A stretch of DNA of 64,000 nt from positions 62,001 through 126,000 of the forward strand of contig NZ_JAJUWT010000020.1 of the NCBI RefSeq assembly GCF_021390395.1. The letters are read 5' to 3'. Both the position numbers and the translations under genes were made by a program. Below the pieces are notes generated by a model that searched no databases, was not told where the DNA came from, and saw only the letters and a program-made list of their open reading frames with translations. This stretch comes from Saccharothrix sp. S26 (lineage in GTDB: Bacteria > Actinomycetota > Actinomycetes > Mycobacteriales > Pseudonocardiaceae). Below, in pieces: positions 1 through 64,000 of this stretch (within the stretch, counting starts at the first letter, position 1; each line of letters starts with the position of its first letter).

Positions 1-20
1 GGGTGGTTGTTGGTGTGGGG

Positions 21-2075
21 TTAGTGGTGGGTGGTCAGGGCTTGGGGGAGGGGGTCGTAGCGGGTGAAGTGGCGGGTGTAGGTGCCGGTGCCCGAGGTCA
101 GGGAGCGCAGTTCCACGGCGTAGCGCAGCAGTTCGGTGGCGGGGACTTCGGCGTGGATGATCGTGTAGCCCTGGCTGTCCGCTTCGGTTCCCAGGACGCG
201 GCCTCGGCGGCTGGAGAGGTCGCCCAGGACGGTGCCCAGGTGCTCGTCGGGGAGGCGCACGGTCACTTCGTCCACTGGTTCGAGCAGACACGTTCCGCCG
301 TTGGTGGCGGCGTCCTTCAGGGCCAGGGCGCCGGCGGTTTGGAAGGCGGCGTCCGATGAGTCGACCGAGTGGGCCTTGCCGTCGACCAGTGTCACGCGGA
401 CGTCCACGACGGGATGGCCGCCTTGCAGGCCGCGTTCGAGTTGGGCGCGCACGCCCTTCTCGACGCTGGGGATGAACTGGTTCGGGATCGCGCCACCCAC
501 GATCTTGTCCACGAACTCGAAGCCGGAGCCGCGCGGTAGCGGGTCGACGACGATGTCGCACACGGCGTACTGGCCGTGGCCGCCGGACTGCTTCACGTGC
601 CGGCCGTGGCCCTTGGCCTGGGCCGCGAAGGTTTCCCGCAAGGCGACGCGTACCGGCTCGGTGTCGACTTCGGCGCCACCGGCGCGCAGGCGGGCCAGCA
701 CGACGTCCGCGTGGGCCTCGCCCATGCACCACAGCACGAGCTGGTGGGTCTCGGCGTTGCGCTCCAGCCGCAGGGTCGGGTCGCCGGCCACCAGTTTGGC
801 CAGGTTGCGCGCCAGGTTGTCCTCGTCGCTGCGGCTGCGCGGGACGACGGCCACCGGCAGCAGCGGTTCCGGCATGTCCCAGGGGGCGACCAGCAGCGGC
901 TTCTCCGGGGCGGACACCGTGTCGCCCGTTTCAGCGGAGCCGAGCTTGGTCAGCGCGCACAGGTCGCCCGCCACGCAGTACGGCACCTCGCGCAGGTTCG
1001 CACCCAACGGCGAGTAGACGTGCGCGACCCGTTCGTCCACGTCGTGGTCCTCGTGACCGCGGTCGGCCATGCCGTGACCCGACACGTGCACCGGCCGTTC
1101 CGGGCGCAGCGTCCCGGAGAACACGCGCACCAGGGACACGCGGCCGACGTACGAGTCGACCGCCGTGCGCACGACCTCGGCCACCAGGGGGCCGTTCGGG
1201 TCGGCTTCCAGGCGGGGCTGGGGGATGCCGTCGACGCCCGTCACCTCGGGCAGCGGGTGTTCCAGGGGTGAGGGGAACGCGCGGGCGATGCCGTCGAGCA
1301 GTTCCGGCAGGCCGAGGCCGGTCAACGCGCACACCGGCATCACGGGGTGGAACGAGCCGCGGGCGACGGCGGTCTCCAGGTCCGCGACGAGCGTCGCCTG
1401 GTCGATCTCCTCGCCGCCGAGGTAGCGGTCCATCAGGGTCTCGTCCTCGCTCTCCGCGATGATGCCCTCGATGAGCGCGTTGCGCTGCTCCTCGAAGCGG
1501 GGGTCGTCGGTGGTGAGCAGGTTGACCAGGCCGTCGCCGTCGGGCAGGTAGAGGGGGACCACGCCGGCGCCGAACGCCTCCTGGCACGAGGCGATCCCAC
1601 CGGGCACGTCCGCGCGCTGGTGGTCGGTGCGGGCGACCACGACGGCGCGCGGCATGCCCACCACCGCGCACTCCTCCCACAGCGCGACCGTGGCCGGGTC
1701 GACGCCTTCCGCCGCGCCGACCACGAACAGCGCCGCGTCCGCCGCGCGCAGGCCGGCCCGCAGCTCACCGACGAAGTCCGCGTAGCCGGGCGTGTCGATG
1801 AGGTTGATCTTGATGTCGCCGTGCTGGATCGGGGCGACGGCGAGACCGACCGACCGCTGCTGGCGCACCGCGGCGGGGTCGTGGTCGCACACCGTGTTGC
1901 CCTCGGTGACCGAACCCGGTCGGGTCAGCACGCCGGTGCTGGCGAGCAGGGCCTCGGCGAGCGTCGTCTTGCCGGAGCCGGACGGGCCGACCAGCACGAC
2001 GTTGCGGACCTTGGCCGGGTCGTCCACAGCGACCGCGCCTGCCGAGTGGCCGTTGTCGGAGTGTTTGCTGCCCAT
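21..2075 (-). CDS. Elongation factor G-like protein (EF-G2 type)
   Basis: 684-residue translational GTPase paralogue with the EF-G domain order: GTPase domain with P-loop GPSGSGKTT near residues 30-38, domain II, and EF-G domains III-V including the conserved [15 protein letters not shown] segment. ATG at 2075 is chosen because GGAGGG lies just upstream; a longer reading frame has no such support. The G3 motif is DTPGYADF, with Tyr where canonical EF-G has the catalytic His, and the G4 region is ARTDHQ instead of NKxD. From family knowledge, actinobacterial EF-G2 proteins bind GTP but are poor ribosome-dependent GTPases, which fits these changes. It is divergent from pdxS. It is unlikely to be the main fusA. 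Confidence 0.9.
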
Positions 2076-2361
2076 CGGGACCACCCTCCACAAGTATTTA
2101 GTGTCCGATCTCACACCCGTCGGCCGTGGTGGACAACCCCAACCGGCCACACCCAACCCGGCAGGAGGAATCCGGGCGAACGTCGTGACCGGTTGCCGTG
2201 CCACCGGCGGCCGCCCGGCTGTTCCAACGGGTGGCGTACGCCACTACCTGCGGAGGGAGGGAAAGTGGCCTGCCGAGATCGGGCTGGATTGGCATGCTTC
2301 GGCGGTCCACGTCGGCCGTACCATGAGCGGTGTTCGCCCCCTACTTCGAGAAAGGCTGGTC
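2076..2361. promoter_or_regulatory. Divergent intergenic region, EF-G-like gene / pdxS
   Basis: This 286-bp gap separates two divergent genes, so it must hold both promoters. The part next to the EF-G-like gene is AT-richer (around 2090-2105). I cannot fix -35/-10 boxes with confidence. No MocR/PdxR regulator gene, which often controls pdxST divergently, is present here. Confidence 0.4.
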
Positions 2362-3270
2362 GTGACCACTTCACCCGACGCCGGCACCCAGGTCACCGGC
2401 ACTTCCCGCGTCAAGCGGGGCATGGCGGAGATGCTCAAGGGCGGCGTGATCATGGACGTGGTCAACGCCGAGCAGGCCAAGATCGCCGAGGACGCGGGCG
2501 CCGTGGCCGTCATGGCGCTGGAGCGGGTGCCCGCCGACATCCGCGCGCAGGGCGGCGTGTCCCGGATGAGCGACCCGGACATGATCGACGGCATCATCGA
2601 CGCGGTGTCGATCCCGGTGATGGCCAAGGCCCGCATCGGCCACTTCGTCGAGGCGCAGGTGCTGCAGTCCCTCGGCGTGGACTACATCGACGAGTCCGAG
2701 GTGCTGACCCCGGCCGACTACGCCAACCACATCGACAAGTGGCAGTTCACCGTGCCGTTCGTGTGCGGTGCGACGAACCTGGGCGAGGCGCTGCGCCGCA
2801 TCACCGAGGGCGCGGCGATGATCCGCTCCAAGGGTGAGGCCGGCACGGGTGACGTCTCCAACGCCACCACGCACATGCGCAAGATCCGCGCGGAGATCCT
2901 GAGGTTGCAGAACCTGCCCGCCGACGAGCTCTACGTCGCGGCCAAGGAGCTCCAGGCCCCGTACGAGCTGGTCCGCGAGGTGGCGGAGGCGGGCAAGCTG
3001 CCGGTCGTGCTGTTCACCGCGGGCGGCATCGCCACGCCGGCCGACGCGGCGATGATGATGCAGCTCGGCGCGGAGGGCGTGTTCGTCGGCTCGGGCATCT
3101 TCAAGTCCGGCAACCCGGCGCAGCGCGCGGAGGCGATCGTGAAGGCGACGACCTTCTACGACGACCCGGACGTGATCGCGAAGGTGTCGCGCGGCCTCGG
3201 TGAGGCCATGGTCGGCATCAACGTCGACGAGATCCCGGAGCCGCACCGCCTGGCCGAGCGCGGCTGGTAA
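2362..3270 (+). CDS. pdxS: Pyridoxal 5'-phosphate synthase, lyase subunit PdxS
   Basis: 302-residue PdxS of normal length. It condenses ribose 5-phosphate, glyceraldehyde 3-phosphate and ammonia to PLP in a complex with the glutaminase PdxT. The (beta/alpha)8 family hallmarks are present: [34 protein letters not shown], the [13 protein letters not shown] and [13 protein letters not shown] lysine regions, [11 protein letters not shown] and [19 protein letters not shown] at 2362 is preferred (AAAGG upstream); an in-frame ATG at 2323 would add 13 residues. A strong hairpin follows at once. Its partner pdxT lies 7.7 kb downstream, an unusual separation. Confidence 0.96.
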
Positions 3271-3279
3271 GGCCCATCC

Positions 3280-3317
3280 GACCGCGGCCCACCGGGGACT
3301 CCCGGCGGGCCGCGGTC
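3280..3317. terminator. Hairpin terminator after pdxS
   Basis: GACCGCGGCCC (3280-3290) pairs perfectly with GGGCCGCGGTC (3307-3317). Inside, CCGGG (3292-3296) pairs with CCCGG (3301-3305) around a four-base loop. It starts 9 bp after the pdxS stop. There is no U-tract, as is common in actinomycetes. Confidence 0.7.
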
Positions 3318-3324
3318 GTGGCGT

Positions 3325-3470
3325 TCACGGGGTCGGGGGCGTCGACGGCTGGTCCGCCACCCGGACGAGCAGGTCGCGCAGGTAGCCGGCCAGCGGCATG
3401 TCCTGCTCCTTCGCGCGCCGGCGCAGGACCTCGATGTGCATCGGTCGAACCGGCGCCTGGCTGGATCGCT
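3325..3470 (-). pseudogene. Remnant of a FitA/VapB-like ribbon-helix-helix antitoxin
   Basis: The frame ends in a 38-residue stretch from ATG 3441 that reads like the C-terminal two thirds of a FitA-type antitoxin: HIEVLRRRAKEQDMPLAGYL, then RDLLVRVA. Residues just upstream (VRPMH) still resemble the VRDVPDDVH start of such proteins, but the first strand and a proper start are missing, and no toxin gene adjoins. I infer a truncated relic, or a very short protein if ATG 3441 is used. The call rests on motif memory only. Confidence 0.45.
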
Positions 3471-3482
3471 CGAACGCGTGGG

Positions 3483-4040
3483 TCAGACGTGCTCCGAGAC
3501 CAGCAGGGCGGACGTGCCCGGTTCGAGTGCCTGGGCGGTGTGCGGGATGTCGCCGGGGTAGAGCAGGTAGTCGCCGGGGCCCAGTTCGACCGGTTCGGCC
3601 CGCGGTCCGGCCAGCATGCGGCCGCTGCTGACGATCACGTGCTCCACGGTGCCCGGCATGTGCGGTTCGGAGTCGCGCGGTGGGCCCGGTTCCAGGTTGA
3701 GCAGGTAGATGTCCCGGCGCGCGCCCGGTGGGCACGAGGCCAGCAGGGTCGCCGTGTAGTGGGCTCGTTCGGAGTAGATCGCCGGGCCTTCGCCCGCGCG
3801 GATCACCCGGACGCGGGGCGTGGGCGGGTCGACCAGGCGCGAGAACGGCACGCCCAGCGCCACGCCGAGCGCCCAGAGGGTCTCCACGCTGGGGTTGCCG
3901 CTGCCCGACTCCAGCTGCGACAACGTGGACTTCGCGATGCCCGCGCGCTTGGCCAGCTCGCTCAACGACAGCCCGACGCGTTCCCGCTCGCGGCGCAGCG
4001 ACGCGGCGATGACGTCGAGCGGCGCGCCTGTGTTCGACAT
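3483..4040 (-). CDS. XRE-family regulator with C-terminal cupin domain
   Basis: 185 residues. An N-terminal helix-turn-helix (LSLSELAKRAGIAKSTLSQLE, about residues 25-45) is followed by a cupin sensing domain (EHVIVSSGRMLAG and GPGDYLLYPGDIPHTAQALE, about residues 120-170). This is the PuuR/SutR-like class that senses small metabolites. It is divergent from azlCD, the common arrangement for a regulator of AzlC-type amino-acid exporters. Start ATG 4040 is chosen by homology of the N-terminus; a GTG at 4070 would add 10 residues and has an AGGGAG too close to it. Two matching inverted repeats lie between it and azlC. Confidence 0.88.
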   Translation of the reverse strand: MSNTGAPLDVIAASLRRERERVGLSLSELAKRAGIAKSTLSQLESGSGNPSVETLWALGVALGVPFSRLVDPPTPRVRVIRAGEGPAIYSERAHYTATLLASCPPGARRDIYLLNLEPGPPRDSEPHMPGTVEHVIVSSGRMLAGPRAEPVELGPGDYLLYPGDIPHTAQALEPGTSALLVSEHV

Positions 4041-4052
4041 GACAGTCCAATC

Positions 4053-4117
4053 GTTCGGCTTGACGAACACTCTCCCTGGTGTTCATCGTAAGAGACGATG
4101 CGTTCGACATGGCGAAC
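4053..4117. promoter_or_regulatory. Paired inverted-repeat operators between XRE-cupin gene and azlC
   Basis: GTTCG-N6-CGAAC occurs twice with the same half-sites and spacer length, at 4053-4068 and 4102-4117; centres are 49 bp apart. A third inverted repeat, CATCG-N7-CGATG (4084-4100), sits between them. The downstream site overlaps the first azlC codons. I infer binding by the neighbouring XRE-cupin regulator. Confidence 0.55.
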
Positions 4118-4775
4118 CCTTGATGCCGAGCTGCTGCGTGACGTCGCCGCGGTGGCCGCCGGCGCCGCGGTCAGCGGCGCCTCGTTCGGCGCGATCTCGA
4201 CCGGCGCGGGCCTGCCCTGGTGGTTGCCCGTGGTGATGTCGCTGCTGGTCTTCGCGGGTGGCTCGCAGTTCATGGCGGTCGGCGTGGTCGCCGCGGGCGG
4301 CAGTCCCGCGGCGGCGGTGCTGGCGGGGCTGCTGCTCAACGTCCGGCACCTGCCGTTCGGCCTGGCGGTCGGCGACGTGCTCGGCAAGGGCCTCGTGCAG
4401 CGGCTCGTCGGCAGCCACCTGCTGATCGACGAGACGACCGCGTTCGCGCTGGCCCAGAGCGACCCGCGCAAGGCCAAGGCCGCCTACTGGTCGTGCGGCG
4501 TCGCGCTGTTCCTCGCCTGGAACGTCGCCGTGGTCGCGGGCGCGCTGGTCGGCCGGAACATCGGCGACCCGGCCGCCTTCGGGCTGGACGCGGCGTTCCC
4601 GGCGGCACTGCTCGCGCTGCTGCTGCCCGCGCTCAAGGACAGGGCCACCCGGCACGCCGCGCTGCTCGGCGCGGCCATCGCGCTGGCCACCACGCCGTTG
4701 CTGCCCGCGGGCGTCCCGGTGCTGGTCGCGCTGGGCGGCCTGCTGGTCACCGCACGACAGGGGGAGAAGGCGTGA
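4098..4775 (+). CDS. azlC: AzlC-type branched-chain amino acid exporter, large subunit
   Basis: 225-residue membrane protein with the AzlC signature near the N-terminus (VSGASFGAISTG, then LVFAGGSQFMAVG) and several hydrophobic helices. With AzlD it forms a two-subunit exporter for branched-chain and related amino acids. ATG at 4098 gives the usual N-terminus (MRSTWRTLD). The 3' end overlaps azlD by 4 bp (GTGA), so the two are translationally coupled. A divergent XRE-cupin gene probably regulates it through the paired operators that straddle this start. Confidence 0.92.
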   Translation: MRSTWRTLDAELLRDVAAVAAGAAVSGASFGAISTGAGLPWWLPVVMSLLVFAGGSQFMAVGVVAAGGSPAAAVLAGLLLNVRHLPFGLAVGDVLGKGLVQRLVGSHLLIDETTAFALAQSDPRKAKAAYWSCGVALFLAWNVAVVAGALVGRNIGDPAAFGLDAAFPAALLALLLPALKDRATRHAALLGAAIALATTPLLPAGVPVLVALGGLLVTARQGEKA

Positions 4776-5080
4776 CGCTGGCCGCCGTCCTGGTGCTCGC
4801 CGCGGGCACGTACGCGTTCCGCCTGGCCGGGCCGCTGCTGCGCGACCGCCTGACGCTGTCCGAGCGGGTGAAGCTGCTGATGTCGACCTCGGCGACCGTG
4901 CTGCTGTTCGCCCTGGTGGCGACGTCGTCGCTGACCAAGGGTCAGGGGTTCGCGGGCCTGGCGCTGCCCCTCGGGGTGCTGGTCGGCGGGGTGGCCGCGT
5001 GGCGCAAGGCGCCGTTCGTGGTGGTGGTCGTGCTGGCCGCGGCGACCACGGCCGGCCTGCGGTTCGTCGGCGTGCCGTAA
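4772..5080 (+). CDS. azlD: AzlD-type transporter small subunit
   Basis: 102-residue protein with about three or four transmembrane helices, typical length for AzlD. It begins TLAAVLVLAAGTYAFRLAGP, matching the family's N-terminal TYxxRxxG pattern. GTG 4772 overlaps the azlC stop (GTGA), and GGGGGAGAAGG lies just upstream. It is the essential partner of AzlC. It ends 4 bp before the convergent DUF6292 gene. Confidence 0.92.
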   Translation: MTLAAVLVLAAGTYAFRLAGPLLRDRLTLSERVKLLMSTSATVLLFALVATSSLTKGQGFAGLALPLGVLVGGVAAWRKAPFVVVVVLAAATTAGLRFVGVP

Positions 5081-5084
5081 CGGC

Positions 5085-5471
5085 CTACAAGTACTCCCTC
5101 AGCCGGGCGGCGAGCTCATGGCGGTCCTGCCTCGCGTCGGGGTCCGGCTCGGGGCCGCCGGGCTTGCCCGCCAGCACGTCGCGCACGAACCGCGCCACCT
5201 CACCCGGCGGCGGCACGAGCGGCGGGCCGAAGTGCGCCAGCGTGATCGGCTTCTCCGCCGGGTCCGTCTCCACCGCGATCGACCAGCCTCGCCGCTCGTT
5301 CCACAGCAGCATCAGGTCCGGCCCCGGGCCCTCCAGCCCGAGGTAGGCGGTGGCGGTGTCGCTGACCTCGAACTCGGTGCCCTCCGGTGGCACGCCGACC
5401 TCCTCGGCCACCGCCCGGACGTACCGGGCCAGCCCGAGGCTGATCACCGCGCTGTCGTCGCTCTCCGCCAT
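5085..5471 (-). CDS. DUF6292 family protein
   Basis: 128 residues with the DUF6292 pattern: LARYVRAVAEEVGVPPEGTE, then SDTATAYLGL, LMLLWNERRGWSIAVETDP and VARFV. The family is common in Pseudonocardiaceae and has no established function. ATG 5471 is chosen because AGGGAGAGG stands 7 bp upstream; an in-frame ATG at 5495 overlaps the stop of the acyl-CoA dehydrogenase (ATGA) and would add 8 residues. It is in operon with that gene. The product is soluble with no signal peptide. Confidence 0.8.
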   Translation of the reverse strand: MAESDDSAVISLGLARYVRAVAEEVGVPPEGTEFEVSDTATAYLGLEGPGPDLMLLWNERRGWSIAVETDPAEKPITLAHFGPPLVPPPGEVARFVRDVLAGKPGGPEPDPDARQDRHELAARLREYL

Positions 5472-5491
5472 TCCCCGACCTCTCCCTGGGC

Positions 5492-7351
5492 TCATCCGGC
5501 GATCGGGGCGGTGAGCCACGTCTCCGGGATGCCGAACGCGTCCACCAACGTGCGCGCGTGCGGGCGCAGCCTGCCGCACAGCTCGTTGACCGCCTGCGAC
5601 ACCGCCTTGGACCGCTGCGGCGACAGCCGGCCGTGCTCCAGGAACCACGCCCGGTCCGCCTCGATCGTGCTCAACGCGTACAGGTCGCACACCTGGTCCA
5701 GCAGCGCCGTCGCCTCCGGGTCCGCGCACCGGTCCACCGCCGCCACGAACGCCTCCAGCACGACCCGGTCCACGTGGACGCGCGCGGCGTGCAGCACGTG
5801 GTCCTGCGCGGCGTTGAACACGTCGAACGCGTCGTCCCGCGAGGCGCGCCGCAACCGCCGCGCCAACCCCTCCAGCACGTGCTTCTCGCGGTCCTCGAAC
5901 TGCCGCACCTGCCAGCCCCGGTCCAGCAACGCGTCCGAGCTGCCCGACACCAGCCGGTCGATGATCGCCCGCGCCGCCGTCCGCTCGATCACCACGCCCA
6001 CCGCCTGATCGGCCACGAACCGGATCATGCCCCACTGGTCGAGGTCGCCGACGTGGTCGCGGTAGCTGGTCAACAGCCCCTTCGCGACCAGTTGGAGCAG
6101 CACGGTGTTGTCGCCCTCGAACGTGGTGAACACGTCCGTGTCCGCCTTCAACCCGGCGATCAGGTTCTCCGACAGGTACCCGGCCCCGCCGCACGCCTCG
6201 CGGCACGTCTGGATGGTCCGCGTGGCGTGCCAGGTGGCCACCGCCTTGAGCCCGGCCGCCCGCGACTCCAGCTCCCGCTGCTGCCGGTCGTCGGCCACGT
6301 CGTGCAGCGCCGAGACCATCTCCTCCTGCGCGAAGTGCAGCGCGTACGTGGTCGCCAGCGCGGGCAGCAGTCGCCGCTGGTGCGCCAGGTAGTCCAGCAC
6401 CACGACCTCCTCACCGGTGTCGGGTCGGGTGAACTGCCGCCGCGCGTCGCCGTAGCGGATGGCCAGCGCCAACGCCTTCTTCGTCGCGCTGCCCGCGCCG
6501 CCCGCCACGCTGATCCGGCCGCGCACCAACGTGCCGAGCATGGTGAAGAAGCGGCGGCCGTCGCCCTCGACCGGGCTGGAGTACGTGCCGTCCGCCGCCA
6601 CGTCGCCGTACCGGTTGAGCAGGTTCGCCCTGGGCACGCGCACGTGGTCGAACCACAGCCGCCCGTTGTCCACGCCGTTCAGCCCGGCCTTCGGCCCGCA
6701 GTCCTCGATCCGCACGCCGGGCATCGGCGCGCCCGTGTCGTCCCGGATCGGCACCAGCAACGCGTGCACGCCGTGCGTGACGCCACCGGTCACCAACTGC
6801 GCGAACACCACCGCCATCCGCCCGTCACGCGCGGCGTTGCCGATGTAGTCCTTGCGGGCGGACGGGTCCGGCGTGTCGACCACGAACTCCTCGGTGTCCG
6901 GGTCGTAGGTCGCCGTCGTCCGCAGGTGCTGCACGTCGGAGCCGTGCCCGGTCTCGGTCATCGCGAAGCAGCCGGGCAGCTCCAGGCTCATGATCGCGGG
7001 CAGGTAGCGGTCGTGGTGCTCGGCCGTGCCCAGCGCCTGCACCGCGCCGCCGAACAGGCCCCACTGCACGCCCGCCTTGACCATGAGCGACAGGTCGCCG
7101 AACCCCAGCACCTCGAACGCGACCACCGAGCCGCCCACGTCGTCGTGCCCGCCGTACCGGGCGGGGAACCCGGTCAACGGGTGGCCGCCGGCGGCCAACG
7201 CCCGCAGCTGCTCCAGCACCCAGGCCCGGTACTCCTCGCGCTCGAGGTCGGGCGCGGGCTTCAGCTCGCCGAGCAGGTCCATGGAGCGGCGGCGCAACGA
7301 CGCCCACCGGCCGTCGAGCAGCTCACGCAACGCTTCGGTCCCCATGGTCAT
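5492..7351 (-). CDS. Acyl-CoA dehydrogenase / acyl-CoA oxidase family protein
   Basis: 619-residue flavoprotein, longer than the 380-residue dehydrogenases and close to acyl-CoA oxidase size. CFAMTETGHGSDVQ (FAD/substrate loop), QTCREACGGAGYLSENLI and TTFEGDNTVLLQ, the last carrying the catalytic Glu of the oxidase subgroup, are all present. The predicted reaction is alpha,beta-dehydrogenation of an acyl-CoA. Start ATG 7351 is favoured (GAGG upstream); ATG 7345 and a GTG at 7360 are alternatives, the last carrying a rare TTA as second codon. It is the first gene of an operon with the DUF6292 gene. Substrate unknown. Confidence 0.88.
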   Translation of the reverse strand: MTMGTEALRELLDGRWASLRRRSMDLLGELKPAPDLEREEYRAWVLEQLRALAAGGHPLTGFPARYGGHDDVGGSVVAFEVLGFGDLSLMVKAGVQWGLFGGAVQALGTAEHHDRYLPAIMSLELPGCFAMTETGHGSDVQHLRTTATYDPDTEEFVVDTPDPSARKDYIGNAARDGRMAVVFAQLVTGGVTHGVHALLVPIRDDTGAPMPGVRIEDCGPKAGLNGVDNGRLWFDHVRVPRANLLNRYGDVAADGTYSSPVEGDGRRFFTMLGTLVRGRISVAGGAGSATKKALALAIRYGDARRQFTRPDTGEEVVVLDYLAHQRRLLPALATTYALHFAQEEMVSALHDVADDRQQRELESRAAGLKAVATWHATRTIQTCREACGGAGYLSENLIAGLKADTDVFTTFEGDNTVLLQLVAKGLLTSYRDHVGDLDQWGMIRFVADQAVGVVIERTAARAIIDRLVSGSSDALLDRGWQVRQFEDREKHVLEGLARRLRRASRDDAFDVFNAAQDHVLHAARVHVDRVVLEAFVAAVDRCADPEATALLDQVCDLYALSTIEADRAWFLEHGRLSPQRSKAVSQAVNELCGRLRPHARTLVDAFGIPETWLTAPIAG

Positions 7352-7521
7352 TGTTAACACAGCCTCACGTCACCGGCTCGACGGCCACCCCCTCACGGCC
7401 CACTTCGCGCCGATGACGTCCATGGCCGGCTCGACCGGGCAGTGGTACCGCGTCCTGCGCACGTTCATGCACCACGAAGCACGTACTGGTCGGCTCCGAC
7501 CGCGGGTGTTCGACTGACCGC

Positions 7522-7665
7522 GTGATCATCGAGTGCACGGGTCGCCGGGTGCCCGCCGACCGCGTCGGGGCGTTCGAGGCCGCGTTCCGCCGCGCCCGAG
7601 TGCCACGACTTCGAGCTGACCCGTGCCGTCGCGGGACTGGGGCACCGTGCGGCGGTGGCGGGGCC
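7522..7665 (+). pseudogene. Frameshifted remnant of an ABM-type monooxygenase
   Basis: From GTG 7522 the frame reads IIECTGRRVPADRVGAFEAA, followed by FRRA, like the start of a small antibiotic-biosynthesis-monooxygenase (ABM, ferredoxin-like) protein. About 75 bp on, a different frame reads ECHDFELTRAV, matching the next conserved ABM strand (typically CLDYELTR). About ten intervening residues and the reading frame are lost, and the C-terminal half is gone where the convergent Lrp gene ends. It is therefore a decayed gene. The family call is from memory of the pattern. Confidence 0.5.
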
Positions 7666-7676
7666 GACGGCCCGCG

Positions 7677-8150
7677 TCACGCACGGCGGTCGGTGTCGGT
7701 GGGGGGCACGGTGTGCTTGCGGACGTGCTGGAACAGCAGGTTGGTCTGCACCTCGCTGACCTCGCGGCGGGTGGTGAAGCGGTCCAGCACCAGGCGTTGC
7801 AGGTGGGCCGTGTCGGCGACGGCGACGTGCACCAGGAAGTCTTCCGGGCCGGCCACGTGCGACAGCGCCAGCACCTCCGGCAGGGTCAGCACGTAGTCCA
7901 TGAACGGCTCCACGATCGCCCTCGTGTGCGGGCGGACCCGGACCGCGATGATCGCCTGCACCGGCCGTCCCATCGCGGCCAGGTCGACCTCCGCGTGGTA
8001 GCCGGTGATCACGCCCCGCTCGCGCAGCGACCGGTGCCGGACCACGCACGTGGAGGCGGCCACGTTGACGCGGTCGGCCAGCTCCTTGTTGGGCAGCCGA
8101 GCGTCCTTCTGCAACTCCTGCACGATCGCCGCGTCCACCGAATCCAACAC
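7677..8150 (-). CDS. Lrp/AsnC family transcriptional regulator
   Basis: 157 residues: N-terminal winged helix-turn-helix (DAAIVQELQKDARLPNKELA, then an RVNVAASTCVVRHRSLRERG recognition region) and a C-terminal RAM ligand-binding domain (VLALSHVAGPEDFLVHVAV). GTG 8150 has AGAGGGG 7 bp upstream. It is divergent from a Cys/Met-metabolism PLP enzyme, with a perfect 6-bp inverted repeat between them. By family precedent it would sense an amino acid, perhaps methionine or cysteine, and control the divergent gene and the amino-acid permease behind it. Confidence 0.92.
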   Translation of the reverse strand: MLDSVDAAIVQELQKDARLPNKELADRVNVAASTCVVRHRSLRERGVITGYHAEVDLAAMGRPVQAIIAVRVRPHTRAIVEPFMDYVLTLPEVLALSHVAGPEDFLVHVAVADTAHLQRLVLDRFTTRREVSEVQTNLLFQHVRKHTVPPTDTDRRA

Positions 8151-8177
8151 GCCGAACCCCTCTCGCGGCCGAAGAAC

Positions 8178-8196
8178 CTGCGGAAGTTTCCCGCAG
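8178..8196. promoter_or_regulatory. Candidate Lrp operator
   Basis: CTGCGG-N7-CCGCAG is a perfect inverted repeat in the 74-bp gap between the Lrp gene and the divergent PLP-enzyme gene. The A/T-leaning centre suits Lrp-type sites. Assigning it to this regulator is inference. Confidence 0.45.
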
Positions 8197-8224
8197 ACGC
8201 CGACGATACGTCCAAGATTCGCCC

Positions 8225-9448
8225 ATGAAGCGGTTGCGAACGACGGCGGTGCACGGTGGGCGCGACGATCTCGCCGACCTGGGCGTGCACGCCCCGCCGA
8301 TCGACCTGTCCACCACCTACCCGATCCCGGACCAGCCCGAGGGCGGCCACGCGCTGCAACACCTCGCCGAGGGCGCGGCGCACGCCGCCTCGCCGGTCTA
8401 CTCCCGGCTGCACAACCCCACCGTGGCCCGGTTCGAGCAGGCCCTGGCCGCGCTGGAGGGCACGTCGGCCGCCGTGGCGTTCGGCAGCGGCATGGCCGCG
8501 GTGACCGCCGTCGTGCAAGCGGCGTGCGTGGTGACCGGCAAGCCGCACGTGGTCGCGGTGCGCCCCCTCTACGGCGGCACCGACCACCTGCTGTCGTCCG
8601 GCCTGCTCGGCGTGCGCACCACCTACGCGACGGCGGACCGGGTCGCCGACGCGGTCACCCCGCAGACCGGCCTGGTCGTGGTCGAGACACCGGCCAACCC
8701 CAACCTGGACCTGCTCGACATCGCCGCCGTGGTCGCCCAGGCGGGCGACGTGCCGGTGATGGTGGACAACACCTTCGCCACGCCCGTGCTGCAGAACCCG
8801 GCGGCGTTCGGCGCGACCTACGTGCTGCACTCGGGCACCAAGTACCTCGGCGGGCACGGCGACGTGCTCGGCGGCGTGGTGGCGTGCGCCGAGGAGCACG
8901 CCGGGCCGTTGCGCCAGGTCCGGATCATCACCGGGGCGGTGCTGCACCCGCTGGGCGGCTACCTCATGCACCGCGGCCTGGCCACGCTGCCGCTGCGCGT
9001 CGAGGCGGCCCAGCGCACCGCCGTCGACCTGGCCGCCCGGCTCGACGCCCACCCCGGCACGGGCCTGGTGCGGCACCCCTCGCTGCCCGGCGCCGACCCG
9101 GCGGGCCTGGTCGGCACGCAGCAACGCGGACCGGGCGCGATGCTCGCGTTCACCACCCGCGAAGACCCGGCCGCGGTCGTGCGCAGGCTCCGGCTGGTCA
9201 CCCCGGCGGTCAGCCTCGGCTCGGTCGACACGCTGATCGAGCACCCGGCCGCGCTGACCCACCGGCTGGTGCCCGACACCGCGCGCGAGGAGTCCGGCGT
9301 GCCCGCCAACCTGCTGCGGCTGAGCGTGGGCCTGGAGGACGTCGAGGACCTTTGGGACGACCTCGACCAGGCCCTTTCCGGGCATTGTGAAGAGGATTAC
9401 ATCAAGTCTTCCTCAAGCGATTTCCGGGAGCCCGCCGCGAGCCACTAA
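8225..9448 (+). CDS. Cys/Met metabolism PLP-dependent enzyme (cystathionine/methionine gamma-lyase type)
   Basis: 407-residue fold-type I PLP enzyme of the trans-sulfuration family. Visible motifs are YSRLHNPTVARFEQALAALE, the phosphate-binding GSGMAAV, VVVETPANPNLDLLD, the cofactor Asp in MVDNTFATPVLQ, the Schiff-base Lys in LHSGTKYLGGHGDVLGG, and SLGSVDTLIEHPA. Gamma-elimination on methionine or cystathionine is likely; gamma-synthase or O-acylhomoserine sulfhydrylase activity cannot be excluded. ATG 8225 gives a typical N-terminus. It is divergent from an Lrp regulator and 12 bp ahead of an amino-acid permease, so regulator, enzyme and transporter form one amino-acid unit. Confidence 0.9.
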   Translation: MKRLRTTAVHGGRDDLADLGVHAPPIDLSTTYPIPDQPEGGHALQHLAEGAAHAASPVYSRLHNPTVARFEQALAALEGTSAAVAFGSGMAAVTAVVQAACVVTGKPHVVAVRPLYGGTDHLLSSGLLGVRTTYATADRVADAVTPQTGLVVVETPANPNLDLLDIAAVVAQAGDVPVMVDNTFATPVLQNPAAFGATYVLHSGTKYLGGHGDVLGGVVACAEEHAGPLRQVRIITGAVLHPLGGYLMHRGLATLPLRVEAAQRTAVDLAARLDAHPGTGLVRHPSLPGADPAGLVGTQQRGPGAMLAFTTREDPAAVVRRLRLVTPAVSLGSVDTLIEHPAALTHRLVPDTAREESGVPANLLRLSVGLEDVEDLWDDLDQALSGHCEEDYIKSSSSDFREPAASH

Positions 9449-9460
9449 CGTTCGGCCACC

Positions 9461-10879
9461 ATGACGGAGCAGACGGTCGCGGAGCCCGACGCCGACGGCT
9501 ACACCAAAGCGCTGTCCAAGCGCCAGGTGCAGATGATCGCCATCGGTGGCGCCATCGGCGTCGGCTTGTTCCTCGGCGCCGGCGGCAAACTCGCGCAGGC
9601 CGGCCCGTCACTGGTGTTCTCCTACGCGCTGTGCGGCCTGGCCGCGTTCTTCGTGATGCGCGCGCTCGGCGAATTGGTGCTGCACCGGCCCACCGCGGGC
9701 AGTTTCGTGGAATACGCCCGCGAGTTCATCGGACCGTGGGCCGGTTTCACCTCCGGCTGGATGTACTGGGTGAACTGGGCGATGACCGGCATCGCCGAGA
9801 TCACCGCGGTGGCGATCTACGTGCACCGGTGGCTGCCGGACCTGCCGCAATGGGTCACCGCGCTGATCGCGCTCGGGTTCCTCGTCGTGGTCAACCTGCT
9901 GTCGGTGAAGCTGTTCGGCGAACTGGAGTTCTGGTTCAGCGTCATCAAGGTGACCGCGATCGTGGTGTTCCTGTTCACCGGTGTCGCGCTCGTCATCGGT
10001 GGCGCGGACGTCGGCGGCAGCGAGGCGGGCGTGCACAACCTGGTCGCGCACGGCGGCATGTTCCCGGCGGGCATCGGCATCGCGTTGATGACGCTGCAAG
10101 CGGTCATCTTCGCCTATTCCGCGATCGAACTCGTCGGCATCGCGGCGGGGGAGACCGCCAATCCGCGCCAAGTGCTGCCGAAGGCCATCAACGGCGTGGT
10201 GTACCGGATCGGCGTCTTCTACGTCGGCTCGGTGCTGCTGCTCGCGATGCTGCTGCCGTGGAACCTCTACAGCGGCGCGGAAAGCCCGTTCGTGACGGTG
10301 TTCTCCGCGCTCGGCGTGGCCGGGGTGGGCGACGTGATGAACGCGGTCGTGCTCACCGCCGCGCTCTCGTCGTGCAATTCCGGCCTCTACTCCACCGGCC
10401 GCATCCTGCGCTCGCTCGCGCAGCAGGGCGAGGCGCCCGCGTTCACCGGGAAGATGAACCGCAGGCACGTCCCCTACGGCGGCATCCTGTTCACCTCGGT
10501 CGCCTACCTGTTCGGCGTGGTCCTCAACTACCTCGTGCCGAAAGAGGCGTTCGACATCGCCATCGCGGTGGCCTCGCTGGGCGTGGTCGCCACCTGGGCC
10601 ACGCTGATCTTCTGCCAGTTGCGGCTGCGCCAGGCCGCGTTGCGCGGCGAGGTCGAGCGGCCCTCCTACCGGATGCCCGGCGCGCCCTACACCGGCTGGG
10701 CGACGCTGGCCTTCCTCGCGCTCGTCATCGTGCTGATGGCGTTCGCCGGACCCGCCGAGCGCATCGCGTTCTGGTCCATCCCCGTGCTCGCCGTGCTGCT
10801 GTTCGTCGGCTGGCGAGCCGTCCGAGCCCGTCGTTCGACCGCCCACCAGGCGGCCGAGCGGGTCGCGGAGCGCGACTAG
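9461..10879 (+). CDS. Amino acid permease (APC superfamily, AAT type)
   Basis: 472 residues with about 12 transmembrane helices. The AAT signature is clear: [20 protein letters not shown] at the N-terminus, then [16 protein letters not shown]-like residues ([20 protein letters not shown]) and [19 protein letters not shown]. It resembles AnsP (asparagine) and CycA-like proton symporters for neutral amino acids; the substrate cannot be fixed. It follows the PLP-lyase gene by 12 bp and is probably co-transcribed with it. A strong hairpin follows at 10902-10934. Confidence 0.9.
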
Positions 10880-10901
10880 CGCGTCCGCGGGAAGACCGAA
10901 C

Positions 10902-10934
10902 GGCCGGGCGGGTGCCACGAGCACCCGTCCGGCC
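10902..10934. terminator. Hairpin terminator after the permease gene
   Basis: GGCCGGGCGGGTGC pairs with GCACCCGTCCGGCC (one G-T pair) around the loop CACGA. It separates the amino-acid unit from pdxT. Confidence 0.65.
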
Positions 10935-10979
10935 CGGTCACCTAGGCTGGTGGCAGTTCACCTAGGAGGAAACCCAGCC

Positions 10980-11585
10980 GTGTCCGTCGTCGGTGTCCTC
11001 GCCCTTCAGGGCGACGTCCGTGAGCACCTCGTCGCGTTGGCCGAGTCCGACGTGCTCGCCCGCCCGATCCGCAGGCCGGAGGAGTTGGCCGAGGTCGACG
11101 GCGTGGTGCTGCCCGGTGGCGAGTCGACCGCGATCAGCCGGCTGCTGGCCACGTTCGACCTGCTGGAGCCGCTGCGCGCGCGGATCAAGGAGGGCATGCC
11201 CGCCTACGGGTCGTGCGCCGGGATGATCCTGCTGGCCGACCGCGTGCTGGACGGGCGGCCCGACCAGCACCAGCTCGGCGGCCTGGACATCGTGGTGCGC
11301 CGCAACGCGTTCGGCAGGCAGGTCGACTCCTTCGAGGCCGAACTCGACTTCACCGACGTGGGCCAGGTGCACGCGGTGTTCATCCGCGCCCCGTGGGTGG
11401 AATCGGCGGGGTCGGACGTGGAAGTGCTCGCCCGGGTGCCCGAAACGGCCGACGCCGGACAGGCCGCCGGTAGGATCGTCGCGGTTCGGCAGGGGCACGT
11501 GCTCGCCACCTCGTTCCACCCGGAACTGACCGGTGACGGGCGGGTGCACCGCCTTTTCGTGGACATGGTCCGTGCCGCGGGCTGA
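10980..11585 (+). CDS. pdxT: Pyridoxal 5'-phosphate synthase, glutaminase subunit PdxT
   Basis: 201-residue class I glutamine amidotransferase feeding ammonia to PdxS. Motifs: [12 protein letters not shown] at the N-terminus, LPGGEST (glutamine binding), [12 protein letters not shown] with the nucleophile Cys, and SFHPELT with the His-Glu pair. GTG 10980 is set by AGGAGG at 10964-10969. It is followed by yebC after 18 bp, the normal actinobacterial pdxT-yebC order. A duplicated TCACCTAGG just upstream (10938 and 10958) is noted without a known role. Confidence 0.96.
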
Positions 11586-11603
11586 GTATTCGACGGAGGA
11601 GAA

Positions 11604-12356
11604 ATGAGCGGCCACTCAAAGTGGGCGACCACCAAGCACAAGAAGGCCGCAATCGACGCCAAGCGCGGCAAGCTCTTCGCGCGTCTGATCAAGAACATCG
11701 AGGTGGCGGCCCGCACCGGCGGTAGCGACCCGGACGGCAACCCGACCCTGTACGACGCCATCCAGAAGGCCCGGAAGAACTCCGTGCCGCTGGACAACAT
11801 CGAGCGCGCCCGCAAGCGCGGCGGTGGCGAGGAGGCGGGTGGCGCCGACTGGCAGACCATCATGTACGAGGGCTACGGCCCCAACGGCGTGGCGGTGCTG
11901 GTCGAGTGCCTGACCGACAACCGCAACCGGGCCGCGTCCGAGGTCCGCACCGCGATGACCCGCAACGGCGGCTCGATGGCCGACCCCGGCTCGGTGGCCT
12001 ACATGTTCACCCGCAAGGGTGTGGTGATCGTGCCCAAGGGCGACGGGCTGAGCGAGGACGACGTGCTCATGGCCGTCCTCGACGCGGGCGCGGAGGAGGT
12101 CAACGACCTGGGTGAGAGCTACGAGGTCGTGTCCGAGGCGGGCGACCTGGTCGCGGTGCGCAAGGCCCTCCAGGAAGCGGGCTACGACTACGAGTCGGCG
12201 GAGGCGAACTTCCTGCCGTCGGTGACCGTGCAGCTGGAGGCCGAGGGCGCGCGCAAGATCTTCAAGCTCATCGACGCGCTCGAGGACTGCGACGACGTGC
12301 AGAACGTCTTCGCGAACTTCGACGTGTCCGACGAGGTGATGGCCGAAGTCGGCTGA
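11604..12356 (+). CDS. yebC: YebC/PmpR family protein
   Basis: 250 residues, normal length. It starts [20 protein letters not shown] and contains [20 protein letters not shown], the most conserved part of the family. YebC proteins are described as transcriptional regulators and as ribosome-associated factors easing stalls at proline stretches. ATG 11604 has GGAGGAGAA upstream. It probably shares a transcript with pdxT. ruvC, the usual next gene in actinobacteria, is absent; a terminator and an unrelated gene follow. Confidence 0.95.
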
Positions 12357-12367
12357 CCCCCGCCTCC

Positions 12368-12399
12368 CAGCCCCGCGTCGGCCCGCCGGCGCGGGGCTG
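12368..12399. terminator. Terminator after yebC
   Basis: CAGCCCCGCG and CGCGGGGCTG form a perfect 10-bp stem around 12 bases, followed by TTGTGTG. It lies 12 bp after the yebC stop. Confidence 0.75.
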
Positions 12400-12460
12400 T
12401 TGTGTGTTCACGCTCCCCGGCTCATGCGGTGTTGACGCGGGCAACGGGCACAATGGCCGG

Positions 12461-12976
12461 GTGTCGAACCCTTCCGGCCCCTCCGTCCAGGACATCAACC
12501 TGCGCAACTGGCTGCTGACCCAGGCCGAGCAGCACGGCCACGCCGTGGTCACCGTGCCCGAGGACGAGGAAGGCGCGGGCTACTCGTTCTCCGTCGGCGC
12601 GTGGCGGCGGTTCGGCGTGGCCGAGGCGGTGGTGCTCGGCCTGCCCCCCGAGCACGCCCAGGTGCTCATCCGCGCCTACGTCGACCGCGCCCGGCGGGGT
12701 GAGCGGTTCGTGCCCGGACGGCTCTACCACGACTTCTTCGAGGGCGTGCCGGTGACGTTCGAGCGCGTCTTCAAGGGCTTCTACCCGGAGTTCTTCGGCA
12801 GCGCGTTCCTGCTCTACGGCAAGGGCGACTTCGCCGCCGTGCAGATCATCCTGCCGACCGCGGACGGCCGGTTCCCGTGGCACCACGACGCGCCGATGGG
12901 CTTCGGCGACTGGCAGTTGCTGCTCACCGAGAGCGGTCGGCCGGAGAGCTGGGAGCCGGGCGTCACCGGCCCCTGA
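12461..12976 (+). CDS. DUF4262 domain-containing protein
   Basis: 171 residues. The core GYSFSVGAWRRFGVAEAVVL, then GLPPEHAQVLI, and the following RRGERFVPGRLY match DUF4262, a family of small soluble actinobacterial proteins of unknown function. GTG 12461 is the start that leaves the usual short N-terminal tail; the frame extends further upstream only through the yebC terminator. It is flanked by hairpins on both sides, so it is probably monocistronic. No catalytic motif is recognised. Confidence 0.75.
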   Translation: MSNPSGPSVQDINLRNWLLTQAEQHGHAVVTVPEDEEGAGYSFSVGAWRRFGVAEAVVLGLPPEHAQVLIRAYVDRARRGERFVPGRLYHDFFEGVPVTFERVFKGFYPEFFGSAFLLYGKGDFAAVQIILPTADGRFPWHHDAPMGFGDWQLLLTESGRPESWEPGVTGP

Positions 12977-12994
12977 CCGGCCGTCCACGACCCC

Positions 12995-13027
12995 TCGGGC
13001 CCCGCCGCGCCACGCGGCGGGGCCCGA
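12995..13027. terminator. Strong hairpin, first of three
   Basis: Two 15-base arms, TCGGGCCCCGCCGCG and its exact complement, surround a 3-base loop. It lies 18 bp after the DUF4262 gene and probably terminates it. Confidence 0.7.
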
Positions 13028-13143
13028 CGCCGTTGTCCGGGAAATGTTGTCAGGAACCGGTTCACCGACCGTGGACAACGCGTGAGGGCTATCACTGTCG
13101 GTGTGCGGGTGAGGTCGGGGACCCCGCACGGTGCGAGGGGGAG

Positions 13144-13191
13144 GTGCGCTCCGCCCCGCGCGGTGGGGGAGCCGCGCGGGGCGGAGCGCAC
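13144..13191. terminator. 20-bp perfect inverted repeat between convergent genes
   Basis: Arms 13144-13163 and 13172-13191 are perfect 20-base complements around TGGGGGAG. This is the longest uninterrupted stem in the window. It lies mid-way between two convergent stops and would act in both directions. Confidence 0.65.
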
Positions 13192-13235
13192 GACAGGCTT
13201 GGCCGCGGGGGCCCCGCCCGTGCCAAGGAATGGGC

Positions 13236-13268
13236 CGTGGGGAGAGCTTCCGATGAGCTCTCCCCGCG
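13236..13268. terminator. Hairpin after the maleylpyruvate isomerase-like gene
   Basis: CGTGGGGAGAGCT pairs with AGCTCTCCCCGCG (one wobble) around 7 bases, 12 bp beyond the stop of the minus-strand gene at 13281. Confidence 0.65.
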
Positions 13269-13280
13269 GTGGACCGGCCG

Positions 13281-13844
13281 CTACGGCGTCCGGCCCAGCA
13301 GGGCGATCAGCCTGGTCTGGGCGTCCGCGTCGGCGGGCACCGGCACCGGCGGGTCGAACAGCCCGCTCGCCGCCCACCCCTCGGCGTTCGGTTCCACGTA
13401 GTCCAGCACCGCCTGGGCGAGGTCCGGGTCGATCCGCTCGTCCACCCCGAGGCCACGGGCCAGGTCCCAGGCGTGCACCGCGAGGTCGGAGGTCATCTGC
13501 CAGCCGTACTCCACCGCCGTGGCCTTGCCGTAGCTCAGGTGCACCGGCTTGAGCAGCGCCTTCGGCGCGATCCACGCCTCACGCGCCGCGGCCGCCGCCA
13601 GCACCCACGAGTGCAGGGGGTCGTCGCCGAGCTGGTCGCCGTCGAACCGGTCGCCCACCTGCTCGACCGTGCAGCCGGCCAGCAGCTCCGGTGCCCACAG
13701 CTGCTCGTGGACCAGGTGGTTGACCAGATCCCGGACCGACCACTCCTTGCAAGGTGTGCCCCAGTCCCACTGCTCGGGGCGCACCCGGCGCACCCGCGAG
13801 TCGAACTCCGTCATCGCGCGTCCGTGAGCCTCGATCAGATCCAC
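13281..13844 (-). CDS. TIGR03086-type mycothiol-dependent maleylpyruvate isomerase-like protein
   Basis: 187 residues of the DinB-like, metal-binding actinobacterial family. TPCKEWSVRDLVNHLVHEQL carries the first metal-binding His, and SDLAVHAWDLARGLG the second His-Asp part. Most members have no assigned substrate; some are mycothiol S-transferases or isomerases. GTG 13844 gives the conserved start MDLIEAH; ATG 13814 is a shorter alternative. It converges on the DUF4262 gene across three hairpins. Confidence 0.82.
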   Translation of the reverse strand: MDLIEAHGRAMTEFDSRVRRVRPEQWDWGTPCKEWSVRDLVNHLVHEQLWAPELLAGCTVEQVGDRFDGDQLGDDPLHSWVLAAAAAREAWIAPKALLKPVHLSYGKATAVEYGWQMTSDLAVHAWDLARGLGVDERIDPDLAQAVLDYVEPNAEGWAASGLFDPPVPVPADADAQTRLIALLGRTP

Positions 13845-13993
13845 CCCACGAGTGCACCAAACGTTGAACCGGAGCGCACCCCGAGGCTGTGGAGTAGGCC
13901 ACTCGGCCGTATCGCGATTTCATCCGGTACACCCGTCCGGCGTAACGTGACCCGGTACGCCGACGGTGACATCGTTGACACCAGGAGGACCAC

Positions 13994-15469
13994 GTGAGCG
14001 CCACGAGCGCCGTCTCCACCCCGCAGCGGGGCTTCTTCGGTCACCCCCGAGGACTGTCGACGCTGTTCTTCACCGAGCTGTGGGAGCGCTTCTCCTACTA
14101 CGGGATGAAGGCGATCCTCGCCTACTACCTGTACCGCTCGGCCGACGAAGGCGCGCTCGGGCTCGACAAGAGCTTCGCGTTGTCGCTGGTCGCCATCTAC
14201 GGCGCGTCGGTGTACATGTCCGGCGTCGGGGGTGGCTGGCTGGCCGACCGCGTGCTGGGCGCGCAGCGCGCCGTGTTCTACGGCGGCGTGCTGATCATGT
14301 TCGGGCACGTCGCGCTGGCGCTGCCGATCGGGCTCGCGGGCGTCTACACCGGCCTGGTCCTGATCGTGCTGGGCACCGGCCTGCTCAAGCCGAACATCTC
14401 CACCCTGGTCGGCGGCCTGTACCGCCAGGACGACCCGCGCCGCGACTCCGGTTTCACGATCTTCTACATGGGGATCAACCTGGGCAGCTTCCTCGCGCCG
14501 CTGGTGTGCGGGTTCCTCGGTGAGACCTACGACTGGCACCTCGGCTTCGGCGCGGCGGCGGTCGGCATGGCGCTGGGCCTGGTCGTGTACCTGGTCGGGC
14601 GGCGCGGCCTGGGCGACTGGGCCTCCGTGCCGCCCAACCCGCTGCCCGCCGAGGAGCGCGGCCGGGTGATCGGCCGGATCGCCGCCGTGGCGCTGGGCGC
14701 GGTGGCCGTGGTGGCGCTGCTGGTCGTGCTCGGCGTGCTGGGCGCCGAGGGCGTGATCAACCTGATCAGCCTGGTGTCGGTGCTGCTGCCGATCGGCTAC
14801 TTCACCGTGATGATCCGCAGCAAGCGCACCACGGAGGTCGAGCGGTCGCGGGTGATCGCCTACGTCCCGCTGTTCATCGCGGCGGCGATGTTCTGGCTGC
14901 TGTTCGAGCAGAGCGCCACGGTGATCGCCGCGTTCGCCGACACCAGGGTGGACAACTCGTTCCTCGGCCTGAGCTTCCCGCCGTCGTTCATCCAGTCGAT
15001 CAACCCCGTGATGATCATCGCGGTGGCGCCGCTGTTCGCGCTGCTGTGGGTGAAGCTGGGCAGGCGCCAGCCCGCGACGCCGCGCAAGTTCGCCTACGCG
15101 CTGCTGCTGGTGGGCTTGTCGTTCCTGCTCATGATGGTCGCGAGCCAGGGCGACCCGGCGGTGCGGGTGAGCTTCCTGTGGCTGGTGCTGATGTACCTGG
15201 TCATGACGTGCGGCGAGCTGCTGCTGTCGCCGGTGGGCCTGTCGGTGACGACGAAGCTCGCGCCGCGCGCGTTCGCCTCGCAGACCATGGGCCTGTGGTT
15301 CCTGGCCACGGCGGCGGGCTCCGGCGTGGGCGCGATCGTGGTCCGGTTCTACAGCGACGAGAACGCGGTGGCGTACTTCGGCGTGCTGGGCGCGGTGGCG
15401 ATCGGCCTGGGTGTCGCGCTGGTCGTCGGGACCAAGGCCATCCACCGGCTGATGCGGGGCGTCGACTGA
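13994..15469 (+). CDS. Proton-coupled oligopeptide transporter (POT/PTR2 family)
   Basis: 491-residue MFS transporter with 12 or more helices. The POT signature ELWERFSYYGMKAIL (ExxER motif, proton and peptide coupling) lies near residue 25-40, followed by GGWLADRVLGAQRAVFYGG and FYMGINLGSF. It imports di- and tripeptides with protons across the cytoplasmic membrane. GTG 13994 has AGGAGG 8 bp upstream. It is monocistronic, closed by a bidirectional terminator shared with the convergent NmrA-like gene. Confidence 0.94.
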   Translation: MSATSAVSTPQRGFFGHPRGLSTLFFTELWERFSYYGMKAILAYYLYRSADEGALGLDKSFALSLVAIYGASVYMSGVGGGWLADRVLGAQRAVFYGGVLIMFGHVALALPIGLAGVYTGLVLIVLGTGLLKPNISTLVGGLYRQDDPRRDSGFTIFYMGINLGSFLAPLVCGFLGETYDWHLGFGAAAVGMALGLVVYLVGRRGLGDWASVPPNPLPAEERGRVIGRIAAVALGAVAVVALLVVLGVLGAEGVINLISLVSVLLPIGYFTVMIRSKRTTEVERSRVIAYVPLFIAAAMFWLLFEQSATVIAAFADTRVDNSFLGLSFPPSFIQSINPVMIIAVAPLFALLWVKLGRRQPATPRKFAYALLLVGLSFLLMMVASQGDPAVRVSFLWLVLMYLVMTCGELLLSPVGLSVTTKLAPRAFASQTMGLWFLATAAGSGVGAIVVRFYSDENAVAYFGVLGAVAIGLGVALVVGTKAIHRLMRGVD

Positions 15470-15477
15470 CGTGAGGC

Positions 15478-15516
15478 GGTCCGGTGAGGGGCGCGGCGCA
15501 CGCCCCTCACCGGACC
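15478..15516. terminator. Bidirectional terminator
   Basis: A 16-bp perfect stem (15478-15493 with 15501-15516) and a 7-base loop fill the gap between the convergent POT-transporter and NmrA-like stops almost completely. Confidence 0.8.
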
Positions 15517-15517
15517 C

Positions 15518-16354
15518 TCACTCGAACGCCGCCGCGTTGCGCGCGGCCCAGTCGGCGAAGGAGCCCGCGGGGCGGCCCAGCACCCGTTCGACGTCCGGGC
15601 TCACCCGCTGCTCCTCGGCCGTCGGCTCGCCGAGGATGTCGAGGGTCGCGTCCGCGATCACCTCGGGCATGAACCCGGTCATCGCGGCCCTGGCCTCGGC
15701 CCGGCTCAGCTCCACGAACCGCACCGGCTCGCCCAGCGCGTCCCCGATCGCGGCGACCTGCTGTCGCGGCGTGACCGCCGCCGGTCCGGTCAGCGCGTAG
15801 GTCCGACCGCCGTGCCCCGCCTCGCGCAACGCGGCGGCGGCCACCTCGGCGATGTCGTCGGGGTCGATGACGGGCAGCGCCACGTCGGCGAACGGCGCGG
15901 CGGCCAGCCGCTGCTCCCGGATCGTGGCGGCCCACGCGTAGCTGTTCGAGGCGAAGCCGCCCGGCCGCAGCACGGTCCACTCCAGGTCCGCGCCCGTGAC
16001 GGCCTCTTCGAGGTCCGGCTTGTGCCGCCCCGTGCCGACGCCCTGCGACGACAGCAGCACGACCCGGCCGACGCCGCCGGCGCGGGCGAGGTCGAGCACG
16101 TCGCGCAGCACGGTGGCGCTGCCGCCGCCGGCCGTGAAGTCGCCCGACGTCAGCAGGAACAACGCGGAGGCGCCGTCGAACGCCGGCTTGAGGCTTTCGG
16201 GTCGCGCCAGGTCCGCCCGCACGTGCCGCACGCCTTCGGGCACGTCCGGCCCGGCGATCCGGCGTGACACGGCGGTCACCCGTTCGCCCGCCTCGGCCAG
16301 CGTCCGCACCAGGGTGCGGCCGACGTTCCCGGTGGCCCCGGTCACCACGATCAT
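15518..16354 (-). CDS. NAD(P)-binding NmrA-like oxidoreductase
   Basis: 278-residue atypical short-chain dehydrogenase of the NmrA / quinone-oxidoreductase-2 type. VTGATGNVGRTLVRTLAEAG is the dinucleotide-binding loop at residues 4-23. VVLLSSQGVG, TVLRPGGFASN and the VIDPDDIAEVAAAALRE segment are family features. The YxxxK pair of classical SDRs is absent, consistent with a redox-sensing or NADPH:quinone role. It is divergent from a HxlR regulator across a perfect palindrome and is its probable target. Confidence 0.87.
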   Translation of the reverse strand: MIVVTGATGNVGRTLVRTLAEAGERVTAVSRRIAGPDVPEGVRHVRADLARPESLKPAFDGASALFLLTSGDFTAGGGSATVLRDVLDLARAGGVGRVVLLSSQGVGTGRHKPDLEEAVTGADLEWTVLRPGGFASNSYAWAATIREQRLAAAPFADVALPVIDPDDIAEVAAAALREAGHGGRTYALTGPAAVTPRQQVAAIGDALGEPVRFVELSRAEARAAMTGFMPEVIADATLDILGEPTAEEQRVSPDVERVLGRPAGSFADWAARNAAAFE

Positions 16355-16398
16355 GGTCTCTCCCCGTCTTCGCCGTGTGCTCGGTACGACGGGGGACG

Positions 16399-16419
16399 CT
16401 ACTATCCTGGTGATAGTAG
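16399..16419. promoter_or_regulatory. Candidate HxlR operator
   Basis: CTACTATC-N5-GATAGTAG is a perfect inverted repeat in the 101-bp gap between the HxlR gene and the divergent NmrA-like gene. Being AT-rich in a GC-rich genome, it stands out. Autoregulation and control of the neighbour are inferred. Confidence 0.6.
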
Positions 16420-16455
16420 GTACCTAGGGGAAAGTAATGGCGGAAGGGGTCGAGT

Positions 16456-16851
16456 GTGACCAGCGGCACCACGGCCGACCCGGAGTCGGCCTGTCCCATC
16501 GCGCCGGTGGTGGACCTCGTGTTCAGCCGCTGGACGACCCCGATCCTGTGGACGCTCAACGAGTTCGGCCGGCAGCGGTTCGGCGAGCTGTCGCGCCGCA
16601 TCACCACCATCACGCCCAAGGTGCTGACCCAGCGGCTGCGGCAACTGGAGCGCGACGGGCTCGTGGTGCGCACCTACCACGCCGAAGTGCCGCCGCGGGT
16701 GGAGTACGAGATCAGCGAGCTCGGGCGCAGCCTCGCGCCGTTGTTCGCGCACCTGGCCGAGTGGTCCGCGCGGAACCTGGCCACTGTGGAGCGGGCGCGG
16801 CGGGAGCACGACACCGCGGCACGGACCGGTGGACGCGTAAATCCGCAGTGA
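16456..16851 (+). CDS. HxlR-family transcriptional regulator
   Basis: 131-residue winged-helix regulator. It has the conserved N-terminal Cys (ACPIAPVVDLVFSRWTTPIL), the recognition helix ITPKVLTQRLRQLERDGLV and the wing VPPRVEYEISELGRSL. HxlR proteins with this single Cys often sense quinones, aldehydes or oxidants. That fits its divergent partner, an NmrA-like oxidoreductase. GTG 16456 is used. A terminator hairpin follows at 16868. Confidence 0.93.
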   Translation: MTSGTTADPESACPIAPVVDLVFSRWTTPILWTLNEFGRQRFGELSRRITTITPKVLTQRLRQLERDGLVVRTYHAEVPPRVEYEISELGRSLAPLFAHLAEWSARNLATVERARREHDTAARTGGRVNPQ

Positions 16852-16867
16852 TGCGGAGAAGGCGCAA

Positions 16868-16898
16868 CGACCCGCCGCGGCGGCGGTGCGGCGGGTCG
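16868..16898. terminator. Bidirectional terminator, HxlR / P450
   Basis: CGACCCGCCGC and GCGGCGGGTCG form an 11-bp perfect stem around 9 bases between the convergent HxlR and P450 stops. Confidence 0.7.
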
Positions 16899-16933
16899 AC
16901 GCGCGGTACCAGCATGCACCACATCGCTGTGGC

Positions 16934-18232
16934 TCAGCTGAGGGTTTCCACGATCGGGTGGTGTTTTTTCACCTCGGTGGCGACGGGGAGCCGGACCGGA
17001 CCGCGGATGACCCGCGACGGGCGGCGGTGCACCCGGCCCGCCGCCTTCAGGTCGGGGAACCGCCGGAACAGGCCGCGCAACGCCGCCGCGCCCTCCATCC
17101 GGGCCAGTCCCGCGCCCAGGCAGTAGTGGATCCCGGACGAGAACGCCAGGTGCTCGCGCACGTCCGCGCGGTCCGGGTCGAACCGGTGCGGGTCGGCGAA
17201 CACCGCCGGGTCGCGGTTGGCCGCGCCCAGCATGAGCATGATCGGCGTGCCCTTGGGCATCCGAGTGCCCGCGACCTCGGTCGCCTCGAACGGCACCCGC
17301 ACGGTGTACTGCACGGGCGGGTCGTGGCGCAGCGTCTCCTCCACGACGGCGTCGGCGTAGCCGGGGTCGGCGAGCAGGCGCTCGCGCACCGCGGGGTGGC
17401 CGAGCACCTCCAGCACCGAGTTGCCGATCAGGTTCACCGTGGTTTCGAAGCCGGCCACGAGCAGCAGTTCCGTGGTGGCGATGAGGTCCGCCCGCGACAG
17501 GTCCTCGTGCGCCGCCAGGACGGACACGATGTCGTCACCGCCGGGGTGCCGCCGCCGGCGCGCGATCAGGTCGTCCACGAACGACTCGAACTCCCGCAAC
17601 GCCGTCTGCAACGCCCGCATCCCGCGCAGGTCCCGCACGCCGTCGAGCGCGTTGACCAACGCGCTGCCCCACCGGGCGAACGTCGCGTGGTCCGCACCGG
17701 GCACGCCGAGCAGGTCGGCGATCACCCGGATCGGCACCTTGGCCGCGAAGTCGCCGACGAGGTCGAACACCCGCCGGTCGGCCACCTCGTCGAGGTACTG
17801 CTCGACCACCCGTTCCACGGTGTCGGCCTGCGCCCGCAGCCCGCGCGGGGTGAACCAGGGCGCGACCAACCGCCGCAGGCGGGTGTGGTCGGGCGGGTTG
17901 AGCACGAGGAACGACTCCTCGACCGGGTTGATCAACCGCCGTCCGCCGGGCAGGGCCGAGGTGTCCACCGGCGACAACGCGCCCGCCGACAGGGGGCCGA
18001 AGCCGGGGTCGCGCAGCAGCCGCGAGGACAGCTCGTGCGAGGCGGTGAGGTACAGCCCCATCCTGGTCGGCACCAGCACGCCCTGCCGGCGCACCGACTC
18101 GTACACCGGGTAGGGGTCGCTGGTCGGGCTGAGCCCGAGCAGCCGGGCGGCGGGGTCGCCGAGCAGGGCCTGGGCCCGGACGACGGCGCGCCCCAGGAAC
18201 AGCACCGTCGCGTTCTTCACCGTGGACGACAT
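16934..18232 (-). CDS. Cytochrome P450
   Basis: 432-residue soluble actinobacterial P450. The I-helix oxygen-binding motif is LLVAGFETTVN, the K-helix ExxR is EETLRHDPPVQ, and the haem loop is FSSGIHYCLGAGLARMEG with the Cys ligand. It needs external ferredoxin and reductase, which are not adjacent. It is divergent from the P-loop gene at 18335. The substrate is unknown; no biosynthetic cluster surrounds it. A second, quite different P450 lies 1 kb away. Confidence 0.95.
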   Translation of the reverse strand: MSSTVKNATVLFLGRAVVRAQALLGDPAARLLGLSPTSDPYPVYESVRRQGVLVPTRMGLYLTASHELSSRLLRDPGFGPLSAGALSPVDTSALPGGRRLINPVEESFLVLNPPDHTRLRRLVAPWFTPRGLRAQADTVERVVEQYLDEVADRRVFDLVGDFAAKVPIRVIADLLGVPGADHATFARWGSALVNALDGVRDLRGMRALQTALREFESFVDDLIARRRRHPGGDDIVSVLAAHEDLSRADLIATTELLLVAGFETTVNLIGNSVLEVLGHPAVRERLLADPGYADAVVEETLRHDPPVQYTVRVPFEATEVAGTRMPKGTPIMLMLGAANRDPAVFADPHRFDPDRADVREHLAFSSGIHYCLGAGLARMEGAAALRGLFRRFPDLKAAGRVHRRPSRVIRGPVRLPVATEVKKHHPIVETLS

Positions 18233-18334
18233 GGCACCACGGTGGCGCGAACGCGAGAAGCGTTCAAGCTCCGCTGGTCCGGCGCGCGAAAACCGATCGC
18301 CGCGCCGGACCGGGGGCGGCTACCCTCCCGCCCG

Positions 18335-18817
18335 ATGACCACCGTCCTGTGGCTCCTCGGCCCGTCCGGCGTCGGCAAGTCGACGGTCGGCTGGCACGTT
18401 TACCGCTCCCTCGACCGCGGATCGTACGTCGACACCGACCAACTCGGCCTGTGCTTCCCGCCGAACGACGGCGACCCGGAGAACCACTTGGTCAAGTCGA
18501 GCGCGCTGGGCGCGTTGTGGCCCGAGTACAAGGGTTCCCCGCTCGTCGTGTCGGGCTTCCTCAACACCGCCGAGGAGGCCCGCCTCTACACCGATCGGCT
18601 GTCCGGCGCCGACGTCACGCTGTGCCGGTTGCGGGTCGCGCGCGCCGAGCTGCGCGCCCGGTTCCTGGGTCGCGGCTGGCTGCTCGACCTGGTCGACCAG
18701 GCGCTCGACGACGCCGACGCGTTGGAGCGCGCGGACTTCGCCGACCTCACCGTGGACACCGACGGCCGCACGCCCGCCGACATCGCGGCGGAGATCCGGG
18801 GGAGGTGGACCGCGTGA
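18335..18817 (+). CDS. P-loop NTPase, kinase-like, first of a tandem pair
   Basis: 160 residues. It opens TVLWLLGPSGVGKSTVGWHV, a Walker A at residues 9-16, then SYVDTDQLGLC with a kinase-type acidic pair, and ends with DLTVDTDGRTPADIAAEI. The size and layout fit small nucleotide- or metabolite-kinases (shikimate/gluconate/adenylate-kinase fold). It overlaps the next gene by 4 bp (GTGA). The substrate is not known. Confidence 0.75.
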   Translation: MTTVLWLLGPSGVGKSTVGWHVYRSLDRGSYVDTDQLGLCFPPNDGDPENHLVKSSALGALWPEYKGSPLVVSGFLNTAEEARLYTDRLSGADVTLCRLRVARAELRARFLGRGWLLDLVDQALDDADALERADFADLTVDTDGRTPADIAAEIRGRWTA

Positions 18818-19299
18818 CGGTGCTGTGGATCGCCGGACCGCGTGCGGCGGGCAAGTCGACGGTGGGCTGGTCGCTCTTCAGCCGGCTGACCGCGCGCGCC
18901 AAGGCCGGGTACGTCGACCTGGCCCAGGTCACGTTCGCCACGCCGCCGCTGGACGCGGCGGGCCGGGCGCGGCGGCTCGACGCGGTGCGGCGGGTCCACC
19001 GGCAAGCCGGGGCGCGGCACCTGGTCGTCACCGGCGACCACGCGGACCTCGTGCCGGGTGCGAAGCTGGCCTGGCTGCACGCGAGCCGCGACCAGCTCGT
19101 GGCCCGCCTGCTGCTGCGCGGCGCGGGGCAGGGGCCGCCCATCCCCGGTGACGACCTGCGCGGGCTGGCCGAGGAGGAGTTGCGCCGCCTGGCCGTCCCC
19201 ACGCCCGCGCCGGCCGCGGCGGACCTCGTCGTGGACACCGACGGCCGGACGGCCACCGCGATCGCGGACGAGCTCCTGGACCGGTTCTTCAGCGGTTGA
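18814..19299 (+). CDS. P-loop NTPase, kinase-like, second of a tandem pair
   Basis: 161 residues, a clear paralogue of the preceding gene: TVLWIAGPRAAGKSTVGWSL at the N-terminus and DLVVDTDGRTATAIADEL at the C-terminus. The acidic DTDQ of the first copy reads DLAQ here, so one presumed catalytic or substrate-binding acid has changed. GTG 18814 is translationally coupled to the upstream stop. The 3' end overlaps the convergent P450 gene by 11 bp. The two products may form a heterodimer; that is inference. Confidence 0.75.
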   Translation: MTVLWIAGPRAAGKSTVGWSLFSRLTARAKAGYVDLAQVTFATPPLDAAGRARRLDAVRRVHRQAGARHLVVTGDHADLVPGAKLAWLHASRDQLVARLLLRGAGQGPPIPGDDLRGLAEEELRRLAVPTPAPAAADLVVDTDGRTATAIADELLDRFFSG

Positions 19300-20500
19300 C
19301 GACCAGCGACGCCAGCCGCCACGTGCCGCCGTCCGGCGTCCGCCGCGGCGTCTCGGCCGGCGCGAGGTCGGGGAACCGCCGCAGCACGGCGGACAGCGCC
19401 ACCTGGGTCTGCACCCGCGCGAACGCGGCGCCGAGGCAGAAGTGCGCGCCGTGCGAGTAGCCGAGGTGGCCGACCGACGGCGTGCGCGTGACGTCCAGTT
19501 CGTCGGGCGCGTCGTACACGCGCGGGTCGCGGTTGGCCGACACGATCGCGGTCATCACCGGTTCGCCCTTGCCGATCACCACGTCCCCGAAGGTCACGTC
19601 CTCGCGCGGGAACCGCGGCACGGTGAGCAACTGCGGGCCGACCCACCGGGTCAGCTCCTCGACCGCGCGGGGCATCAGGCCGGGGTCGGCCCGCAGCGCC
19701 GACAGCTGCTCCGGGTGGGCGAGCAGCGCTTCCAGCCCGTTGACGATGAGGTTGGTCGGCGTCTGCCCGGCGATCACGAGCTGCCAGACCAGGGTGACCA
19801 GCTCGGCGTCGGTGAAGCGGTCGCCGTCGTCGTCCCGCACGCGCAGCAGTTGGGAGATCAGGTCGTCGCCCGGTGACGTCCGGCGCAGCTCGACGGCCGC
19901 GATCGCGCCCTCGATGATCCCCGGGATCGCCGCGACGAACCCCGGCCCGTAGCCGCTCACCACGGCCCTGCCGTACTCGCGCCACCGCGGCCGGTCCCGC
20001 GCCGGGATGCCGACCAGCTCGCAGATCACGTCCATCGGCAGCGGGCGGGCGAAGTGCTCCAGGAGGTCCACGGTCGGCCCCTCCGGCAGGGCGTCGAGCA
20101 ACCCGTCCACGACCTCCTCGATCCGCCGGCGGAACTCCTCCGCCCGGCGCGCGGTGAACGCGGGCGCGGCCAGCCGGCGCAACCGCACGTGCTCGCGGCC
20201 GTTCAGCTCGGACATCGTGCGCAGGTACGGCTTGCAGTGCTCCGGGACGCCGGGCAGGCCCAGGAAGCTGTTCGGGCTCAGCTCGAAGCGCGGGTCGGCG
20301 AGCATCGCCTTGGCGTCCTCGTGCCGGGTGAGCACCCACGTGTCGCCCATGCCGGGCAACGGCATCCGCGCCACCGGGCAGCGCTCGCGAGCCTCGCCGT
20401 ACGCGGTGAACGGGTCGAGCAGCACCTCGGGCTGGGTGGGGTCGATCTCGGGGACGGTCAACGCGAACCTCCGGATGTTCGGATCAGATGTTCTCATCAT
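19289..20500 (-). CDS. Cytochrome P450
   Basis: About 403 residues. Motifs: LVIAGQTPTNLIVNG in the I-helix (the usual acid-alcohol pair AG(D/E)T is AGQTPT here, so the proton-relay acid is replaced by Gln), EELTRWVGPQL (ExxR), and the haem loop YSHGAHFCLGAAFARVQ. ATG 20500 or 20497 starts the protein; neither has a good ribosome site. Both lie inside an inverted repeat that is the likely operator of the divergent TetR gene. The substrate is unknown; the Gln substitution may slow or alter oxygen activation. Confidence 0.93.
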   Translation of the reverse strand: MMRTSDPNIRRFALTVPEIDPTQPEVLLDPFTAYGEARERCPVARMPLPGMGDTWVLTRHEDAKAMLADPRFELSPNSFLGLPGVPEHCKPYLRTMSELNGREHVRLRRLAAPAFTARRAEEFRRRIEEVVDGLLDALPEGPTVDLLEHFARPLPMDVICELVGIPARDRPRWREYGRAVVSGYGPGFVAAIPGIIEGAIAAVELRRTSPGDDLISQLLRVRDDDGDRFTDAELVTLVWQLVIAGQTPTNLIVNGLEALLAHPEQLSALRADPGLMPRAVEELTRWVGPQLLTVPRFPREDVTFGDVVIGKGEPVMTAIVSANRDPRVYDAPDELDVTRTPSVGHLGYSHGAHFCLGAAFARVQTQVALSAVLRRFPDLAPAETPRRTPDGGTWRLASLVVNR

Positions 20501-20504
20501 CTGA
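20484..20504. promoter_or_regulatory. Candidate TetR operator over the P450 start
   Basis: TCAGATG-N7-CATCTGA is a perfect 7-bp inverted repeat covering the start codons of the minus-strand P450 gene and lying 49 bp before the TetR gene. Binding here would block both transcription units. Assignment is by position. Confidence 0.6.
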
Positions 20505-20552
20505 ATGGTGACGGTATCTTGGCCGCACGACGTCTGGCAAACGGGGAGCGTG

Positions 20553-21608
20553 ATGGTGCGGCTGAGCAGGGCGCAGGCGCAGGAGCGCAACCGGGCGCGG
20601 GTGCTGGAAGCCGCGCGCGCCGAGTTCACCGACCGCGGCTTCCGCGATGCCAAGGTCGACGCGATCGCGCAGCGCGCCGAGCTGACCCGGGGCGCGGTGT
20701 ACTCGAACTTCCCCGGCAAGCGCGCGCTCTACTTCGCCGTGCTGGCCGACCTGGCCGAACGCGCCGAGACGCCGTCGAACCCGCAGCGCGGCACCGACCG
20801 GCGCGAGGCGCTGGGCGCGCTGGCCCGGGCCTGGGTCACCTCGACCGGCCACGACCCGCTGGCCCGCGACCTCCTGGCCGAGGTGGCCGCCGAGGAGGTG
20901 ACGCGGCGGCCGTTCGCGCAGCTGCTGAAGCTGGACGCGCTGCTGCTGAGCCTCGCGCTGGAAGCCCTCGACCCGGCCGTGCCGCCGCTCGGCTCGCCGC
21001 CCGCCCGGCTGGTCCGGCTGGCCGAGGTCGTGCTGGCCGCCCTGCACGGCGCGAGCGGGCTGGCCACCGCCGCGCCCGGGTTCCTGGAGCCGTTCGACGT
21101 GGTCAGCGCGTGCGAGCAGCTCGCCGGGTTGGAGCTCAACGACTGGTGGGCACCGCCTCCCGGCGCGGTGGTGGTGGGGCAGGACCGGCCGTGGACGCCG
21201 CCGTCGGCGGTCGACCTGGTGCGCGGGAGCGAGGTGACGCCGGACGAGGACGGCGTGGTGGTCGTGCTGGGGCTCAACCGGCTGGCCGCCGCGGAGGAGG
21301 CGGTGCGCAACCACGTGCCGACGACGCTCGTGATGGTGACCGGCACGCCGGGCGAGCTGGCCCCGCTGGCGCGGCTGGTGCTGGCGCGGTTGTGCGTGAG
21401 CCTGCGGCAGGCGTTCCCGCCGCGGGCGTGGCCCCGGCTGCGGGTGGTCTGCGACGAGAGCGGTGCGGTGGCGGGCGCGGCGGGCGTGCCGTCGGTGAGC
21501 GACGAGACCGAGACCGCGATCCGCGTCGAGGCCGGTCGGGTGGTGGCGCGGGCCGAGGGGTCAGGCGCGGCGCACGCGGTCAGCTCCGGGGCGCGGGTGC
21601 GGACCTAG
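20553..21608 (+). CDS. TetR/AcrR regulator with a C-terminal thioredoxin-like extension
   Basis: 351 residues, well above the 190-220 usual for TetR. The N-terminal helix-turn-helix is plain (FRDAKVDAIAQRAELTRGAV, then YSNFPGKRALYFAVLADLAE). From about residue 200 a second region begins, ending CDESGAVAGAAGVPSVSDET, then ETAIRVEAGRVVARAEGSGA. This resembles the last strands and helix of a peroxiredoxin/thioredoxin fold, without visible catalytic Cys pair. ATG 20553 follows GGGGAG by 4 bp. It is divergent from a P450 and overlaps the convergent thioesterase by 29 bp. Confidence 0.85.
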   Translation: MVRLSRAQAQERNRARVLEAARAEFTDRGFRDAKVDAIAQRAELTRGAVYSNFPGKRALYFAVLADLAERAETPSNPQRGTDRREALGALARAWVTSTGHDPLARDLLAEVAAEEVTRRPFAQLLKLDALLLSLALEALDPAVPPLGSPPARLVRLAEVVLAALHGASGLATAAPGFLEPFDVVSACEQLAGLELNDWWAPPPGAVVVGQDRPWTPPSAVDLVRGSEVTPDEDGVVVVLGLNRLAAAEEAVRNHVPTTLVMVTGTPGELAPLARLVLARLCVSLRQAFPPRAWPRLRVVCDESGAVAGAAGVPSVSDETETAIRVEAGRVVARAEGSGAAHAVSSGARVRT

Positions 21609-22038
21609 TCACCGGTCGGGCGGGCGCCGGTCGGCGTTCGAGGAGCTTGCGGAAGTCGGCGGGGATCGGGGTGCTGCGCAGCTCCGGCGTGCCGAAGGAG
21701 ACGTACCGGTTCCAGCCGGTGGCCACCGGCGTGCCGTCGACGTCCGCGTCGAAGCCCATGGTCAGCGTGGTGGTGCCGAGCGTCCGCACCCGCACCGCGA
21801 TGCGCAGCAGGTCGTCGAACCTGGCCGGGGCGAGGTACCGGATGGAGGTCTCGGCCATCACGAAGTCCACGCCGTGCTTCTCCAACTCCTTGTAGGAGCC
21901 CAGCACCGAGCGCAGCGTCTCCACCATGGCGGCCTCGAAGAAGACCGCGTAGCGCGAGGCGTGCACGATCCCCTGGCGGTCGCAGTCGACCGGGCGCACC
22001 CGAACCCGGTGCACGTGGGCAGGTCGCGGGTCAGCCAT
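21580..22038 (-). CDS. Acyl-CoA thioesterase, 4-hydroxybenzoyl-CoA thioesterase (hot-dog) family
   Basis: 152 residues. RPVDCDRQGIVHASRYAVFF is the hot-dog active-site segment, with the acidic residue and the central helix; the second half contains ETSIRYLAPARFDD and TGWNRYVSFG. It hydrolyses a short or aromatic acyl-CoA; the substrate is not defined. It lies 10 bp after the MFS gene on the same strand, so it is the last gene of the AcnR-like/MFS/thioesterase operon. Its 3' end overlaps the convergent TetR gene. Confidence 0.87.
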   Translation of the reverse strand: MADPRPAHVHRVRVRPVDCDRQGIVHASRYAVFFEAAMVETLRSVLGSYKELEKHGVDFVMAETSIRYLAPARFDDLLRIAVRVRTLGTTTLTMGFDADVDGTPVATGWNRYVSFGTPELRSTPIPADFRKLLERRPAPARPVTRSAPAPRS

Positions 22039-22048
22039 GCCGCCGATC

Positions 22049-23203
22049 CTATGGGGTCGAGTGGGCGGTGCGCGTCGGCCTGGCGGCGGCTGCTCCGAGT
22101 GACGCGCCCACCAGTTGCCCCGCCGCGACCAGCAAGATCACCGCCGCGCTCGACCACGTCGTCAGCAACGCCCCGCCGGCCGCCGCGCCGATCGCGAACG
22201 CGCCGAGCTTCAGGCTCGCACCCGTGGTGGAGACCTGCCCGAGCAGCGGGCCGGGCGTGTACCGCTGCCGCGCGGTGATCGTGGCGGCCAGCGTCGGACC
22301 CTGCGCCACGCCGCTGACCAGCGCCAGGCCGAGCAGCACGGGGAAGTGGTGGGTGAGCGGCCACGTCGCGAGCGCCACCCCGTACAGCGCGACGGCCGTG
22401 AACACGACCCGTTCCGGGCGCCACCCGGGCAGCCTGCGGCGCACCGCCAGGACGCTGATCACGCACCCGACCTCGAACGCGGCCCACACCAGCCCGGTGC
22501 GGTCCTCGCCCACGCCCAACGCGCCCAGGTGCGCGGGCAACGCCGTGGCGAGCATGCCCACCGACCCGTACCCGACCGAGGACGCGATGGTCGCCCCGCG
22601 CAGCGGTGCGGTCGTGGCCAGGTGCCGCAGGCCGCGCTTCATCTCCGCGACCAGCGACGGGTGCTCGGCGGGAGGGCGCGGCGGCACGCGCAACGTCGTC
22701 GTGCACAGCGCACCCGCCAACGACAGCACCGCGACCGCGGCCACCGCCACCGCGGGCGACACCGCCGTGCCGAGCACGCCGGCCAGCGCGGGTCCGCCGA
22801 TCGCCGCCGCGTTGAACAGCAACGCGTCCCGCGCCGTCGCCCGGGGCAGGTCGGCGGCCAGGCGCGGCACCAGGCTGGTGAACCCGCCGCTGGTCATCGG
22901 CAACGTGATGCCCGCCAGGAACGCCGCCGGCACGAGCCAGGGCGCGGGCGCGACCACCATCACCGCCGCCATCGCGGCCAGCACGAACTGGTTGGCCGCC
23001 AACGCCGCCACGGGCCGCCGGGTCCGGTCCAGCCACGCGCCGAGCAGCGGCCCGGACAGGATCGACGGCACGGTGTACGCCGCGATCACCGCGCCGGACA
23101 GCACGGTGGAGCCGCTGCGCGACAAGGCCAGCACCACCACCGCCACGGCGACCATCTCGTCGGCCAGCCGGGCCAGGCCCGCGGCCCACAAGTACCGGAC
23201 CAT
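22049..23203 (-). CDS. MFS transporter
   Basis: 384 residues with 10-12 hydrophobic helices. It starts MVRYLWAAGLARLADEMVAV, and the loop motif GAWLDRTRRPVAALAAN matches the MFS 2-3 loop. It belongs to the drug-exporter-like class. Its ATG overlaps the stop of the upstream TetR gene by one base (TGATG), so expression is coupled to that regulator. Substrate unknown. Confidence 0.87.
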   Translation of the reverse strand: MVRYLWAAGLARLADEMVAVAVVVLALSRSGSTVLSGAVIAAYTVPSILSGPLLGAWLDRTRRPVAALAANQFVLAAMAAVMVVAPAPWLVPAAFLAGITLPMTSGGFTSLVPRLAADLPRATARDALLFNAAAIGGPALAGVLGTAVSPAVAVAAVAVLSLAGALCTTTLRVPPRPPAEHPSLVAEMKRGLRHLATTAPLRGATIASSVGYGSVGMLATALPAHLGALGVGEDRTGLVWAAFEVGCVISVLAVRRRLPGWRPERVVFTAVALYGVALATWPLTHHFPVLLGLALVSGVAQGPTLAATITARQRYTPGPLLGQVSTTGASLKLGAFAIGAAAGGALLTTWSSAAVILLVAAGQLVGASLGAAAARPTRTAHSTP

Positions 23204-23796
23204 CAGCCCTTGCGGCGGTGCCGCCGCACGCTCTCCTCGACCAGGTCCAGCACCGGTTCGAGGTCGTCCGCGGGCAGGCCCATGGCCAGGTGCGACACGA
23301 GCCCTTCCAGCACCAGCTCCAGGAACGACGTCAGCACGTCCACGTCCACGTCGTCGCGCAGGTTCCCGGCCTCGCGCTGGCGCTCCAGCCGCTGCCGCGT
23401 CGCGTCGGTCAGCTGCCGCGACCGCTCCGCCCACCGCGCCCGGAACTCCGGGTCGGTGCGCAGCCGGCGCGACACCTCCAGCCGCGTGCCGAGCCAGTCC
23501 GCGGGGTGCTCGACGTCGTCGGGGTCCGGCGGGTGCAGCAGGTCGCGCATCACCTGCACCAGGCCCTGCTCGGCGACGACCTCGGCCATCCGCAGCGCGT
23601 CGTCCTCGGCGAGGGCGAGGAACAGCGACTCCTTGTCCCGGAAGTGGTGGAAGATCGCGCCCCTGGACAGGCCGGTAGCCTCTTCCAGGCGGCGCACGGT
23701 CGCGCCTTCGTAGCCGAAGCGCGCGAAACACGCACGAGCGCCGTCGAGGATCTGACGGCGACGGGCGTCGAGGTGGTCCTGGCTCACCCTGGGCAC
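23203..23796 (-). CDS. acnR: TetR-family regulator resembling AcnR (aconitase repressor)
   Basis: 197 residues. The N-terminus VSQDHLDARRRQILDGARAC and the helix-turn-helix segment YEGATVRRLEEATGLSRGAI followed by FHHFRDKESLFLALAEDDA are very close to corynebacterial and mycobacterial AcnR, which represses the aconitase gene acn and is normally next to it. Here acn lies about 15 kb away. GTG 23796 is preferred; GTG 23787 is a shorter option. A CAGTAC half-site like the AcnR consensus lies 40 bp upstream. It is co-transcribed with an MFS gene and a thioesterase gene. Confidence 0.8.
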   Translation of the reverse strand: MPRVSQDHLDARRRQILDGARACFARFGYEGATVRRLEEATGLSRGAIFHHFRDKESLFLALAEDDALRMAEVVAEQGLVQVMRDLLHPPDPDDVEHPADWLGTRLEVSRRLRTDPEFRARWAERSRQLTDATRQRLERQREAGNLRDDVDVDVLTSFLELVLEGLVSHLAMGLPADDLEPVLDLVEESVRRHRRKG

Positions 23797-23834
23797 CTGT
23801 CGATGTTGCCAGGGCCGCCTGACGAAATCCAATC

Positions 23835-23850
23835 AGTACGTACGGCTTGC
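23835..23850. promoter_or_regulatory. Possible AcnR autoregulatory site
   Basis: CAGTACGTACGGCTTG begins with the CAGTAC half-site of the corynebacterial AcnR consensus as I remember it (CAGNAC-N3-CGTACTG). The second half is only partly kept (4 of 7). A GTACGTAC palindrome is embedded. Confidence 0.35.
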
Positions 23851-23922
23851 CTCGTCCACTTTGGGGTGTACTTCGGCGTCCTGGCTCGAAACCCCAGGTC
23901 AGGGTCACTACGGTGGCGCACC

Positions 23923-24471
23923 GTGACCGCAGGTGAGGACATCCGGCCGCCGTTGCGGCTCGTGCCGGGATTGGGCTGGTCGAACCGACCGTCCACGGTG
24001 GACCGCAGTCGGCACGGCCCGGACTTGATCGATCTGATCAGGCTGGTCGGCCGTCGGCCCAACGACGTCGCGGACGGCCCGGCCGGGTGCGCCGTCGTGG
24101 TGTTCGAGCCGCTGTGCGTGCCCGAACCGCTGCGCACGCCCGCCTACGCCCTGGCCCTCGGCGAGGACGGCGGCCTGGGCGTCGACCGGCTGCCGCTGGT
24201 CGGCGCGCGGTTCTTCGTGCACGAGGCCGCCCTGCACGTCCGGGTCGGCGACGACGCGGTCATGGCCGAGCAGTGGGACGCGCTCGCGGACCGGACCGAC
24301 GTGCCGGTCCGCCTGGTGCCGTTCTCGGCGGGCCACGTGGGCGTGCTGCGGTCGTCGTTCGCCGTGCCGGACGGGCGGCGGCCGGTCGAGGTGCTGGAGC
24401 GGATCGCGCTGGACGTGCCGTCGTCACGGGCCCGGTTCCGCCACCGGGCCGCGGACTACCGGAACCGGTAG
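23923..24471 (+). CDS. Stand-alone DUF5753 domain protein
   Basis: 182 residues. CAVVVFEPLCVPEPLRTPAY, VDRLPLVGARFFVHEAALHV and VRLVPFSAGHVGVLRSSFAV match DUF5753, normally the C-terminal half of XRE regulators (Scr1-like) in actinomycetes. The helix-turn-helix half is absent: only about 30 residues precede the domain, and the sequence before GTG 23923 has no HTH in frame. It may be a truncated regulator or an independent ligand-binding protein. It is divergent from the AcnR-like gene and 15 bp ahead of the PQQ-type dehydrogenase. Confidence 0.7.
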   Translation: MTAGEDIRPPLRLVPGLGWSNRPSTVDRSRHGPDLIDLIRLVGRRPNDVADGPAGCAVVVFEPLCVPEPLRTPAYALALGEDGGLGVDRLPLVGARFFVHEAALHVRVGDDAVMAEQWDALADRTDVPVRLVPFSAGHVGVLRSSFAVPDGRRPVEVLERIALDVPSSRARFRHRAADYRNR

Positions 24472-24486
24472 GCGGGGAGGAGACCC

Positions 24487-26337
24487 ATGGGACACAACGC
24501 GACCCGGTCGCGTCCGACGCGGCGCGCCGGACGTCGACGGCTGTCGGCCGCCACCGTCGCGGTGGCGACGGCGCTGTCGCTGCTCACCGCCTCCGGGGCG
24601 GCGCACGGCCTGACCGACCACCAGGCCGAGGCCGCCGACGTCTCGGGCGGCGCGGTGGCGTCCGAGCACACCGGGTTCACCGGCTCCGGGTACGTCGACT
24701 ACGGCGACGCGGCCGGCGGCTACGTCGAGTACGCCGTGACCGCGGCACGGGCCGGCAGGCACGCGCTGGTCTTCCGCTACGCCAACGGGACCGACGCCGA
24801 CCTGCCGCTGAGCCTGACCGTGGACGGCGGGCGGGCGGGCACCGCCTCCTTCCCCGCCACGGGCTCGTGGACGACGTGGCGCGAGGTCACGACGACCGTG
24901 GGGCTGCGCGAAGGCGTGAACCGGGTCCGCGCCACGGCCGCCACCGCGCGCGGCGGCCCGAACGCCGACCGCCTGGTGGTGGACGACACCGACACCGAGC
25001 CGCCCACCCCGCCGACCCGACTGCGCGCCACCGGCAAGTCGGCCACCAGCGTCTCGCTGGCGTGGGACGCCTCCACCGACGACGTCGGCGTGGTCGGCTA
25101 CGACGTCTACCAGCACGGCCAGCTCATGACGAGCGTGCCGGGCACGACCCTGGCGGCCACCGTCACGGGCCTGCGCCCGGACACCGCCTACGACTGGACG
25201 GTCGTCGCCCGTGACGCCGCGCCGAACGTCTCCCAGGCCGGCGACAACGTCGTCGTGCGGACCGACGCGGCACCCCCGGGCGACCAGCCGGCGGGCAGCC
25301 CCTCGCCGTCGGGCGACGCGGTCGCCACGCCCGGCGTGACGTCGGCCAGGGGCGAGCCCAGGCCCGGCGCGGTGACCACGCTGCTCGACGGCGCCGACGT
25401 GCCGTGGGGTGTGGCGTTCCTGCCCGACGGCACGGCGCTGGTGTCCGAACGGGAGCGGTTCGGGATCTTCCGCCTCACCCGGGAGGGCAAGCGGACCGAC
25501 CTCGGCCGGGTGCCCGGCGCGCAGGCCACCGAGGGGGAGGGTGGGGTGCTGGGCGTGGCGGTCTCGCCGACGTTCACCTTCGACCACTTCGTGTTCGTCT
25601 ACCACACCGCGGCCGCCGGCAACCAGGTCGTGCGGGCCCAGCTGGTCGGTGACATGCTCGCCAACTGGACCACGATCCTGGGCGGCATGCCCAAGAACCG
25701 CTACCACAACGGCGGCGGGCTGCGGTTCAGCCCGGACGGGCGGTACCTGTTCGTCTCCACCGGGGACGCGCAGAACGGCAGCTACGGGCAGAACCTGGAG
25801 ACCAACGCGGGCAAGATCCTGCGCCTCAACCCGGACGGCTCGATCCCGCCGGACAACCCGTTCCCGGGCAAGGCGATCTGGAGCTACGGTCACCGCAACG
25901 TGCAGGGCCTGGCGTTCGACTCGCGGGGCAGGCTGTGGGCGACCGAGTTCGGCAACAACTCGCAGGACGAGCTGAACCTGATCGAGCGCGGCGGCAACTA
26001 CGGCTGGCCCGGCTGCGAGGGCACGGCGGGGTACTGCGAGGACAGCATCGCGCCGAAGATGACCTGGCCCACGTCGGCGGGTGGCCCCAGCGGGTTGGCG
26101 ATCATCGACGACCACCTGTTCATCGGCACCACGGTCGGCAAGCGCGTGTACCGGCTGCGCATCGACGGCTCGGACGCGGTCGACCAGCAGGTGTACTTCC
26201 ACGGCGAGTACGGCCGGTTGCGGACCGTGGTGGTCGATCCCGAGGGCGACCTCTGGCTGACCACGACGTGGGATCTGGACGAGGAAGTCGGCAACGACCG
26301 CGTGCTGCACGTGGACATCGAGCACCCTGGGTCGTGA
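24487..26337 (+). CDS. Secreted PQQ-dependent sugar dehydrogenase with CBM35-like and FN3 domains
   Basis: 616 residues. A twin-arginine-like signal region (RRAGRRRLS then a hydrophobic stretch, cleavage near residue 40) is followed by a CBM35-like module (TGSGYVDYGDAAGGYVEYAV, about 60-165), a fibronectin type III domain (about 170-260), and a six-bladed glucose/sorbosone dehydrogenase domain (LDGADVPWGVAFLPDG, YHNGGGLRFSPDGRYLF, YGHRNVQGLAFD, GGNYGWPGCEG). The enzyme probably oxidises carbohydrate ends outside the cell while the CBM holds it on polysaccharide. ATG 24487 follows GGGAGGAG. A hairpin follows. Confidence 0.88.
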   Translation: MGHNATRSRPTRRAGRRRLSAATVAVATALSLLTASGAAHGLTDHQAEAADVSGGAVASEHTGFTGSGYVDYGDAAGGYVEYAVTAARAGRHALVFRYANGTDADLPLSLTVDGGRAGTASFPATGSWTTWREVTTTVGLREGVNRVRATAATARGGPNADRLVVDDTDTEPPTPPTRLRATGKSATSVSLAWDASTDDVGVVGYDVYQHGQLMTSVPGTTLAATVTGLRPDTAYDWTVVARDAAPNVSQAGDNVVVRTDAAPPGDQPAGSPSPSGDAVATPGVTSARGEPRPGAVTTLLDGADVPWGVAFLPDGTALVSERERFGIFRLTREGKRTDLGRVPGAQATEGEGGVLGVAVSPTFTFDHFVFVYHTAAAGNQVVRAQLVGDMLANWTTILGGMPKNRYHNGGGLRFSPDGRYLFVSTGDAQNGSYGQNLETNAGKILRLNPDGSIPPDNPFPGKAIWSYGHRNVQGLAFDSRGRLWATEFGNNSQDELNLIERGGNYGWPGCEGTAGYCEDSIAPKMTWPTSAGGPSGLAIIDDHLFIGTTVGKRVYRLRIDGSDAVDQQVYFHGEYGRLRTVVVDPEGDLWLTTTWDLDEEVGNDRVLHVDIEHPGS

Positions 26338-26579
26338 GGTCACCCGGATGCCACGAGTTGTTCACCTCGTGACCGGATTGTCCGAGTGGCCGCCGGGAAG
26401 CGACCACTCGGAGCAGCTCGGGGGCCCCCGGTCCGGCGTCCACCGCCACCCGACCGGCCGTCACCGAGGTGGCCGCCACCCGGCATGTCTTTGATCCGCA
26501 AGGGTTTCGGGTGGCTGCGAGTGTCGGTACCCCGGTGTAGCGTCGAACGGACGAGATTTGATCACCGGGAGTGCGACAA
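26338..26579. promoter_or_regulatory. Intergenic region before egtA
   Basis: The 242-bp gap holds a 9-bp perfect hairpin (TCCGAGTGG 26381-26389 with CCACTCGGA 26404-26412), the probable terminator of the dehydrogenase gene, and a weaker CACGAG/CTCGTG pair nearer its stop. The promoter of the egt operon must lie downstream; a TAGCGT near 26538 is a possible -10 box. No further gene is seen. Confidence 0.5.
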
Positions 26580-27818
26580 GTGACTGCTGTCCGTAATGCC
26601 CCGGCTCCGGGGCCCACCCCGGCGGTGTTCCGGGATCGAGCGGAGGCCGAGGCCTACGTCGCCTCGGTCTGCTTCAAGCACGGACCTCCGAGGTTGCTCG
26701 GAGTCGAACTGGAATGGACCGTCCACCACGTCGAAGATCCCACCCGACCGCTCGACGCGAAGACCCTCGCGGCCGCGCTCGGCGATCACGCGCCACCGAC
26801 CCTCGCCCCCGACAGCCCTCAGCGGCCGTTGCCCTCCGGCACCCCGCTGACCGTGGAACCGGGTGGCCAGGTCGAGATCTCCACCCCGCCGCGCGAGTCG
26901 TTGACCGAGCTGCTCAAGACCGTCGCGGCCGACATCGACCACCTCCAGAACCTGCTCGGGCCGGCCGGTCTGCGGCTCGGCCAGCACGGCGCCGACCCGT
27001 TCCGCCCGCCGCGCCGGATGCTCCAGGTCCCGCGCTACGCGGCCATGGAACACGCCTTCGCCCCGCTCGGGCCCGAGGGCATCACGATGATGTGCAGCAC
27101 CGCGGGCCTCCAGGTCTGCCTGGACTTCGGCCTGGCCGACGACCTGCCCAAGCGGTGGGCCGCGGTGCACGCGCTCGGACCCGTGGTCAGCGCCCTGTTC
27201 GCCAACTCCCCGGGCGTCAACGGCCGCCGCACCGACTGGGCCAGCGCCCGGATGCGCTCCCTCTACGCCACCGACCCGGTGCGCACCCGCCCGGCGGCGG
27301 TGTGCGCGAGACCGGCCGAAGCGTGGGCCAAGCGCGTGCTCGACACACCGGTCATCGCGGTGCGCAGACCGGGGCCGAACTGGCTGCCGCCGCACCCGTT
27401 GACGTTCGCCGACTGGATCGACGGCGCGCTCGACCGGCCGGCGACCTCCGACGACCTCGACTACCACCTGACCCTGCAGTTCCCGCCGGTGCGGCCGCGC
27501 GGGTACGTGGAGGTCCGCTACCTCGACACCCCGCCGCACGGGCGGTGGCTGCCGCCGGTCGTGCTGATGGCGGCGCTGTTCAGCACGCCGAAGGCGGTGG
27601 ACGAGGCGCTCGCCGCGACCGAGACCGCCGCCAACCGCTGGCTCGCCGCCGCGCGCTACGGCCTGGCCGACCCCGTGCTCGCCCGCGCGGCGCGCGACGT
27701 GGTCGAACTGGGCTGCGCGTCGCTGTCCGACACCGACCTGTCGGTCGACCAGGCCGACGCGATCGCCGAAGAACTGCACCGCACGCTCGCTGAGAAGACC
27801 GGAGGGGGCCGTTCATGA
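26580..27818 (+). CDS. egtA: Glutamate-cysteine ligase EgtA
   Basis: 412 residues of the GshA-type 2 family. It makes gamma-glutamylcysteine, the sulfur donor for ergothioneine. Family segments include GVELEWTVHHV at the ATP/Mg-binding start, PGGQVEISTPP, MMCSTAGLQVCLDFG and GYVEVRYLDT. GTG 26580 lies 8-9 bp after CGGGAG; GTG 26571 would add three residues but sits on the ribosome site. It is the first gene of a tight egtABCD operon and overlaps egtB by 4 bp. Confidence 0.93.
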   Translation: MTAVRNAPAPGPTPAVFRDRAEAEAYVASVCFKHGPPRLLGVELEWTVHHVEDPTRPLDAKTLAAALGDHAPPTLAPDSPQRPLPSGTPLTVEPGGQVEISTPPRESLTELLKTVAADIDHLQNLLGPAGLRLGQHGADPFRPPRRMLQVPRYAAMEHAFAPLGPEGITMMCSTAGLQVCLDFGLADDLPKRWAAVHALGPVVSALFANSPGVNGRRTDWASARMRSLYATDPVRTRPAAVCARPAEAWAKRVLDTPVIAVRRPGPNWLPPHPLTFADWIDGALDRPATSDDLDYHLTLQFPPVRPRGYVEVRYLDTPPHGRWLPPVVLMAALFSTPKAVDEALAATETAANRWLAAARYGLADPVLARAARDVVELGCASLSDTDLSVDQADAIAEELHRTLAEKTGGGRS

Positions 27819-29128
27819 CCAGCACCGAGAACCTGCGCGACCGGGTCGCCGCCCAGCTCACCAGGGCCCGCGACCGCAGCAGGCTGCTCACCGACGCGGT
27901 GGACGACCACGACCTCGTCCGCCAGCACTCCAAGCTGATGTCACCGCTGGTGTGGGACCTCGCGCACATCGGCAACCAGGAAGAGCTGTGGCTGGTCCGC
28001 GACGTGGGCGGCCGTGAGCCGATCCGGGCCGACATCGACGAGCTGTACGACGCGTTCAAGCACGCCCGCTCGGCCCGGCCGGAACTGCCGCTGCTGGGGC
28101 CCGCCGAGGCGCGCCGGTACGTCGGCGAGGTCCGGGAGAAGGTCTTCGACGTGCTGGAGCGCACCCCGCTGGAAGGTCACCGGCTCGTTGACGGCGGGTT
28201 CGCGTTCGGCATGATCGTGCAGCACGAGCAGCAGCACGACGAGACCATGCTGGCCACCCACCAGCTGCGGGTGGGCGAGCCGGTGCTGGACGCGCCACCG
28301 CCGCCGCGCGGCGGCCCCGTCGGACCGGCCGAGGTGCTGGTGCCCGGCGGGCCGTTCACCATGGGCACGTCGACCGAGGCGTGGGCGCTGGACAACGAGC
28401 GGCCCGCGCACCAGGTCGTCACCGAGCCGTTCTTCATCGACACCACGCCGGTGACCAACGGCGCGTACGCGGAGTTCATCGCCGACGGCGGCTACCGCGA
28501 CCCGCGCTGGTGGAGCGAGGCCGGCTGGGCGCACGTGCGCAAGGCGTCGCTGGTCGCGCCGCGGTTCTGGGAGCGAGTCGGCGACCGGTGGTACCGCACC
28601 GCGTTCGGCCGCACCGAGCCGGTCGTGGCGGACCAGCCGGTGGTGCACGTCTGCTACTACGAGGCCGAGGCGTACGCGAAGTGGGCGGGCAAGAGGCTGC
28701 CCACCGAGGTGGAGTGGGAGAAGGCGGCCCGGTTCGACCCGGTGACCGGGCGCTCCCGCCGCTACCCGTGGGGCGACGAGGAGCCCACCGAGGCGCACGC
28801 GAACCTGAACCAGCGGCACCTGACGCCCGCGCCGGTCGGGGCGTACCCGGCGGGCGCGTCGGCGTTGGGCGTGCACCAGCTCATCGGCGACGTGTGGGAG
28901 TGGACCAGCTCGGACTTCCACGGCTACGCCGGGTTCGAGGTGTTCCCGTACGCGGAGTACTCGCAGGTGTTCTTCGGCCCCGACTACAAGGTGCTGCGGG
29001 GCGGGTCGTTCGGCAGCGACCAGGCCGCGGTGCGCTCGACGTTCCGGAACTGGGACTACCCGATCCGGCGGCAGATCTTCGCCGGCTTCCGGTGCGCGCG
29101 GGACGCGTCACGGGACGAACTGGCCTGA
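27815..29128 (+). CDS. egtB: Iron-dependent hercynine sulfoxide synthase EgtB
   Basis: 437 residues: an N-terminal DinB-like domain supplying iron ligands (VWDLAHIGNQEELWLVRDVG and VQHEQQHDETMLATHQ, the HxxxHxE set) and a C-terminal FGE/sulfatase-modifying-factor fold (PGGPFTMGTSTEAWALDNER, GDVWEWTSSDFHGY, VLRGGSFGSD). It joins hercynine and gamma-glutamylcysteine with oxygen to form the sulfoxide intermediate. ATG 27815 overlaps the egtA stop (ATGA). Confidence 0.96.
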   Translation: MTSTENLRDRVAAQLTRARDRSRLLTDAVDDHDLVRQHSKLMSPLVWDLAHIGNQEELWLVRDVGGREPIRADIDELYDAFKHARSARPELPLLGPAEARRYVGEVREKVFDVLERTPLEGHRLVDGGFAFGMIVQHEQQHDETMLATHQLRVGEPVLDAPPPPRGGPVGPAEVLVPGGPFTMGTSTEAWALDNERPAHQVVTEPFFIDTTPVTNGAYAEFIADGGYRDPRWWSEAGWAHVRKASLVAPRFWERVGDRWYRTAFGRTEPVVADQPVVHVCYYEAEAYAKWAGKRLPTEVEWEKAARFDPVTGRSRRYPWGDEEPTEAHANLNQRHLTPAPVGAYPAGASALGVHQLIGDVWEWTSSDFHGYAGFEVFPYAEYSQVFFGPDYKVLRGGSFGSDQAAVRSTFRNWDYPIRRQIFAGFRCARDASRDELA

Positions 29129-29130
29129 CC

Positions 29131-29880
29131 GTGTGCCGCCACCTGGGTTACCTGGGCCCCGCCGTGCCCGTCGCCGCGTTGGTGCACGACCCGCCGCACT
29201 CGTTGGTGCGGCAGTCGTACGCGCCGCGGGACATGCGCGGCGGCGGCACGGTCAACGTGGACGGCTACGGCGTGGGCTGGTACCCCGCGCCGGGCGGCCC
29301 GGCGGTGCGCTACCGCCGTGCGGGCACGATCTGGTCGGACGAGAACCTGCTCGCGCTCAGCCGCGTCACGGTGTCCGGCGCGGTGCTGGCCGCGGTGCGG
29401 TCGGCCACGGTCGGCATGCCCGTGGCGGACACGGCCTGCGCGCCGTTCACCGACGGGCGGTGGCTGTTCAGCCACAACGGGCGGGTGGCGGACTGGCCGG
29501 AGTCCGTGGTGGACGTCGCCAAGACGCTGCCCGTGGCCGCGCTGCTGACGCTGGACGCACCGACCGACGCCGCCCTGCTGTGGGCGCTCGTGCGGTCACG
29601 CCTGGCGGCGGGCGCGGCACCCGGTGCCGCGCTGGCCGACGTGGTGTCCGAAGTGGCCGCCGCCGCGCCCGGTTCGCGGCTGAACCTGCTGCTCACCGAC
29701 GGGACCGTGCTCGCCGGCACGACGTGGACCCACTCGCTGTGGGTCCGCTCCGGTGACGGCGCGGTGACGTTGGCCTCCGAGCCGTTGGACGACGACCCGC
29801 GCTGGCGGGAGGTGCCCGACGGGCACGTCGTCACGGCAGATGTGTCTACTGTGGACGTTCAACGGATTGGACGAGGATGA
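29131..29880 (+). CDS. egtC: Gamma-glutamyl-hercynylcysteine sulfoxide amidohydrolase EgtC
   Basis: 249-residue class II (N-terminal nucleophile) amidohydrolase. Residue 2 is the catalytic Cys (start VCRHLGYLGP), and NVDGYGVGWY, AAVRSATVGMP and FSHNGRVADW are family motifs. It removes glutamate from the EgtB product. GTG 29131 is fixed by the need for Cys at position 2. It lies 2 bp after egtB and overlaps egtD by 4 bp. Confidence 0.95.
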   Translation: MCRHLGYLGPAVPVAALVHDPPHSLVRQSYAPRDMRGGGTVNVDGYGVGWYPAPGGPAVRYRRAGTIWSDENLLALSRVTVSGAVLAAVRSATVGMPVADTACAPFTDGRWLFSHNGRVADWPESVVDVAKTLPVAALLTLDAPTDAALLWALVRSRLAAGAAPGAALADVVSEVAAAAPGSRLNLLLTDGTVLAGTTWTHSLWVRSGDGAVTLASEPLDDDPRWREVPDGHVVTADVSTVDVQRIGRG

Positions 29881-30851
29881 CCGAGCCTGTGCTGGACGTG
29901 CACCTGACCCCCGAGGACGCGGCGATCGCGCTGCGCGCCGAGGCGAGGGCGGGGCTGACCGCGCGGCCGAAGTGGGTGTCGCCGAAGTGGTTCTACGACG
30001 CGGTCGGCAGCGACCTGTTCGAGGAGATCACCCGGCTGCCCGAGTACTACCCGACCCGCGCGGAGCGCGAGATCCTGGTGGCCCGGGCGGCGGAGATCGC
30101 GGCGCTGACGGGCGCGCGTTCGTTGGTGGAGCTGGGTTCCGGCTCCTCGGAGAAGACCCGGCTGCTCCTGGACGCCCTCCGGGAGCACGGCACCTTGCGG
30201 GAGTTCGTGCCGCTGGACGTGTCGCCGACGGCGTTGACCGACGCGGCCCGGGCGATCCTGGCCGCGTACCCCGGGCTGCGGGTGCACGGCGTGGTCGGCG
30301 ACTTCACCGAGCACCTGGGCCTGCTGCCCGGCGTGCCGCCGCGGGTGGTGGCGTTCCTGGGCGGCACGATCGGCAACCTGATCCCGGAGGAGCGCGACAA
30401 GTTCTTCGCGTCGGTGCGCGAGGTGCTGGACGCGGGGGAGTGGCTGCTGCTCGGTACCGACCTGGTCAAAGACCCCGACACCCTGGTGCGCGCCTACGAC
30501 GACGCGCGGGGCGTGACGGCGGAGTTCAACCGCAACGTGCTGCGGGTGGTGAACCGCGAGCTCGACGCGGACTTCGACCCGTCGGACTTCGAGCACGTGG
30601 CGCTGTGGAACGCCGAGGAGGAGTGGATCGAGATGCGCCTGCGGGCCGTGCGCCCGGTGAAGAGCCACGTGGCGGCGCTCGGCTTGGAGGTCGAGTTCGC
30701 CGAGGGTGAGGAGCTGCGCACCGAGGTGTCGGCGAAGTTCCGTCGGGAGGGCGTGGAACGGGAGCTGACCGCCGCCGGTTTCGAGCTGCACCGGTGGTGG
30801 ACCGACTCCGAGGGGCGCTTCGCCCTGTCGCTCTCTCGGGCGGTCGGGTAG
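29877..30851 (+). CDS. egtD: L-histidine N-alpha-methyltransferase EgtD
   Basis: 324 residues. It makes hercynine from histidine with three SAM molecules. ELGSGSSEKTRLLLDAL is the SAM-binding motif I; FLGGTIGNLIPEER, LLLGTDLVKDP and YDDARGVTAEFNRNVLRVVN are EgtD-specific. ATG 29877 overlaps the egtC stop. The expected fifth gene, egtE (PLP-dependent C-S lyase), does not follow; instead a convergent SDR frame runs antisense through the last 326 bp of egtD. Confidence 0.96.
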   Translation: MTEPVLDVHLTPEDAAIALRAEARAGLTARPKWVSPKWFYDAVGSDLFEEITRLPEYYPTRAEREILVARAAEIAALTGARSLVELGSGSSEKTRLLLDALREHGTLREFVPLDVSPTALTDAARAILAAYPGLRVHGVVGDFTEHLGLLPGVPPRVVAFLGGTIGNLIPEERDKFFASVREVLDAGEWLLLGTDLVKDPDTLVRAYDDARGVTAEFNRNVLRVVNRELDADFDPSDFEHVALWNAEEEWIEMRLRAVRPVKSHVAALGLEVEFAEGEELRTEVSAKFRREGVERELTAAGFELHRWWTDSEGRFALSLSRAVG

Positions 30852-31554
30852 CCGTGACGTGCAGGACGGACCCGGTCATGAAGCGGTTGCGCTGCACGGC
30901 GGTGAACGCCTCGGCGAGGTCGTCGGGCGTGCCGACCCGGCCGGTCGGGAGGCGGTCCGCCATCGCGGCGAGCCGTTCGGCCTTGGCGGGGCCGTCGAGG
31001 ACGTCCCACACGGGGGTGTCGACCCAGCCCGGCGAGACGGCGTTGACCCGGACCGGCGCGAGCTCCAGGGCCAGCGCGCGGGCGAGCGCTTCCAGCGCGC
31101 CGTTGGCGGCGGCGAGCACGGACGCGCCCGGGCCCGGGCGGTGCGCGGCGACGCCGGAGGTGAAGGTGATCGAGCCGCCGGGCACGACGTGCGGTCCCAC
31201 GTGCTTGGCCACCAGCCACGGCCCGAGCAGCTTGGTGTCCAGCGCGGCGCGGGCGTGGTCGAGGGCGAAGTCGGCGATCGGGAAGTAGGCGTCGCGCGCG
31301 TCCACGGCGGTGACGACGACGTGGTCGAGCGGGCCGGTGCGCCCGGCCAGGCGTCGCACCTCGTCCTCGCTGGTGATGTCCACCTGGTCGGTGCGCAGCC
31401 GGTCGGTCCCGTTCGGGGCGAGGGCGCGTGAGGCGTCGGCGAGGCGTTCGGCGGACCGGCCGGCGATCGTGACGACGGTGTCCTGGGTCAGCAGGTGTCG
31501 GGCCAGCGCCAGACCCATGCCGGAGCTGCCGCCGATGACGAGTACGTGTGTCAT
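30526..31554 (-). CDS. Short-chain dehydrogenase/reductase with read-through C-terminus
   Basis: The first 235 or so residues are a normal classical-type SDR (VIGGSSGMGLALARHLL, NxxG-like region, FTSGVAAHRPGPGASVLAAA, VNAVSPGWVDTPVWD, NRFMTGSVLHV). In this subfamily the Ser-Tyr-Lys triad is incomplete (Tyr is not evident). After SVLHVT, where homologues end within 5-8 residues (typically DGG-x-x-L), the frame continues about 105 Arg/Pro/Ser-rich residues antisense to egtD. The true terminus seems lost. It is divergent from a XRE-type regulator, a common regulator/SDR pairing. Confidence 0.8.
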   Translation of the reverse strand: MTHVLVIGGSSGMGLALARHLLTQDTVVTIAGRSAERLADASRALAPNGTDRLRTDQVDITSEDEVRRLAGRTGPLDHVVVTAVDARDAYFPIADFALDHARAALDTKLLGPWLVAKHVGPHVVPGGSITFTSGVAAHRPGPGASVLAAANGALEALARALALELAPVRVNAVSPGWVDTPVWDVLDGPAKAERLAAMADRLPTGRVGTPDDLAEAFTAVQRNRFMTGSVLHVTATRPPERATGRSAPRSRSTTGAARNRRRSAPVPRPPDGTSPTPRCAAPHPRRTRPPSRAPPRGSSPGARPAGASRSTPPRRSTAPRARSPTGRSPRRARGSPPAARCG

Positions 31555-31648
31555 GCCGACCAGCGTCGTCGTGGGCGGCGGGTGCGGGGAGACCGGCGCG
31601 GGCCTGGTCCTCGCGGGGCCACCCGCGGTCGGTGCGACACTCGCCGGT

Positions 31649-32401
31649 GTGGGTGAGCTGGGTGAGTTCCTGCGGAGCAGGCGTGGACGCGTGCGGCCGG
31701 CGGACGTGGGTCTGCCGGAGGGGGTCGGTCGGCGGCAGACACCGGGGCTGCGTCGTGAGGAGCTGGCGACGCTGGCGGGCGTGAGCGTGGACTACTACAC
31801 GCGGCTGGAACAGGGCCGTGACACGAACCCGGGCGCGGAGGTGCTGCACGCGTTGGCGTCGGCGTTGCGGCTGGGTGACGACGAACGGGCGCACCTGCAC
31901 GCGTTGGCGGGCCAGGTGCCCGGTCCGGCACCGCTGGGGTCGGGTGCGCCGCGTCCCGGCCTGCTGCACCTGCTGGAGGCCGTGCGGCCGACGGCGGCGT
32001 ACGTGCTGGACCAGGTCAGCACCGTGCTGGCGGTGAACCCGGAGGGCGCGCGGCTGATGCCGGGCCTGTCGGAGCGGGACAACCTGGTCCGTTACGTGTT
32101 CACCGACCCCCGTGCCCGCGAGGTGTTCGTGGCGTGGGGCGACATGGCCCGCGACTGCGTGGCCCACCTGCGCACGGTCGCCGCCGTCGACCCGACCCGG
32201 CCCGCCCTGACGGCGCTGGTGGCGGAGCTGTCGGCGGCCTGCGCCGAGTTCGCCGACCTGTGGCGGCACTACGACGTGAAGGTCAAGACGGGCTCGCGCC
32301 GCACGTTCCGCGACGACACCGGCCACACCTTCGACCTGACCTCCGAGATCCTCACCGCCCCCGACGGCCAACGCCTCGCCGTCTTCCGCCCCACCCCCTG
32401 A
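31649..32401 (+). CDS. Helix-turn-helix regulator with MmyB-like ligand-binding domain
   Basis: 250 residues. The N-terminal XRE helix-turn-helix (RRQTPGLRREELATLAGVSV, then DYYTRLEQGRD) and the MmyB-like C-terminal domain (YVLDQVSTVLAVNPEGARLM, RYVFTDPRAREVF, GSRRTFRDDTGHTFDLTSEI) place it in a large actinomycete family. Members are typically divergent from, and control, a SDR gene, as here. GTG 31649 is used; the frame upstream lacks family similarity. Repeat element copy A starts 5 bp after its stop. Confidence 0.9.
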   Translation: MGELGEFLRSRRGRVRPADVGLPEGVGRRQTPGLRREELATLAGVSVDYYTRLEQGRDTNPGAEVLHALASALRLGDDERAHLHALAGQVPGPAPLGSGAPRPGLLHLLEAVRPTAAYVLDQVSTVLAVNPEGARLMPGLSERDNLVRYVFTDPRAREVFVAWGDMARDCVAHLRTVAAVDPTRPALTALVAELSAACAEFADLWRHYDVKVKTGSRRTFRDDTGHTFDLTSEILTAPDGQRLAVFRPTP

Positions 32402-32405
32402 CCCT

Positions 32406-32592
32406 CGCGTGTCCTACCTCCAAACCGCGCGTGTCCTACCTCCAGAACGCGTGTGTCCTACCTCCAGACCGCGAGAGTCCTACGTTCGCGACCCCCGAGT
32501 TGAACGCTCAGGACGGCCGGGGCTGTTCTGAGCGTTCAACTCGGGTGTTCCGAACGTAGGACACACGCGACGTGAACGTAGGACTCACGCGT
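32406..32592. repeat. Palindromic 22-nt-unit repeat element, copy A
   Basis: Four direct units of period 22 (GTCC at about 32411, 32433, 32455, 32477) lead into a hairpin: outer arms GTCCTACGTTCG (32477-32488) and CGAACGTAGGAC (32551-32562), inner arms CCCGAGTTGAACGCTCAG (32494-32511) and its exact complement (32528-32545), loop of about 16 bases. Two reverse-oriented units (GTAGGAC at 32556 and 32578) follow. The core from 32470 to 32569 is nearly identical to the inverted copy at 61149-61337. It lies exactly between two convergent genes and contains the stop of the minus-strand one. Confidence 0.9.
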
Positions 32593-33583
32593 GGGGCAGG
32601 GGGAGGGCGGCGATCGCCGGGTCGGTGATCGCGGCACGCAGGGCGGAAGCGAAGCGGTCCGCCCGCAGGACGCGGAACGGGCGGGAGTGGTACGGGCGGG
32701 TGGTCGGGTCCACCGGGTCGGCCAGGCCCAGCGCGTTGCACTCGGCGGCGACCCGCTCGTACGCCACGGCCAGGTGGTCCTCCCGCGCACGCCAGTCGGT
32801 CGCCGCCAGCACGGCGCGCAGCACCGGCACCAGGTCGGCGTACCGGGCGAACGCGCTGCCCAGCCACTTGCCGTACGGCGGGTAACGGCGGTCCAGCAGC
32901 AGGCGCAGCCGCATCAGGTCGTGGGTCAACCGGGCCGCCACGATGGCCGACCCCAGCTCGTCACCGACCTCGCCGCACCGCCCGACGAACGCCTCCTCCC
33001 GCGCGATCCGCGTCCACTGGCACGCCAGCACGTACCGCCACACGTCGTCCGGGTACCACCGCAACGCCTCACGCGCCGCCGTCAGCACCCGGAGCCCGTC
33101 GTGGAACACCGCGCCGGCCGTCGTCTCCGCCAGCCGCTGCGTCGGCGTGCCCAACCAGTCCCGCACGGTGACGCCGCCCCGCGGGTCGAACCCGAGCCGC
33201 TCGCGGAACCACGTCCCCGCGTCGGTCACCTCCACCCGGTGGCACACCGGCCCGTCCGTGCGCGCCATCCGCCCGACACCCTCGTCCGACGTCGGCTCGA
33301 AGTGCGTGGGGAACCCGAGGAACTCCTTCGGCAGGTGCTGCGACAACGCCTCCCGGATGTCGTCGGCACGCGTGTCGTCCGGGTCGAGGAACAGTTGCAG
33401 GCGCGGCCCCCACTCGTGGTCGACCGAGCGTTCGGTGTCGAAGCCGAGCACCTCCGAGCCGGGGCCGATCCGGGCCGCGCTGTGCGGCACCTCGCCGAAG
33501 TGGGCCCTGACCAGCGGTTCGACGCCATCCCAGTAGAACCGTTCGGCCAACACCAGGCCCGGCAAGAACCGTCCGTAGGGCAC
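32585..33583 (-). CDS. DUF4037 domain-containing protein
   Basis: 332 residues. The N-terminal half carries a nucleotidyltransferase-like region (GFDTERSVDHEWGPRLQLFL) and LPKEFLGFPTHFEP; the C-terminal half matches DUF4037 (DVWRYVLACQWTRIAREEAF, then LTHDLMRLRLLLDRRYPPYG). The family is predicted to be minimal nucleotidyltransferase-like; function unknown. GTG 33583 follows GGAGG by 4 bp. Its stop codon lies inside the last unit of repeat copy A, so the element forms its 3' end. Confidence 0.82.
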   Translation of the reverse strand: MPYGRFLPGLVLAERFYWDGVEPLVRAHFGEVPHSAARIGPGSEVLGFDTERSVDHEWGPRLQLFLDPDDTRADDIREALSQHLPKEFLGFPTHFEPTSDEGVGRMARTDGPVCHRVEVTDAGTWFRERLGFDPRGGVTVRDWLGTPTQRLAETTAGAVFHDGLRVLTAAREALRWYPDDVWRYVLACQWTRIAREEAFVGRCGEVGDELGSAIVAARLTHDLMRLRLLLDRRYPPYGKWLGSAFARYADLVPVLRAVLAATDWRAREDHLAVAYERVAAECNALGLADPVDPTTRPYHSRPFRVLRADRFASALRAAITDPAIAALPLPHA

Positions 33584-33694
33584 GAATCCTCCGTTCTGCG
33601 GGTAGTGCCGGACACGATCGAGTGAAAGCCTCGCGCGATGGCGTCGCGGTGTCACTGAGGGGCGACGTCGAGTGAACCGAGGGAGCGCTATCAC

Positions 33695-35287
33695 ATGCAA
33701 CTCCGCAGAGCACTGGTTCTCGCGCTGGCCATGGGCACCGCCGTGTCCGGCCTCGCGGGAACCGGCACCGCCGCCGCCCAGGAAGCACAGGGCGCCACCC
33801 CGATCCAGTGGACCACCTGCGCCGAGGACGTCCTCGCCGAGATCCCCGCCGCCCAACGCGACAAGGTCAGCTGCGCCAACCACCCCGTGCCGCTGGACCA
33901 CCGCAAGCCCCGCGGCCCCAAGATCACCGTCGCGCTGATGAAGCGCCCCGCCGACGACCAGGCCAACAAGGTCGGCTCGCTGTTCATCAACCCCGGCGGC
34001 CCCGGTGGCGCCGGCCTGATCTACTCCGCCTACGGCAGCTCGTTCTTCCAGCCCGAGGTCATGAAGCGGTTCGACCTGATCGGGTTCGACCCGCGCGGCG
34101 TCGGCCGCAGCTCGCCGTTGCGCTGCTTCAAGACCCTCGAAGAGGCCAACGAGGTCTTCGGCCGCATGTCCGCCATCCCGGTCACCCGCACCGAGATCCG
34201 CGACACCATGGACGCGACCGAGGACTACACCGACGCGTGCGCGCGCAACGCCGGCCCGTTGCTCGACCACATGTCCACCGAGGACGTGGCCCGCGACCTG
34301 GACCTGCTGCGCCAGGGCGTCGGCGACCGGCAGTTGACGTTCGCCGGCTTCTCCTACGGCACGCTCCTCGGCGCCACCTACGCCAACATCTTCCCCTCGA
34401 AGTCCCGCGCCCTGGTGCTGGACGGCAACGTCGACCCGGCGCTGCGCACCTCCAACGGCGCGGAGTACGACCGGCAGCGCGCGCAGGGCTTCGAGATCGC
34501 GCTCGACGCGTTCCTCAAGCGATGCGACGCCGAAGGCGACAAGTGCGCCTACAGCGACGGCGACCCGAGGGCCAAATTCGACGAGGTGCGCGACCACCTG
34601 CGCACGCGGTCGATCACCCTGCCGAACAACGAGGTCGTGACCTACGCCGGCTACATCGGCCGCGTCACGAGCGACCTGTACGCGCCGACCCGGTTCAAGG
34701 CGCTGGCCGCGTGGTTGCAGGGCGTCTACGCGGTGCTGCACCCGGGCGCCGCCACGTTCTCCGCGCAGGAGCAGGCCCCGCTGCTGCCGCCGCTGGCGAA
34801 CAAGCACGGCCTGGCCGACGTCCGCGCGGGGCTCACGGGTGACACGGAGTACCTGTACGACGACTCGTACTACGGCGTGAACTGCACGGACAAGCCGTTC
34901 CTGCGCGTGCCGCAGCTGTTCCCCGCGCTGGCCGCGAAGTGGGAGCGGGAGTCGCCGACGTTCGGCCGCCAGCAGGCCGCGTCCGACCTGCTCACGTGCG
35001 CGACCTGGCCGGTGCCCCGCCCGGACCGCTGGGCCGGGCCCTGGAACAAGCGCACGCCGAACCCGATCGTCGTGGTGGGCAACTACTACGACCCGGCCAC
35101 CCAGTACGAGTTCAGCAAGCGCATGGCCCGCCAGTTGGGCAACGCGCGGCTGCTGACCGTGGACTCGTTCGGCCACTGCATCCTCGGCGACAGCGCCGGG
35201 GTGGACACCCTGGTGACCGACTACCTGATCAACCTCAAGGCCCCGGCCAACGGCCAGGTGTTCCAGCCCAACGCCCAACCGTTTTAG
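33695..35287 (+). CDS. Secreted tripeptidyl aminopeptidase (alpha/beta hydrolase, Tap/SlpD type)
   Basis: 530 residues with a Sec signal peptide (LRRALVLALAMGTAVSGLAG, cleavage after the AAAQ region near residue 29). Catalytic elements: oxyanion loop NPGGPGGAG, nucleophile in FAGFSYGTLLGATYA, Asp in GNYYDPATQYE and His in DSFGHCILG, with a C-terminal TAP-like domain. It removes tripeptides from N-termini outside the cell. ATG 33695. The 3' end overlaps the convergent membrane-protein gene by 53 bp. Confidence 0.92.
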   Translation: MQLRRALVLALAMGTAVSGLAGTGTAAAQEAQGATPIQWTTCAEDVLAEIPAAQRDKVSCANHPVPLDHRKPRGPKITVALMKRPADDQANKVGSLFINPGGPGGAGLIYSAYGSSFFQPEVMKRFDLIGFDPRGVGRSSPLRCFKTLEEANEVFGRMSAIPVTRTEIRDTMDATEDYTDACARNAGPLLDHMSTEDVARDLDLLRQGVGDRQLTFAGFSYGTLLGATYANIFPSKSRALVLDGNVDPALRTSNGAEYDRQRAQGFEIALDAFLKRCDAEGDKCAYSDGDPRAKFDEVRDHLRTRSITLPNNEVVTYAGYIGRVTSDLYAPTRFKALAAWLQGVYAVLHPGAATFSAQEQAPLLPPLANKHGLADVRAGLTGDTEYLYDDSYYGVNCTDKPFLRVPQLFPALAAKWERESPTFGRQQAASDLLTCATWPVPRPDRWAGPWNKRTPNPIVVVGNYYDPATQYEFSKRMARQLGNARLLTVDSFGHCILGDSAGVDTLVTDYLINLKAPANGQVFQPNAQPF

Positions 35288-36287
35288 TGGCACCGGGTGC
35301 GGTCGTCGCCCACGCGACGGCCGCACCCGCCAGGACGACCAGGGCCGCTTCCTCCGGCAGGGTGAGCGACCAGGCGACACCCGCGTAGGCGACGGCGGTG
35401 AGCAGCACGGTCGGGCTCTTGCGCCGCCAGGACCACACGGCGAGGCCCGCCGCGACGGCGAACGCCAGGAACAGCTCGTCGTGGTCCACGTGGGCGACCG
35501 CGACGGCGGTCACGTCGGCGTAGTAGCCGTCGGCCGCCGTCGCCGGGTCGACGCGGGTGGACCGCGGCCCGGCCAGCCGTTCGACCACCGGCCACACCGC
35601 GAGGCCGGCGCCGACCACCAGCAACGGGTACCAGGCTCCCGGACGGCGCGCGTTCAGCTCGTACCCGGCGATCACCACCGCCGCCACGACCAGCGCGAGC
35701 GCGCCGTAGTGCACCAACGAGCCGAGCAGCCCGGCGATCGCCGCCACGTGCCACACCCGCACCCGGTCGACCCGGGTGTGCGCCAGCACGGCTCCGGCGA
35801 CCACGACCAGCTCCGGGTACGGCGGGAAGTCGAACGGCACGACCGGCACGACCGGGGCCCCGGTGATCACCACCGGGGTGTAGGCGAACCAGCCGAAGTC
35901 CTCGACCGGCTGCCGCGAGTGCCAGACCGCGGCCAGGTACGCCAGGGCCGTGACCGCGACGACGGGGCTGCGCACCCGCCAGGCCCACGCGCCCAGCCCG
36001 ACGGCGACCGCCAAGCCGACCAGGTCGCGGGCCAGGTCGAACGCGACGGGGTCGACCATGAGGTCCCACCAGCCCGCAGACCCGTCGGTCGCCGCCACCC
36101 CGAACAGGACCGACCCGGTGACCAGCAACGGGAACCAGGCGCCCGGCCGTTCGGCGTGCGCCTGCCGTGCCCGCAGCAGCAGCCCGGCGATCACGAGCGA
36201 CAACGACGCCTCGACCGGCGGCCCGCCCTCCCCCAGCGGAAGGACGAGCCCGAGCAAGACCGGTAACGCCCACACGACGGCCCCCAC
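35235..36287 (-). CDS. Polytopic membrane protein with internal duplication
   Basis: 350 residues with about 9-10 hydrophobic helices and no family I recognise. The two halves resemble each other: RPGAWFPLLVTGSVLFGVA against RRPGAWYPLLVVGAGLAVWP, and AWAWRVRSPVVAVTALAYLA against VWSWRRKSPTVLLTAVAYAG, about 165-185 residues apart. The last 18 residues are read antisense to the aminopeptidase gene. It may begin at GTG/ATG near 36287. It sits behind the terminators of the VWA gene and has its own promoter. Confidence 0.7.
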   Translation of the reverse strand: MGAVVWALPVLLGLVLPLGEGGPPVEASLSLVIAGLLLRARQAHAERPGAWFPLLVTGSVLFGVAATDGSAGWWDLMVDPVAFDLARDLVGLAVAVGLGAWAWRVRSPVVAVTALAYLAAVWHSRQPVEDFGWFAYTPVVITGAPVVPVVPFDFPPYPELVVVAGAVLAHTRVDRVRVWHVAAIAGLLGSLVHYGALALVVAAVVIAGYELNARRPGAWYPLLVVGAGLAVWPVVERLAGPRSTRVDPATAADGYYADVTAVAVAHVDHDELFLAFAVAAGLAVWSWRRKSPTVLLTAVAYAGVAWSLTLPEEAALVVLAGAAVAWATTAPGATKTVGRWAGTPGRWPGP

Positions 36288-36320
36288 AAGGGCGCAACCC
36301 TAGCGGCCTCGAACCCCGCA

Positions 36321-36344
36321 TGCGGCGGGATCGCTCCCGCCGCA
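36321..36344. terminator. Hairpin between VWA and membrane-protein genes
   Basis: TGCGGCGGGA-TCGC-TCCCGCCGCA, a perfect 10-bp stem with a 4-base loop. It is the second of two hairpins after the VWA gene and may lie in the 5' leader of the next gene. Confidence 0.55.
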
Positions 36345-36349
36345 GGGGT

Positions 36350-36383
36350 GTGAGGGGCGTCCCCGGGTGTGGACGCCCCTCAC
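36350..36383. terminator. Terminator of the secreted VWA gene
   Basis: GTGAGGGGCGTCC and GGACGCCCCTCAC form a perfect 13-bp stem with an 8-base loop, 11 bp beyond the VWA stop. Confidence 0.75.
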
Positions 36384-36393
36384 GGTCACAACG

Positions 36394-38094
36394 CTACTTC
36401 GGCGGCGGCGGGACCAGGCAGCTCACCGGAGCCGACTGGTTGCCCGACGCGTCCACGCCGTAGACGAGGGCGTCGCCCTTGAGCGTGATGCGCCAGTCGA
36501 TGTCACCGACGCCGGGCTTCTGGTTCGGCGTCGCGCCCGGCGCCTGCACCAGCTTGATCTTCGTGCCGCTGCCGAACCCGCCGAAGACCGCGGGGCTCGC
36601 CGAGTCGGAGACGAAGACCTGCGGGTTCGGGTCGACCGCGTCGGTCGCGGTCAGGACGAAGAACCCGTCCTCGTTGTCGGCCGGCGGCACGGTGCCGCCA
36701 CCGGGGTTGTTGGTGGGCTTGCAGGTCACGACCGGGGGAGTGGTGTCGACCCAGTCCTTGAGCACGTCGTCGCACACCTGGTGGCCGGCGGCGTGGGTGA
36801 AGCAGCCGCGGATCGAGTCCGTGCCCAGGCCCGCGAGGCCCTGGGTGCCCGGGTAGGTGAAGTCGACCGCGCCGGCCGCGGAGGTGTTGCCGTTGCCCGC
36901 CGCGCCCGCGTTCGGCCCGCTGAGCACGGAGAAGTCGACCGGGGTGTTCGGCACGGGGTCACCGAAGTCGTCGGTGACGGTCGCGGTCACGGTGTGCGTC
37001 TGGCCGGGCGTGCCCAGCTCGTTCACCGCGTGCTCGGGCTCCACGTCGATGAACGCCGCGCAGCCGCGCACGTTCACCGTCGGGTTGTCGAACGCCACGA
37101 CGTGACCCTCGGCGTCGCTGTAGGCGACGGTCGGGTTGACCGCCAGCGCGCCGCCGCCGGCGGCCGGCAGGTGCGTCGCGGTGAACGTCAGCGTCACCGT
37201 CTCGGTGCTCAGCTCGTCGATGGTCCAGGTGAGCTGGTTGCCGTTCTGGGCGACGCCGCCCTTGGACACCGCCGCGCCGCTGACCGAGAACTGCGGCGCC
37301 ACCGTGTCGACCACGGTCACGCCGGTCGCGGCGGGCACCACGATGGCCGCGCCGATCGCCTCGAAGACCTCCTGCAACTGGGCGGGGGTCGGGGCCTGGT
37401 AGTAGTGCGTGCCGTCGGGGTCGGTGGTCCAGTCGCGGATCTCGTCGGCGTCGACCGTGCCCAGGCCGATGCCGAAGATCTCGGTGCCGGCGTTGCGCGC
37501 CGCCAGGGCGTCGGGGCTCGCGTCGGGACCCACGGTCGTCTGGCCGTCGGTCATGATGATCATGATCTTCTTGTTCGCGGGCACCGACCCGGCGAGCTGC
37601 GCCTGGCCGGTCGAGATGGCCGCGGAGTGGTTCGTGCCGCCGGACGCGACCAGCGCGTCGATGGCGGACTTGGCGGCGTTGGCGTCGGACGAGAGCGGGG
37701 TGTCGACGGTGGCGCCGTCGGCGAAGCTGACGACGCCGATGCGGCTGCCGTTGGCGACCACGCCGTCCAGCGAGCCGTCGGTGGCCTCGTCGATGATGTC
37801 CACGAAGGACTTGGCGGCGTTCTTCAGGTCGCCGATGGCGCCCTGCATGCTGCCGGACCGGTCGAGCACCAGCTCGATGTCCACGGGGTTGCCCGCGATG
37901 CCGGTCTGGGCGTCGAGCGTCACGGTGACGGGTACGGACCCGCCGCAGGCGATGTCCGTCGCCCCCAGGGTCTTGGTCCCGGTGACCGTGCCGCCCGCGG
38001 CCACCGCGCCGGTGGTGGTGGCGAGCGGGGCCGCGAGCGCGGCCAGCAGGATCGCGGTCACGCCGCAAGCCCGTCTTCGGGTGTTCTGCTTCAT
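36394..38094 (-). CDS. Secreted von Willebrand factor type A domain protein
   Basis: 566 residues. The signal peptide (RRRACGVTAILLAALAAPLA, cleaved near AVAA) is followed by a VWA domain (about 70-290) with an intact MIDAS: ELVLDRSGSMQGA (DxSxS), SGGTNHSAAI (Thr) and IMTDGQTTVG (Asp). Then come a conserved-repeat/Ig-like region and a Big-type module (TVTATVTDDFGDPVPNTPVD), ending VSCLVPPPPK. No sortase motif or membrane anchor is visible, so it is released or bound non-covalently. ATG 38094 is preferred over GTG 38106, which overlaps the ribosome site. Confidence 0.88.
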   Translation of the reverse strand: MKQNTRRRACGVTAILLAALAAPLATTTGAVAAGGTVTGTKTLGATDIACGGSVPVTVTLDAQTGIAGNPVDIELVLDRSGSMQGAIGDLKNAAKSFVDIIDEATDGSLDGVVANGSRIGVVSFADGATVDTPLSSDANAAKSAIDALVASGGTNHSAAISTGQAQLAGSVPANKKIMIIMTDGQTTVGPDASPDALAARNAGTEIFGIGLGTVDADEIRDWTTDPDGTHYYQAPTPAQLQEVFEAIGAAIVVPAATGVTVVDTVAPQFSVSGAAVSKGGVAQNGNQLTWTIDELSTETVTLTFTATHLPAAGGGALAVNPTVAYSDAEGHVVAFDNPTVNVRGCAAFIDVEPEHAVNELGTPGQTHTVTATVTDDFGDPVPNTPVDFSVLSGPNAGAAGNGNTSAAGAVDFTYPGTQGLAGLGTDSIRGCFTHAAGHQVCDDVLKDWVDTTPPVVTCKPTNNPGGGTVPPADNEDGFFVLTATDAVDPNPQVFVSDSASPAVFGGFGSGTKIKLVQAPGATPNQKPGVGDIDWRITLKGDALVYGVDASGNQSAPVSCLVPPPPK

Positions 38095-38450
38095 TCGGTA
38101 TCGCACCTCCCTGTGCGCGCCGACGAGACGTCAATTCCCCTCTGGAATCACGTCCGCGCATTCCGGTGAAGCCGGGTAAGTCAGTCCCCGAACAGGTGCG
38201 GACCAGTGAAGATCGCACCGAATGACACTTGCCGTGCGACTCGGATGCGTCGGCATGAAGAGGTTAAACACGAATTCTCACGAAGAGCAATCGGTTCACC
38301 CGATCGGGTCAATCGGAATTCTGCGTCGTTTTCGATCTGTCAATCGTTACGCGCGAAACTGCGATTGTGACGCCATCGCGGCGGTGACGCGTCCTGGCAC
38401 GGGAAAGGGCCGCCCACCCGGAGGTGGACGGCCCTGCTCACCCGGGACGA
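38095..38450. promoter_or_regulatory. Low-GC intergenic region between VWA and acn
   Basis: The 356-bp gap is clearly less GC-rich at 38210-38380 than its surroundings. It should contain the promoter of the VWA gene. A perfect 12-base palindrome ACCCGATCGGGT (38298-38309) with TCGG/CCGA-like flanks is a possible operator. The acn terminator lies at its right end. No ORF with coding character is seen. Confidence 0.45.
38406..38435. terminator. Terminator of acn
   Basis: AGGGCCG/CGGCCCT and CCAC/GTGG arms, one C-A mismatch between, loop CCGGAG; 16 bp beyond the acn stop. Confidence 0.7.
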
Positions 38451-41282
<2,832 letters not shown>

Positions 41283-41372
41283 GTGAAACTCCATCTGGTG
41301 ACGCGCAAAGTCGGTTGGGGAACTACTGCTGAGTCTTCCGCACCCTCCGGTGCGGCGCCCTCTCACCCCAAA

Positions 41373-41388
41373 CAGTACGCGTGTCCTG
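41373..41388. promoter_or_regulatory. Candidate AcnR operator upstream of acn
   Basis: CAGTACGCGTGTCCTG matches the remembered corynebacterial AcnR consensus CAGNAC-N3-CGTACTG in the whole first half and 5 of 7 bases of the second. It lies 91 bp before the acn start, in the gap shared with a divergent ABC-transporter gene. Confidence 0.5.
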
Positions 41389-41436
41389 TATTCCGCTTCA
41401 ACCCGGCCCTACCTTGGTCGGGGCATCATCACACCC

Positions 41437-42183
41437 GTGGTGCGTCTTGATCGAATCGGCATGCGTTACGGCCGCGGCCCGTGGGTGCTGCGCGACGTCT
41501 CGCTCGCCGTGGAGCCCGGCGAGGTGGTCGTGCTGCGCGGCGGCAACGGCGCGGGCAAGTCGACCCTCCTGCGGATCGCGGCGGGCGTCACCGCGCCGAC
41601 CACCGGCCGGGTGAGCCGCGGCGCGTCGGTCGGCTACGCGCCGGAGCGGTTCCCGACGGGGGTGAAGCTGTCCGCCCGCGACTACCTGCGCCACCTCGCC
41701 GCCGTGCGCGGGACGCCGGTGCGGTGGGAGCTGGTCGAGGCGCTGGGCTTCGTCGGCGACCCGGACGCGCCGATGGCCACCCTGTCCAAGGGCAACACGC
41801 AGAAGGTCGCGCTCGCGCAGGCGTTGCACGCCACCGACCTGCTGGTGCTGGACGAGCCGTGGTCCGGGCTGGACGCCGCCGCGAGCGCCGTGCTCGGCGA
41901 ACTGGTGACGTCGTCGGAGGCCGCCGTCGTGCTGACCGACCACCACGGGCACGACCTGCCGGGCGCGCGCGAGGTGGCGCTCGGCGCGGCCCGACCGGGT
42001 GGCGTGGTGATCGAGCTCGACCGCGTGGGGGAGGCGTTCGCGCTGATCAGCTCGTTGGAGGGGGTGTTCGCGGCGCACGAGGTCGGCGGCGGCGCGCGGG
42101 TCGAGGTGCGGGCCGGGTTCAGCGACGGCGTGCTGGCCGAGGCGCTGCGGCTGGGCTGCTCGGTGCGGAGCGTGCGGTCGTGA
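41437..42183 (+). CDS. ABC transporter ATP-binding protein
   Basis: 248 residues. Walker A is GGNGAGKST, Walker B LLVLDEPWSGLD, and the signature is LSKGNTQKVALAQ in place of LSGGQ, as in CcmA-like exporters. The H-loop is VVLTDHH. The C-terminal 60 residues are an accessory region. GTG 41437 (or 41440) starts it. It overlaps the permease gene by 4 bp, so the two form a simple exporter. It is divergent from acn. Confidence 0.9.
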   Translation: MVRLDRIGMRYGRGPWVLRDVSLAVEPGEVVVLRGGNGAGKSTLLRIAAGVTAPTTGRVSRGASVGYAPERFPTGVKLSARDYLRHLAAVRGTPVRWELVEALGFVGDPDAPMATLSKGNTQKVALAQALHATDLLVLDEPWSGLDAAASAVLGELVTSSEAAVVLTDHHGHDLPGAREVALGAARPGGVVIELDRVGEAFALISSLEGVFAAHEVGGGARVEVRAGFSDGVLAEALRLGCSVRSVRS

Positions 42184-42827
42184 CGGCGCTGGTGCGGTAC
42201 CTGCTGGCGGACGTGCTGCGCACGCAGCGCTGGCTGCCGCCGTTGCTGCTGCACGCGGCCGTGCTCGGGATGCTCTACGCCTCCGACGCCGGCCCACCGC
42301 TGCCCGCGTACGCCGGGACGTGCGTGCTGGTCTACCCGGTGTCGGCGTGGCTGACGGTGGTCATCGCCACCGCCGAGGACCCGGTGCGCCGGACGGTCAC
42401 CGCGGTGACCGCGGGCGGCTGGGCGCGTGCCCAGGCGGCCGTGACCGCGCTGTCCGCGCTGTCCGCGCTGGGCCTGGCCCTGGTCGCCGCGCTGGTCCCG
42501 GTGCTGACCCAACCCCGCCCCTACCCGCCCGCCGCGGTGGCGCAGGGCTTCGCGGCGCTGGCGGTGTGCGCGCTGGTCGGCGTGGGCGTCGGTGTGCTGT
42601 GCAGCCGTCCGGTGGTCACGCAGACCGGCTGGTCCGTGCTGGCCGCGACGGCGCTGGTGGTGGTGGTGTTCCTGTTCGGCCGGACGCCGCCGGTGGGCAA
42701 CGTGCTGTGGGCGCTGTCCCACCACGACGGCGTCACGGCGGCGTTGGCGCTCTCGGGCGCGGTCGCGGTGCTGTTCGTGGCGGGCGCGACCTGGCTGGGC
42801 GCGGTGGTGGGCCCCCGCCGCGGCTAG
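42180..42827 (+). CDS. ABC transporter permease-like membrane protein
   Basis: 215 residues with about six hydrophobic helices and no obvious family signature. GTG 42180 overlaps the ATP-binding gene stop (GTGA), so it is the cognate membrane subunit. The small size suits CcmB- or ABC-2-like exporters. Substrate unknown. Confidence 0.8.
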   Translation: MTALVRYLLADVLRTQRWLPPLLLHAAVLGMLYASDAGPPLPAYAGTCVLVYPVSAWLTVVIATAEDPVRRTVTAVTAGGWARAQAAVTALSALSALGLALVAALVPVLTQPRPYPPAAVAQGFAALAVCALVGVGVGVLCSRPVVTQTGWSVLAATALVVVVFLFGRTPPVGNVLWALSHHDGVTAALALSGAVAVLFVAGATWLGAVVGPRRG

Positions 42828-42843
42828 CGGCGCGACCGGCCGT

Positions 42844-43398
42844 TCACCACTGCCGGCGGACCGCGGCCTTGGCGCCGGTCACCAGGGTCGACGGCGGCAC
42901 GTCCTCGGCCACGACCGCGCCCGCCGCGATCACGGCGTCCCGGCCGATGGTGACGCCGGGCAGGATCGTGGCGCCCGCGCCGATCCACACGTTCTCCGCC
43001 ACGTCGATGGGCCCGCCGCTCAGCCACCCCCGCCGCTCCTCGGGGTCGACCGGGTGGCCGACGGTGATGAACGTGGCCCTGGGCCCGACCATCGTGCGCT
43101 CGCCGAGCCGGATGCCCGCGTAGTCCAGGAACGTGCAGTTCTGGTTGATGAACACGCGTTCGGCCAGGTCCAGGCGCAGGCCGTGGTCGGTGTAGAAGGG
43201 CGGGTAGATCGTGACCCGGTCCGGCAACGGCCGGCCCAGGATCCGCTCGAACAGCGCCGCCTTGCCCGCCTCGTCCTCGAACGGCAGCACGTTGAGCCGG
43301 GAGGTGAGTTCGGTGACCCGCAGCACCCGCTCGGACATGGCCCGGAACTCGTCGCTGTGAATCCGCAGGAGGCGGTTGTCGGGCACGGCTTCGGTCAC
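42844..43398 (-). CDS. Maltose O-acetyltransferase-like hexapeptide transferase
   Basis: 184 residues of the LacA/Maa family. The N-terminal helix region is followed by left-handed beta-helix repeats: FINQNCTFLDYAGIRLGERT, VGPRATFITVGHPVDPEERR with the catalytic His, and ENVWIGAGATILPGVTIGRD. It transfers acetyl from acetyl-CoA to a sugar or similar hydroxyl. GTG 43398 is used. It is convergent with the ABC permease gene and has a GGCGGACGTCCGCC palindrome just upstream. Confidence 0.92.
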   Translation of the reverse strand: MTEAVPDNRLLRIHSDEFRAMSERVLRVTELTSRLNVLPFEDEAGKAALFERILGRPLPDRVTIYPPFYTDHGLRLDLAERVFINQNCTFLDYAGIRLGERTMVGPRATFITVGHPVDPEERRGWLSGGPIDVAENVWIGAGATILPGVTIGRDAVIAAGAVVAEDVPPSTLVTGAKAAVRRQW

Positions 43399-43409
43399 CT
43401 CGCGGTCAG

Positions 43410-43423
43410 GGCGGACGTCCGCC
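43410..43423. promoter_or_regulatory. 14-base perfect palindrome upstream of the acetyltransferase gene
   Basis: GGCGGACGTCCGCC lies 12 bp before the GTG start of the minus-strand acetyltransferase gene. It could be an operator or part of a leader hairpin. Confidence 0.35.
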
Positions 43424-43436
43424 TGGCGGAACGAGA

Positions 43437-43464
43437 GCAGGGGCCCCCGGGCGGGGACCCCTGC
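43437..43464. terminator. Terminator of the Pro/Gln-rich membrane-protein gene
   Basis: GCAGGGG/CCCCTGC and CCCC/GGGG arms with one C-A mismatch and a 4-base loop, 16 bp beyond the stop at 43480. Confidence 0.6.
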
Positions 43465-43479
43465 GTCGCGCGCTCGACC

Positions 43480-44976
43480 CTACTTGATCGCCTTGATCAG
43501 CTCGTCGATGTCCTTCGGCTCCAGACCGCGCATCAGCGTCAGGAACAGCTCGCTGTAGGTGCGGAACGGGCTGACGTACCACTTGCCGTCGACCTCGGTG
43601 GCGACCACGCCGACGCCGTCCTTGAGCACCTGGGCGCCGATGCGGGCGATCACGTCGACCGCGGCCGCCGGGATGTCTCCGCCGCCCTGCTGCTCGACCA
43701 GCTGCGTGATCTCGTCCGCGCACAGCCGCTGCGACTGGCCCTGGACCGTGGCGCTGTAGCAGTCGCCGTCCCGGCTGATCTCGACCGTCTCGCCCTCGGC
43801 CTCGACGACCAGCTTGCGGATGGTGAGCTGCGTGCCGCCCTTGACGTCCTTCGAGTCGGTCTCCAGCTCGACCAGCTTCGCGCCGGTGGCGGGCGTCTTG
43901 CCGACCTGGTCGAGGATGACCGGGCCGACGTCGTGCAGCACGCCCATCTCGTCGGGCGGCAGCAGCGCGATGACACCCTCGATGTCGCCCTCGAACGCCT
44001 TCTCGACCAACTGCTTCGCGGCGTCGTCCGCCGAGGCCGCGCCCGCCGGCGCGATGCCCTGGGCGGGCCACTTCAGGTCCTCTTCCTCCAGCGCGGCGTG
44101 CGCGATGGTGTAGAAGAGGCTCGGGTACCACTCGTCGCCGACCTTGATGGTGGCGATGCCGATCGGCTTGCCGCCGCGGTCGGCCTTCTCCTTGGCGAAG
44201 TCCAGCGTCTCGGTCTCGGTGCCGGCCTTCTGCAGGTCCGCGCCGAGCGCGTCGACCAGCTTGTCGGTCAACGGGATCTGCTTGACGTCCGAGGTGATCG
44301 TGATCTTGCCCTCGACCACCTTGTTGATCGTCAGGTGGTCGTTGACCTTCTCCGCGGCGGCGTCGTCGAACTTGATGCCCTCGCTCTTGATCTGCACGCC
44401 GGTGAGCTTGTTCGGGTCGGCGTCGGGCTTGAGGATCTCCAGCCGCTTGGCCTCGCTGACCGTGGCCTCGGTGTAGTCCTTGCTCAGCTTGGCCTCGGCG
44501 GGGGCCAGGCCGTTCATGATGCCCAGGACGTCACCGCTGCCCAGCGCGCTGAGCAGGTTGTTCGCCGCGGTGGACGGGCTCTCGGAGCCCGCGGCCACGT
44601 CGTCGGAGCTGCGCAGCGCCCACACCGTGGCGACCGTGCCCGCGGCCAGCGCCAGGACGGCGACGACCGCGGTGACGATCAGGCCGGTGCGCTTCTTCTT
44701 CGGCGGCTCACCACCCGCGAAGCCGTACGGCGCCTGGCCGTAGGGCTGCTGGCCGTAGGGCTGCCCGTAACCGGGTTGGGGCTGCGGCTGCGCGAAGCCC
44801 TGCGGCCCGGTCTGCGGGTAACCCTGTTGCGGCTGCGGTCCGGTCTGCGGGTAGCCGCCCTGCTGCTGCGGGTAACCCCCCGGCTGCTGACCCTGCTGCG
44901 GGTATCCCCCCTGCGGCTGGCCGTACGGGTTGTTCTGCGGTGGCCATTCGCCTCCGCCGCCACCTGGGTACGTCAC
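43480..44976 (-). CDS. Membrane-anchored protein with Pro/Gln/Gly/Tyr-rich N-terminus
   Basis: 498 residues. The first 90 are low-complexity (repeats of GGYPQQ and GYPQTGPQ), a KKKR stop-transfer patch precedes one transmembrane helix (about 98-120), and the rest lies outside. The extracellular part contains two related units, each ending in a similar strand pattern (IATIKVGDEWYPSLFYTIAH and VVATEVDGKWYVSPFRTYSE). The layout resembles cell-wall-related actinobacterial proteins of unknown function. GTG 44976 follows AGGAGGAG and overlaps the upstream gene stop. Confidence 0.82.
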   Translation of the reverse strand: MTYPGGGGGEWPPQNNPYGQPQGGYPQQGQQPGGYPQQQGGYPQTGPQPQQGYPQTGPQGFAQPQPQPGYGQPYGQQPYGQAPYGFAGGEPPKKKRTGLIVTAVVAVLALAAGTVATVWALRSSDDVAAGSESPSTAANNLLSALGSGDVLGIMNGLAPAEAKLSKDYTEATVSEAKRLEILKPDADPNKLTGVQIKSEGIKFDDAAAEKVNDHLTINKVVEGKITITSDVKQIPLTDKLVDALGADLQKAGTETETLDFAKEKADRGGKPIGIATIKVGDEWYPSLFYTIAHAALEEEDLKWPAQGIAPAGAASADDAAKQLVEKAFEGDIEGVIALLPPDEMGVLHDVGPVILDQVGKTPATGAKLVELETDSKDVKGGTQLTIRKLVVEAEGETVEISRDGDCYSATVQGQSQRLCADEITQLVEQQGGGDIPAAAVDVIARIGAQVLKDGVGVVATEVDGKWYVSPFRTYSELFLTLMRGLEPKDIDELIKAIK

Positions 44977-45455
44977 GGTGCTCCTCCTGGAGTGCTGATC
45001 GCTGTGCGGGATTTCGCGGTGAGCACGGTGATCGCCCCGGCGATCCCCAGCACAGCACCACCGAGGGTCGCCACCGGTCCGGTCAGGCTGATCCCGACCA
45101 GTGCCGCCTCGTTGCCCCCTTGGACGGCGGCAAGTGCCGCCACCGTTCCCGCAATCGTGCCAAACACCAGTGCGAGCCATGCCGCGATTCGGGGAAAACC
45201 TGCCGCCCAAAGCACCACGCAGCACACCGCCAACGGGGTGAGTGCCACCCACGCGCCCCGCACGACCTCGCCCGGCACACCGTCCAACCCGGCGAAACCA
45301 CGCAGAGCGAGCACCTCGTAACTGTTCCTCGCGACCGTCCCGGAGCGCAGCCAGGGCAGGAAGAAACCCGCCACGGCTGTGACCAAACCGATAACTCCCA
45401 GCACCGCACCCGCACGTCGTCTGATGGTCGGCCCCGCCGACGGTGTCCCGCGCAC
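44973..45455 (-). CDS. Small polytopic membrane protein
   Basis: 160 residues with four hydrophobic helices and a short loop (LRSGTVARNSYEVLALRG) after the first, a pattern seen in actinobacterial proteins of unknown function. The 4-bp overlap (GTGA) with the Pro/Gln-rich membrane protein indicates one operon and perhaps one complex. GTG 45455 is the most likely start; the ribosome site is weak. It is divergent from the sirtuin gene. Confidence 0.7.
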   Translation of the reverse strand: MRGTPSAGPTIRRRAGAVLGVIGLVTAVAGFFLPWLRSGTVARNSYEVLALRGFAGLDGVPGEVVRGAWVALTPLAVCCVVLWAAGFPRIAAWLALVFGTIAGTVAALAAVQGGNEAALVGISLTGPVATLGGAVLGIAGAITVLTAKSRTAISTPGGAP

Positions 45456-45491
45456 GCGCCCATGCTCGCAGGCGTGTGGGACGGTGGTGGC

Positions 45492-46226
45492 ATGAGTGCA
45501 CGGGACGTGATGGCCCTCGCCCGGCGGATCACCGCGCTCACCGGCGCGGGGGTGTCGCTGGAGTCGGGCGTGGTGCGGTTCCGGTTCGACGCGGAGTCGT
45601 TCCTGGCCTCGGCGCGCGTGCGGCGCGAGGTGTGGCGGTCCTGGCTGGACGATCCCTTGTGGACGGCCGAGCCGAACGCCGCGCACCGGGCGTTGGCCCG
45701 GTTGCAGCGGGCCGGGCGGGTGCGGTCGCTGCTGACGCAGAACGTCGACGGGCTGCACCAGCGGGCCGGCTCGACGGTGCTGGAGCTGCACGGGTCGATG
45801 ACGCGTGTGGTGTGCGTCTCTTGTGGCGTCACCGGCCCGATGAGCGACGCGCTGGCCCGGGCGCGCGCCGGCGAGGTGCCACCGGACTGCGCGGTGTGCG
45901 GCGGGGTGCTGCGGCCCGCGGCGGTCGCGTTCGGCGAGCCGTTGTCCGACGACGTGGTGCGCGCCGCGCGGATGGCCGTGCTGGACTGCGACGTGATGCT
46001 GGTGGTCGGCACGTCGCTCACGGTCGAGCCCGCCGCCGGGCTGGTGCCGCTGGCGGCGAAGGCGGGCGCGGCCGTGGTGATCTGCGCCCTGGACCCGACG
46101 CCGTACGACTCGCTGGCGGCGGCCGTGGTGCGCGAGCCCGCGTCGTCGGCGTTGCCGGAGCTGGCCGCCGTGCCCGTGGTGGCGACCGGCCCCATCCGCA
46201 CGTGGGGCGACCCCAGCACCTGGTGA
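45492..46226 (+). CDS. Sir2-family NAD-dependent deacylase lacking the DFRG segment
   Basis: 244 residues. LTGAGVSLESG, LLTQNVDGLHQRAGS, VLELHGSM (catalytic His), the zinc Cys pairs (CVSC and CAVC), PAAVAFGEPLSD and VVGTSLTVEPAAG are all sirtuin motifs. After ESG, where homologues have IPDFRG plus about ten more residues of the NAD-binding loop, the sequence goes straight to VVRFRFDAESFLASARVRRE, an in-frame gap of about 15-16 residues. Activity is doubtful. ATG 45492. The carbonic anhydrase gene follows after 63 bp. Confidence 0.87.
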   Translation: MSARDVMALARRITALTGAGVSLESGVVRFRFDAESFLASARVRREVWRSWLDDPLWTAEPNAAHRALARLQRAGRVRSLLTQNVDGLHQRAGSTVLELHGSMTRVVCVSCGVTGPMSDALARARAGEVPPDCAVCGGVLRPAAVAFGEPLSDDVVRAARMAVLDCDVMLVVGTSLTVEPAAGLVPLAAKAGAAVVICALDPTPYDSLAAAVVREPASSALPELAAVPVVATGPIRTWGDPSTW

Positions 46227-46289
46227 CCACCTGATCGTGCTGCGCAACCACCCGTGCGTGGACCGGGAGGGGTGGAAGGGTGTGACGGC

Positions 46290-46853
46290 ATGGGGAGTCA
46301 GCAGTCACCGATCAACCTCCGTGACGCGGTGGTCGTGCCGGGGTTGGTCGACGAGTTGGCCGTGCGCTGGCGGGCCGACCAGTTCAGCGCCCAGGACGAG
46401 GGCCACGGCTGGCGGTTCCGGCCCAGGGGCGAGCACCTGGTGTGCCTGGGCGGGCAGGAGTTCCGGCTGGACAACCTCCACTTCCACCGGCCGAGCGAGC
46501 ACTGGGTGGGCGGCCGGGCGCGTGGCGCGGAGATGCACGCGGTCCACCTCAGGGCGGAGGACGGGCTGCGGGCGTGCGTCGTGGCGGTGTTCGTGGACCT
46601 GGGCGAGCCGGGCCCGTCGGAGGCCAAGCCGCCCAGCGGCATCGACCTGCCGGCGCTGTTCCCGGGCGGCGGCTTCCACCGCTACGAGGGCTCGCTGACC
46701 ACGGGCGAGTTCGACGAGATCGTGAGCTGGGTGGTGATGAACGACCCGGTCCAGGTCGACGACCCGGCCCTGCGCGCCTTCGTCCGCACCCACGCCGACC
46801 ACCCCCGCCCCGTGCAACCGATCAACCGCAGGTTCGTGCTGACGACCGGATGA
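46290..46853 (+). CDS. Compact alpha-class carbonic anhydrase
   Basis: 187 residues. QQSPINLRDAV (family opening), LDNLHFHRPSEHWVGG (two zinc His) and AEMHAVHLRAEDG (third His) are diagnostic; DDPALRAFV and RPVQPINRRFV close the fold. It hydrates CO2 to bicarbonate. Bacterial alpha-class enzymes are normally about 220-250 residues and exported; this one has no signal peptide and begins directly at QSPINL, so it would be cytoplasmic. ATG 46290 follows GGAAGGG. Confidence 0.88.
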   Translation: MGSQQSPINLRDAVVVPGLVDELAVRWRADQFSAQDEGHGWRFRPRGEHLVCLGGQEFRLDNLHFHRPSEHWVGGRARGAEMHAVHLRAEDGLRACVVAVFVDLGEPGPSEAKPPSGIDLPALFPGGGFHRYEGSLTTGEFDEIVSWVVMNDPVQVDDPALRAFVRTHADHPRPVQPINRRFVLTTG

Positions 46854-46872
46854 GGTGCGGGGTGGGCGTCCG

Positions 46873-47748
46873 CTACGCCGGCGCGGCCCTCCACCACTCA
46901 CTGGCGTGTACGCAGACCCGCAGCCAGTCGAGCTCCGGTTGGTTCACGATCATCTCGCCGCCGACGACGGGGATCATGTCCAGGAGCGGACCCAGGTCCA
47001 TGTCACCGAGCTCCGCGACGACCTGCCGCAGCTCGGGGCGGTCGTAGTGCTCGGCCAGGTGGCTCGCCTTGGTGAATCCGGCGGCGACGAACTGGGCTCC
47101 CCAGGTCAACGCGTCCGGTGTGATGGTCAAGGGCTTCCAGCCGTAGCCGCTGTGCAGCAGGGTCGCGGTGGACTCGCCGCGGCGCTGCCGGAACACCAGT
47201 TCTTCGCCGTAGGTGTTCATGAAGTACGACACGTAGTCGGTGGTGTCGAGCCGGTGGCCGCTCCTGCTGCTGAGCGCGTGCCGGATCTCCCCGCGCTCCG
47301 CGATGTACCTGCGCATTCGCGTCACGAACCCGTCGACGGTGTCGACGTTGAGCACCTCGTTCGAGGACACCTTCACCGACCGGACCTCCTCGCCGGCGAT
47401 CTTCGCGGTCCGAAGCTGCTCCGAGGCGTTCGCCCAGTGGAGTTCGTCCGTCTCGGGGTCGTGAACCACGCAGGCCACCGGGACGTTGGTGTTGAGCCAC
47501 GACCGCTCGTGCTGCCTGACTCGCACTCGGTACCCGCTCGCGGCGCGATACGAAGCCCCACCCTTTACTTGCACGGCGATCGTGTCGCCGGTGATCTTCG
47601 AGTCCGCGACGAAGGTGACGTACAGGTCTTCGCCGAAGTCGTTGCGTCCGTCGATCCTGTGCACCACGTGGCCCAGTTCCTGGAGCAGGGCGGTCACTCG
47701 GTTCAGCGCTCGATCCTCGATGACGCGGTTGGGGTGGACCGTGCTCAC
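46873..47748 (-). CDS. DUF4365 domain protein (PD-(D/E)XK nuclease-like)
   Basis: 291 residues. The first 130 match DUF4365: RNDFGEDLYVTFV carries the presumed catalytic Asp, TIAVQVKGGASYR the QxK, and VPVACVVHDPETDELHWANA the last strand. The domain resembles the restriction-endonuclease fold and appears in defence and mobile-element contexts. The rest is unassigned. GTG 47748 follows AGGAG by 6 bp. It is a single gene with no methylase or helicase beside it, and its base composition looks slightly less GC-biased than its neighbours. Confidence 0.75.
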   Translation of the reverse strand: MSTVHPNRVIEDRALNRVTALLQELGHVVHRIDGRNDFGEDLYVTFVADSKITGDTIAVQVKGGASYRAASGYRVRVRQHERSWLNTNVPVACVVHDPETDELHWANASEQLRTAKIAGEEVRSVKVSSNEVLNVDTVDGFVTRMRRYIAERGEIRHALSSRSGHRLDTTDYVSYFMNTYGEELVFRQRRGESTATLLHSGYGWKPLTITPDALTWGAQFVAAGFTKASHLAEHYDRPELRQVVAELGDMDLGPLLDMIPVVGGEMIVNQPELDWLRVCVHASEWWRAAPA

Positions 47749-47843
47749 TCGGCACTCCTGGCGGTCTCCCCCGGCGTCCGGGGTTCGGCGTTGGCGCGTG
47801 CAACGGTAGCCCGGCGAGGTGGTGGTCAATAAGGTCACCTCGT

Positions 47844-49376
47844 ATGCGCGTACCCCTGACTGTCGCCGATTTCCTCTACCGGGCGGAGCAGGTCTTCGCC
47901 GACACCACGGCCTGCGTGGACGAGCCCGGGCAGCCCGCAGAGGCCGTGCCGACCACCACCTACGGGCAGTTCGCGACCCGCGTCCGGGCCTGGCAGGCCG
48001 GGTTCGACGCGCTCGGCCTCGGCGAGGGCGACCGGGTCGCCGTGGTCAGCCACAACTCGGCCCGGCTGCTCGAACTGCTGCACGCGGTGCCCGCCACCGG
48101 GCGCATCGCGGTCCCGGTCAACTTCCGGCTGCGGCCCGACGAGGTGTCCTACATCGTCGAGCACAGCGGCGCGTCCGTGCTGCTCGTGGACCCCGAGCTG
48201 GAGCTGGACGGCGTCACGGCGCGGCACCGGTTCGTGCTCGGCGAGCAGACCGAGGCCGAGCTGATGCGCTTCGACACCGAGCCCCGGCCGTGGCGCGAGC
48301 CCGACGAGGACGCCACCGCCACGATCAACTACACCTCCGGCACGACCGCCCGGCCCAAGGGCGTCCAGATGACCCACCGCAACATCTGGATCAACGCGGT
48401 CACCTTCGCCATGCACGCCCGCGCCTGGGAGCGCGACGTCTACATGCACGTGCTGCCGATGTTCCACTGCAACGGCTGGGGCATGCCCTACGGTTTGGCC
48501 GGCCTCGGCGTCCCGCAGGTCGTGCTGCGCAAGGTCGACGGCACGGAGATCCTCGAGCGGGTCCGCGACCACGGCGTCACGCTGATGTGCGGTGCGCCCG
48601 CCGTGTGGAACGCCGTGCTCGACGCCGCCCAGGAGTGGGACGGCGAGATCCCCGGCCGCGACCGGGTCCGCATCGTCTGCGCGGGCGCGCCGCCGCCCAG
48701 CCGCACGATCGCCCGCGTGGGCGAGGAGCTGGGTTGGGAGTTCCTGCAGCTCTACGGCCTGACCGAGACCTCGCCGCTGTTGACGTTCAACCGCACCCGC
48801 CCGGCCGACAACGCGCTGCCCGCCGAGGAGCGGGCGCGCAAGCTGTCCCGCGCGGGCGCGCCGGGGCTGGGCGTGCGGTTGCGGGTGTCCGAGAGCGGCG
48901 AGGTGCTGGCCCGCGGCAACGTCGTCATGGCCGGCTACTGGGACAACCCCGAGGCCAGCGCCGAGGCGTTGGAGGGCGGCTGGTTCCACACCGGCGACGG
49001 CGGCGAGCTGGACGACGAGGGCCACCTGACGATCTCCGACCGCAAGAAGGACGTGATCATCACCGGCGGCGAGAACGTGTCGTCCATCGAGGTCGAGGAC
49101 GCCCTGTTCAGCCACCCGGCGGTGGCCGAGGCGGCGGTCATCGGCGTGCCGCACGACAAGTGGGGCGAGACGATCAAGGCGCTGGTCGTGCGGGCCGAGG
49201 GCGCGCAGGTCACCGAGGCGGAGCTGATCGCGCACTGCAAGGCCCGGCTCGCCGGCTACAAGGCGCCGACCTCGGTCGAGTTCCGCGACGCCATCCCGCG
49301 CACCGCCACCGGCAAGGTGCAGAAGTTCAAGCTGCGCGAGCCGTACTGGGCCGACCTCGACCGCAAGGTCAACTGA
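47844..49376 (+). CDS. Acyl-CoA synthetase (AMP-forming)
   Basis: 510-residue ANL-superfamily ligase. Motifs: TINYTSGTTARPKGVQMTHR (ATP loop), LQLYGLTETSPL, GGWFHTGDGGELDDEGHLTI (Asp), SDRKKDVIITGGENVSSIEV, and the catalytic Lys in PRTATGKVQKFKL. It activates a medium- or long-chain fatty acid, or an aryl acid, as CoA thioester in the cytoplasm. The closest pattern is actinobacterial FadD-like ligases. ATG 47844. It is followed by a terminator. Confidence 0.93.
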   Translation: MRVPLTVADFLYRAEQVFADTTACVDEPGQPAEAVPTTTYGQFATRVRAWQAGFDALGLGEGDRVAVVSHNSARLLELLHAVPATGRIAVPVNFRLRPDEVSYIVEHSGASVLLVDPELELDGVTARHRFVLGEQTEAELMRFDTEPRPWREPDEDATATINYTSGTTARPKGVQMTHRNIWINAVTFAMHARAWERDVYMHVLPMFHCNGWGMPYGLAGLGVPQVVLRKVDGTEILERVRDHGVTLMCGAPAVWNAVLDAAQEWDGEIPGRDRVRIVCAGAPPPSRTIARVGEELGWEFLQLYGLTETSPLLTFNRTRPADNALPAEERARKLSRAGAPGLGVRLRVSESGEVLARGNVVMAGYWDNPEASAEALEGGWFHTGDGGELDDEGHLTISDRKKDVIITGGENVSSIEVEDALFSHPAVAEAAVIGVPHDKWGETIKALVVRAEGAQVTEAELIAHCKARLAGYKAPTSVEFRDAIPRTATGKVQKFKLREPYWADLDRKVN

Positions 49377-49389
49377 CGGTGGCGACCCT

Positions 49390-49422
49390 CACCCGAGCGG
49401 GGGCTTTTCCCCGCGTCGGGTG
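49390..49422. terminator. Terminator of the acyl-CoA synthetase gene
   Basis: CACCCGA/TCGGGTG plus GCGGGG/CCCCGC stem with one bulged G and the loop GCTTTT, 14 bp after the stop. Confidence 0.72.
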
Positions 49423-49548
49423 TGGCCCATGTGGCTGATGTTCATGCCGGGTCAATTGGAAACGGTGAGGCACGAGTGGCAGAGTCAGCCCGGGTAGCGC
49501 CGTTCGGTGTAACGCCGTGCGGCCGAGTGCGCGGGGAGGGCGGCAGTC

Positions 49549-50844
49549 GTGACTCGTTGGATCATCCCGGTCGTGATCGCGTTGACCACCGCGATGGGCC
49601 CGGCCGCGCACGCCGTGCCGCCACCGCCGCCCAACCCCAGCGACGCCGAGATCAGCGCGGGCCGGCAGGAGGCCGACGCCAAGGCCGCCCGCGTCGGTGA
49701 GCTGACCGGCCGGCTCACCGACGCCGAGGCCCGGCTGCGCGAGCTGACCGACGACGTCGCGTTCAAGCTCGAACTGGCCAACAAGGCGCGCGTCGACCTG
49801 GACACCGCCCGCACCGAGGCCGACCGGGCGCGCCAGGACGCGGACGCCGCGCGGGTGGAGGCCGAGGCCGCCGGCCGGGCCGTCGAGGACGCGCGGGTCC
49901 GGCTGGACGAGTTCGCGGGCGCGAGCTTCGAGCAGGGCAGCGTCGTCGGTTCCGTCTCGGCGTACTTCGGCGCGACCAGCCCGGAGGACCTGCTCGCCCG
50001 CGCACAGCTGTTGCAGGCCGTCAGCGAGTCGAGCCTCGACGCGCTGGACGACGTTGAGCGCAGCCGTGCCGAGCAGGCGAACAAGGACTCCGCCGCCCGC
50101 GCCGCGCTCGACCTGGCCGACCGCAAGCAGGCCGCCGCCGACCAGGCCAAGAGGGACGCGGACGCGGCGCAGTCCGCGGCCGTGCAGGCCCAGCGGGGCC
50201 AGGCGGCCGCCGCGCAGGGCCTCCAGGACGAGAAGTCGCGCGTCGAAGGCGAGCTGGACCAGGCGTTGCACGCGGTCGAAGGGCTGGAGGGCCAACGCGC
50301 CCAGTACGACCGGTGGCTGGACGACAAGCGCCGTGAGGACGAGGAAGCCGCACGTCAGGCCGCGCTCGCCGCCGCCGCGCCGAAACCGCAGGCGCCCCGT
50401 CCCCAACCGGTGGTCGCGCCCGTCGGCGGCAGCGTCGAGACCGTCGTCTCCCGCGCCCTGAGCCAGCTCGGCGTGCGGTACTCGTGGGGCGGCGGCAACT
50501 ACGACGGCCCCACGGTCGGCATCCGCGACGGCGGCGCGGGCGACGCGCACGGCGACTACTACAGCGTCGGCTTCGACTGCTCCGGGCTGATGATGTACGC
50601 GTTCGCGGGCGCCGGCGTCTACCTGCCGCACTACAGCGGCTACCAGTACAACGCGGGCCGCAAGGTGCCGCTGACGCAGGCGCAGCGCGGCGACATGCTG
50701 TTCTGGGGACCGGGCGGCGGCACGCACGTCGCGCTCTACCTCGGCGGCGGGATGATGGTCGAGGCGCCGTACTCCGGCTCGCACGTCCGCATCGCCCCGG
50801 TCCGCTACGCCGGGATCATGCCGTACGCCACGCGGGTGCTGTAG
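49549..50844 (+). CDS. Secreted NlpC/P60 peptidoglycan endopeptidase (RipA-like)
   Basis: 431 residues. The signal peptide (residues 1-23) is followed by a long coiled-coil of Ala/Arg/Asp/Glu (35-275), a Pro/Ala-rich linker, and an NlpC/P60 domain (295-431): ALSQLGVRYSWGG, catalytic Cys in SVGFDCSGLMMYAF, His in GGTHVALYLGGG. It cuts stem peptides in cell-wall turnover and division. GTG 49549 follows GGGGAGGG. Its position between acn and moxR matches mycobacterial ripA. Confidence 0.93.
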   Translation: MTRWIIPVVIALTTAMGPAAHAVPPPPPNPSDAEISAGRQEADAKAARVGELTGRLTDAEARLRELTDDVAFKLELANKARVDLDTARTEADRARQDADAARVEAEAAGRAVEDARVRLDEFAGASFEQGSVVGSVSAYFGATSPEDLLARAQLLQAVSESSLDALDDVERSRAEQANKDSAARAALDLADRKQAAADQAKRDADAAQSAAVQAQRGQAAAAQGLQDEKSRVEGELDQALHAVEGLEGQRAQYDRWLDDKRREDEEAARQAALAAAAPKPQAPRPQPVVAPVGGSVETVVSRALSQLGVRYSWGGGNYDGPTVGIRDGGAGDAHGDYYSVGFDCSGLMMYAFAGAGVYLPHYSGYQYNAGRKVPLTQAQRGDMLFWGPGGGTHVALYLGGGMMVEAPYSGSHVRIAPVRYAGIMPYATRVL

Positions 50845-50847
50845 CCG

Positions 50848-51630
50848 TCACCCCCGGTCGCCCACCGGCTCCAGGCGCAGGGCCCGGACCTCCTCGCGCA
50901 ACGCCCGGATCTCCTCGGCCAGCCGGTCGTCCGCGTCACCGCGCACCGGGGCGGACTCGGACTCCATCGCGCTGCACACGACGGCGATGAACAGGTTCAG
51001 CATGGTGAACGTGCCGACCAGCAGGTAGACCAGGAAGAAGATCCAGGCGAACGGCTGCGTGGCCATCAGGTCGCGCATCACGTCCGACCACCCGTCGCCG
51101 GTGGTGATCTGGAACAACGTCAGCACGGTCGCGCCGAGGTCGCCGAACCGGGGGTCGCCACTGGCGCGGAACAGGTTGATGGCGACCACGCTGCCGACGT
51201 AGAGCATCAGCAGGAGCAGGCCGGACAGCGACAGCAGGCCCGGGATCGACCTCACCAGCGCGGTGACCACGCGGCGCATGCTCGGCACCATCGCGACCAG
51301 CCGCAGCGCCCGCAGGACGCGCAGCGCCCGGACCACGGACAGCGGACCGGCCGCGGGCAGCAGGGCGACGCCGACGACGACGAAGTCGAAGCAGTTCCAC
51401 GGGTCGCGGAAGAACCGCGGCCCGTGCGCGTACAGCCGCGCGGCCAGTTCGAGGACGAAGAGCCCCAGGGCGGCGCCGTCCAGCGCGTCGAACACCTCGC
51501 CGTAGGACGAGGCGAGGGTCGTGGAGGTCTCGCAGCCGAGGGTGATCGCGTTGACCACGATCACCGCGATGACCATCCGCTGGAAGCGCCTGCCGTCCAC
51601 GACGTCGCGGACGCGGTCGCGCAGAGCCAT
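50848..51630 (-). CDS. Voltage-gated cation channel, NaChBac-like
   Basis: 260 residues, six-helix channel subunit. S1 is VIAVIVVNAITLGCET, S4 is VVRALRVLRALRLVAMVPSM with Arg every third position, and the pore loop is TVLTLFQITTGDGWSDVMRD. The C-terminus is a short coiled coil (EEIRALREEVRALRLE) for tetramer assembly. The selectivity filter TGDGW differs from the sodium-selective TLESW and resembles calcium-channel repeats. ATG 51630 follows AGGAGGAG by 7 bp. It is convergent with the NlpC gene, 3 bp apart. Confidence 0.9.
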   Translation of the reverse strand: MALRDRVRDVVDGRRFQRMVIAVIVVNAITLGCETSTTLASSYGEVFDALDGAALGLFVLELAARLYAHGPRFFRDPWNCFDFVVVGVALLPAAGPLSVVRALRVLRALRLVAMVPSMRRVVTALVRSIPGLLSLSGLLLLMLYVGSVVAINLFRASGDPRFGDLGATVLTLFQITTGDGWSDVMRDLMATQPFAWIFFLVYLLVGTFTMLNLFIAVVCSAMESESAPVRGDADDRLAEEIRALREEVRALRLEPVGDRG

Positions 51631-51713
51631 GCCGAACTCCTCCTGCACGGGTGGGGATCTCGCTCGATCGAGCACCGCCCCATCGGCGTGCGGATCGTAC
51701 GGCTTGAGCGAAT

Positions 51714-51998
51714 TCACCTGGTCGAGCGGAAGAATGTCGATTTTGCCCGGGTGTAGTCGTCGTAGTCGTCGTCTCCGGCGTGCGTTTCCGCCGCACGCAG
51801 TTTCGCCGTCTCGTACGCCTCGCGCACGATCGGATAGGCGCGCAGCCGGTCCCGGAAGCGGATGGTCTCCCGCTGCCACGGGTTGCCGAACAGCCGCACG
51901 TGCACGATCGCGGGCTCCGCCGGGTCCGGTCGGAAGTAGAGCCGCTTGCGGTACAGCTCCGCCGGCACGTCCGGGTCGCTGCGCCAGTCATGGGTCAC
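51714..51998 (-). CDS. GrpB family protein, C-terminal part
   Basis: 94 residues from GTG 51998 (HDWRSDPDVPAELYRKRLYF, then VHVRLFGNPWQRETIRFRDR and a TRAKSTFF end). This is the second half of a GrpB nucleotidyltransferase-like domain. The start overlaps the stop of the upstream half (GTGA), so it could be made as a coupled second protein. However, one extra C in the C-run at 52003-52005 would fuse the frames into an uninterrupted domain reading PDSPGVTHDW, so a frameshift is more likely. Confidence 0.65.
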   Translation of the reverse strand: MTHDWRSDPDVPAELYRKRLYFRPDPAEPAIVHVRLFGNPWQRETIRFRDRLRAYPIVREAYETAKLRAAETHAGDDDYDDYTRAKSTFFRSTR

Positions 51999-52507
51999 GC
52001 CCGGGAGTCGGGCCGCGCCCCCTTGGCGACGCGGAACCCCAGTGCCGCCAACACGGGGTCGAGGTCGGCGTGCTCGGGCAGCGCGGTCACGCCGAGCTGG
52101 AGGTCCACGAACCGCTTGGCGCGCAAGCCGGGCACGGCGGTCGAGCCGATGTGCTCGTAGCTCCACGAGGGTTCGGCGAGGTGCGTGCGCAGCCGGTCCA
52201 GCAGCCGGCGGGCGGCGAACGGCAGCCGCGGGTCGTGCTCCTCCAGCACCGGTGGTGTGCGGGGTGGCGGCTCGATGCCGGCGAACCGGCGTGCGAACGG
52301 CGCGACCCGGTCCGCCCAGAGCGCGTCCGCGTGGTCCGGGTCGTCCACCACGACGTCCGCGCGCCCGTCCTCGACGCCGCTGACCACGAGCGCGGCGGGT
52401 CCGGGCCGGTCGAGCACGGTCACCAGCCCGGTCGTGTCCAGCGCGCGCAACCGGTCCGCGACGGCTGGTGCGGACACCACCTCGACGCGCAGCCGTGGTC
52501 CACCCAT
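51995..52507 (-). CDS. GrpB family protein, N-terminal part with extra N-terminal region
   Basis: 170 residues. The first 80 or so (VEVVSAPAVADRLRALDTTG onward) have no family I recognise. Then comes the first half of a GrpB domain: LPFAARRLLDRLRTHL, SYEHIGSTAVPGLRAKRFVD and LAALGFRVAKGARPDS, where the frame stops two codons later. The rest of the domain continues in the neighbouring frame. ATG 52507. If intact, the protein would have about 264 residues. Confidence 0.65.
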   Translation of the reverse strand: MGGPRLRVEVVSAPAVADRLRALDTTGLVTVLDRPGPAALVVSGVEDGRADVVVDDPDHADALWADRVAPFARRFAGIEPPPRTPPVLEEHDPRLPFAARRLLDRLRTHLAEPSWSYEHIGSTAVPGLRAKRFVDLQLGVTALPEHADLDPVLAALGFRVAKGARPDSRA

Positions 52508-52558
52508 GGGTCCATGATGGCGCGGGCCCCGCCGGGTGGACGGGACCCGCGCCCCGCG

Positions 52559-53305
52559 TCAGCGGTCCATCAGGGCGAACACGCCCCAGCCCACGTACTC
52601 GCGCTCGTAGCGCGCGTAGCGGACCGGCGCGCTGGTGAGCTCGGCCCGCATCACGGGCACCAGCTCGTCGTCGGGGTTCTCGTCCAGCCAACGGCGGGTG
52701 TTGAGCCACTGCGCCGCGACGTAGCGGTCCCAGCTGTCCTGGTCGGCCAGCACCATCTCGACCACGTCGCAGCCCAGCTCCCCGAACTGCGCCAGGAGTT
52801 CGGGCAGCGGCAGGTAGTCGTCCCGGTCCGGGACGCCGCTGCCCTCCACGGCGGCCTGGTCGGGCGGGTGCTGCCGCCAGAACGGGTGCCCGATCAGCAG
52901 CAGGCCGCCGGGGCGCAGGCTGCGCCGCAACAGCTCCACCGTGCCGGGCACGCCGTCGCCGATCCAGGTGGCGCCGACGCACGCGGCGACGTCCACCGGC
53001 TCGTCCGCGACGTGGCCCGACGCGTCGCCGTGCACGAACTCCACCCGGTCGGCCACGCCCAGCTCGGCCGCGCGTGCCCGCGCCGAGGCCAGGAACGTCG
53101 CGCTGAGGTCGACGCCCGTGCCGGTCGTCCCGTGGTCACGGGCCCAGGTGCACAGCAGCTCGCCCGAGCCGCACGCCAGGTCGAGCACGTGCCACCCGGG
53201 ATCGGGCCGCAACGCCCGCCCGAGGACGGCCAGCTTGGCGTCGTCGAGCGGGTTGTGGATGCGGTGGGTGCTTTCGCGGATGGTGAAACTACGGGGTATG
53301 TCCAC
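52559..53305 (-). CDS. Class I SAM-dependent methyltransferase
   Basis: 248 residues with a seven-stranded Rossmann methyltransferase core: HVLDLACGSGELLCTWA (motif I), TGVDLSATFLASARARA (acidic residue binding the ribose), VEFVHGDASGHV and LRPGGLLLIGHPFWR. The substrate is unknown. GTG 53305 is the furthest in-frame start with GAGG upstream. It stands alone, divergent from the alpha/beta hydrolase gene. Confidence 0.88.
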   Translation of the reverse strand: MDIPRSFTIRESTHRIHNPLDDAKLAVLGRALRPDPGWHVLDLACGSGELLCTWARDHGTTGTGVDLSATFLASARARAAELGVADRVEFVHGDASGHVADEPVDVAACVGATWIGDGVPGTVELLRRSLRPGGLLLIGHPFWRQHPPDQAAVEGSGVPDRDDYLPLPELLAQFGELGCDVVEMVLADQDSWDRYVAAQWLNTRRWLDENPDDELVPVMRAELTSAPVRYARYEREYVGWGVFALMDR

Positions 53306-53635
53306 TTCCGGTGGTCCTCACGTCCAGGGGAATGGTCGGCGTGATCGGCCGCTCGGCGGCCGGGACCCGGACGGGCATGCACTGCACCTCTTCGCACCGG
53401 TGAGGACGGACGGCGGTGAGGCTAGGCACGGTCGCGGGTGGCTGTCCATCGGATTTCAGGACGTCTCAACTGGTCTCTCCGCAGAAGGCCGAGGGGTGGA
53501 TATGAACCCCTATTCGGCACGATCTCGGAATGCGCACCCCAGAAATGCGGAGAAATGCTTCCGATCACCCGAATGCGCGGCGCGGATTCGGTAGCGTCGG
53601 TGTTCACAGGGAGGAAGTCAAGTCCAGGGGGGACC
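53306..53635. promoter_or_regulatory. Intergenic region between methyltransferase and hydrolase genes
   Basis: The 330-bp divergent gap is AT-richer at 53500-53600. Short open frames exist on both strands but lack third-position GC bias and family resemblance. It presumably holds the two promoters; none can be fixed. Confidence 0.4.
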
Positions 53636-54424
53636 ATGACGGCCGGCCGCTTGATTCTCGCCGACGGCGAATTGACCTATGACAGACGGGGCGAGGGGCC
53701 TCCGCTGGTGCTGCTGCACGGAGGCGGCCTCAGCGGCGTCACGTGGGACCGCCAGTTCTCGTCGCTCGCCCGCGACCACGAGGTGGTGCGGTACGACGCG
53801 CGCGGCCACGGCGGGTCGTCGCCGGTCACCGGCCCCTTCTCGCACCACCGCGACCTGGCCGGCCTGCTGGACGGGCTGGGCCTGGACCGGCCCACGCTGG
53901 TGGGCGTGTCGCTGGGCGCGCGCACCGCGGTCGACTTCGCGCTCGCCCACCCCGACCGGGTGGCGGGCCTGGTGCTGGTCGGGCCGGGTGTCAGCGGCAT
54001 GAAGTTCGAGGACCCGTTCATCGTCGGGCTGAACGCCCGGCTGTGGGCGTCGACCACCGTGGACGAGGCCGCGGAGCACGTGGTGCGGATGTGGGTGGAC
54101 GGCCCCCACCGGTCACCGGACGACGTGGACCCGGCGGTGCGGGAGCTGTGCCGCGGCCTGACCGCCCACGCCGTCGCGCTCGGCGCGTTCGGCACGCCGC
54201 CCGACGAGCTGCACGCCGTGGACCGACTGCACGAGCTGCGCGCGCGGACGCTGGTGGTCGTGGGCGACCTCGACTCGTCCGACATCCACGCCGTGGCCGA
54301 CGCGGTGCTGCGGGACGCGCCCCGCGCGGAGAAGGTCGTGGTGCGGGGCGCGGGCCACCTGGTCGACCTCGACCGGCCCGACGAGTTCGACCGGGCCCTG
54401 CTCCGGTTCCTGCGCGCGCGATGA
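53636..54424 (+). CDS. Alpha/beta hydrolase
   Basis: 262 residues. LVLLHGGGLSGVTWDRQFSS (oxyanion region), LVGVSLGARTAVDFAL (nucleophile Ser), VVVGDLDSSD (Asp) and VRGAGHLVDLDRPDEF (His) make a complete triad. The fold resembles enol-lactone hydrolases and esterases; substrate unknown. ATG 53636 follows GGGGGG. It overlaps the double-GGDEF gene by 4 bp (ATGA), so the two are co-translated. Confidence 0.9.
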   Translation: MTAGRLILADGELTYDRRGEGPPLVLLHGGGLSGVTWDRQFSSLARDHEVVRYDARGHGGSSPVTGPFSHHRDLAGLLDGLGLDRPTLVGVSLGARTAVDFALAHPDRVAGLVLVGPGVSGMKFEDPFIVGLNARLWASTTVDEAAEHVVRMWVDGPHRSPDDVDPAVRELCRGLTAHAVALGAFGTPPDELHAVDRLHELRARTLVVVGDLDSSDIHAVADAVLRDAPRAEKVVVRGAGHLVDLDRPDEFDRALLRFLRAR

Positions 54425-55854
54425 CCGGCGGCTTCCACCAGGCGGTGCTGGAACGGGCCGACGCCGCCGTGCTCGTGGTCGACCCGACCGACCTGGGCGT
54501 GCGGTGGGCGTCCCCGGCGGCCCGGCGGTTGTTCGGCGGCGCGTCCGGCCAGTTGCCGGACCTCGTGGCGAACGGTGACGCGGCCGCGGTCGGTACGTTC
54601 CTGCAGGCGGCGGGCCGCGCGGGGGCGTCGCGGCTGACGTGCGCGGTGCCGGTGGAGGGTTCCGCGCACCGGCGCGTGGACCTCGTCGCGCGCGACCTGA
54701 GTGCCGACCCGGACGTGCGCGGCCTGGTCGTGGTGGCGCTCGACGTCACGGGCTGGGCCGAGACGGCCGACGAGCTCGGCAGCAGGCTCAACACCGACGC
54801 GTTGACCGGCCTGGCGAGCCGCACGGGGTTCGTGCCGCGGCTGGAGCAGGCCGTGCGCGGCGCGCCGGGGCCGGTGCTGGTGTTCCTCGACCTCGACCAG
54901 TTCAAGGACGTCAACGACCGCCACGGGCACGCCGCGGGCGACCACGTGCTGCGGCTGGTGGCGTCCCGGCTGGCCGCGGTGGTGGCCGGTCGCGGCACGG
55001 CGGCCCGGCTCGGCGGCGACGAGTTCGCCGTGCTGCTCGACGAGCTGGACGAGCAGCGGGCGATCGCCGCGGCCCAGGAGATCCTGGCCGTGATCGGCAC
55101 GCCGGTGACGCTGGACGAGGGCGTGGTCCGGGTGTCGGTCTCGGCGGGCATCACGTTCGTCCGGCCCGGTCACAGCGCCGAGGACCTGCTGCACCAGGCC
55201 GACCTCGCGATGTACCGGGCGAAGACGATCGGACCGGTGGGCGTGGCCGTCTACGACGAGGACCTGGAGGACTGGGCGCTGGCCCGCAAGCACCAGGTCG
55301 ACCGGCTCGCCGAGCGGCTGGAGGAGCTGCACGCCGAGAACCGGGCGCTGGCCGAGGCGGCGACCATCGACCAGCGGACGGGCCTGCCGAACCCGGCCAC
55401 GTTCGACGTCGACCACGCCCGCCGCAACCGCGTCGGCGAGCCGTACAGCCTGCTGCTGGTCGACATCGACCGGTTCCACAGCTACAACACGCTGTACCGG
55501 TACCTGGCCGGGCACGAGACGTTGCGCAAGGTCGGTGAGGCCATCGACCGGACCACCCGGGCGGGTGACCGCGCGTACCGGTACGGGGGCGAGGAGTTCA
55601 CCGTGCTGCTGCCCGGCACGCGGTTGGACGGCGCGCTGGCGTCGGGGGAGCGGATCAGGCAGGCGGTGGAACGGCTCGGCCTGGAGCACCGGGGCAACCC
55701 CGGCGGTGTGGTGACGGTGTCGATCGGCGCGGTGGAGGTCGTGCCGGGCGCGTCGGTGACCGACGCGGTGGAGGAGGCCAGCGTGGCGGTGCTGGAGGCC
55801 AAGGACGCGGGCCGCAACCGGGTGGTCGGCCGCGTCGCCGGCCTCACGCCGTGA
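54421..55854 (+). CDS. PAS-like protein with two GGDEF domains (diguanylate cyclase)
   Basis: 477 residues: an N-terminal PAS-like sensor (about 1-120), GGDEF domain 1 (about 125-285; FLDLDQFKDVNDRHGHAAGD and RLGGDEFAVLL), a helical linker, and GGDEF domain 2 (about 315-470; LLLVDIDRFHSYNTLYRYLA and YRYGGEEFTVLLPG). Domain 1 has the canonical catalytic set but no RxxD inhibitory site. Domain 2 has GGEEF and RAGD five residues before it, a proper I-site, but its metal/substrate loop is altered. There is no EAL domain. ATG 54421 is coupled to the hydrolase. Confidence 0.9.
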   Translation: MTGGFHQAVLERADAAVLVVDPTDLGVRWASPAARRLFGGASGQLPDLVANGDAAAVGTFLQAAGRAGASRLTCAVPVEGSAHRRVDLVARDLSADPDVRGLVVVALDVTGWAETADELGSRLNTDALTGLASRTGFVPRLEQAVRGAPGPVLVFLDLDQFKDVNDRHGHAAGDHVLRLVASRLAAVVAGRGTAARLGGDEFAVLLDELDEQRAIAAAQEILAVIGTPVTLDEGVVRVSVSAGITFVRPGHSAEDLLHQADLAMYRAKTIGPVGVAVYDEDLEDWALARKHQVDRLAERLEELHAENRALAEAATIDQRTGLPNPATFDVDHARRNRVGEPYSLLLVDIDRFHSYNTLYRYLAGHETLRKVGEAIDRTTRAGDRAYRYGGEEFTVLLPGTRLDGALASGERIRQAVERLGLEHRGNPGGVVTVSIGAVEVVPGASVTDAVEEASVAVLEAKDAGRNRVVGRVAGLTP

Positions 55855-56009
55855 GCGCGTCCAGCGGCGCGTCCTCGATCGCGTCGGCCGACGACCGCCG
55901 TCCGGCCAGGACGTCGGTGATGGCGGGCAACCCCGAGCCGGGTGCGCGCAGGTCGCGGATCGGCCTGGCGACCCGGCGGCTGTCGCCGGACGGCCCGGAG
56001 GTGACCGGT
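55844..56009 (-). pseudogene. C-terminal remnant of an unidentified gene
   Basis: On the minus strand, about 55 codons ending at 55844 (VARPIRDLRAPGSGLPAITD, then an Asp/Ala-rich tail ending LDALTA and stop) have almost uniform G/C third positions. Upstream the bias breaks off and a TGA follows within 12 codons, without a usable start. It looks like the end of a lost gene. I do not recognise the family. Confidence 0.35.
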
Positions 56010-56176
56010 CTCCGGCGCCCGCGCCCTGCTCGACCACCGGCTCACCCGCACGGCGCTCCGAGTCGTCCGTTTAGCCTAGCTAATGACTACTCACGGTAGA
56101 AATATGGGCAAGATGCATTGCGAATCAATGAATTCACCTGGGCTGTTCTGGTGAAGGCGGTCACGGCCAGTTAGTA
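56010..56176. promoter_or_regulatory. AT-rich leader of the MHYT gene
   Basis: From about 56070 to 56176 the sequence is much less GC-rich than its surroundings (for example AATGACTACTCACGG and AATCAATGAATTC), a pattern expected of a promoter region. Exact boxes are uncertain. Confidence 0.4.
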
Positions 56177-56932
56177 ATGGGCGTGCCCCACGACTCGATG
56201 CAGCACTTCTCCGACGGCCTCTCCACCCTCGTGCTCGCCTACGTCGTCTCCGTCATCGGCTCGCTGATCGGCCTCGCCTGCATGGCCCGCGCCCAAGCCG
56301 AGCCCGACCGCGCCGTCAAGGCGCGCTGGACCGTGCTCGGCGCGTTCGCCATCGGCGGCGTCGCCATCTGGCTCATGCACTTCATCGCCATGCTCGGCTT
56401 CGACATCCCCGGCACCACGATCAAGTACTCCGTGCCGCTGACCGCGTTGTCCGCCGTGGCGGCGATCGGTGTGGTCGGGATCGGGCTGTCGCTGGTCACG
56501 CTCATCCGGTTCACCAAGATGCGGCTGCTGCTCGCGGGCCTGCTGGCCGGGCTCGGCGTGGCGGGCATGCACTACCTCGGCATGTCCGCGATCCGGTTCC
56601 GCGGCGAGATCTCCTACGACAGCGCGCTCGTCGCGCTGTCGTGCGTGATCGCGGTGGTGGCGGCGACCGCGGCGTTCTGGTTCACGCTCGTCGTCAAGAC
56701 GGCGTTGGCCCGCACCGCGGCCGGGTTGATCATGGGTGTGGCGGTCACCGGCATGCACTACACCGGCATGGCCGCGGTGCGGGTCACCACCGACCCGACG
56801 ATCGCCGCGCCGCAGGGCGCCGCCGTGTTCGACCTGGTGTTCCCGGTGTTCGTGCTGAGCGCGTTGGTGGTGGCGGGGCTGCTGTGGCTGCTCTTCACCG
56901 CGGACGACGACGCGCTGGGCGAGCCCGTCTAG
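56177..56932 (+). CDS. Stand-alone MHYT-domain membrane sensor
   Basis: 251 residues, seven hydrophobic helices. It has three MHYT-type repeats: IWLMHFIAMLGF, AGMHYLGMSAIR and TGMHYTGMAAVR, whose His/Met residues are thought to bind copper and sense diatomic gases. In many bacteria this domain is fused to GGDEF/EAL; here it ends after the membrane part, and a double-GGDEF gene lies just upstream on the same strand. ATG 56177 has a weak ribosome site; ATG 56198 is possible. Confidence 0.9.
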   Translation: MGVPHDSMQHFSDGLSTLVLAYVVSVIGSLIGLACMARAQAEPDRAVKARWTVLGAFAIGGVAIWLMHFIAMLGFDIPGTTIKYSVPLTALSAVAAIGVVGIGLSLVTLIRFTKMRLLLAGLLAGLGVAGMHYLGMSAIRFRGEISYDSALVALSCVIAVVAATAAFWFTLVVKTALARTAAGLIMGVAVTGMHYTGMAAVRVTTDPTIAAPQGAAVFDLVFPVFVLSALVVAGLLWLLFTADDDALGEPV

Positions 56933-56948
56933 CCGCTACCGTGGGCGC

Positions 56949-57482
56949 GTGTCCTGGACGGCGGTGGTCCTCGCGGGTGGTCGGGGCAGCAGGCTGGGCG
57001 GCGTCGACAAGGCGTCGGTCGTGGTCGGCGGCCGCACGCTGCTCGACCACGTGCTGGACGCGGTCTCGCACGCCCGGCGGACCGTGGTCGTCGGCCCGCG
57101 CAAGGACGACGTGCCCGGCGTGACGTGGACGCGGGAGGACCCGCCCGGCGGCGGACCCGTCGCGGGGGTGGCGGCCGGTCTCGCGCACGTGGGAACCGAC
57201 CTGGTCGTGGTGCTCGCGGTGGACCAGCCGGGCGTCACCCGGTCCACGGTGGACCGCCTGCTCGCCGCCGTCGGCGACACCGGCGCGGTCCTCGTGGACG
57301 ACGAAGGGCGCTCGCAGTGGCTCATCGGCGCGTGGCGCACCGAGGCGTTGCGCCGGGCACTGCCCCCCGACCCGCGGGACGTCTCGATGAGGTCGGTCCT
57401 CGGGCCTCTCGCCCCCGCGTCGGTGGTCGCCCGACCGGGTGAAGCGCGGGATGTCGACACCCCGCGCGACCTGATGCCGTGA
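56949..57482 (+). CDS. mobA: Molybdenum cofactor guanylyltransferase (MobA-like)
   Basis: 177 residues. AVVLAGGRGSRLGGVDKA is the nucleotide-binding loop with the conserved Lys, and PPGGGPVAGVAAGL matches MobA. The metal site usually reads CDMP; here it is AVDQPGV, keeping the Asp. It attaches GMP to molybdopterin. GTG 56949. It lies 16 bp after the MHYT gene and may share its transcript, an unusual pairing. Related MobA-like nucleotidyltransferases are the alternative. Confidence 0.82.
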   Translation: MSWTAVVLAGGRGSRLGGVDKASVVVGGRTLLDHVLDAVSHARRTVVVGPRKDDVPGVTWTREDPPGGGPVAGVAAGLAHVGTDLVVVLAVDQPGVTRSTVDRLLAAVGDTGAVLVDDEGRSQWLIGAWRTEALRRALPPDPRDVSMRSVLGPLAPASVVARPGEARDVDTPRDLMP

Positions 57483-57616
57483 CGCGCGACCAAGATCGGG
57501 TGCGCGGGGCGTGAGCTGCGTCGCGGCCCGATTCCGGGGCCGACCCCCTTCACAAGAGCCATACCGACGGCAGGGGAGACTGGGCCACAGTCGTACAACC
57601 CTGTCGAGGAGGACCT

Positions 57617-58644
<1,028 letters not shown>

Positions 58645-58648
<4 letters not shown>

Positions 58649-59592
58649 CCGAGCCGAAACCGGGTGACGACCGGCCGAGCTGGGCACCGCCCGTGCTGCA
58701 CGGCGGCCGGATGGAAGCGGCGCTGCGCACGCTCGAACTGGAGGTCCGCCGCCGGCTCGACGGGCTGCTCCAGGGCAACCACCTGGGCCTGGTGCCGGGA
58801 CCGGGCTCCGAACCCGGCGAGGCGCGGCCCTACCAGCCCGGCGACGACGTGCGGCGGATGGACTGGGCGGTCACCGCACGCACCACCGTGCCGCACATCC
58901 GCGAGACCGTCGCCGACCGCGAGCTGGAGACGTGGCTCGCCATCGACCTGTCGCCCAGCCTCGACTTCGGCACGGCGGTCTGCGAGAAGCGCGACCTGGT
59001 GGTCGCCGCGACGGCCGCGGTCGCGCACCTGACCCGCGGCGGCGGCAACCGGATCGGCGCGCTGGTGTCCACCGGCGCGGAGCTGGTCCGCGTGCCCGCA
59101 CGAGGTGGCCTGGCGCACTCGCGCGGCCTGATCCGCAAGGTCGCCGAGACGCCGCGCGCCCCCGAGGGCACCCGCGGCTCGCTGGCCGACGTGGTCGAGC
59201 AGCTGCGCCGCCCGCCGCGACGACGTGGCCTGGTCGTGGTGATCTCGGACTTCCTCGGCGGCACGGAGTGGCAGCGCCCGCTGCGCGCGTTGTCCGCCCG
59301 GCACGACCTGGTGGCCATCGAGGTGGTCGACCCGCGTGACATCGACCTGCCCGAGGTCGGCACGGTCGTGCTGGCCGACCCCGAGTCGGGCCGGCAGCGC
59401 GAGGTCGTCGCGTCACCGCTGCTGCGCCGCGAGTTCGCCGCCGCGGCGGCCGAGCACCGCGCCGAGGTGGCCGCGGGCCTGCGCCGCGCCAACGCCGGGC
59501 ACCTGGTCCTGCGCACCGACTCGGATTGGATCGCCGACACCGTCAGGTTCGTCGTCGCGCGCAAGCGCCGCTGGTCGGGAGGGGTGGCCTGA
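58645..59592 (+). CDS. DUF58 domain protein
   Basis: 315 residues. SEPGEARPYQPGDDVRRMDW followed by AVTARTTVPHIRE is the DUF58 signature, and the following VWA-like fold (LAIDLSPSLDFG, VVVISDFLGG) is typical. It is the middle gene of the moxR operon; GTG 58645 overlaps the moxR stop and its own stop overlaps the next ATG (TGATG). Cytoplasmic; function in MoxR-dependent assembly is inferred from family association. Confidence 0.92.
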
Positions 59593-60557
59593 TGAGCCTG
59601 TCGGGTTTCACCGCGCCGTGGTGGTTCCTGCTGCTGGTGGGCGTGGCCGCGCTGGCCGCGTTCTACGTGGTGCTGCAACGCGTGCTGCGCAAGCGGACGT
59701 TGCGGTTCGCGAACCTGCCGATGCTGGAGAAGGTCGCGCCCAAGCGGCAGGGCTGGTACCGGCACGTGCCGGTGGCGGTGCTGATGGTCGCGTTCATCGC
59801 GCTGACCGTGGCGCTGGCCGGGCCGACCGCCGAGCAGAAGGTGCCGCGCAACCGGGCCACCGTGATGCTGGTGATCGACACGTCGCTGTCGATGAAGGCC
59901 ACCGACGTGCAGCCGTCCCGGTTGGAGGCCGCGCAGGTGGCGGCCAAGTCGTTCGCCGACGGGCTCACGCCGGGCATCAACCTGGGGCTGATCTCGTTCG
60001 CGGGCTCGGCCACCGTGCTGGTCGCGCCGACCACCGACCGTGCCGCGGTCACGCAGAGCATCGACGGGCTCAAGCTCGCCCAGTCCACCGCGACCGGTGA
60101 CGCGATCGTGGCCGCGCTGGCGGCGATCGACTCGTTCGGCAAGGTCGTCGGCGGCGCGGACGGTCCGCCGCCCGCGCGGGTCGTGCTCATGACCGACGGC
60201 AAGGAGACCGTCGGCACGCGTGACGCGTTCGACGCGGCCGAGGACGCGAAGAAGGCGGGCGTGCCGATCTCCACGATCTCGTTCGGCACCGAGGAGGGCG
60301 TGGTCGAGATCGAGGGCCGGCGGCAGGAGGTGCCGGTGGACGACGACTCGATGAAGGAGATCGCGAAGCTGTCCGGCGGCGAGTTCTTCAAGGCCGCGAG
60401 CGCCGAGGAGTTGCGCCGGGTGTACGACACGCTGGGCGAGCAGATCGGGTACGAGAAGAAGCAGGCCGACGCGTCGCGGCCGTGGGTGGCGCTGGGCACC
60501 GTGCTGGGGATGATCGCCGTGGCGGGCGCGCTGCTCTTCGGGCAACGTCTGCCGTGA
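59592..60557 (+). CDS. VWA-domain membrane protein of the MoxR operon
   Basis: 321 residues: two N-terminal helices (10-30, 60-80), a VWA domain with MIDAS residues (VMLVIDTSLSMKA, STATGDAI, VVLMTDGKET), and a C-terminal helix (300-318), the BatA/BatB-like layout. It corresponds to mycobacterial Rv1481. ATG 59592 overlaps the DUF58 stop. In mycobacteria fabG1-inhA-hemZ follow nearby; here a DUF5655 gene and the repeat element do. Confidence 0.92.
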   Translation: MSLSGFTAPWWFLLLVGVAALAAFYVVLQRVLRKRTLRFANLPMLEKVAPKRQGWYRHVPVAVLMVAFIALTVALAGPTAEQKVPRNRATVMLVIDTSLSMKATDVQPSRLEAAQVAAKSFADGLTPGINLGLISFAGSATVLVAPTTDRAAVTQSIDGLKLAQSTATGDAIVAALAAIDSFGKVVGGADGPPPARVVLMTDGKETVGTRDAFDAAEDAKKAGVPISTISFGTEEGVVEIEGRRQEVPVDDDSMKEIAKLSGGEFFKAASAEELRRVYDTLGEQIGYEKKQADASRPWVALGTVLGMIAVAGALLFGQRLP

Positions 60558-60566
60558 GGCGGCAGT

Positions 60567-61148
60567 ATGTCGCCCGTGGTGGTGGCGGAGAACTGGCGGG
60601 AGATGGTCGACTGGTCCGTGGCGCTGCTGCGCCGCGGTACCGGCGAGGGCGTGCCGGAGTGGAACCGGCGGGTTCTGTCGTCCGGCCTCGACAACGAGCG
60701 TGACCTGCGCGTTTGGCTGCGCGAGCAGGGCGTGACCGGGTACCCGCAGATGCTGCTGGTGATGGAGCGGTTCGGGTACCCGGACCTGCTGCGGGGGTCG
60801 TCGGACGAGGTGGTGGACGCCCAGTACGCCGACCGGCCCGAGCTGCGGCCGATCCTCGACCGGCTGCTGGCCGAGGCGGCGTTGCTGGGGCCGATGCACG
60901 TCCAGGCGCGCAAGACCTACGTGGCGCTCGTGACGCCGCGCCGGACGTTCGCGATCGTGAAGGCCAGCACCCGGACCAGGGTGGACCTGGGCCTGCGTCT
61001 GGCGGGCCACCCGCCGACGGGCCGACTGGAGCCCGCCGGCTGCCTGGGCAACGACACCATCACCCTGCGGATCGGCATCGGCAGTGCCGACGACGTCGAC
61101 GACGACACCCTGACCAACCTCCGCCACGCCTACACCGCCAACTCCTGA
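60567..61148 (+). CDS. DUF5655 domain-containing protein
   Basis: 193 residues. The C-terminal half (GPMHVQARKTYVALVTPRRT, then FAIVKASTRTRVDLGLRL) matches DUF5655, a predicted transport- or DNA-associated family with no assigned activity. The N-terminal 80 residues include a SAP-like helical stretch (LRVWLREQGVTGYPQMLLVM). ATG 60567 follows GAGG. Its stop is 3 bp before repeat copy B. Confidence 0.75.
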   Translation: MSPVVVAENWREMVDWSVALLRRGTGEGVPEWNRRVLSSGLDNERDLRVWLREQGVTGYPQMLLVMERFGYPDLLRGSSDEVVDAQYADRPELRPILDRLLAEAALLGPMHVQARKTYVALVTPRRTFAIVKASTRTRVDLGLRLAGHPPTGRLEPAGCLGNDTITLRIGIGSADDVDDDTLTNLRHAYTANS

Positions 61149-61337
61149 CCGCGCGAGTCCTACGTTCGGAACGCGCGTGTCCTACGTTCGGAACACCCGA
61201 GTTGAACGCTCAGAACAGCCCCGGCCGTCCTGAGCGTTGAATTCGGGGGTCGCGAACGTAGGACTCTCGCGTTCCGAACGTAGGACTCTCGCGTTCTGGA
61301 CGTAGGACACACGCGTTCTGGAGGTAGGACACGCGCG
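61149..61337. repeat. Palindromic 22-nt-unit repeat element, copy B (inverted relative to copy A)
   Basis: Two direct units (GTCC at about 61157 and 61179), a central hairpin (left arm around 61196-61212, right arm 61230-61247, with two or three mismatches), then four reverse units with GTAGGAC at 61258, 61280, 61302 and 61324, again period 22. Read on the minus strand it has the four-plus-two arrangement of copy A, and the core (61171-61270) differs at only a few positions. It fills the gap between a plus-strand and a minus-strand gene. Confidence 0.9.
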
Positions 61338-61339
61338 GG

Positions 61340-62224
61340 TCAGCCGTGGTGGTGGCGGTAGGTGGTGGCGGCGCCGGGGTGCAGGGGCAGGCCGGCGGTG
61401 CCGATCAGGCTGCGCACGTCGAGGAACTGGGTGCCCAAGGTCTGCCGGGGCACGAGGGCGGCGGCGCGGGAGATCAGGGTGCGGGTGACGGCGGCGGCCA
61501 CGTCGTCCGGCAGCGACGCCCGGCAGACCAGGAGGTTGGCCACGCCGATGGTGGGGACCTCGCGGGTCGCGCCGTACACGCCCACCGGCACGGGCACCTG
61601 GTCGTAGACCGAGCCGTGCGCCGCACGCAGCCGCGGCACCAGGTCGGCCAGCGGCAGCAGCCGGATGCCGGGCAGCTCGTCCAACGCGGGCGTCGGCACG
61701 CCACCCGACCACAGCAGCGCGTCGATCCGCCGCCGCGCCAACGCCTCCGCCGCGTCACCGAGCCGCAGGTGCTCCACCCGAACGGAGTCGCGCAGGCCCA
61801 GCGCGACCAGCATCCGCTCACCAGACAGCGACGCGCCCGAGCCCTCCGCGCCCAGCGAGACGGTCCGCCCGGCCAGGTCGGCGGGCACCCGCGCCGGGTC
61901 GTCCACCCGCACGACCAGTTGCAGGTAGTTCTCGTACACCCGGCCCAACGCCCGCAGCTCCAGCCCCGGGTCGGCGACGCGGGCCGAGTCGGCCAGGGTC
62001 AGCGCCACCTGGACCTCACCCGACGCCAGCAGCGCCAGGTTCGCCAGGCTCCCCTCGGTCTCCAGCACGCGCCCGCGCACGTCGACGAGCTGCTCGGCGA
62101 GCAGCGTCGCGAAGTCGAAGTACATGCCGCCGCGCTCACCCGCCGCGATGACCACCTCACCCGACGGCGCGCCGGTCCCGCACCCGGCGGCCAGCAACCC
62201 GAGCAGGAACACCCGCCGGTTCAC
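61340..62224 (-). CDS. TAXI-family solute-binding lipoprotein
   Basis: 294 residues. A lipobox (LLGLLAAGCGTGAP, lipid Cys near residue 15) precedes a TAXI-type periplasmic-binding fold: IAAGERGGMYFDFATLLAEQ, EGSLANLALLASGEVQVALT, AGRTVSLGAEGSGASLSGER. Such proteins bind glutamate-like or other organic acids for TRAP transporters, but no TRAP permease is here. GTG 62224 overlaps the stop of the histidine-kinase gene, so it probably serves that kinase as an extracellular ligand-binding partner. Confidence 0.88.
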   Translation of the reverse strand: MNRRVFLLGLLAAGCGTGAPSGEVVIAAGERGGMYFDFATLLAEQLVDVRGRVLETEGSLANLALLASGEVQVALTLADSARVADPGLELRALGRVYENYLQLVVRVDDPARVPADLAGRTVSLGAEGSGASLSGERMLVALGLRDSVRVEHLRLGDAAEALARRRIDALLWSGGVPTPALDELPGIRLLPLADLVPRLRAAHGSVYDQVPVPVGVYGATREVPTIGVANLLVCRASLPDDVAAAVTRTLISRAAALVPRQTLGTQFLDVRSLIGTAGLPLHPGAATTYRHHHG

Positions 62225-63576
62225 AGCGCGGGCTCCAGCGGCAGCGTCACGCGGGCGGTGAACCCGTCGACCGACGACAGCTCCAGCACGCCGTGCCGCG
62301 CCCGGACCAACTGGTCGGCGATCGCGAGCCCCAGGCCCGTGCCCGGCTGCCCGGTCCGCCCCCGCCAGAACCTCGCCGTGGCCAACGACAACTCCTCCTC
62401 GCCCAGCCCGGGCCCGTCGTCGTGCACCTCGACCCAGCCGACGCCCGCCGCGCGGTCCGCGCCCAGCGAGACCCGCACCGCGCCGCCGTACTTGACCGCG
62501 TTGTCCAGCAGCACGTCCAGCACCTGCGCCAGGTCCGACTCCGGGCAGCGCACGAGCACCGCCAACGCGGGGGTCTCCGGCAACGGCACCTGCCAGAACC
62601 CGGCCCGCTCCACCGCGACCGCGCCGACGTCGGCCAGCTCCGGTTCACGCCCGCCCGCCGCGACCTCGGTGGCCGCGCTCTCCGCCGACGCGAGCGCCAG
62701 CAGCCCGTCCAGCAGTGACTCCAGCCGTTCGATCTCGGCCACGCCCGCCGCGTACGCCCGCACGCCCTCCGGCTTGACCTGCCCGTTCAACGTGTCCATC
62801 CGCAGCCGCAACGCCGCCATCGGGTTGCGCAGCTGGTGCGAGGCGTCCGCGATGAGCCGCCGTTGCTGGTCGGCCGCCTCCGTGACCGCGTCGGACATCC
62901 GGTTGAACGACTCCGACAGCTCCCGCACCTCCGGCGGCCCGCTGCTGCCCGGCACGTGCGCCCGCCGCTCGCCCGCCGCCACCGCGCGCACGCCGACCGC
63001 GAGCTCCGCCAACGGCTTGAGCAGCCACCGCGCGACGGCCAGCACCAGCAGCACCGAGACGACGGCCGCCGCCAGCGCGCCACCGAGGACCAGCAGCCAC
63101 CGCCGCGTCACGTCCGCCGCCGCACGGTCCACCGACGCCCGCAGCACCACCGCACCGGCCACCCGCGTCCCCGTGCCGACCGGCCGGGCGAACACCACGT
63201 GCCCCGACGACCACGGTGCCAGCGTCGGGACCGTCGACGCGGGCTGGTTGCGCAGCGCCGCGTCCAGCACGCCGGCCAACGCCGGGTCGGCCGCGGTCAG
63301 ACCGGCCTGGGCGACCGGCTGGCGGCGCGCGTCGACCACGACCACCGGATCGCCGTACAGCTGCACGTACGCGGCCACCTCGTCCTCCAGGGCGGCCTTG
63401 TCACCGGTCGTCTCCGCCTGCTGGGCGAGCGCGGCGAACCGGTCCAGGTCGCCGGTGCGGGTCAGCACGAACCGCTGCGTGCGCTCGGCCGCCGTGGAGG
63501 ACAACAGCGGCACGGCGAACGCCGTCACGGCCGCCCCGGAGAACAGCAGCAGCACCAGCAGCAGGCGGCGGCGCAT
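62221..63576 (-). CDS. Sensor histidine kinase
   Basis: 451 residues. Two transmembrane helices (about 5-25 and 165-185) flank an extracellular sensor of about 135 residues; then HAMP (RWLLKPLAELAVGVRAVAAG), the phosphorylation site ASHQLRNPMAALRLRMDT, and the ATPase domain (LLDNAVKYGG, DDGPGLGEEE, GTGLGLAIA). It starts directly at the stop of the response regulator and overlaps the TAXI lipoprotein gene, giving a three-gene signalling operon. Confidence 0.95.
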   Translation of the reverse strand: MRRRLLLVLLLFSGAAVTAFAVPLLSSTAAERTQRFVLTRTGDLDRFAALAQQAETTGDKAALEDEVAAYVQLYGDPVVVVDARRQPVAQAGLTAADPALAGVLDAALRNQPASTVPTLAPWSSGHVVFARPVGTGTRVAGAVVLRASVDRAAADVTRRWLLVLGGALAAAVVSVLLVLAVARWLLKPLAELAVGVRAVAAGERRAHVPGSSGPPEVRELSESFNRMSDAVTEAADQQRRLIADASHQLRNPMAALRLRMDTLNGQVKPEGVRAYAAGVAEIERLESLLDGLLALASAESAATEVAAGGREPELADVGAVAVERAGFWQVPLPETPALAVLVRCPESDLAQVLDVLLDNAVKYGGAVRVSLGADRAAGVGWVEVHDDGPGLGEEELSLATARFWRGRTGQPGTGLGLAIADQLVRARHGVLELSSVDGFTARVTLPLEPAL

Positions 63577-64000
63577 TCACTTCCCCGTCCGCTCTTCGGC
63601 CCCGCCGGGGGCGAGCCGGTAGCCGAAGCCGCGGATGGTGGTCAGCAGGCCGGGACGGCCCAGCTTGGCCCGCAGGCCGGCCAGGTGCACGTCCAGCGAC
63701 CGCGACACGGCCAGGTACGCGTCGCCCCACACCTCGTCCATGAGCTGCTGGCGGCTCACCGCCGTGCCCGCGCGGCTGGCCAGCGCCGCGAGCACGTCGA
63801 ACTCCTTGGTGGTCAACGCGATCTCCGCGTCGCCCACCACCACGCGCCTGCCCTCCAGGTCGATCTCCACGTCGCCGACCCGCACCGTGCGGTCCTTCGG
63901 CCCGGTGGCCGCCGCGCTGCGCCGCGCGACCGCGTCCATCCGGGCCAGCAACTCACCGAGGCGGACAGGTTTCACCAGGTAGTCGTCCGCGCCGAGACGA
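63577..64000 (-). CDS. OmpR-type response regulator, partial
   Basis: The gene runs off the right edge. Visible are the end of the receiver domain (RLGADDYLVKPVRLGELLAR, with the conserved Lys-Pro) and the complete winged-helix output domain (LTTKEFDVLAALASRAGTAV, SRSLDVHLAGLRAKLG, LLTTIRGFGYRLAP). The phospho-acceptor Asp lies outside the window. The stop abuts the ATG of the histidine kinase (TGAATG). It likely activates its own operon. Confidence 0.93.
   Translation of the reverse strand, partial: RLGADDYLVKPVRLGELLARMDAVARRSAAATGPKDRTVRVGDVEIDLEGRRVVVGDAEIALTTKEFDVLAALASRAGTAVSRQQLMDEVWGDAYLAVSRSLDVHLAGLRAKLGRPGLLTTIRGFGYRLAPGGAEERTGK

Follow-up and report, generated by a model that had tools for sequence, protein, structure and literature searches.

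The window analysed here, a stretch of 64,000 nucleotides of the genome of Saccharothrix sp. S26, contains two copies of a compound palindromic repeat, designated elements A and B, each located between the 3' ends of two convergent genes. By unit register, element A spans positions 32404-32591 and element B positions 61150-61337. The left neighbour of element A is a plus-strand gene (31553-32401), which we take to encode a helix-turn-helix regulator-like protein, and the left edge of the element lies 2 nt past its stop; the right neighbour is the minus-strand gene of the hypothetical protein P0001 (32585-33583), whose TGA stop (low end 32585) is found inside the outermost unit of the right arm. 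Element B begins 1 nt past the stop of the plus-strand gene of a 193-aa protein (60567-61148) and ends 2 nt short of the minus-strand gene of P0002 (61340-62224, stop beginning at 61340), presumably a substrate-binding-like protein, which was matched in all 25 Saccharothrix genomes, S26 included. Regarding the surroundings of element A, the segment 30848-32401 carries the regulator gene and a presumed SDR-like gene (approximately 30848-31554) between a presumed EgtD-like gene and P0001. The gene at 31553-32401 was not found between the latter two in G022, G005 and G015, where they are apparently adjacent, the gap between them in G022 being an array; in the comparison of element A with G022 only the right array flank was common, and the left neighbours were specific to S26.

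The left arm of element A consists of four plus-strand U units (32404-32491, starting at 32404, 32426, 32448 and 32470) with the core GTCCTAC, followed by the plus-strand central A unit (32492-32513, a GTTGAAC variant), which is the left inner hairpin arm, a loop core of 12 nt (32514-32525), the minus-strand central a unit (32526-32547), which is the right inner hairpin arm, and a right arm of two minus-strand U units (32548-32591). Element B has a left arm of two plus-strand U units (61150-61193), a plus-strand central A unit (61194-61215), a loop core (61216-61227), a minus-strand central a unit of the GAATTCAAC variant (61228-61249) and a right arm of four minus-strand U units (61250-61337). 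The grammar is thus U U U U A - loop - a u u in element A and U U A - loop - a u u u u in element B, with the central units 34 nt apart in both. The initial annotation had described two copies in inverted orientation, with few differences between them, a strict 22-nt spacing, outer arms of 12 bp and inner arms of 18 bp, and all of these features were recovered: the copies are identical at 169 of 188 positions, four plus- and two minus-strand units in A correspond to two plus- and four minus-strand units in B, the 22-nt spacing is strict inside each arm, and both sets of arms are present, the inner pairing being perfect in A and 16/18 in B (by eye). It had missed that the inner hairpin arm is one more unit of the 22-nt period, though a diverged one (CCCCCGAGTTCAACGCTCAGAA aligned to CGCGAGAGTCCTACGTTCAGAA). 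The local alignment of A and B extended up to 47 nt past the array, which is probably a low-penalty extension in GC-rich sequence; an exact breakpoint of homology is not claimed.

A unit-pair pattern yielded eight matches in the window (all exact, with up to three mismatches allowed) versus none in 100 shuffles, and 162 + 128 matches in the S26 genome (9.08 Mb, 54 contigs) versus none for a reversed-pattern control, which excludes a chance origin of the repeats; a single-unit pattern gave 390 matches in the genome. A weight-matrix parse of 1.009 Mb of long stretches (C1:110001-509249, C3:20001-420000 and C20 whole, leaving out C1:1-110000 and the ends of C3; the C1 and C3 stretches were picked after the first match lists were known) resulted in 31 elements, from which a genome total of 123-126 was estimated by scaling with unit counts. 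The two copies first noticed therefore belong to a multi-copy family of about 125 arrays. The full design is U(2-6)-A-loop-a-u(2-6), where U is the 22-nt unit around GTCCTAC and A the diverged unit, and half and head-to-head arrays are present beside it. The long-stretch elements comprise 15 tail-to-tail, 11 half and five head-to-head arrays (or arrays with a head-to-head centre), while a set of 50 distinct elements, obtained by adding 60 further search loci that are biased to full T-type elements, comprises 31, 12 and 7, respectively; inverted arms occur in 20/31 and 38/50. The element is consequently not always palindromic, as had been assumed at first, and the module on which it is built, U(n)A, has a polarity.

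Arrays of mixed unit types (e.g., S S T T A) occur frequently in several species. The S type lies outside the T type in 27 arms and inside it in 12, with seven arms interleaved; a general rule for which type lies outside was rejected, the order being just a bias. The outermost units show 0.14 mismatches, as compared with 0.20 in the innermost and 0.29 in the middle units, and this lowest value rules out that the outermost units are old, decayed ends. Loops are common to subsets of copies (by eye).

Regarding the position relative to genes, convergent gaps make up 166 of the 905 gene gaps of the long stretches and contain 21 of the 31 arrays (p 2e-9); seven other arrays lie in ++ gaps, one in a -- gap and two in -+ gaps. 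As genes were called with our own simple codon-score finder, which missed at least one gene (the SDR-like gene mentioned above), the gap counts are approximate. An array is faced by 50 gene 3' ends, of which 41 were no more than 10 nt from the array edge, a proximity overlooked in the initial annotation. An occupied convergent gap equals the array in length within 12 nt in 16/21 cases, and of the convergent gaps without an array, 39/145 deviate from zero by no more than 12 nt; arrays occupy only 21 of the 166 convergent gaps. The array-to-stop distances range from -13 to +8 without a single phase, and in some cases the array contains the stop (CGCGTGAGTCC; TCCTGAGCG). TAA stops are enriched beside arrays (10/50 versus 29/858 other genes, p 2e-5). 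At two sites (C3:119885-119930 and C3:329510-329543) an ordinary GC hairpin was seen by eye between the stop and the array, which there begins 50-60 nt past the stop and does not adjoin it. At G005:C23:324414 a gene apparently reads through two U units and terminates with a TGA located within the A unit (by eye); if so, the end of the protein is supplied by the array.

The plus-strand RNAs of elements A and B each fold into a single extended hairpin (z -11.5 and -12.3; plus strand only), and one head-to-head array folds with a z of -8.0. For three half arrays, the folding does not exceed that of shuffled sequences (z -0.8, -1.3 and -0.7). Since half arrays account for 11 of the 31 elements and the three folded ones have no significant hairpin, hairpin termination is not the whole story, and half arrays, at about a third of all, argue against terminator as the sole role. 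Array-free convergent gaps of 25-140 nt (n=55) have a median z of -3.05 and 67% of them lie below -2, compared with 22% of 170 tandem gaps and 11% of 79 divergent gaps (mononucleotide shuffles, 30 per gap). At the B site, a short plain GC hairpin is seen by eye between both stops in the array-free congeners G007, G024 and G021, and the two stops overlap in G010, G011 and G016 (by eye). Given the structured array-free convergent gaps and the plain hairpins in congeners, the niche that the arrays occupy is most likely that of bidirectional terminators. A scan of positions 32300-32700, covering element A only, yielded no terminator-like site with a T tract; terminators without a T tract are known in actinobacteria. 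It is most improbable that the elements are ordinary intrinsic terminators which converged on a similar hairpin. Such an origin would fit the location past stops and the strong folding of full elements; it is at odds with the strict 22-nt grammar, the 90-94% identity of unlinked copies, the half arrays without a hairpin and the absence of matches to the reversed pattern, and as a full account it is refuted by the shared unit sequence and loops.

The two arms of an element agree in unit type and in register (SSTTA-attss and similar) in mixed-type elements. The arm mismatch was 0.148 (155 pairs, 65 elements), as compared with 0.241 when right arms were re-dealt within species (p 0.003). No base-pair-level covariation of the arms was detected in S26 (p 0.83 for outer and 0.22 for central paired units). 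As the fine variation of paired units is uncoupled between the arms in S26, strict stem selection is disfavoured, and coarse arm-to-arm copying or exchange of whole palindromes fits better than selection on the stem base pair by base pair.

Comparison with close relatives revealed shared sites with differing content, which had escaped the initial annotation. Of the 13 S26 arrays with syntenic DNA, 12 have an array at the corresponding position in G022, and 12 have one in G005. In the reverse direction, 13 of 14 G022 arrays had mappable flanks, of which 12 met an S26 array, and 12 of 14 G005 arrays had mappable flanks, all 12 meeting an S26 array. Sharing falls with distance: of the five S26 arrays on C20, G015 shares two, G021 one and G011 none. 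Both G015 arrays examined met an S26 array (2/2), as did two of three mappable G021 arrays (both the same S26 array), and no array was found in 220 kb of G011. At three orthologous sites, half arrays lacking an inverted partner persist in three species. A half array with a second inverted repeat (CTCGATTTGACATGG ... CCATGTCAAATCG) immediately past it was observed by eye at one and the same site of S26, G022 and G005 (approximately C20:61820-61960 in S26, just outside the window, G022:C1:7711845-7711912 and G005:C23:223834-223877); this repeat is possibly another repeat family.

At the common sites, the unit core, unit number, loop and sometimes the polarity differ between S26 and its relatives. 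Nearly all outer units of S26 are of the T type (128/140), those in G022 are mostly of the S type (GTCGAAC; 21 S versus 2 T), and G005 is mixed with 10 S and 9 T; the array at C1:225553 is head-to-head in S26 and tail-to-tail in G022 and G005, and a half array at C1:197011 in S26 stands against head-to-head arrays in the relatives. Full-length identity is 90% between A and B and 94% between B and C1:504730, as compared with 65% between B and its G022 orthologue and 64% between B and its G005 orthologue. With A and B so much closer to each other than B is to its G022 orthologue, the identity of their loops and cores reflects copying, as initially proposed, and not convergent terminator structure alone. 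Aligned-column identity to the orthologue was 61-77% for G022 and 67-91% for G005, with a flank median of 91%. The nearest neighbour of an element was a paralogue of the same genome in 11/13 cases in S26, 8/12 in G022 and 1/12 in G005, where it was an element at another site of another genome in 9/12; the orthologue was nearest for only three of the 37 elements of the three genomes. The mean normalised score was 0.47 among S26 paralogues, 0.37 for S26-G022 orthologues and 0.38 for S26-G005 orthologues. A weak orthologue excess over non-orthologues was observed for S26-G022 (0.37 versus 0.24, p 0.0006), with corresponding values of 0.37 versus 0.23 for G022-G005 (p 0.002) and p 0.10 for S26-G005. 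Common sites with differing content indicate that the content is younger than the sites in this group of close relatives, and the arrays of a genome evolve in concert.

The initial annotation had named a RAYT or other transposase as a possible associate of the repeats. No Y1/RAYT transposase was found in S26 (PF01797, 0 matches), nor any Y1 transposase in the array-rich genomes G001, G003, G005 and G008 (PF01797); the same search was positive in 5/14 named genomes as a control. Among the 25 congeners, five have PF01797 matches, one or two each: G013, G015 and G020, which have arrays, and G019 and G023, which have no match to element A. A RAYT/Y1 protein as the mover was therefore rejected, being absent from S26 and, among congeners, present without tracking the arrays (only Y1 was searched). 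Carriage by plasmids or phages was likewise rejected, with no match to element A in a plasmid or phage collection; viral contigs, scanned once, contained two matches to a single unit, the surrounding sequence of which is without an array. As to MITE features, both array ends are units at varying phase, and no target duplication was seen by eye.

These data bear on the possibility that the arrays are a REPIN- or MITE-like non-autonomous mobile element, moved by a non-RAYT transposase, which prefers, or survives only at, convergent stop-codon junctions, so that common sites would result from target preference with repeated re-insertion. Near-identical copies at unlinked places, the loops that certain copies have in common (by eye), sites in congeners that lack the array and have overlapping or plain stops, the TAA enrichment beside arrays and the precedent of MIRU at gene junctions (PMC12548453) all speak for such an element. 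We nevertheless regard it as unlikely, as Y1 is missing from S26 and the four array-rich genomes and does not follow the arrays elsewhere (Y1 being the only family searched), close relatives with differing arrays have nearly the same sites occupied, the distances to stops have no single phase and no target duplication was seen, and the protein ends at B and at C20:61689 look alike with and without the array (by eye).

Within the genus, similarity to element A was detected in 15 of 25 Saccharothrix genomes (S26 included) and in none of 35 genomes outside the genus, while the strict T unit occurs in 12/25. The arrays are thus dispensable, 10 of the 25 Saccharothrix genomes being without a match to element A. 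A pattern scan of named genomes gave at least 83 stretches, and all matches listed were from Saccharothrix. Two other queries gave the following: element B matched 15 of 150 family genomes (7/46 genera), and an array with a 21-nt period matched 52 of 200 genomes (22/46 genera; three candidates scored per genome, some matches weak). Among 31 loci inspected, three of them from Saccharothrix, a clear period of 21 or 22 nt (or its double) was found in 26, representing 14 genera; the misses were L370, L372, L379, L378 (cut by N) and L358 (where the sequence beside the match was examined). The period is 22 in g1 (S26), g53 and g54 and 21 in the other eleven genera. In L324/L351 and L371, from other genera, 21-nt arrays alternate two unit types and so have a perfect 42-nt period. 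The cores across genera include GTCGTAC, GTCGTGC, GTCCTGC, GTGCTGC, GTTCCGC and others, most of which fit the frame GAGT-NNN-[AG]C-G-TTC, with some outside it; to judge by the shared frame in these sequences, common descent across genera is likely. Regarding the arrays outside Saccharothrix, 23 were parsed from the 25 best-match loci (one per genome, two too weak); a gene 3' end was located at -45 to +30 nt in 15/23, and 11/23 lie in convergent gaps.

The heart of the unit, CCT in the T type, is found in 128/140 outer units of the long S26 stretches, while the positions flanking the core vary (the unit search was seeded on GTCCTAC), and other species have other cores (GTCGAAC, GTCCAAC and GTCGTAC). 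This pattern could indicate that a sequence-specific protein binds the unit, be it nucleoid-associated, involved in DNA topology, or a nuclease or methylase, for which the three central bases would serve as a specificity code, so that the arrays of a genome would follow when the protein changes. The period of 22 or 21 nt, about two helical turns, and the half arrays kept at three orthologous sites in three species are in line with it. The protein is putative, mixed arrays are common and are not favoured by a single code, and species-specific cores are also expected from simple concerted drift; we therefore consider this explanation rather improbable.

The initial annotation knew of no named family with this design. 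No Rfam family reached the gathering score in the window, and a survey of titles and opening parts of abstracts, mostly of open-access literature, yielded no described family in Saccharothrix or Pseudonocardiaceae. REP, REPIN and BIME sequences are described as high-copy and intergenic, forming inverted pairs and mosaics of unit types, and as favouring 3' and convergent gaps (PMC3733652, PMC1525189, PMC2817692, PMC3116915); to this extent the present arrays, which are high-copy, intergenic, often inverted pairs, mosaic in units and located in convergent 3' gaps, are alike. They differ in that the S26 genome is without a RAYT, that the arrays are head-to-tail tandems of units of exactly 21 or 22 nt, and that the arrays abut stop codons and differ in content at sites common to close relatives. 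Unlike a REP, the unit CGCGNGWGTCCTACGTTCRGAA is not itself a hairpin, and there is no GTAG-headed single-unit palindrome; GTAG occurs on the minus strand of T-type units and is absent from the S, W and Y types. Of the known classes, BIME/REP comes closest; as neither a RAYT nor a GTAG-headed palindrome, two features that define it, was found, the arrays are referred to as BIME-like and not as BIMEs. CGTC-tagged REPs are palindromic and apparently also without a dedicated transposase (PMC3733652), but are tagged single palindromes instead of tandem 22-nt arrays; in the main text of the same source the word Actinobacteria occurs 0 times. The inverted repeats maintained in Caenorhabditis conserve structure better than sequence, implying active maintenance (PMC1803023), and the arrays resemble them in that the inverted-repeat structure outlasts its sequence; those repeats, however, are eukaryotic, long and near-perfect and comprise gene pairs and whole intergenic sequences (PMC1803023), whereas the arrays are short dispersed units. 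The units are contiguous and without spacers, unlike a CRISPR array, and the strong hairpin lacks a T tract (scanned in A only), unlike an intrinsic terminator. MIRU insert at start codons or overlaps of co-oriented genes, and the MIRU ORF couples to the next gene, whereas the arrays follow the stops of mostly convergent genes (21/31), often with inverted arms. The likeness to mycobacterial MIRU, which insert at gene junctions, is that both are actinobacterial repeats situated exactly at such junctions (PMC12548453).

The reading that we tentatively prefer is that the arrays are BIME-like and dispersed, occupy a bidirectional-terminator niche and are kept homogeneous by ectopic copying or conversion. 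The polar module runs from the stop codon with two to six U units and closes with one diverged A unit; in many cases two modules face each other round a short loop and give a long inverted repeat, which would form a hairpin whichever gene is transcribed. As its most likely function, the array would replace an ordinary bidirectional hairpin terminator or insulator between convergent genes. Between close relatives, arrays would rarely reach new sites; existing ones would instead be overwritten by copies of others, through ectopic gene conversion or targeted replacement, and units would be gained and lost by slippage, so that the arrays of one genome drift jointly towards one unit type. Palindromes are unstable, and conversion may be triggered by breakage at the palindrome; a targeted enzyme is the alternative.

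Extended to the whole family, this would mean that Pseudonocardiaceae possess arrays of 21- or 22-nt units at the boundaries of convergent genes, with fixed sites, swapped content and a genome-specific three-base heart, which a putative homogenising machinery would rewrite in scattered but conserved 3' gaps, either by palindrome-triggered ectopic conversion or by a lineage-specific enzyme which reads the heart; we put this forward as a possibility that is open to considerable doubt. The REP/REPIN models do not predict that numerous short repeats, scattered over a bacterial genome and without a known transposase, evolve in concert, and the natural contrast between equal sites and flanks with other content, together with the array-less congeners, makes the mechanism directly testable. 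The apparently unnamed family is a good subject for the question of how dispersed DNA repeats stay alike, and its description would give a name to a feature that recurs in the 3' gaps of an antibiotic-producing family of actinomycetes, with a bearing on annotation and on the choice of terminators.
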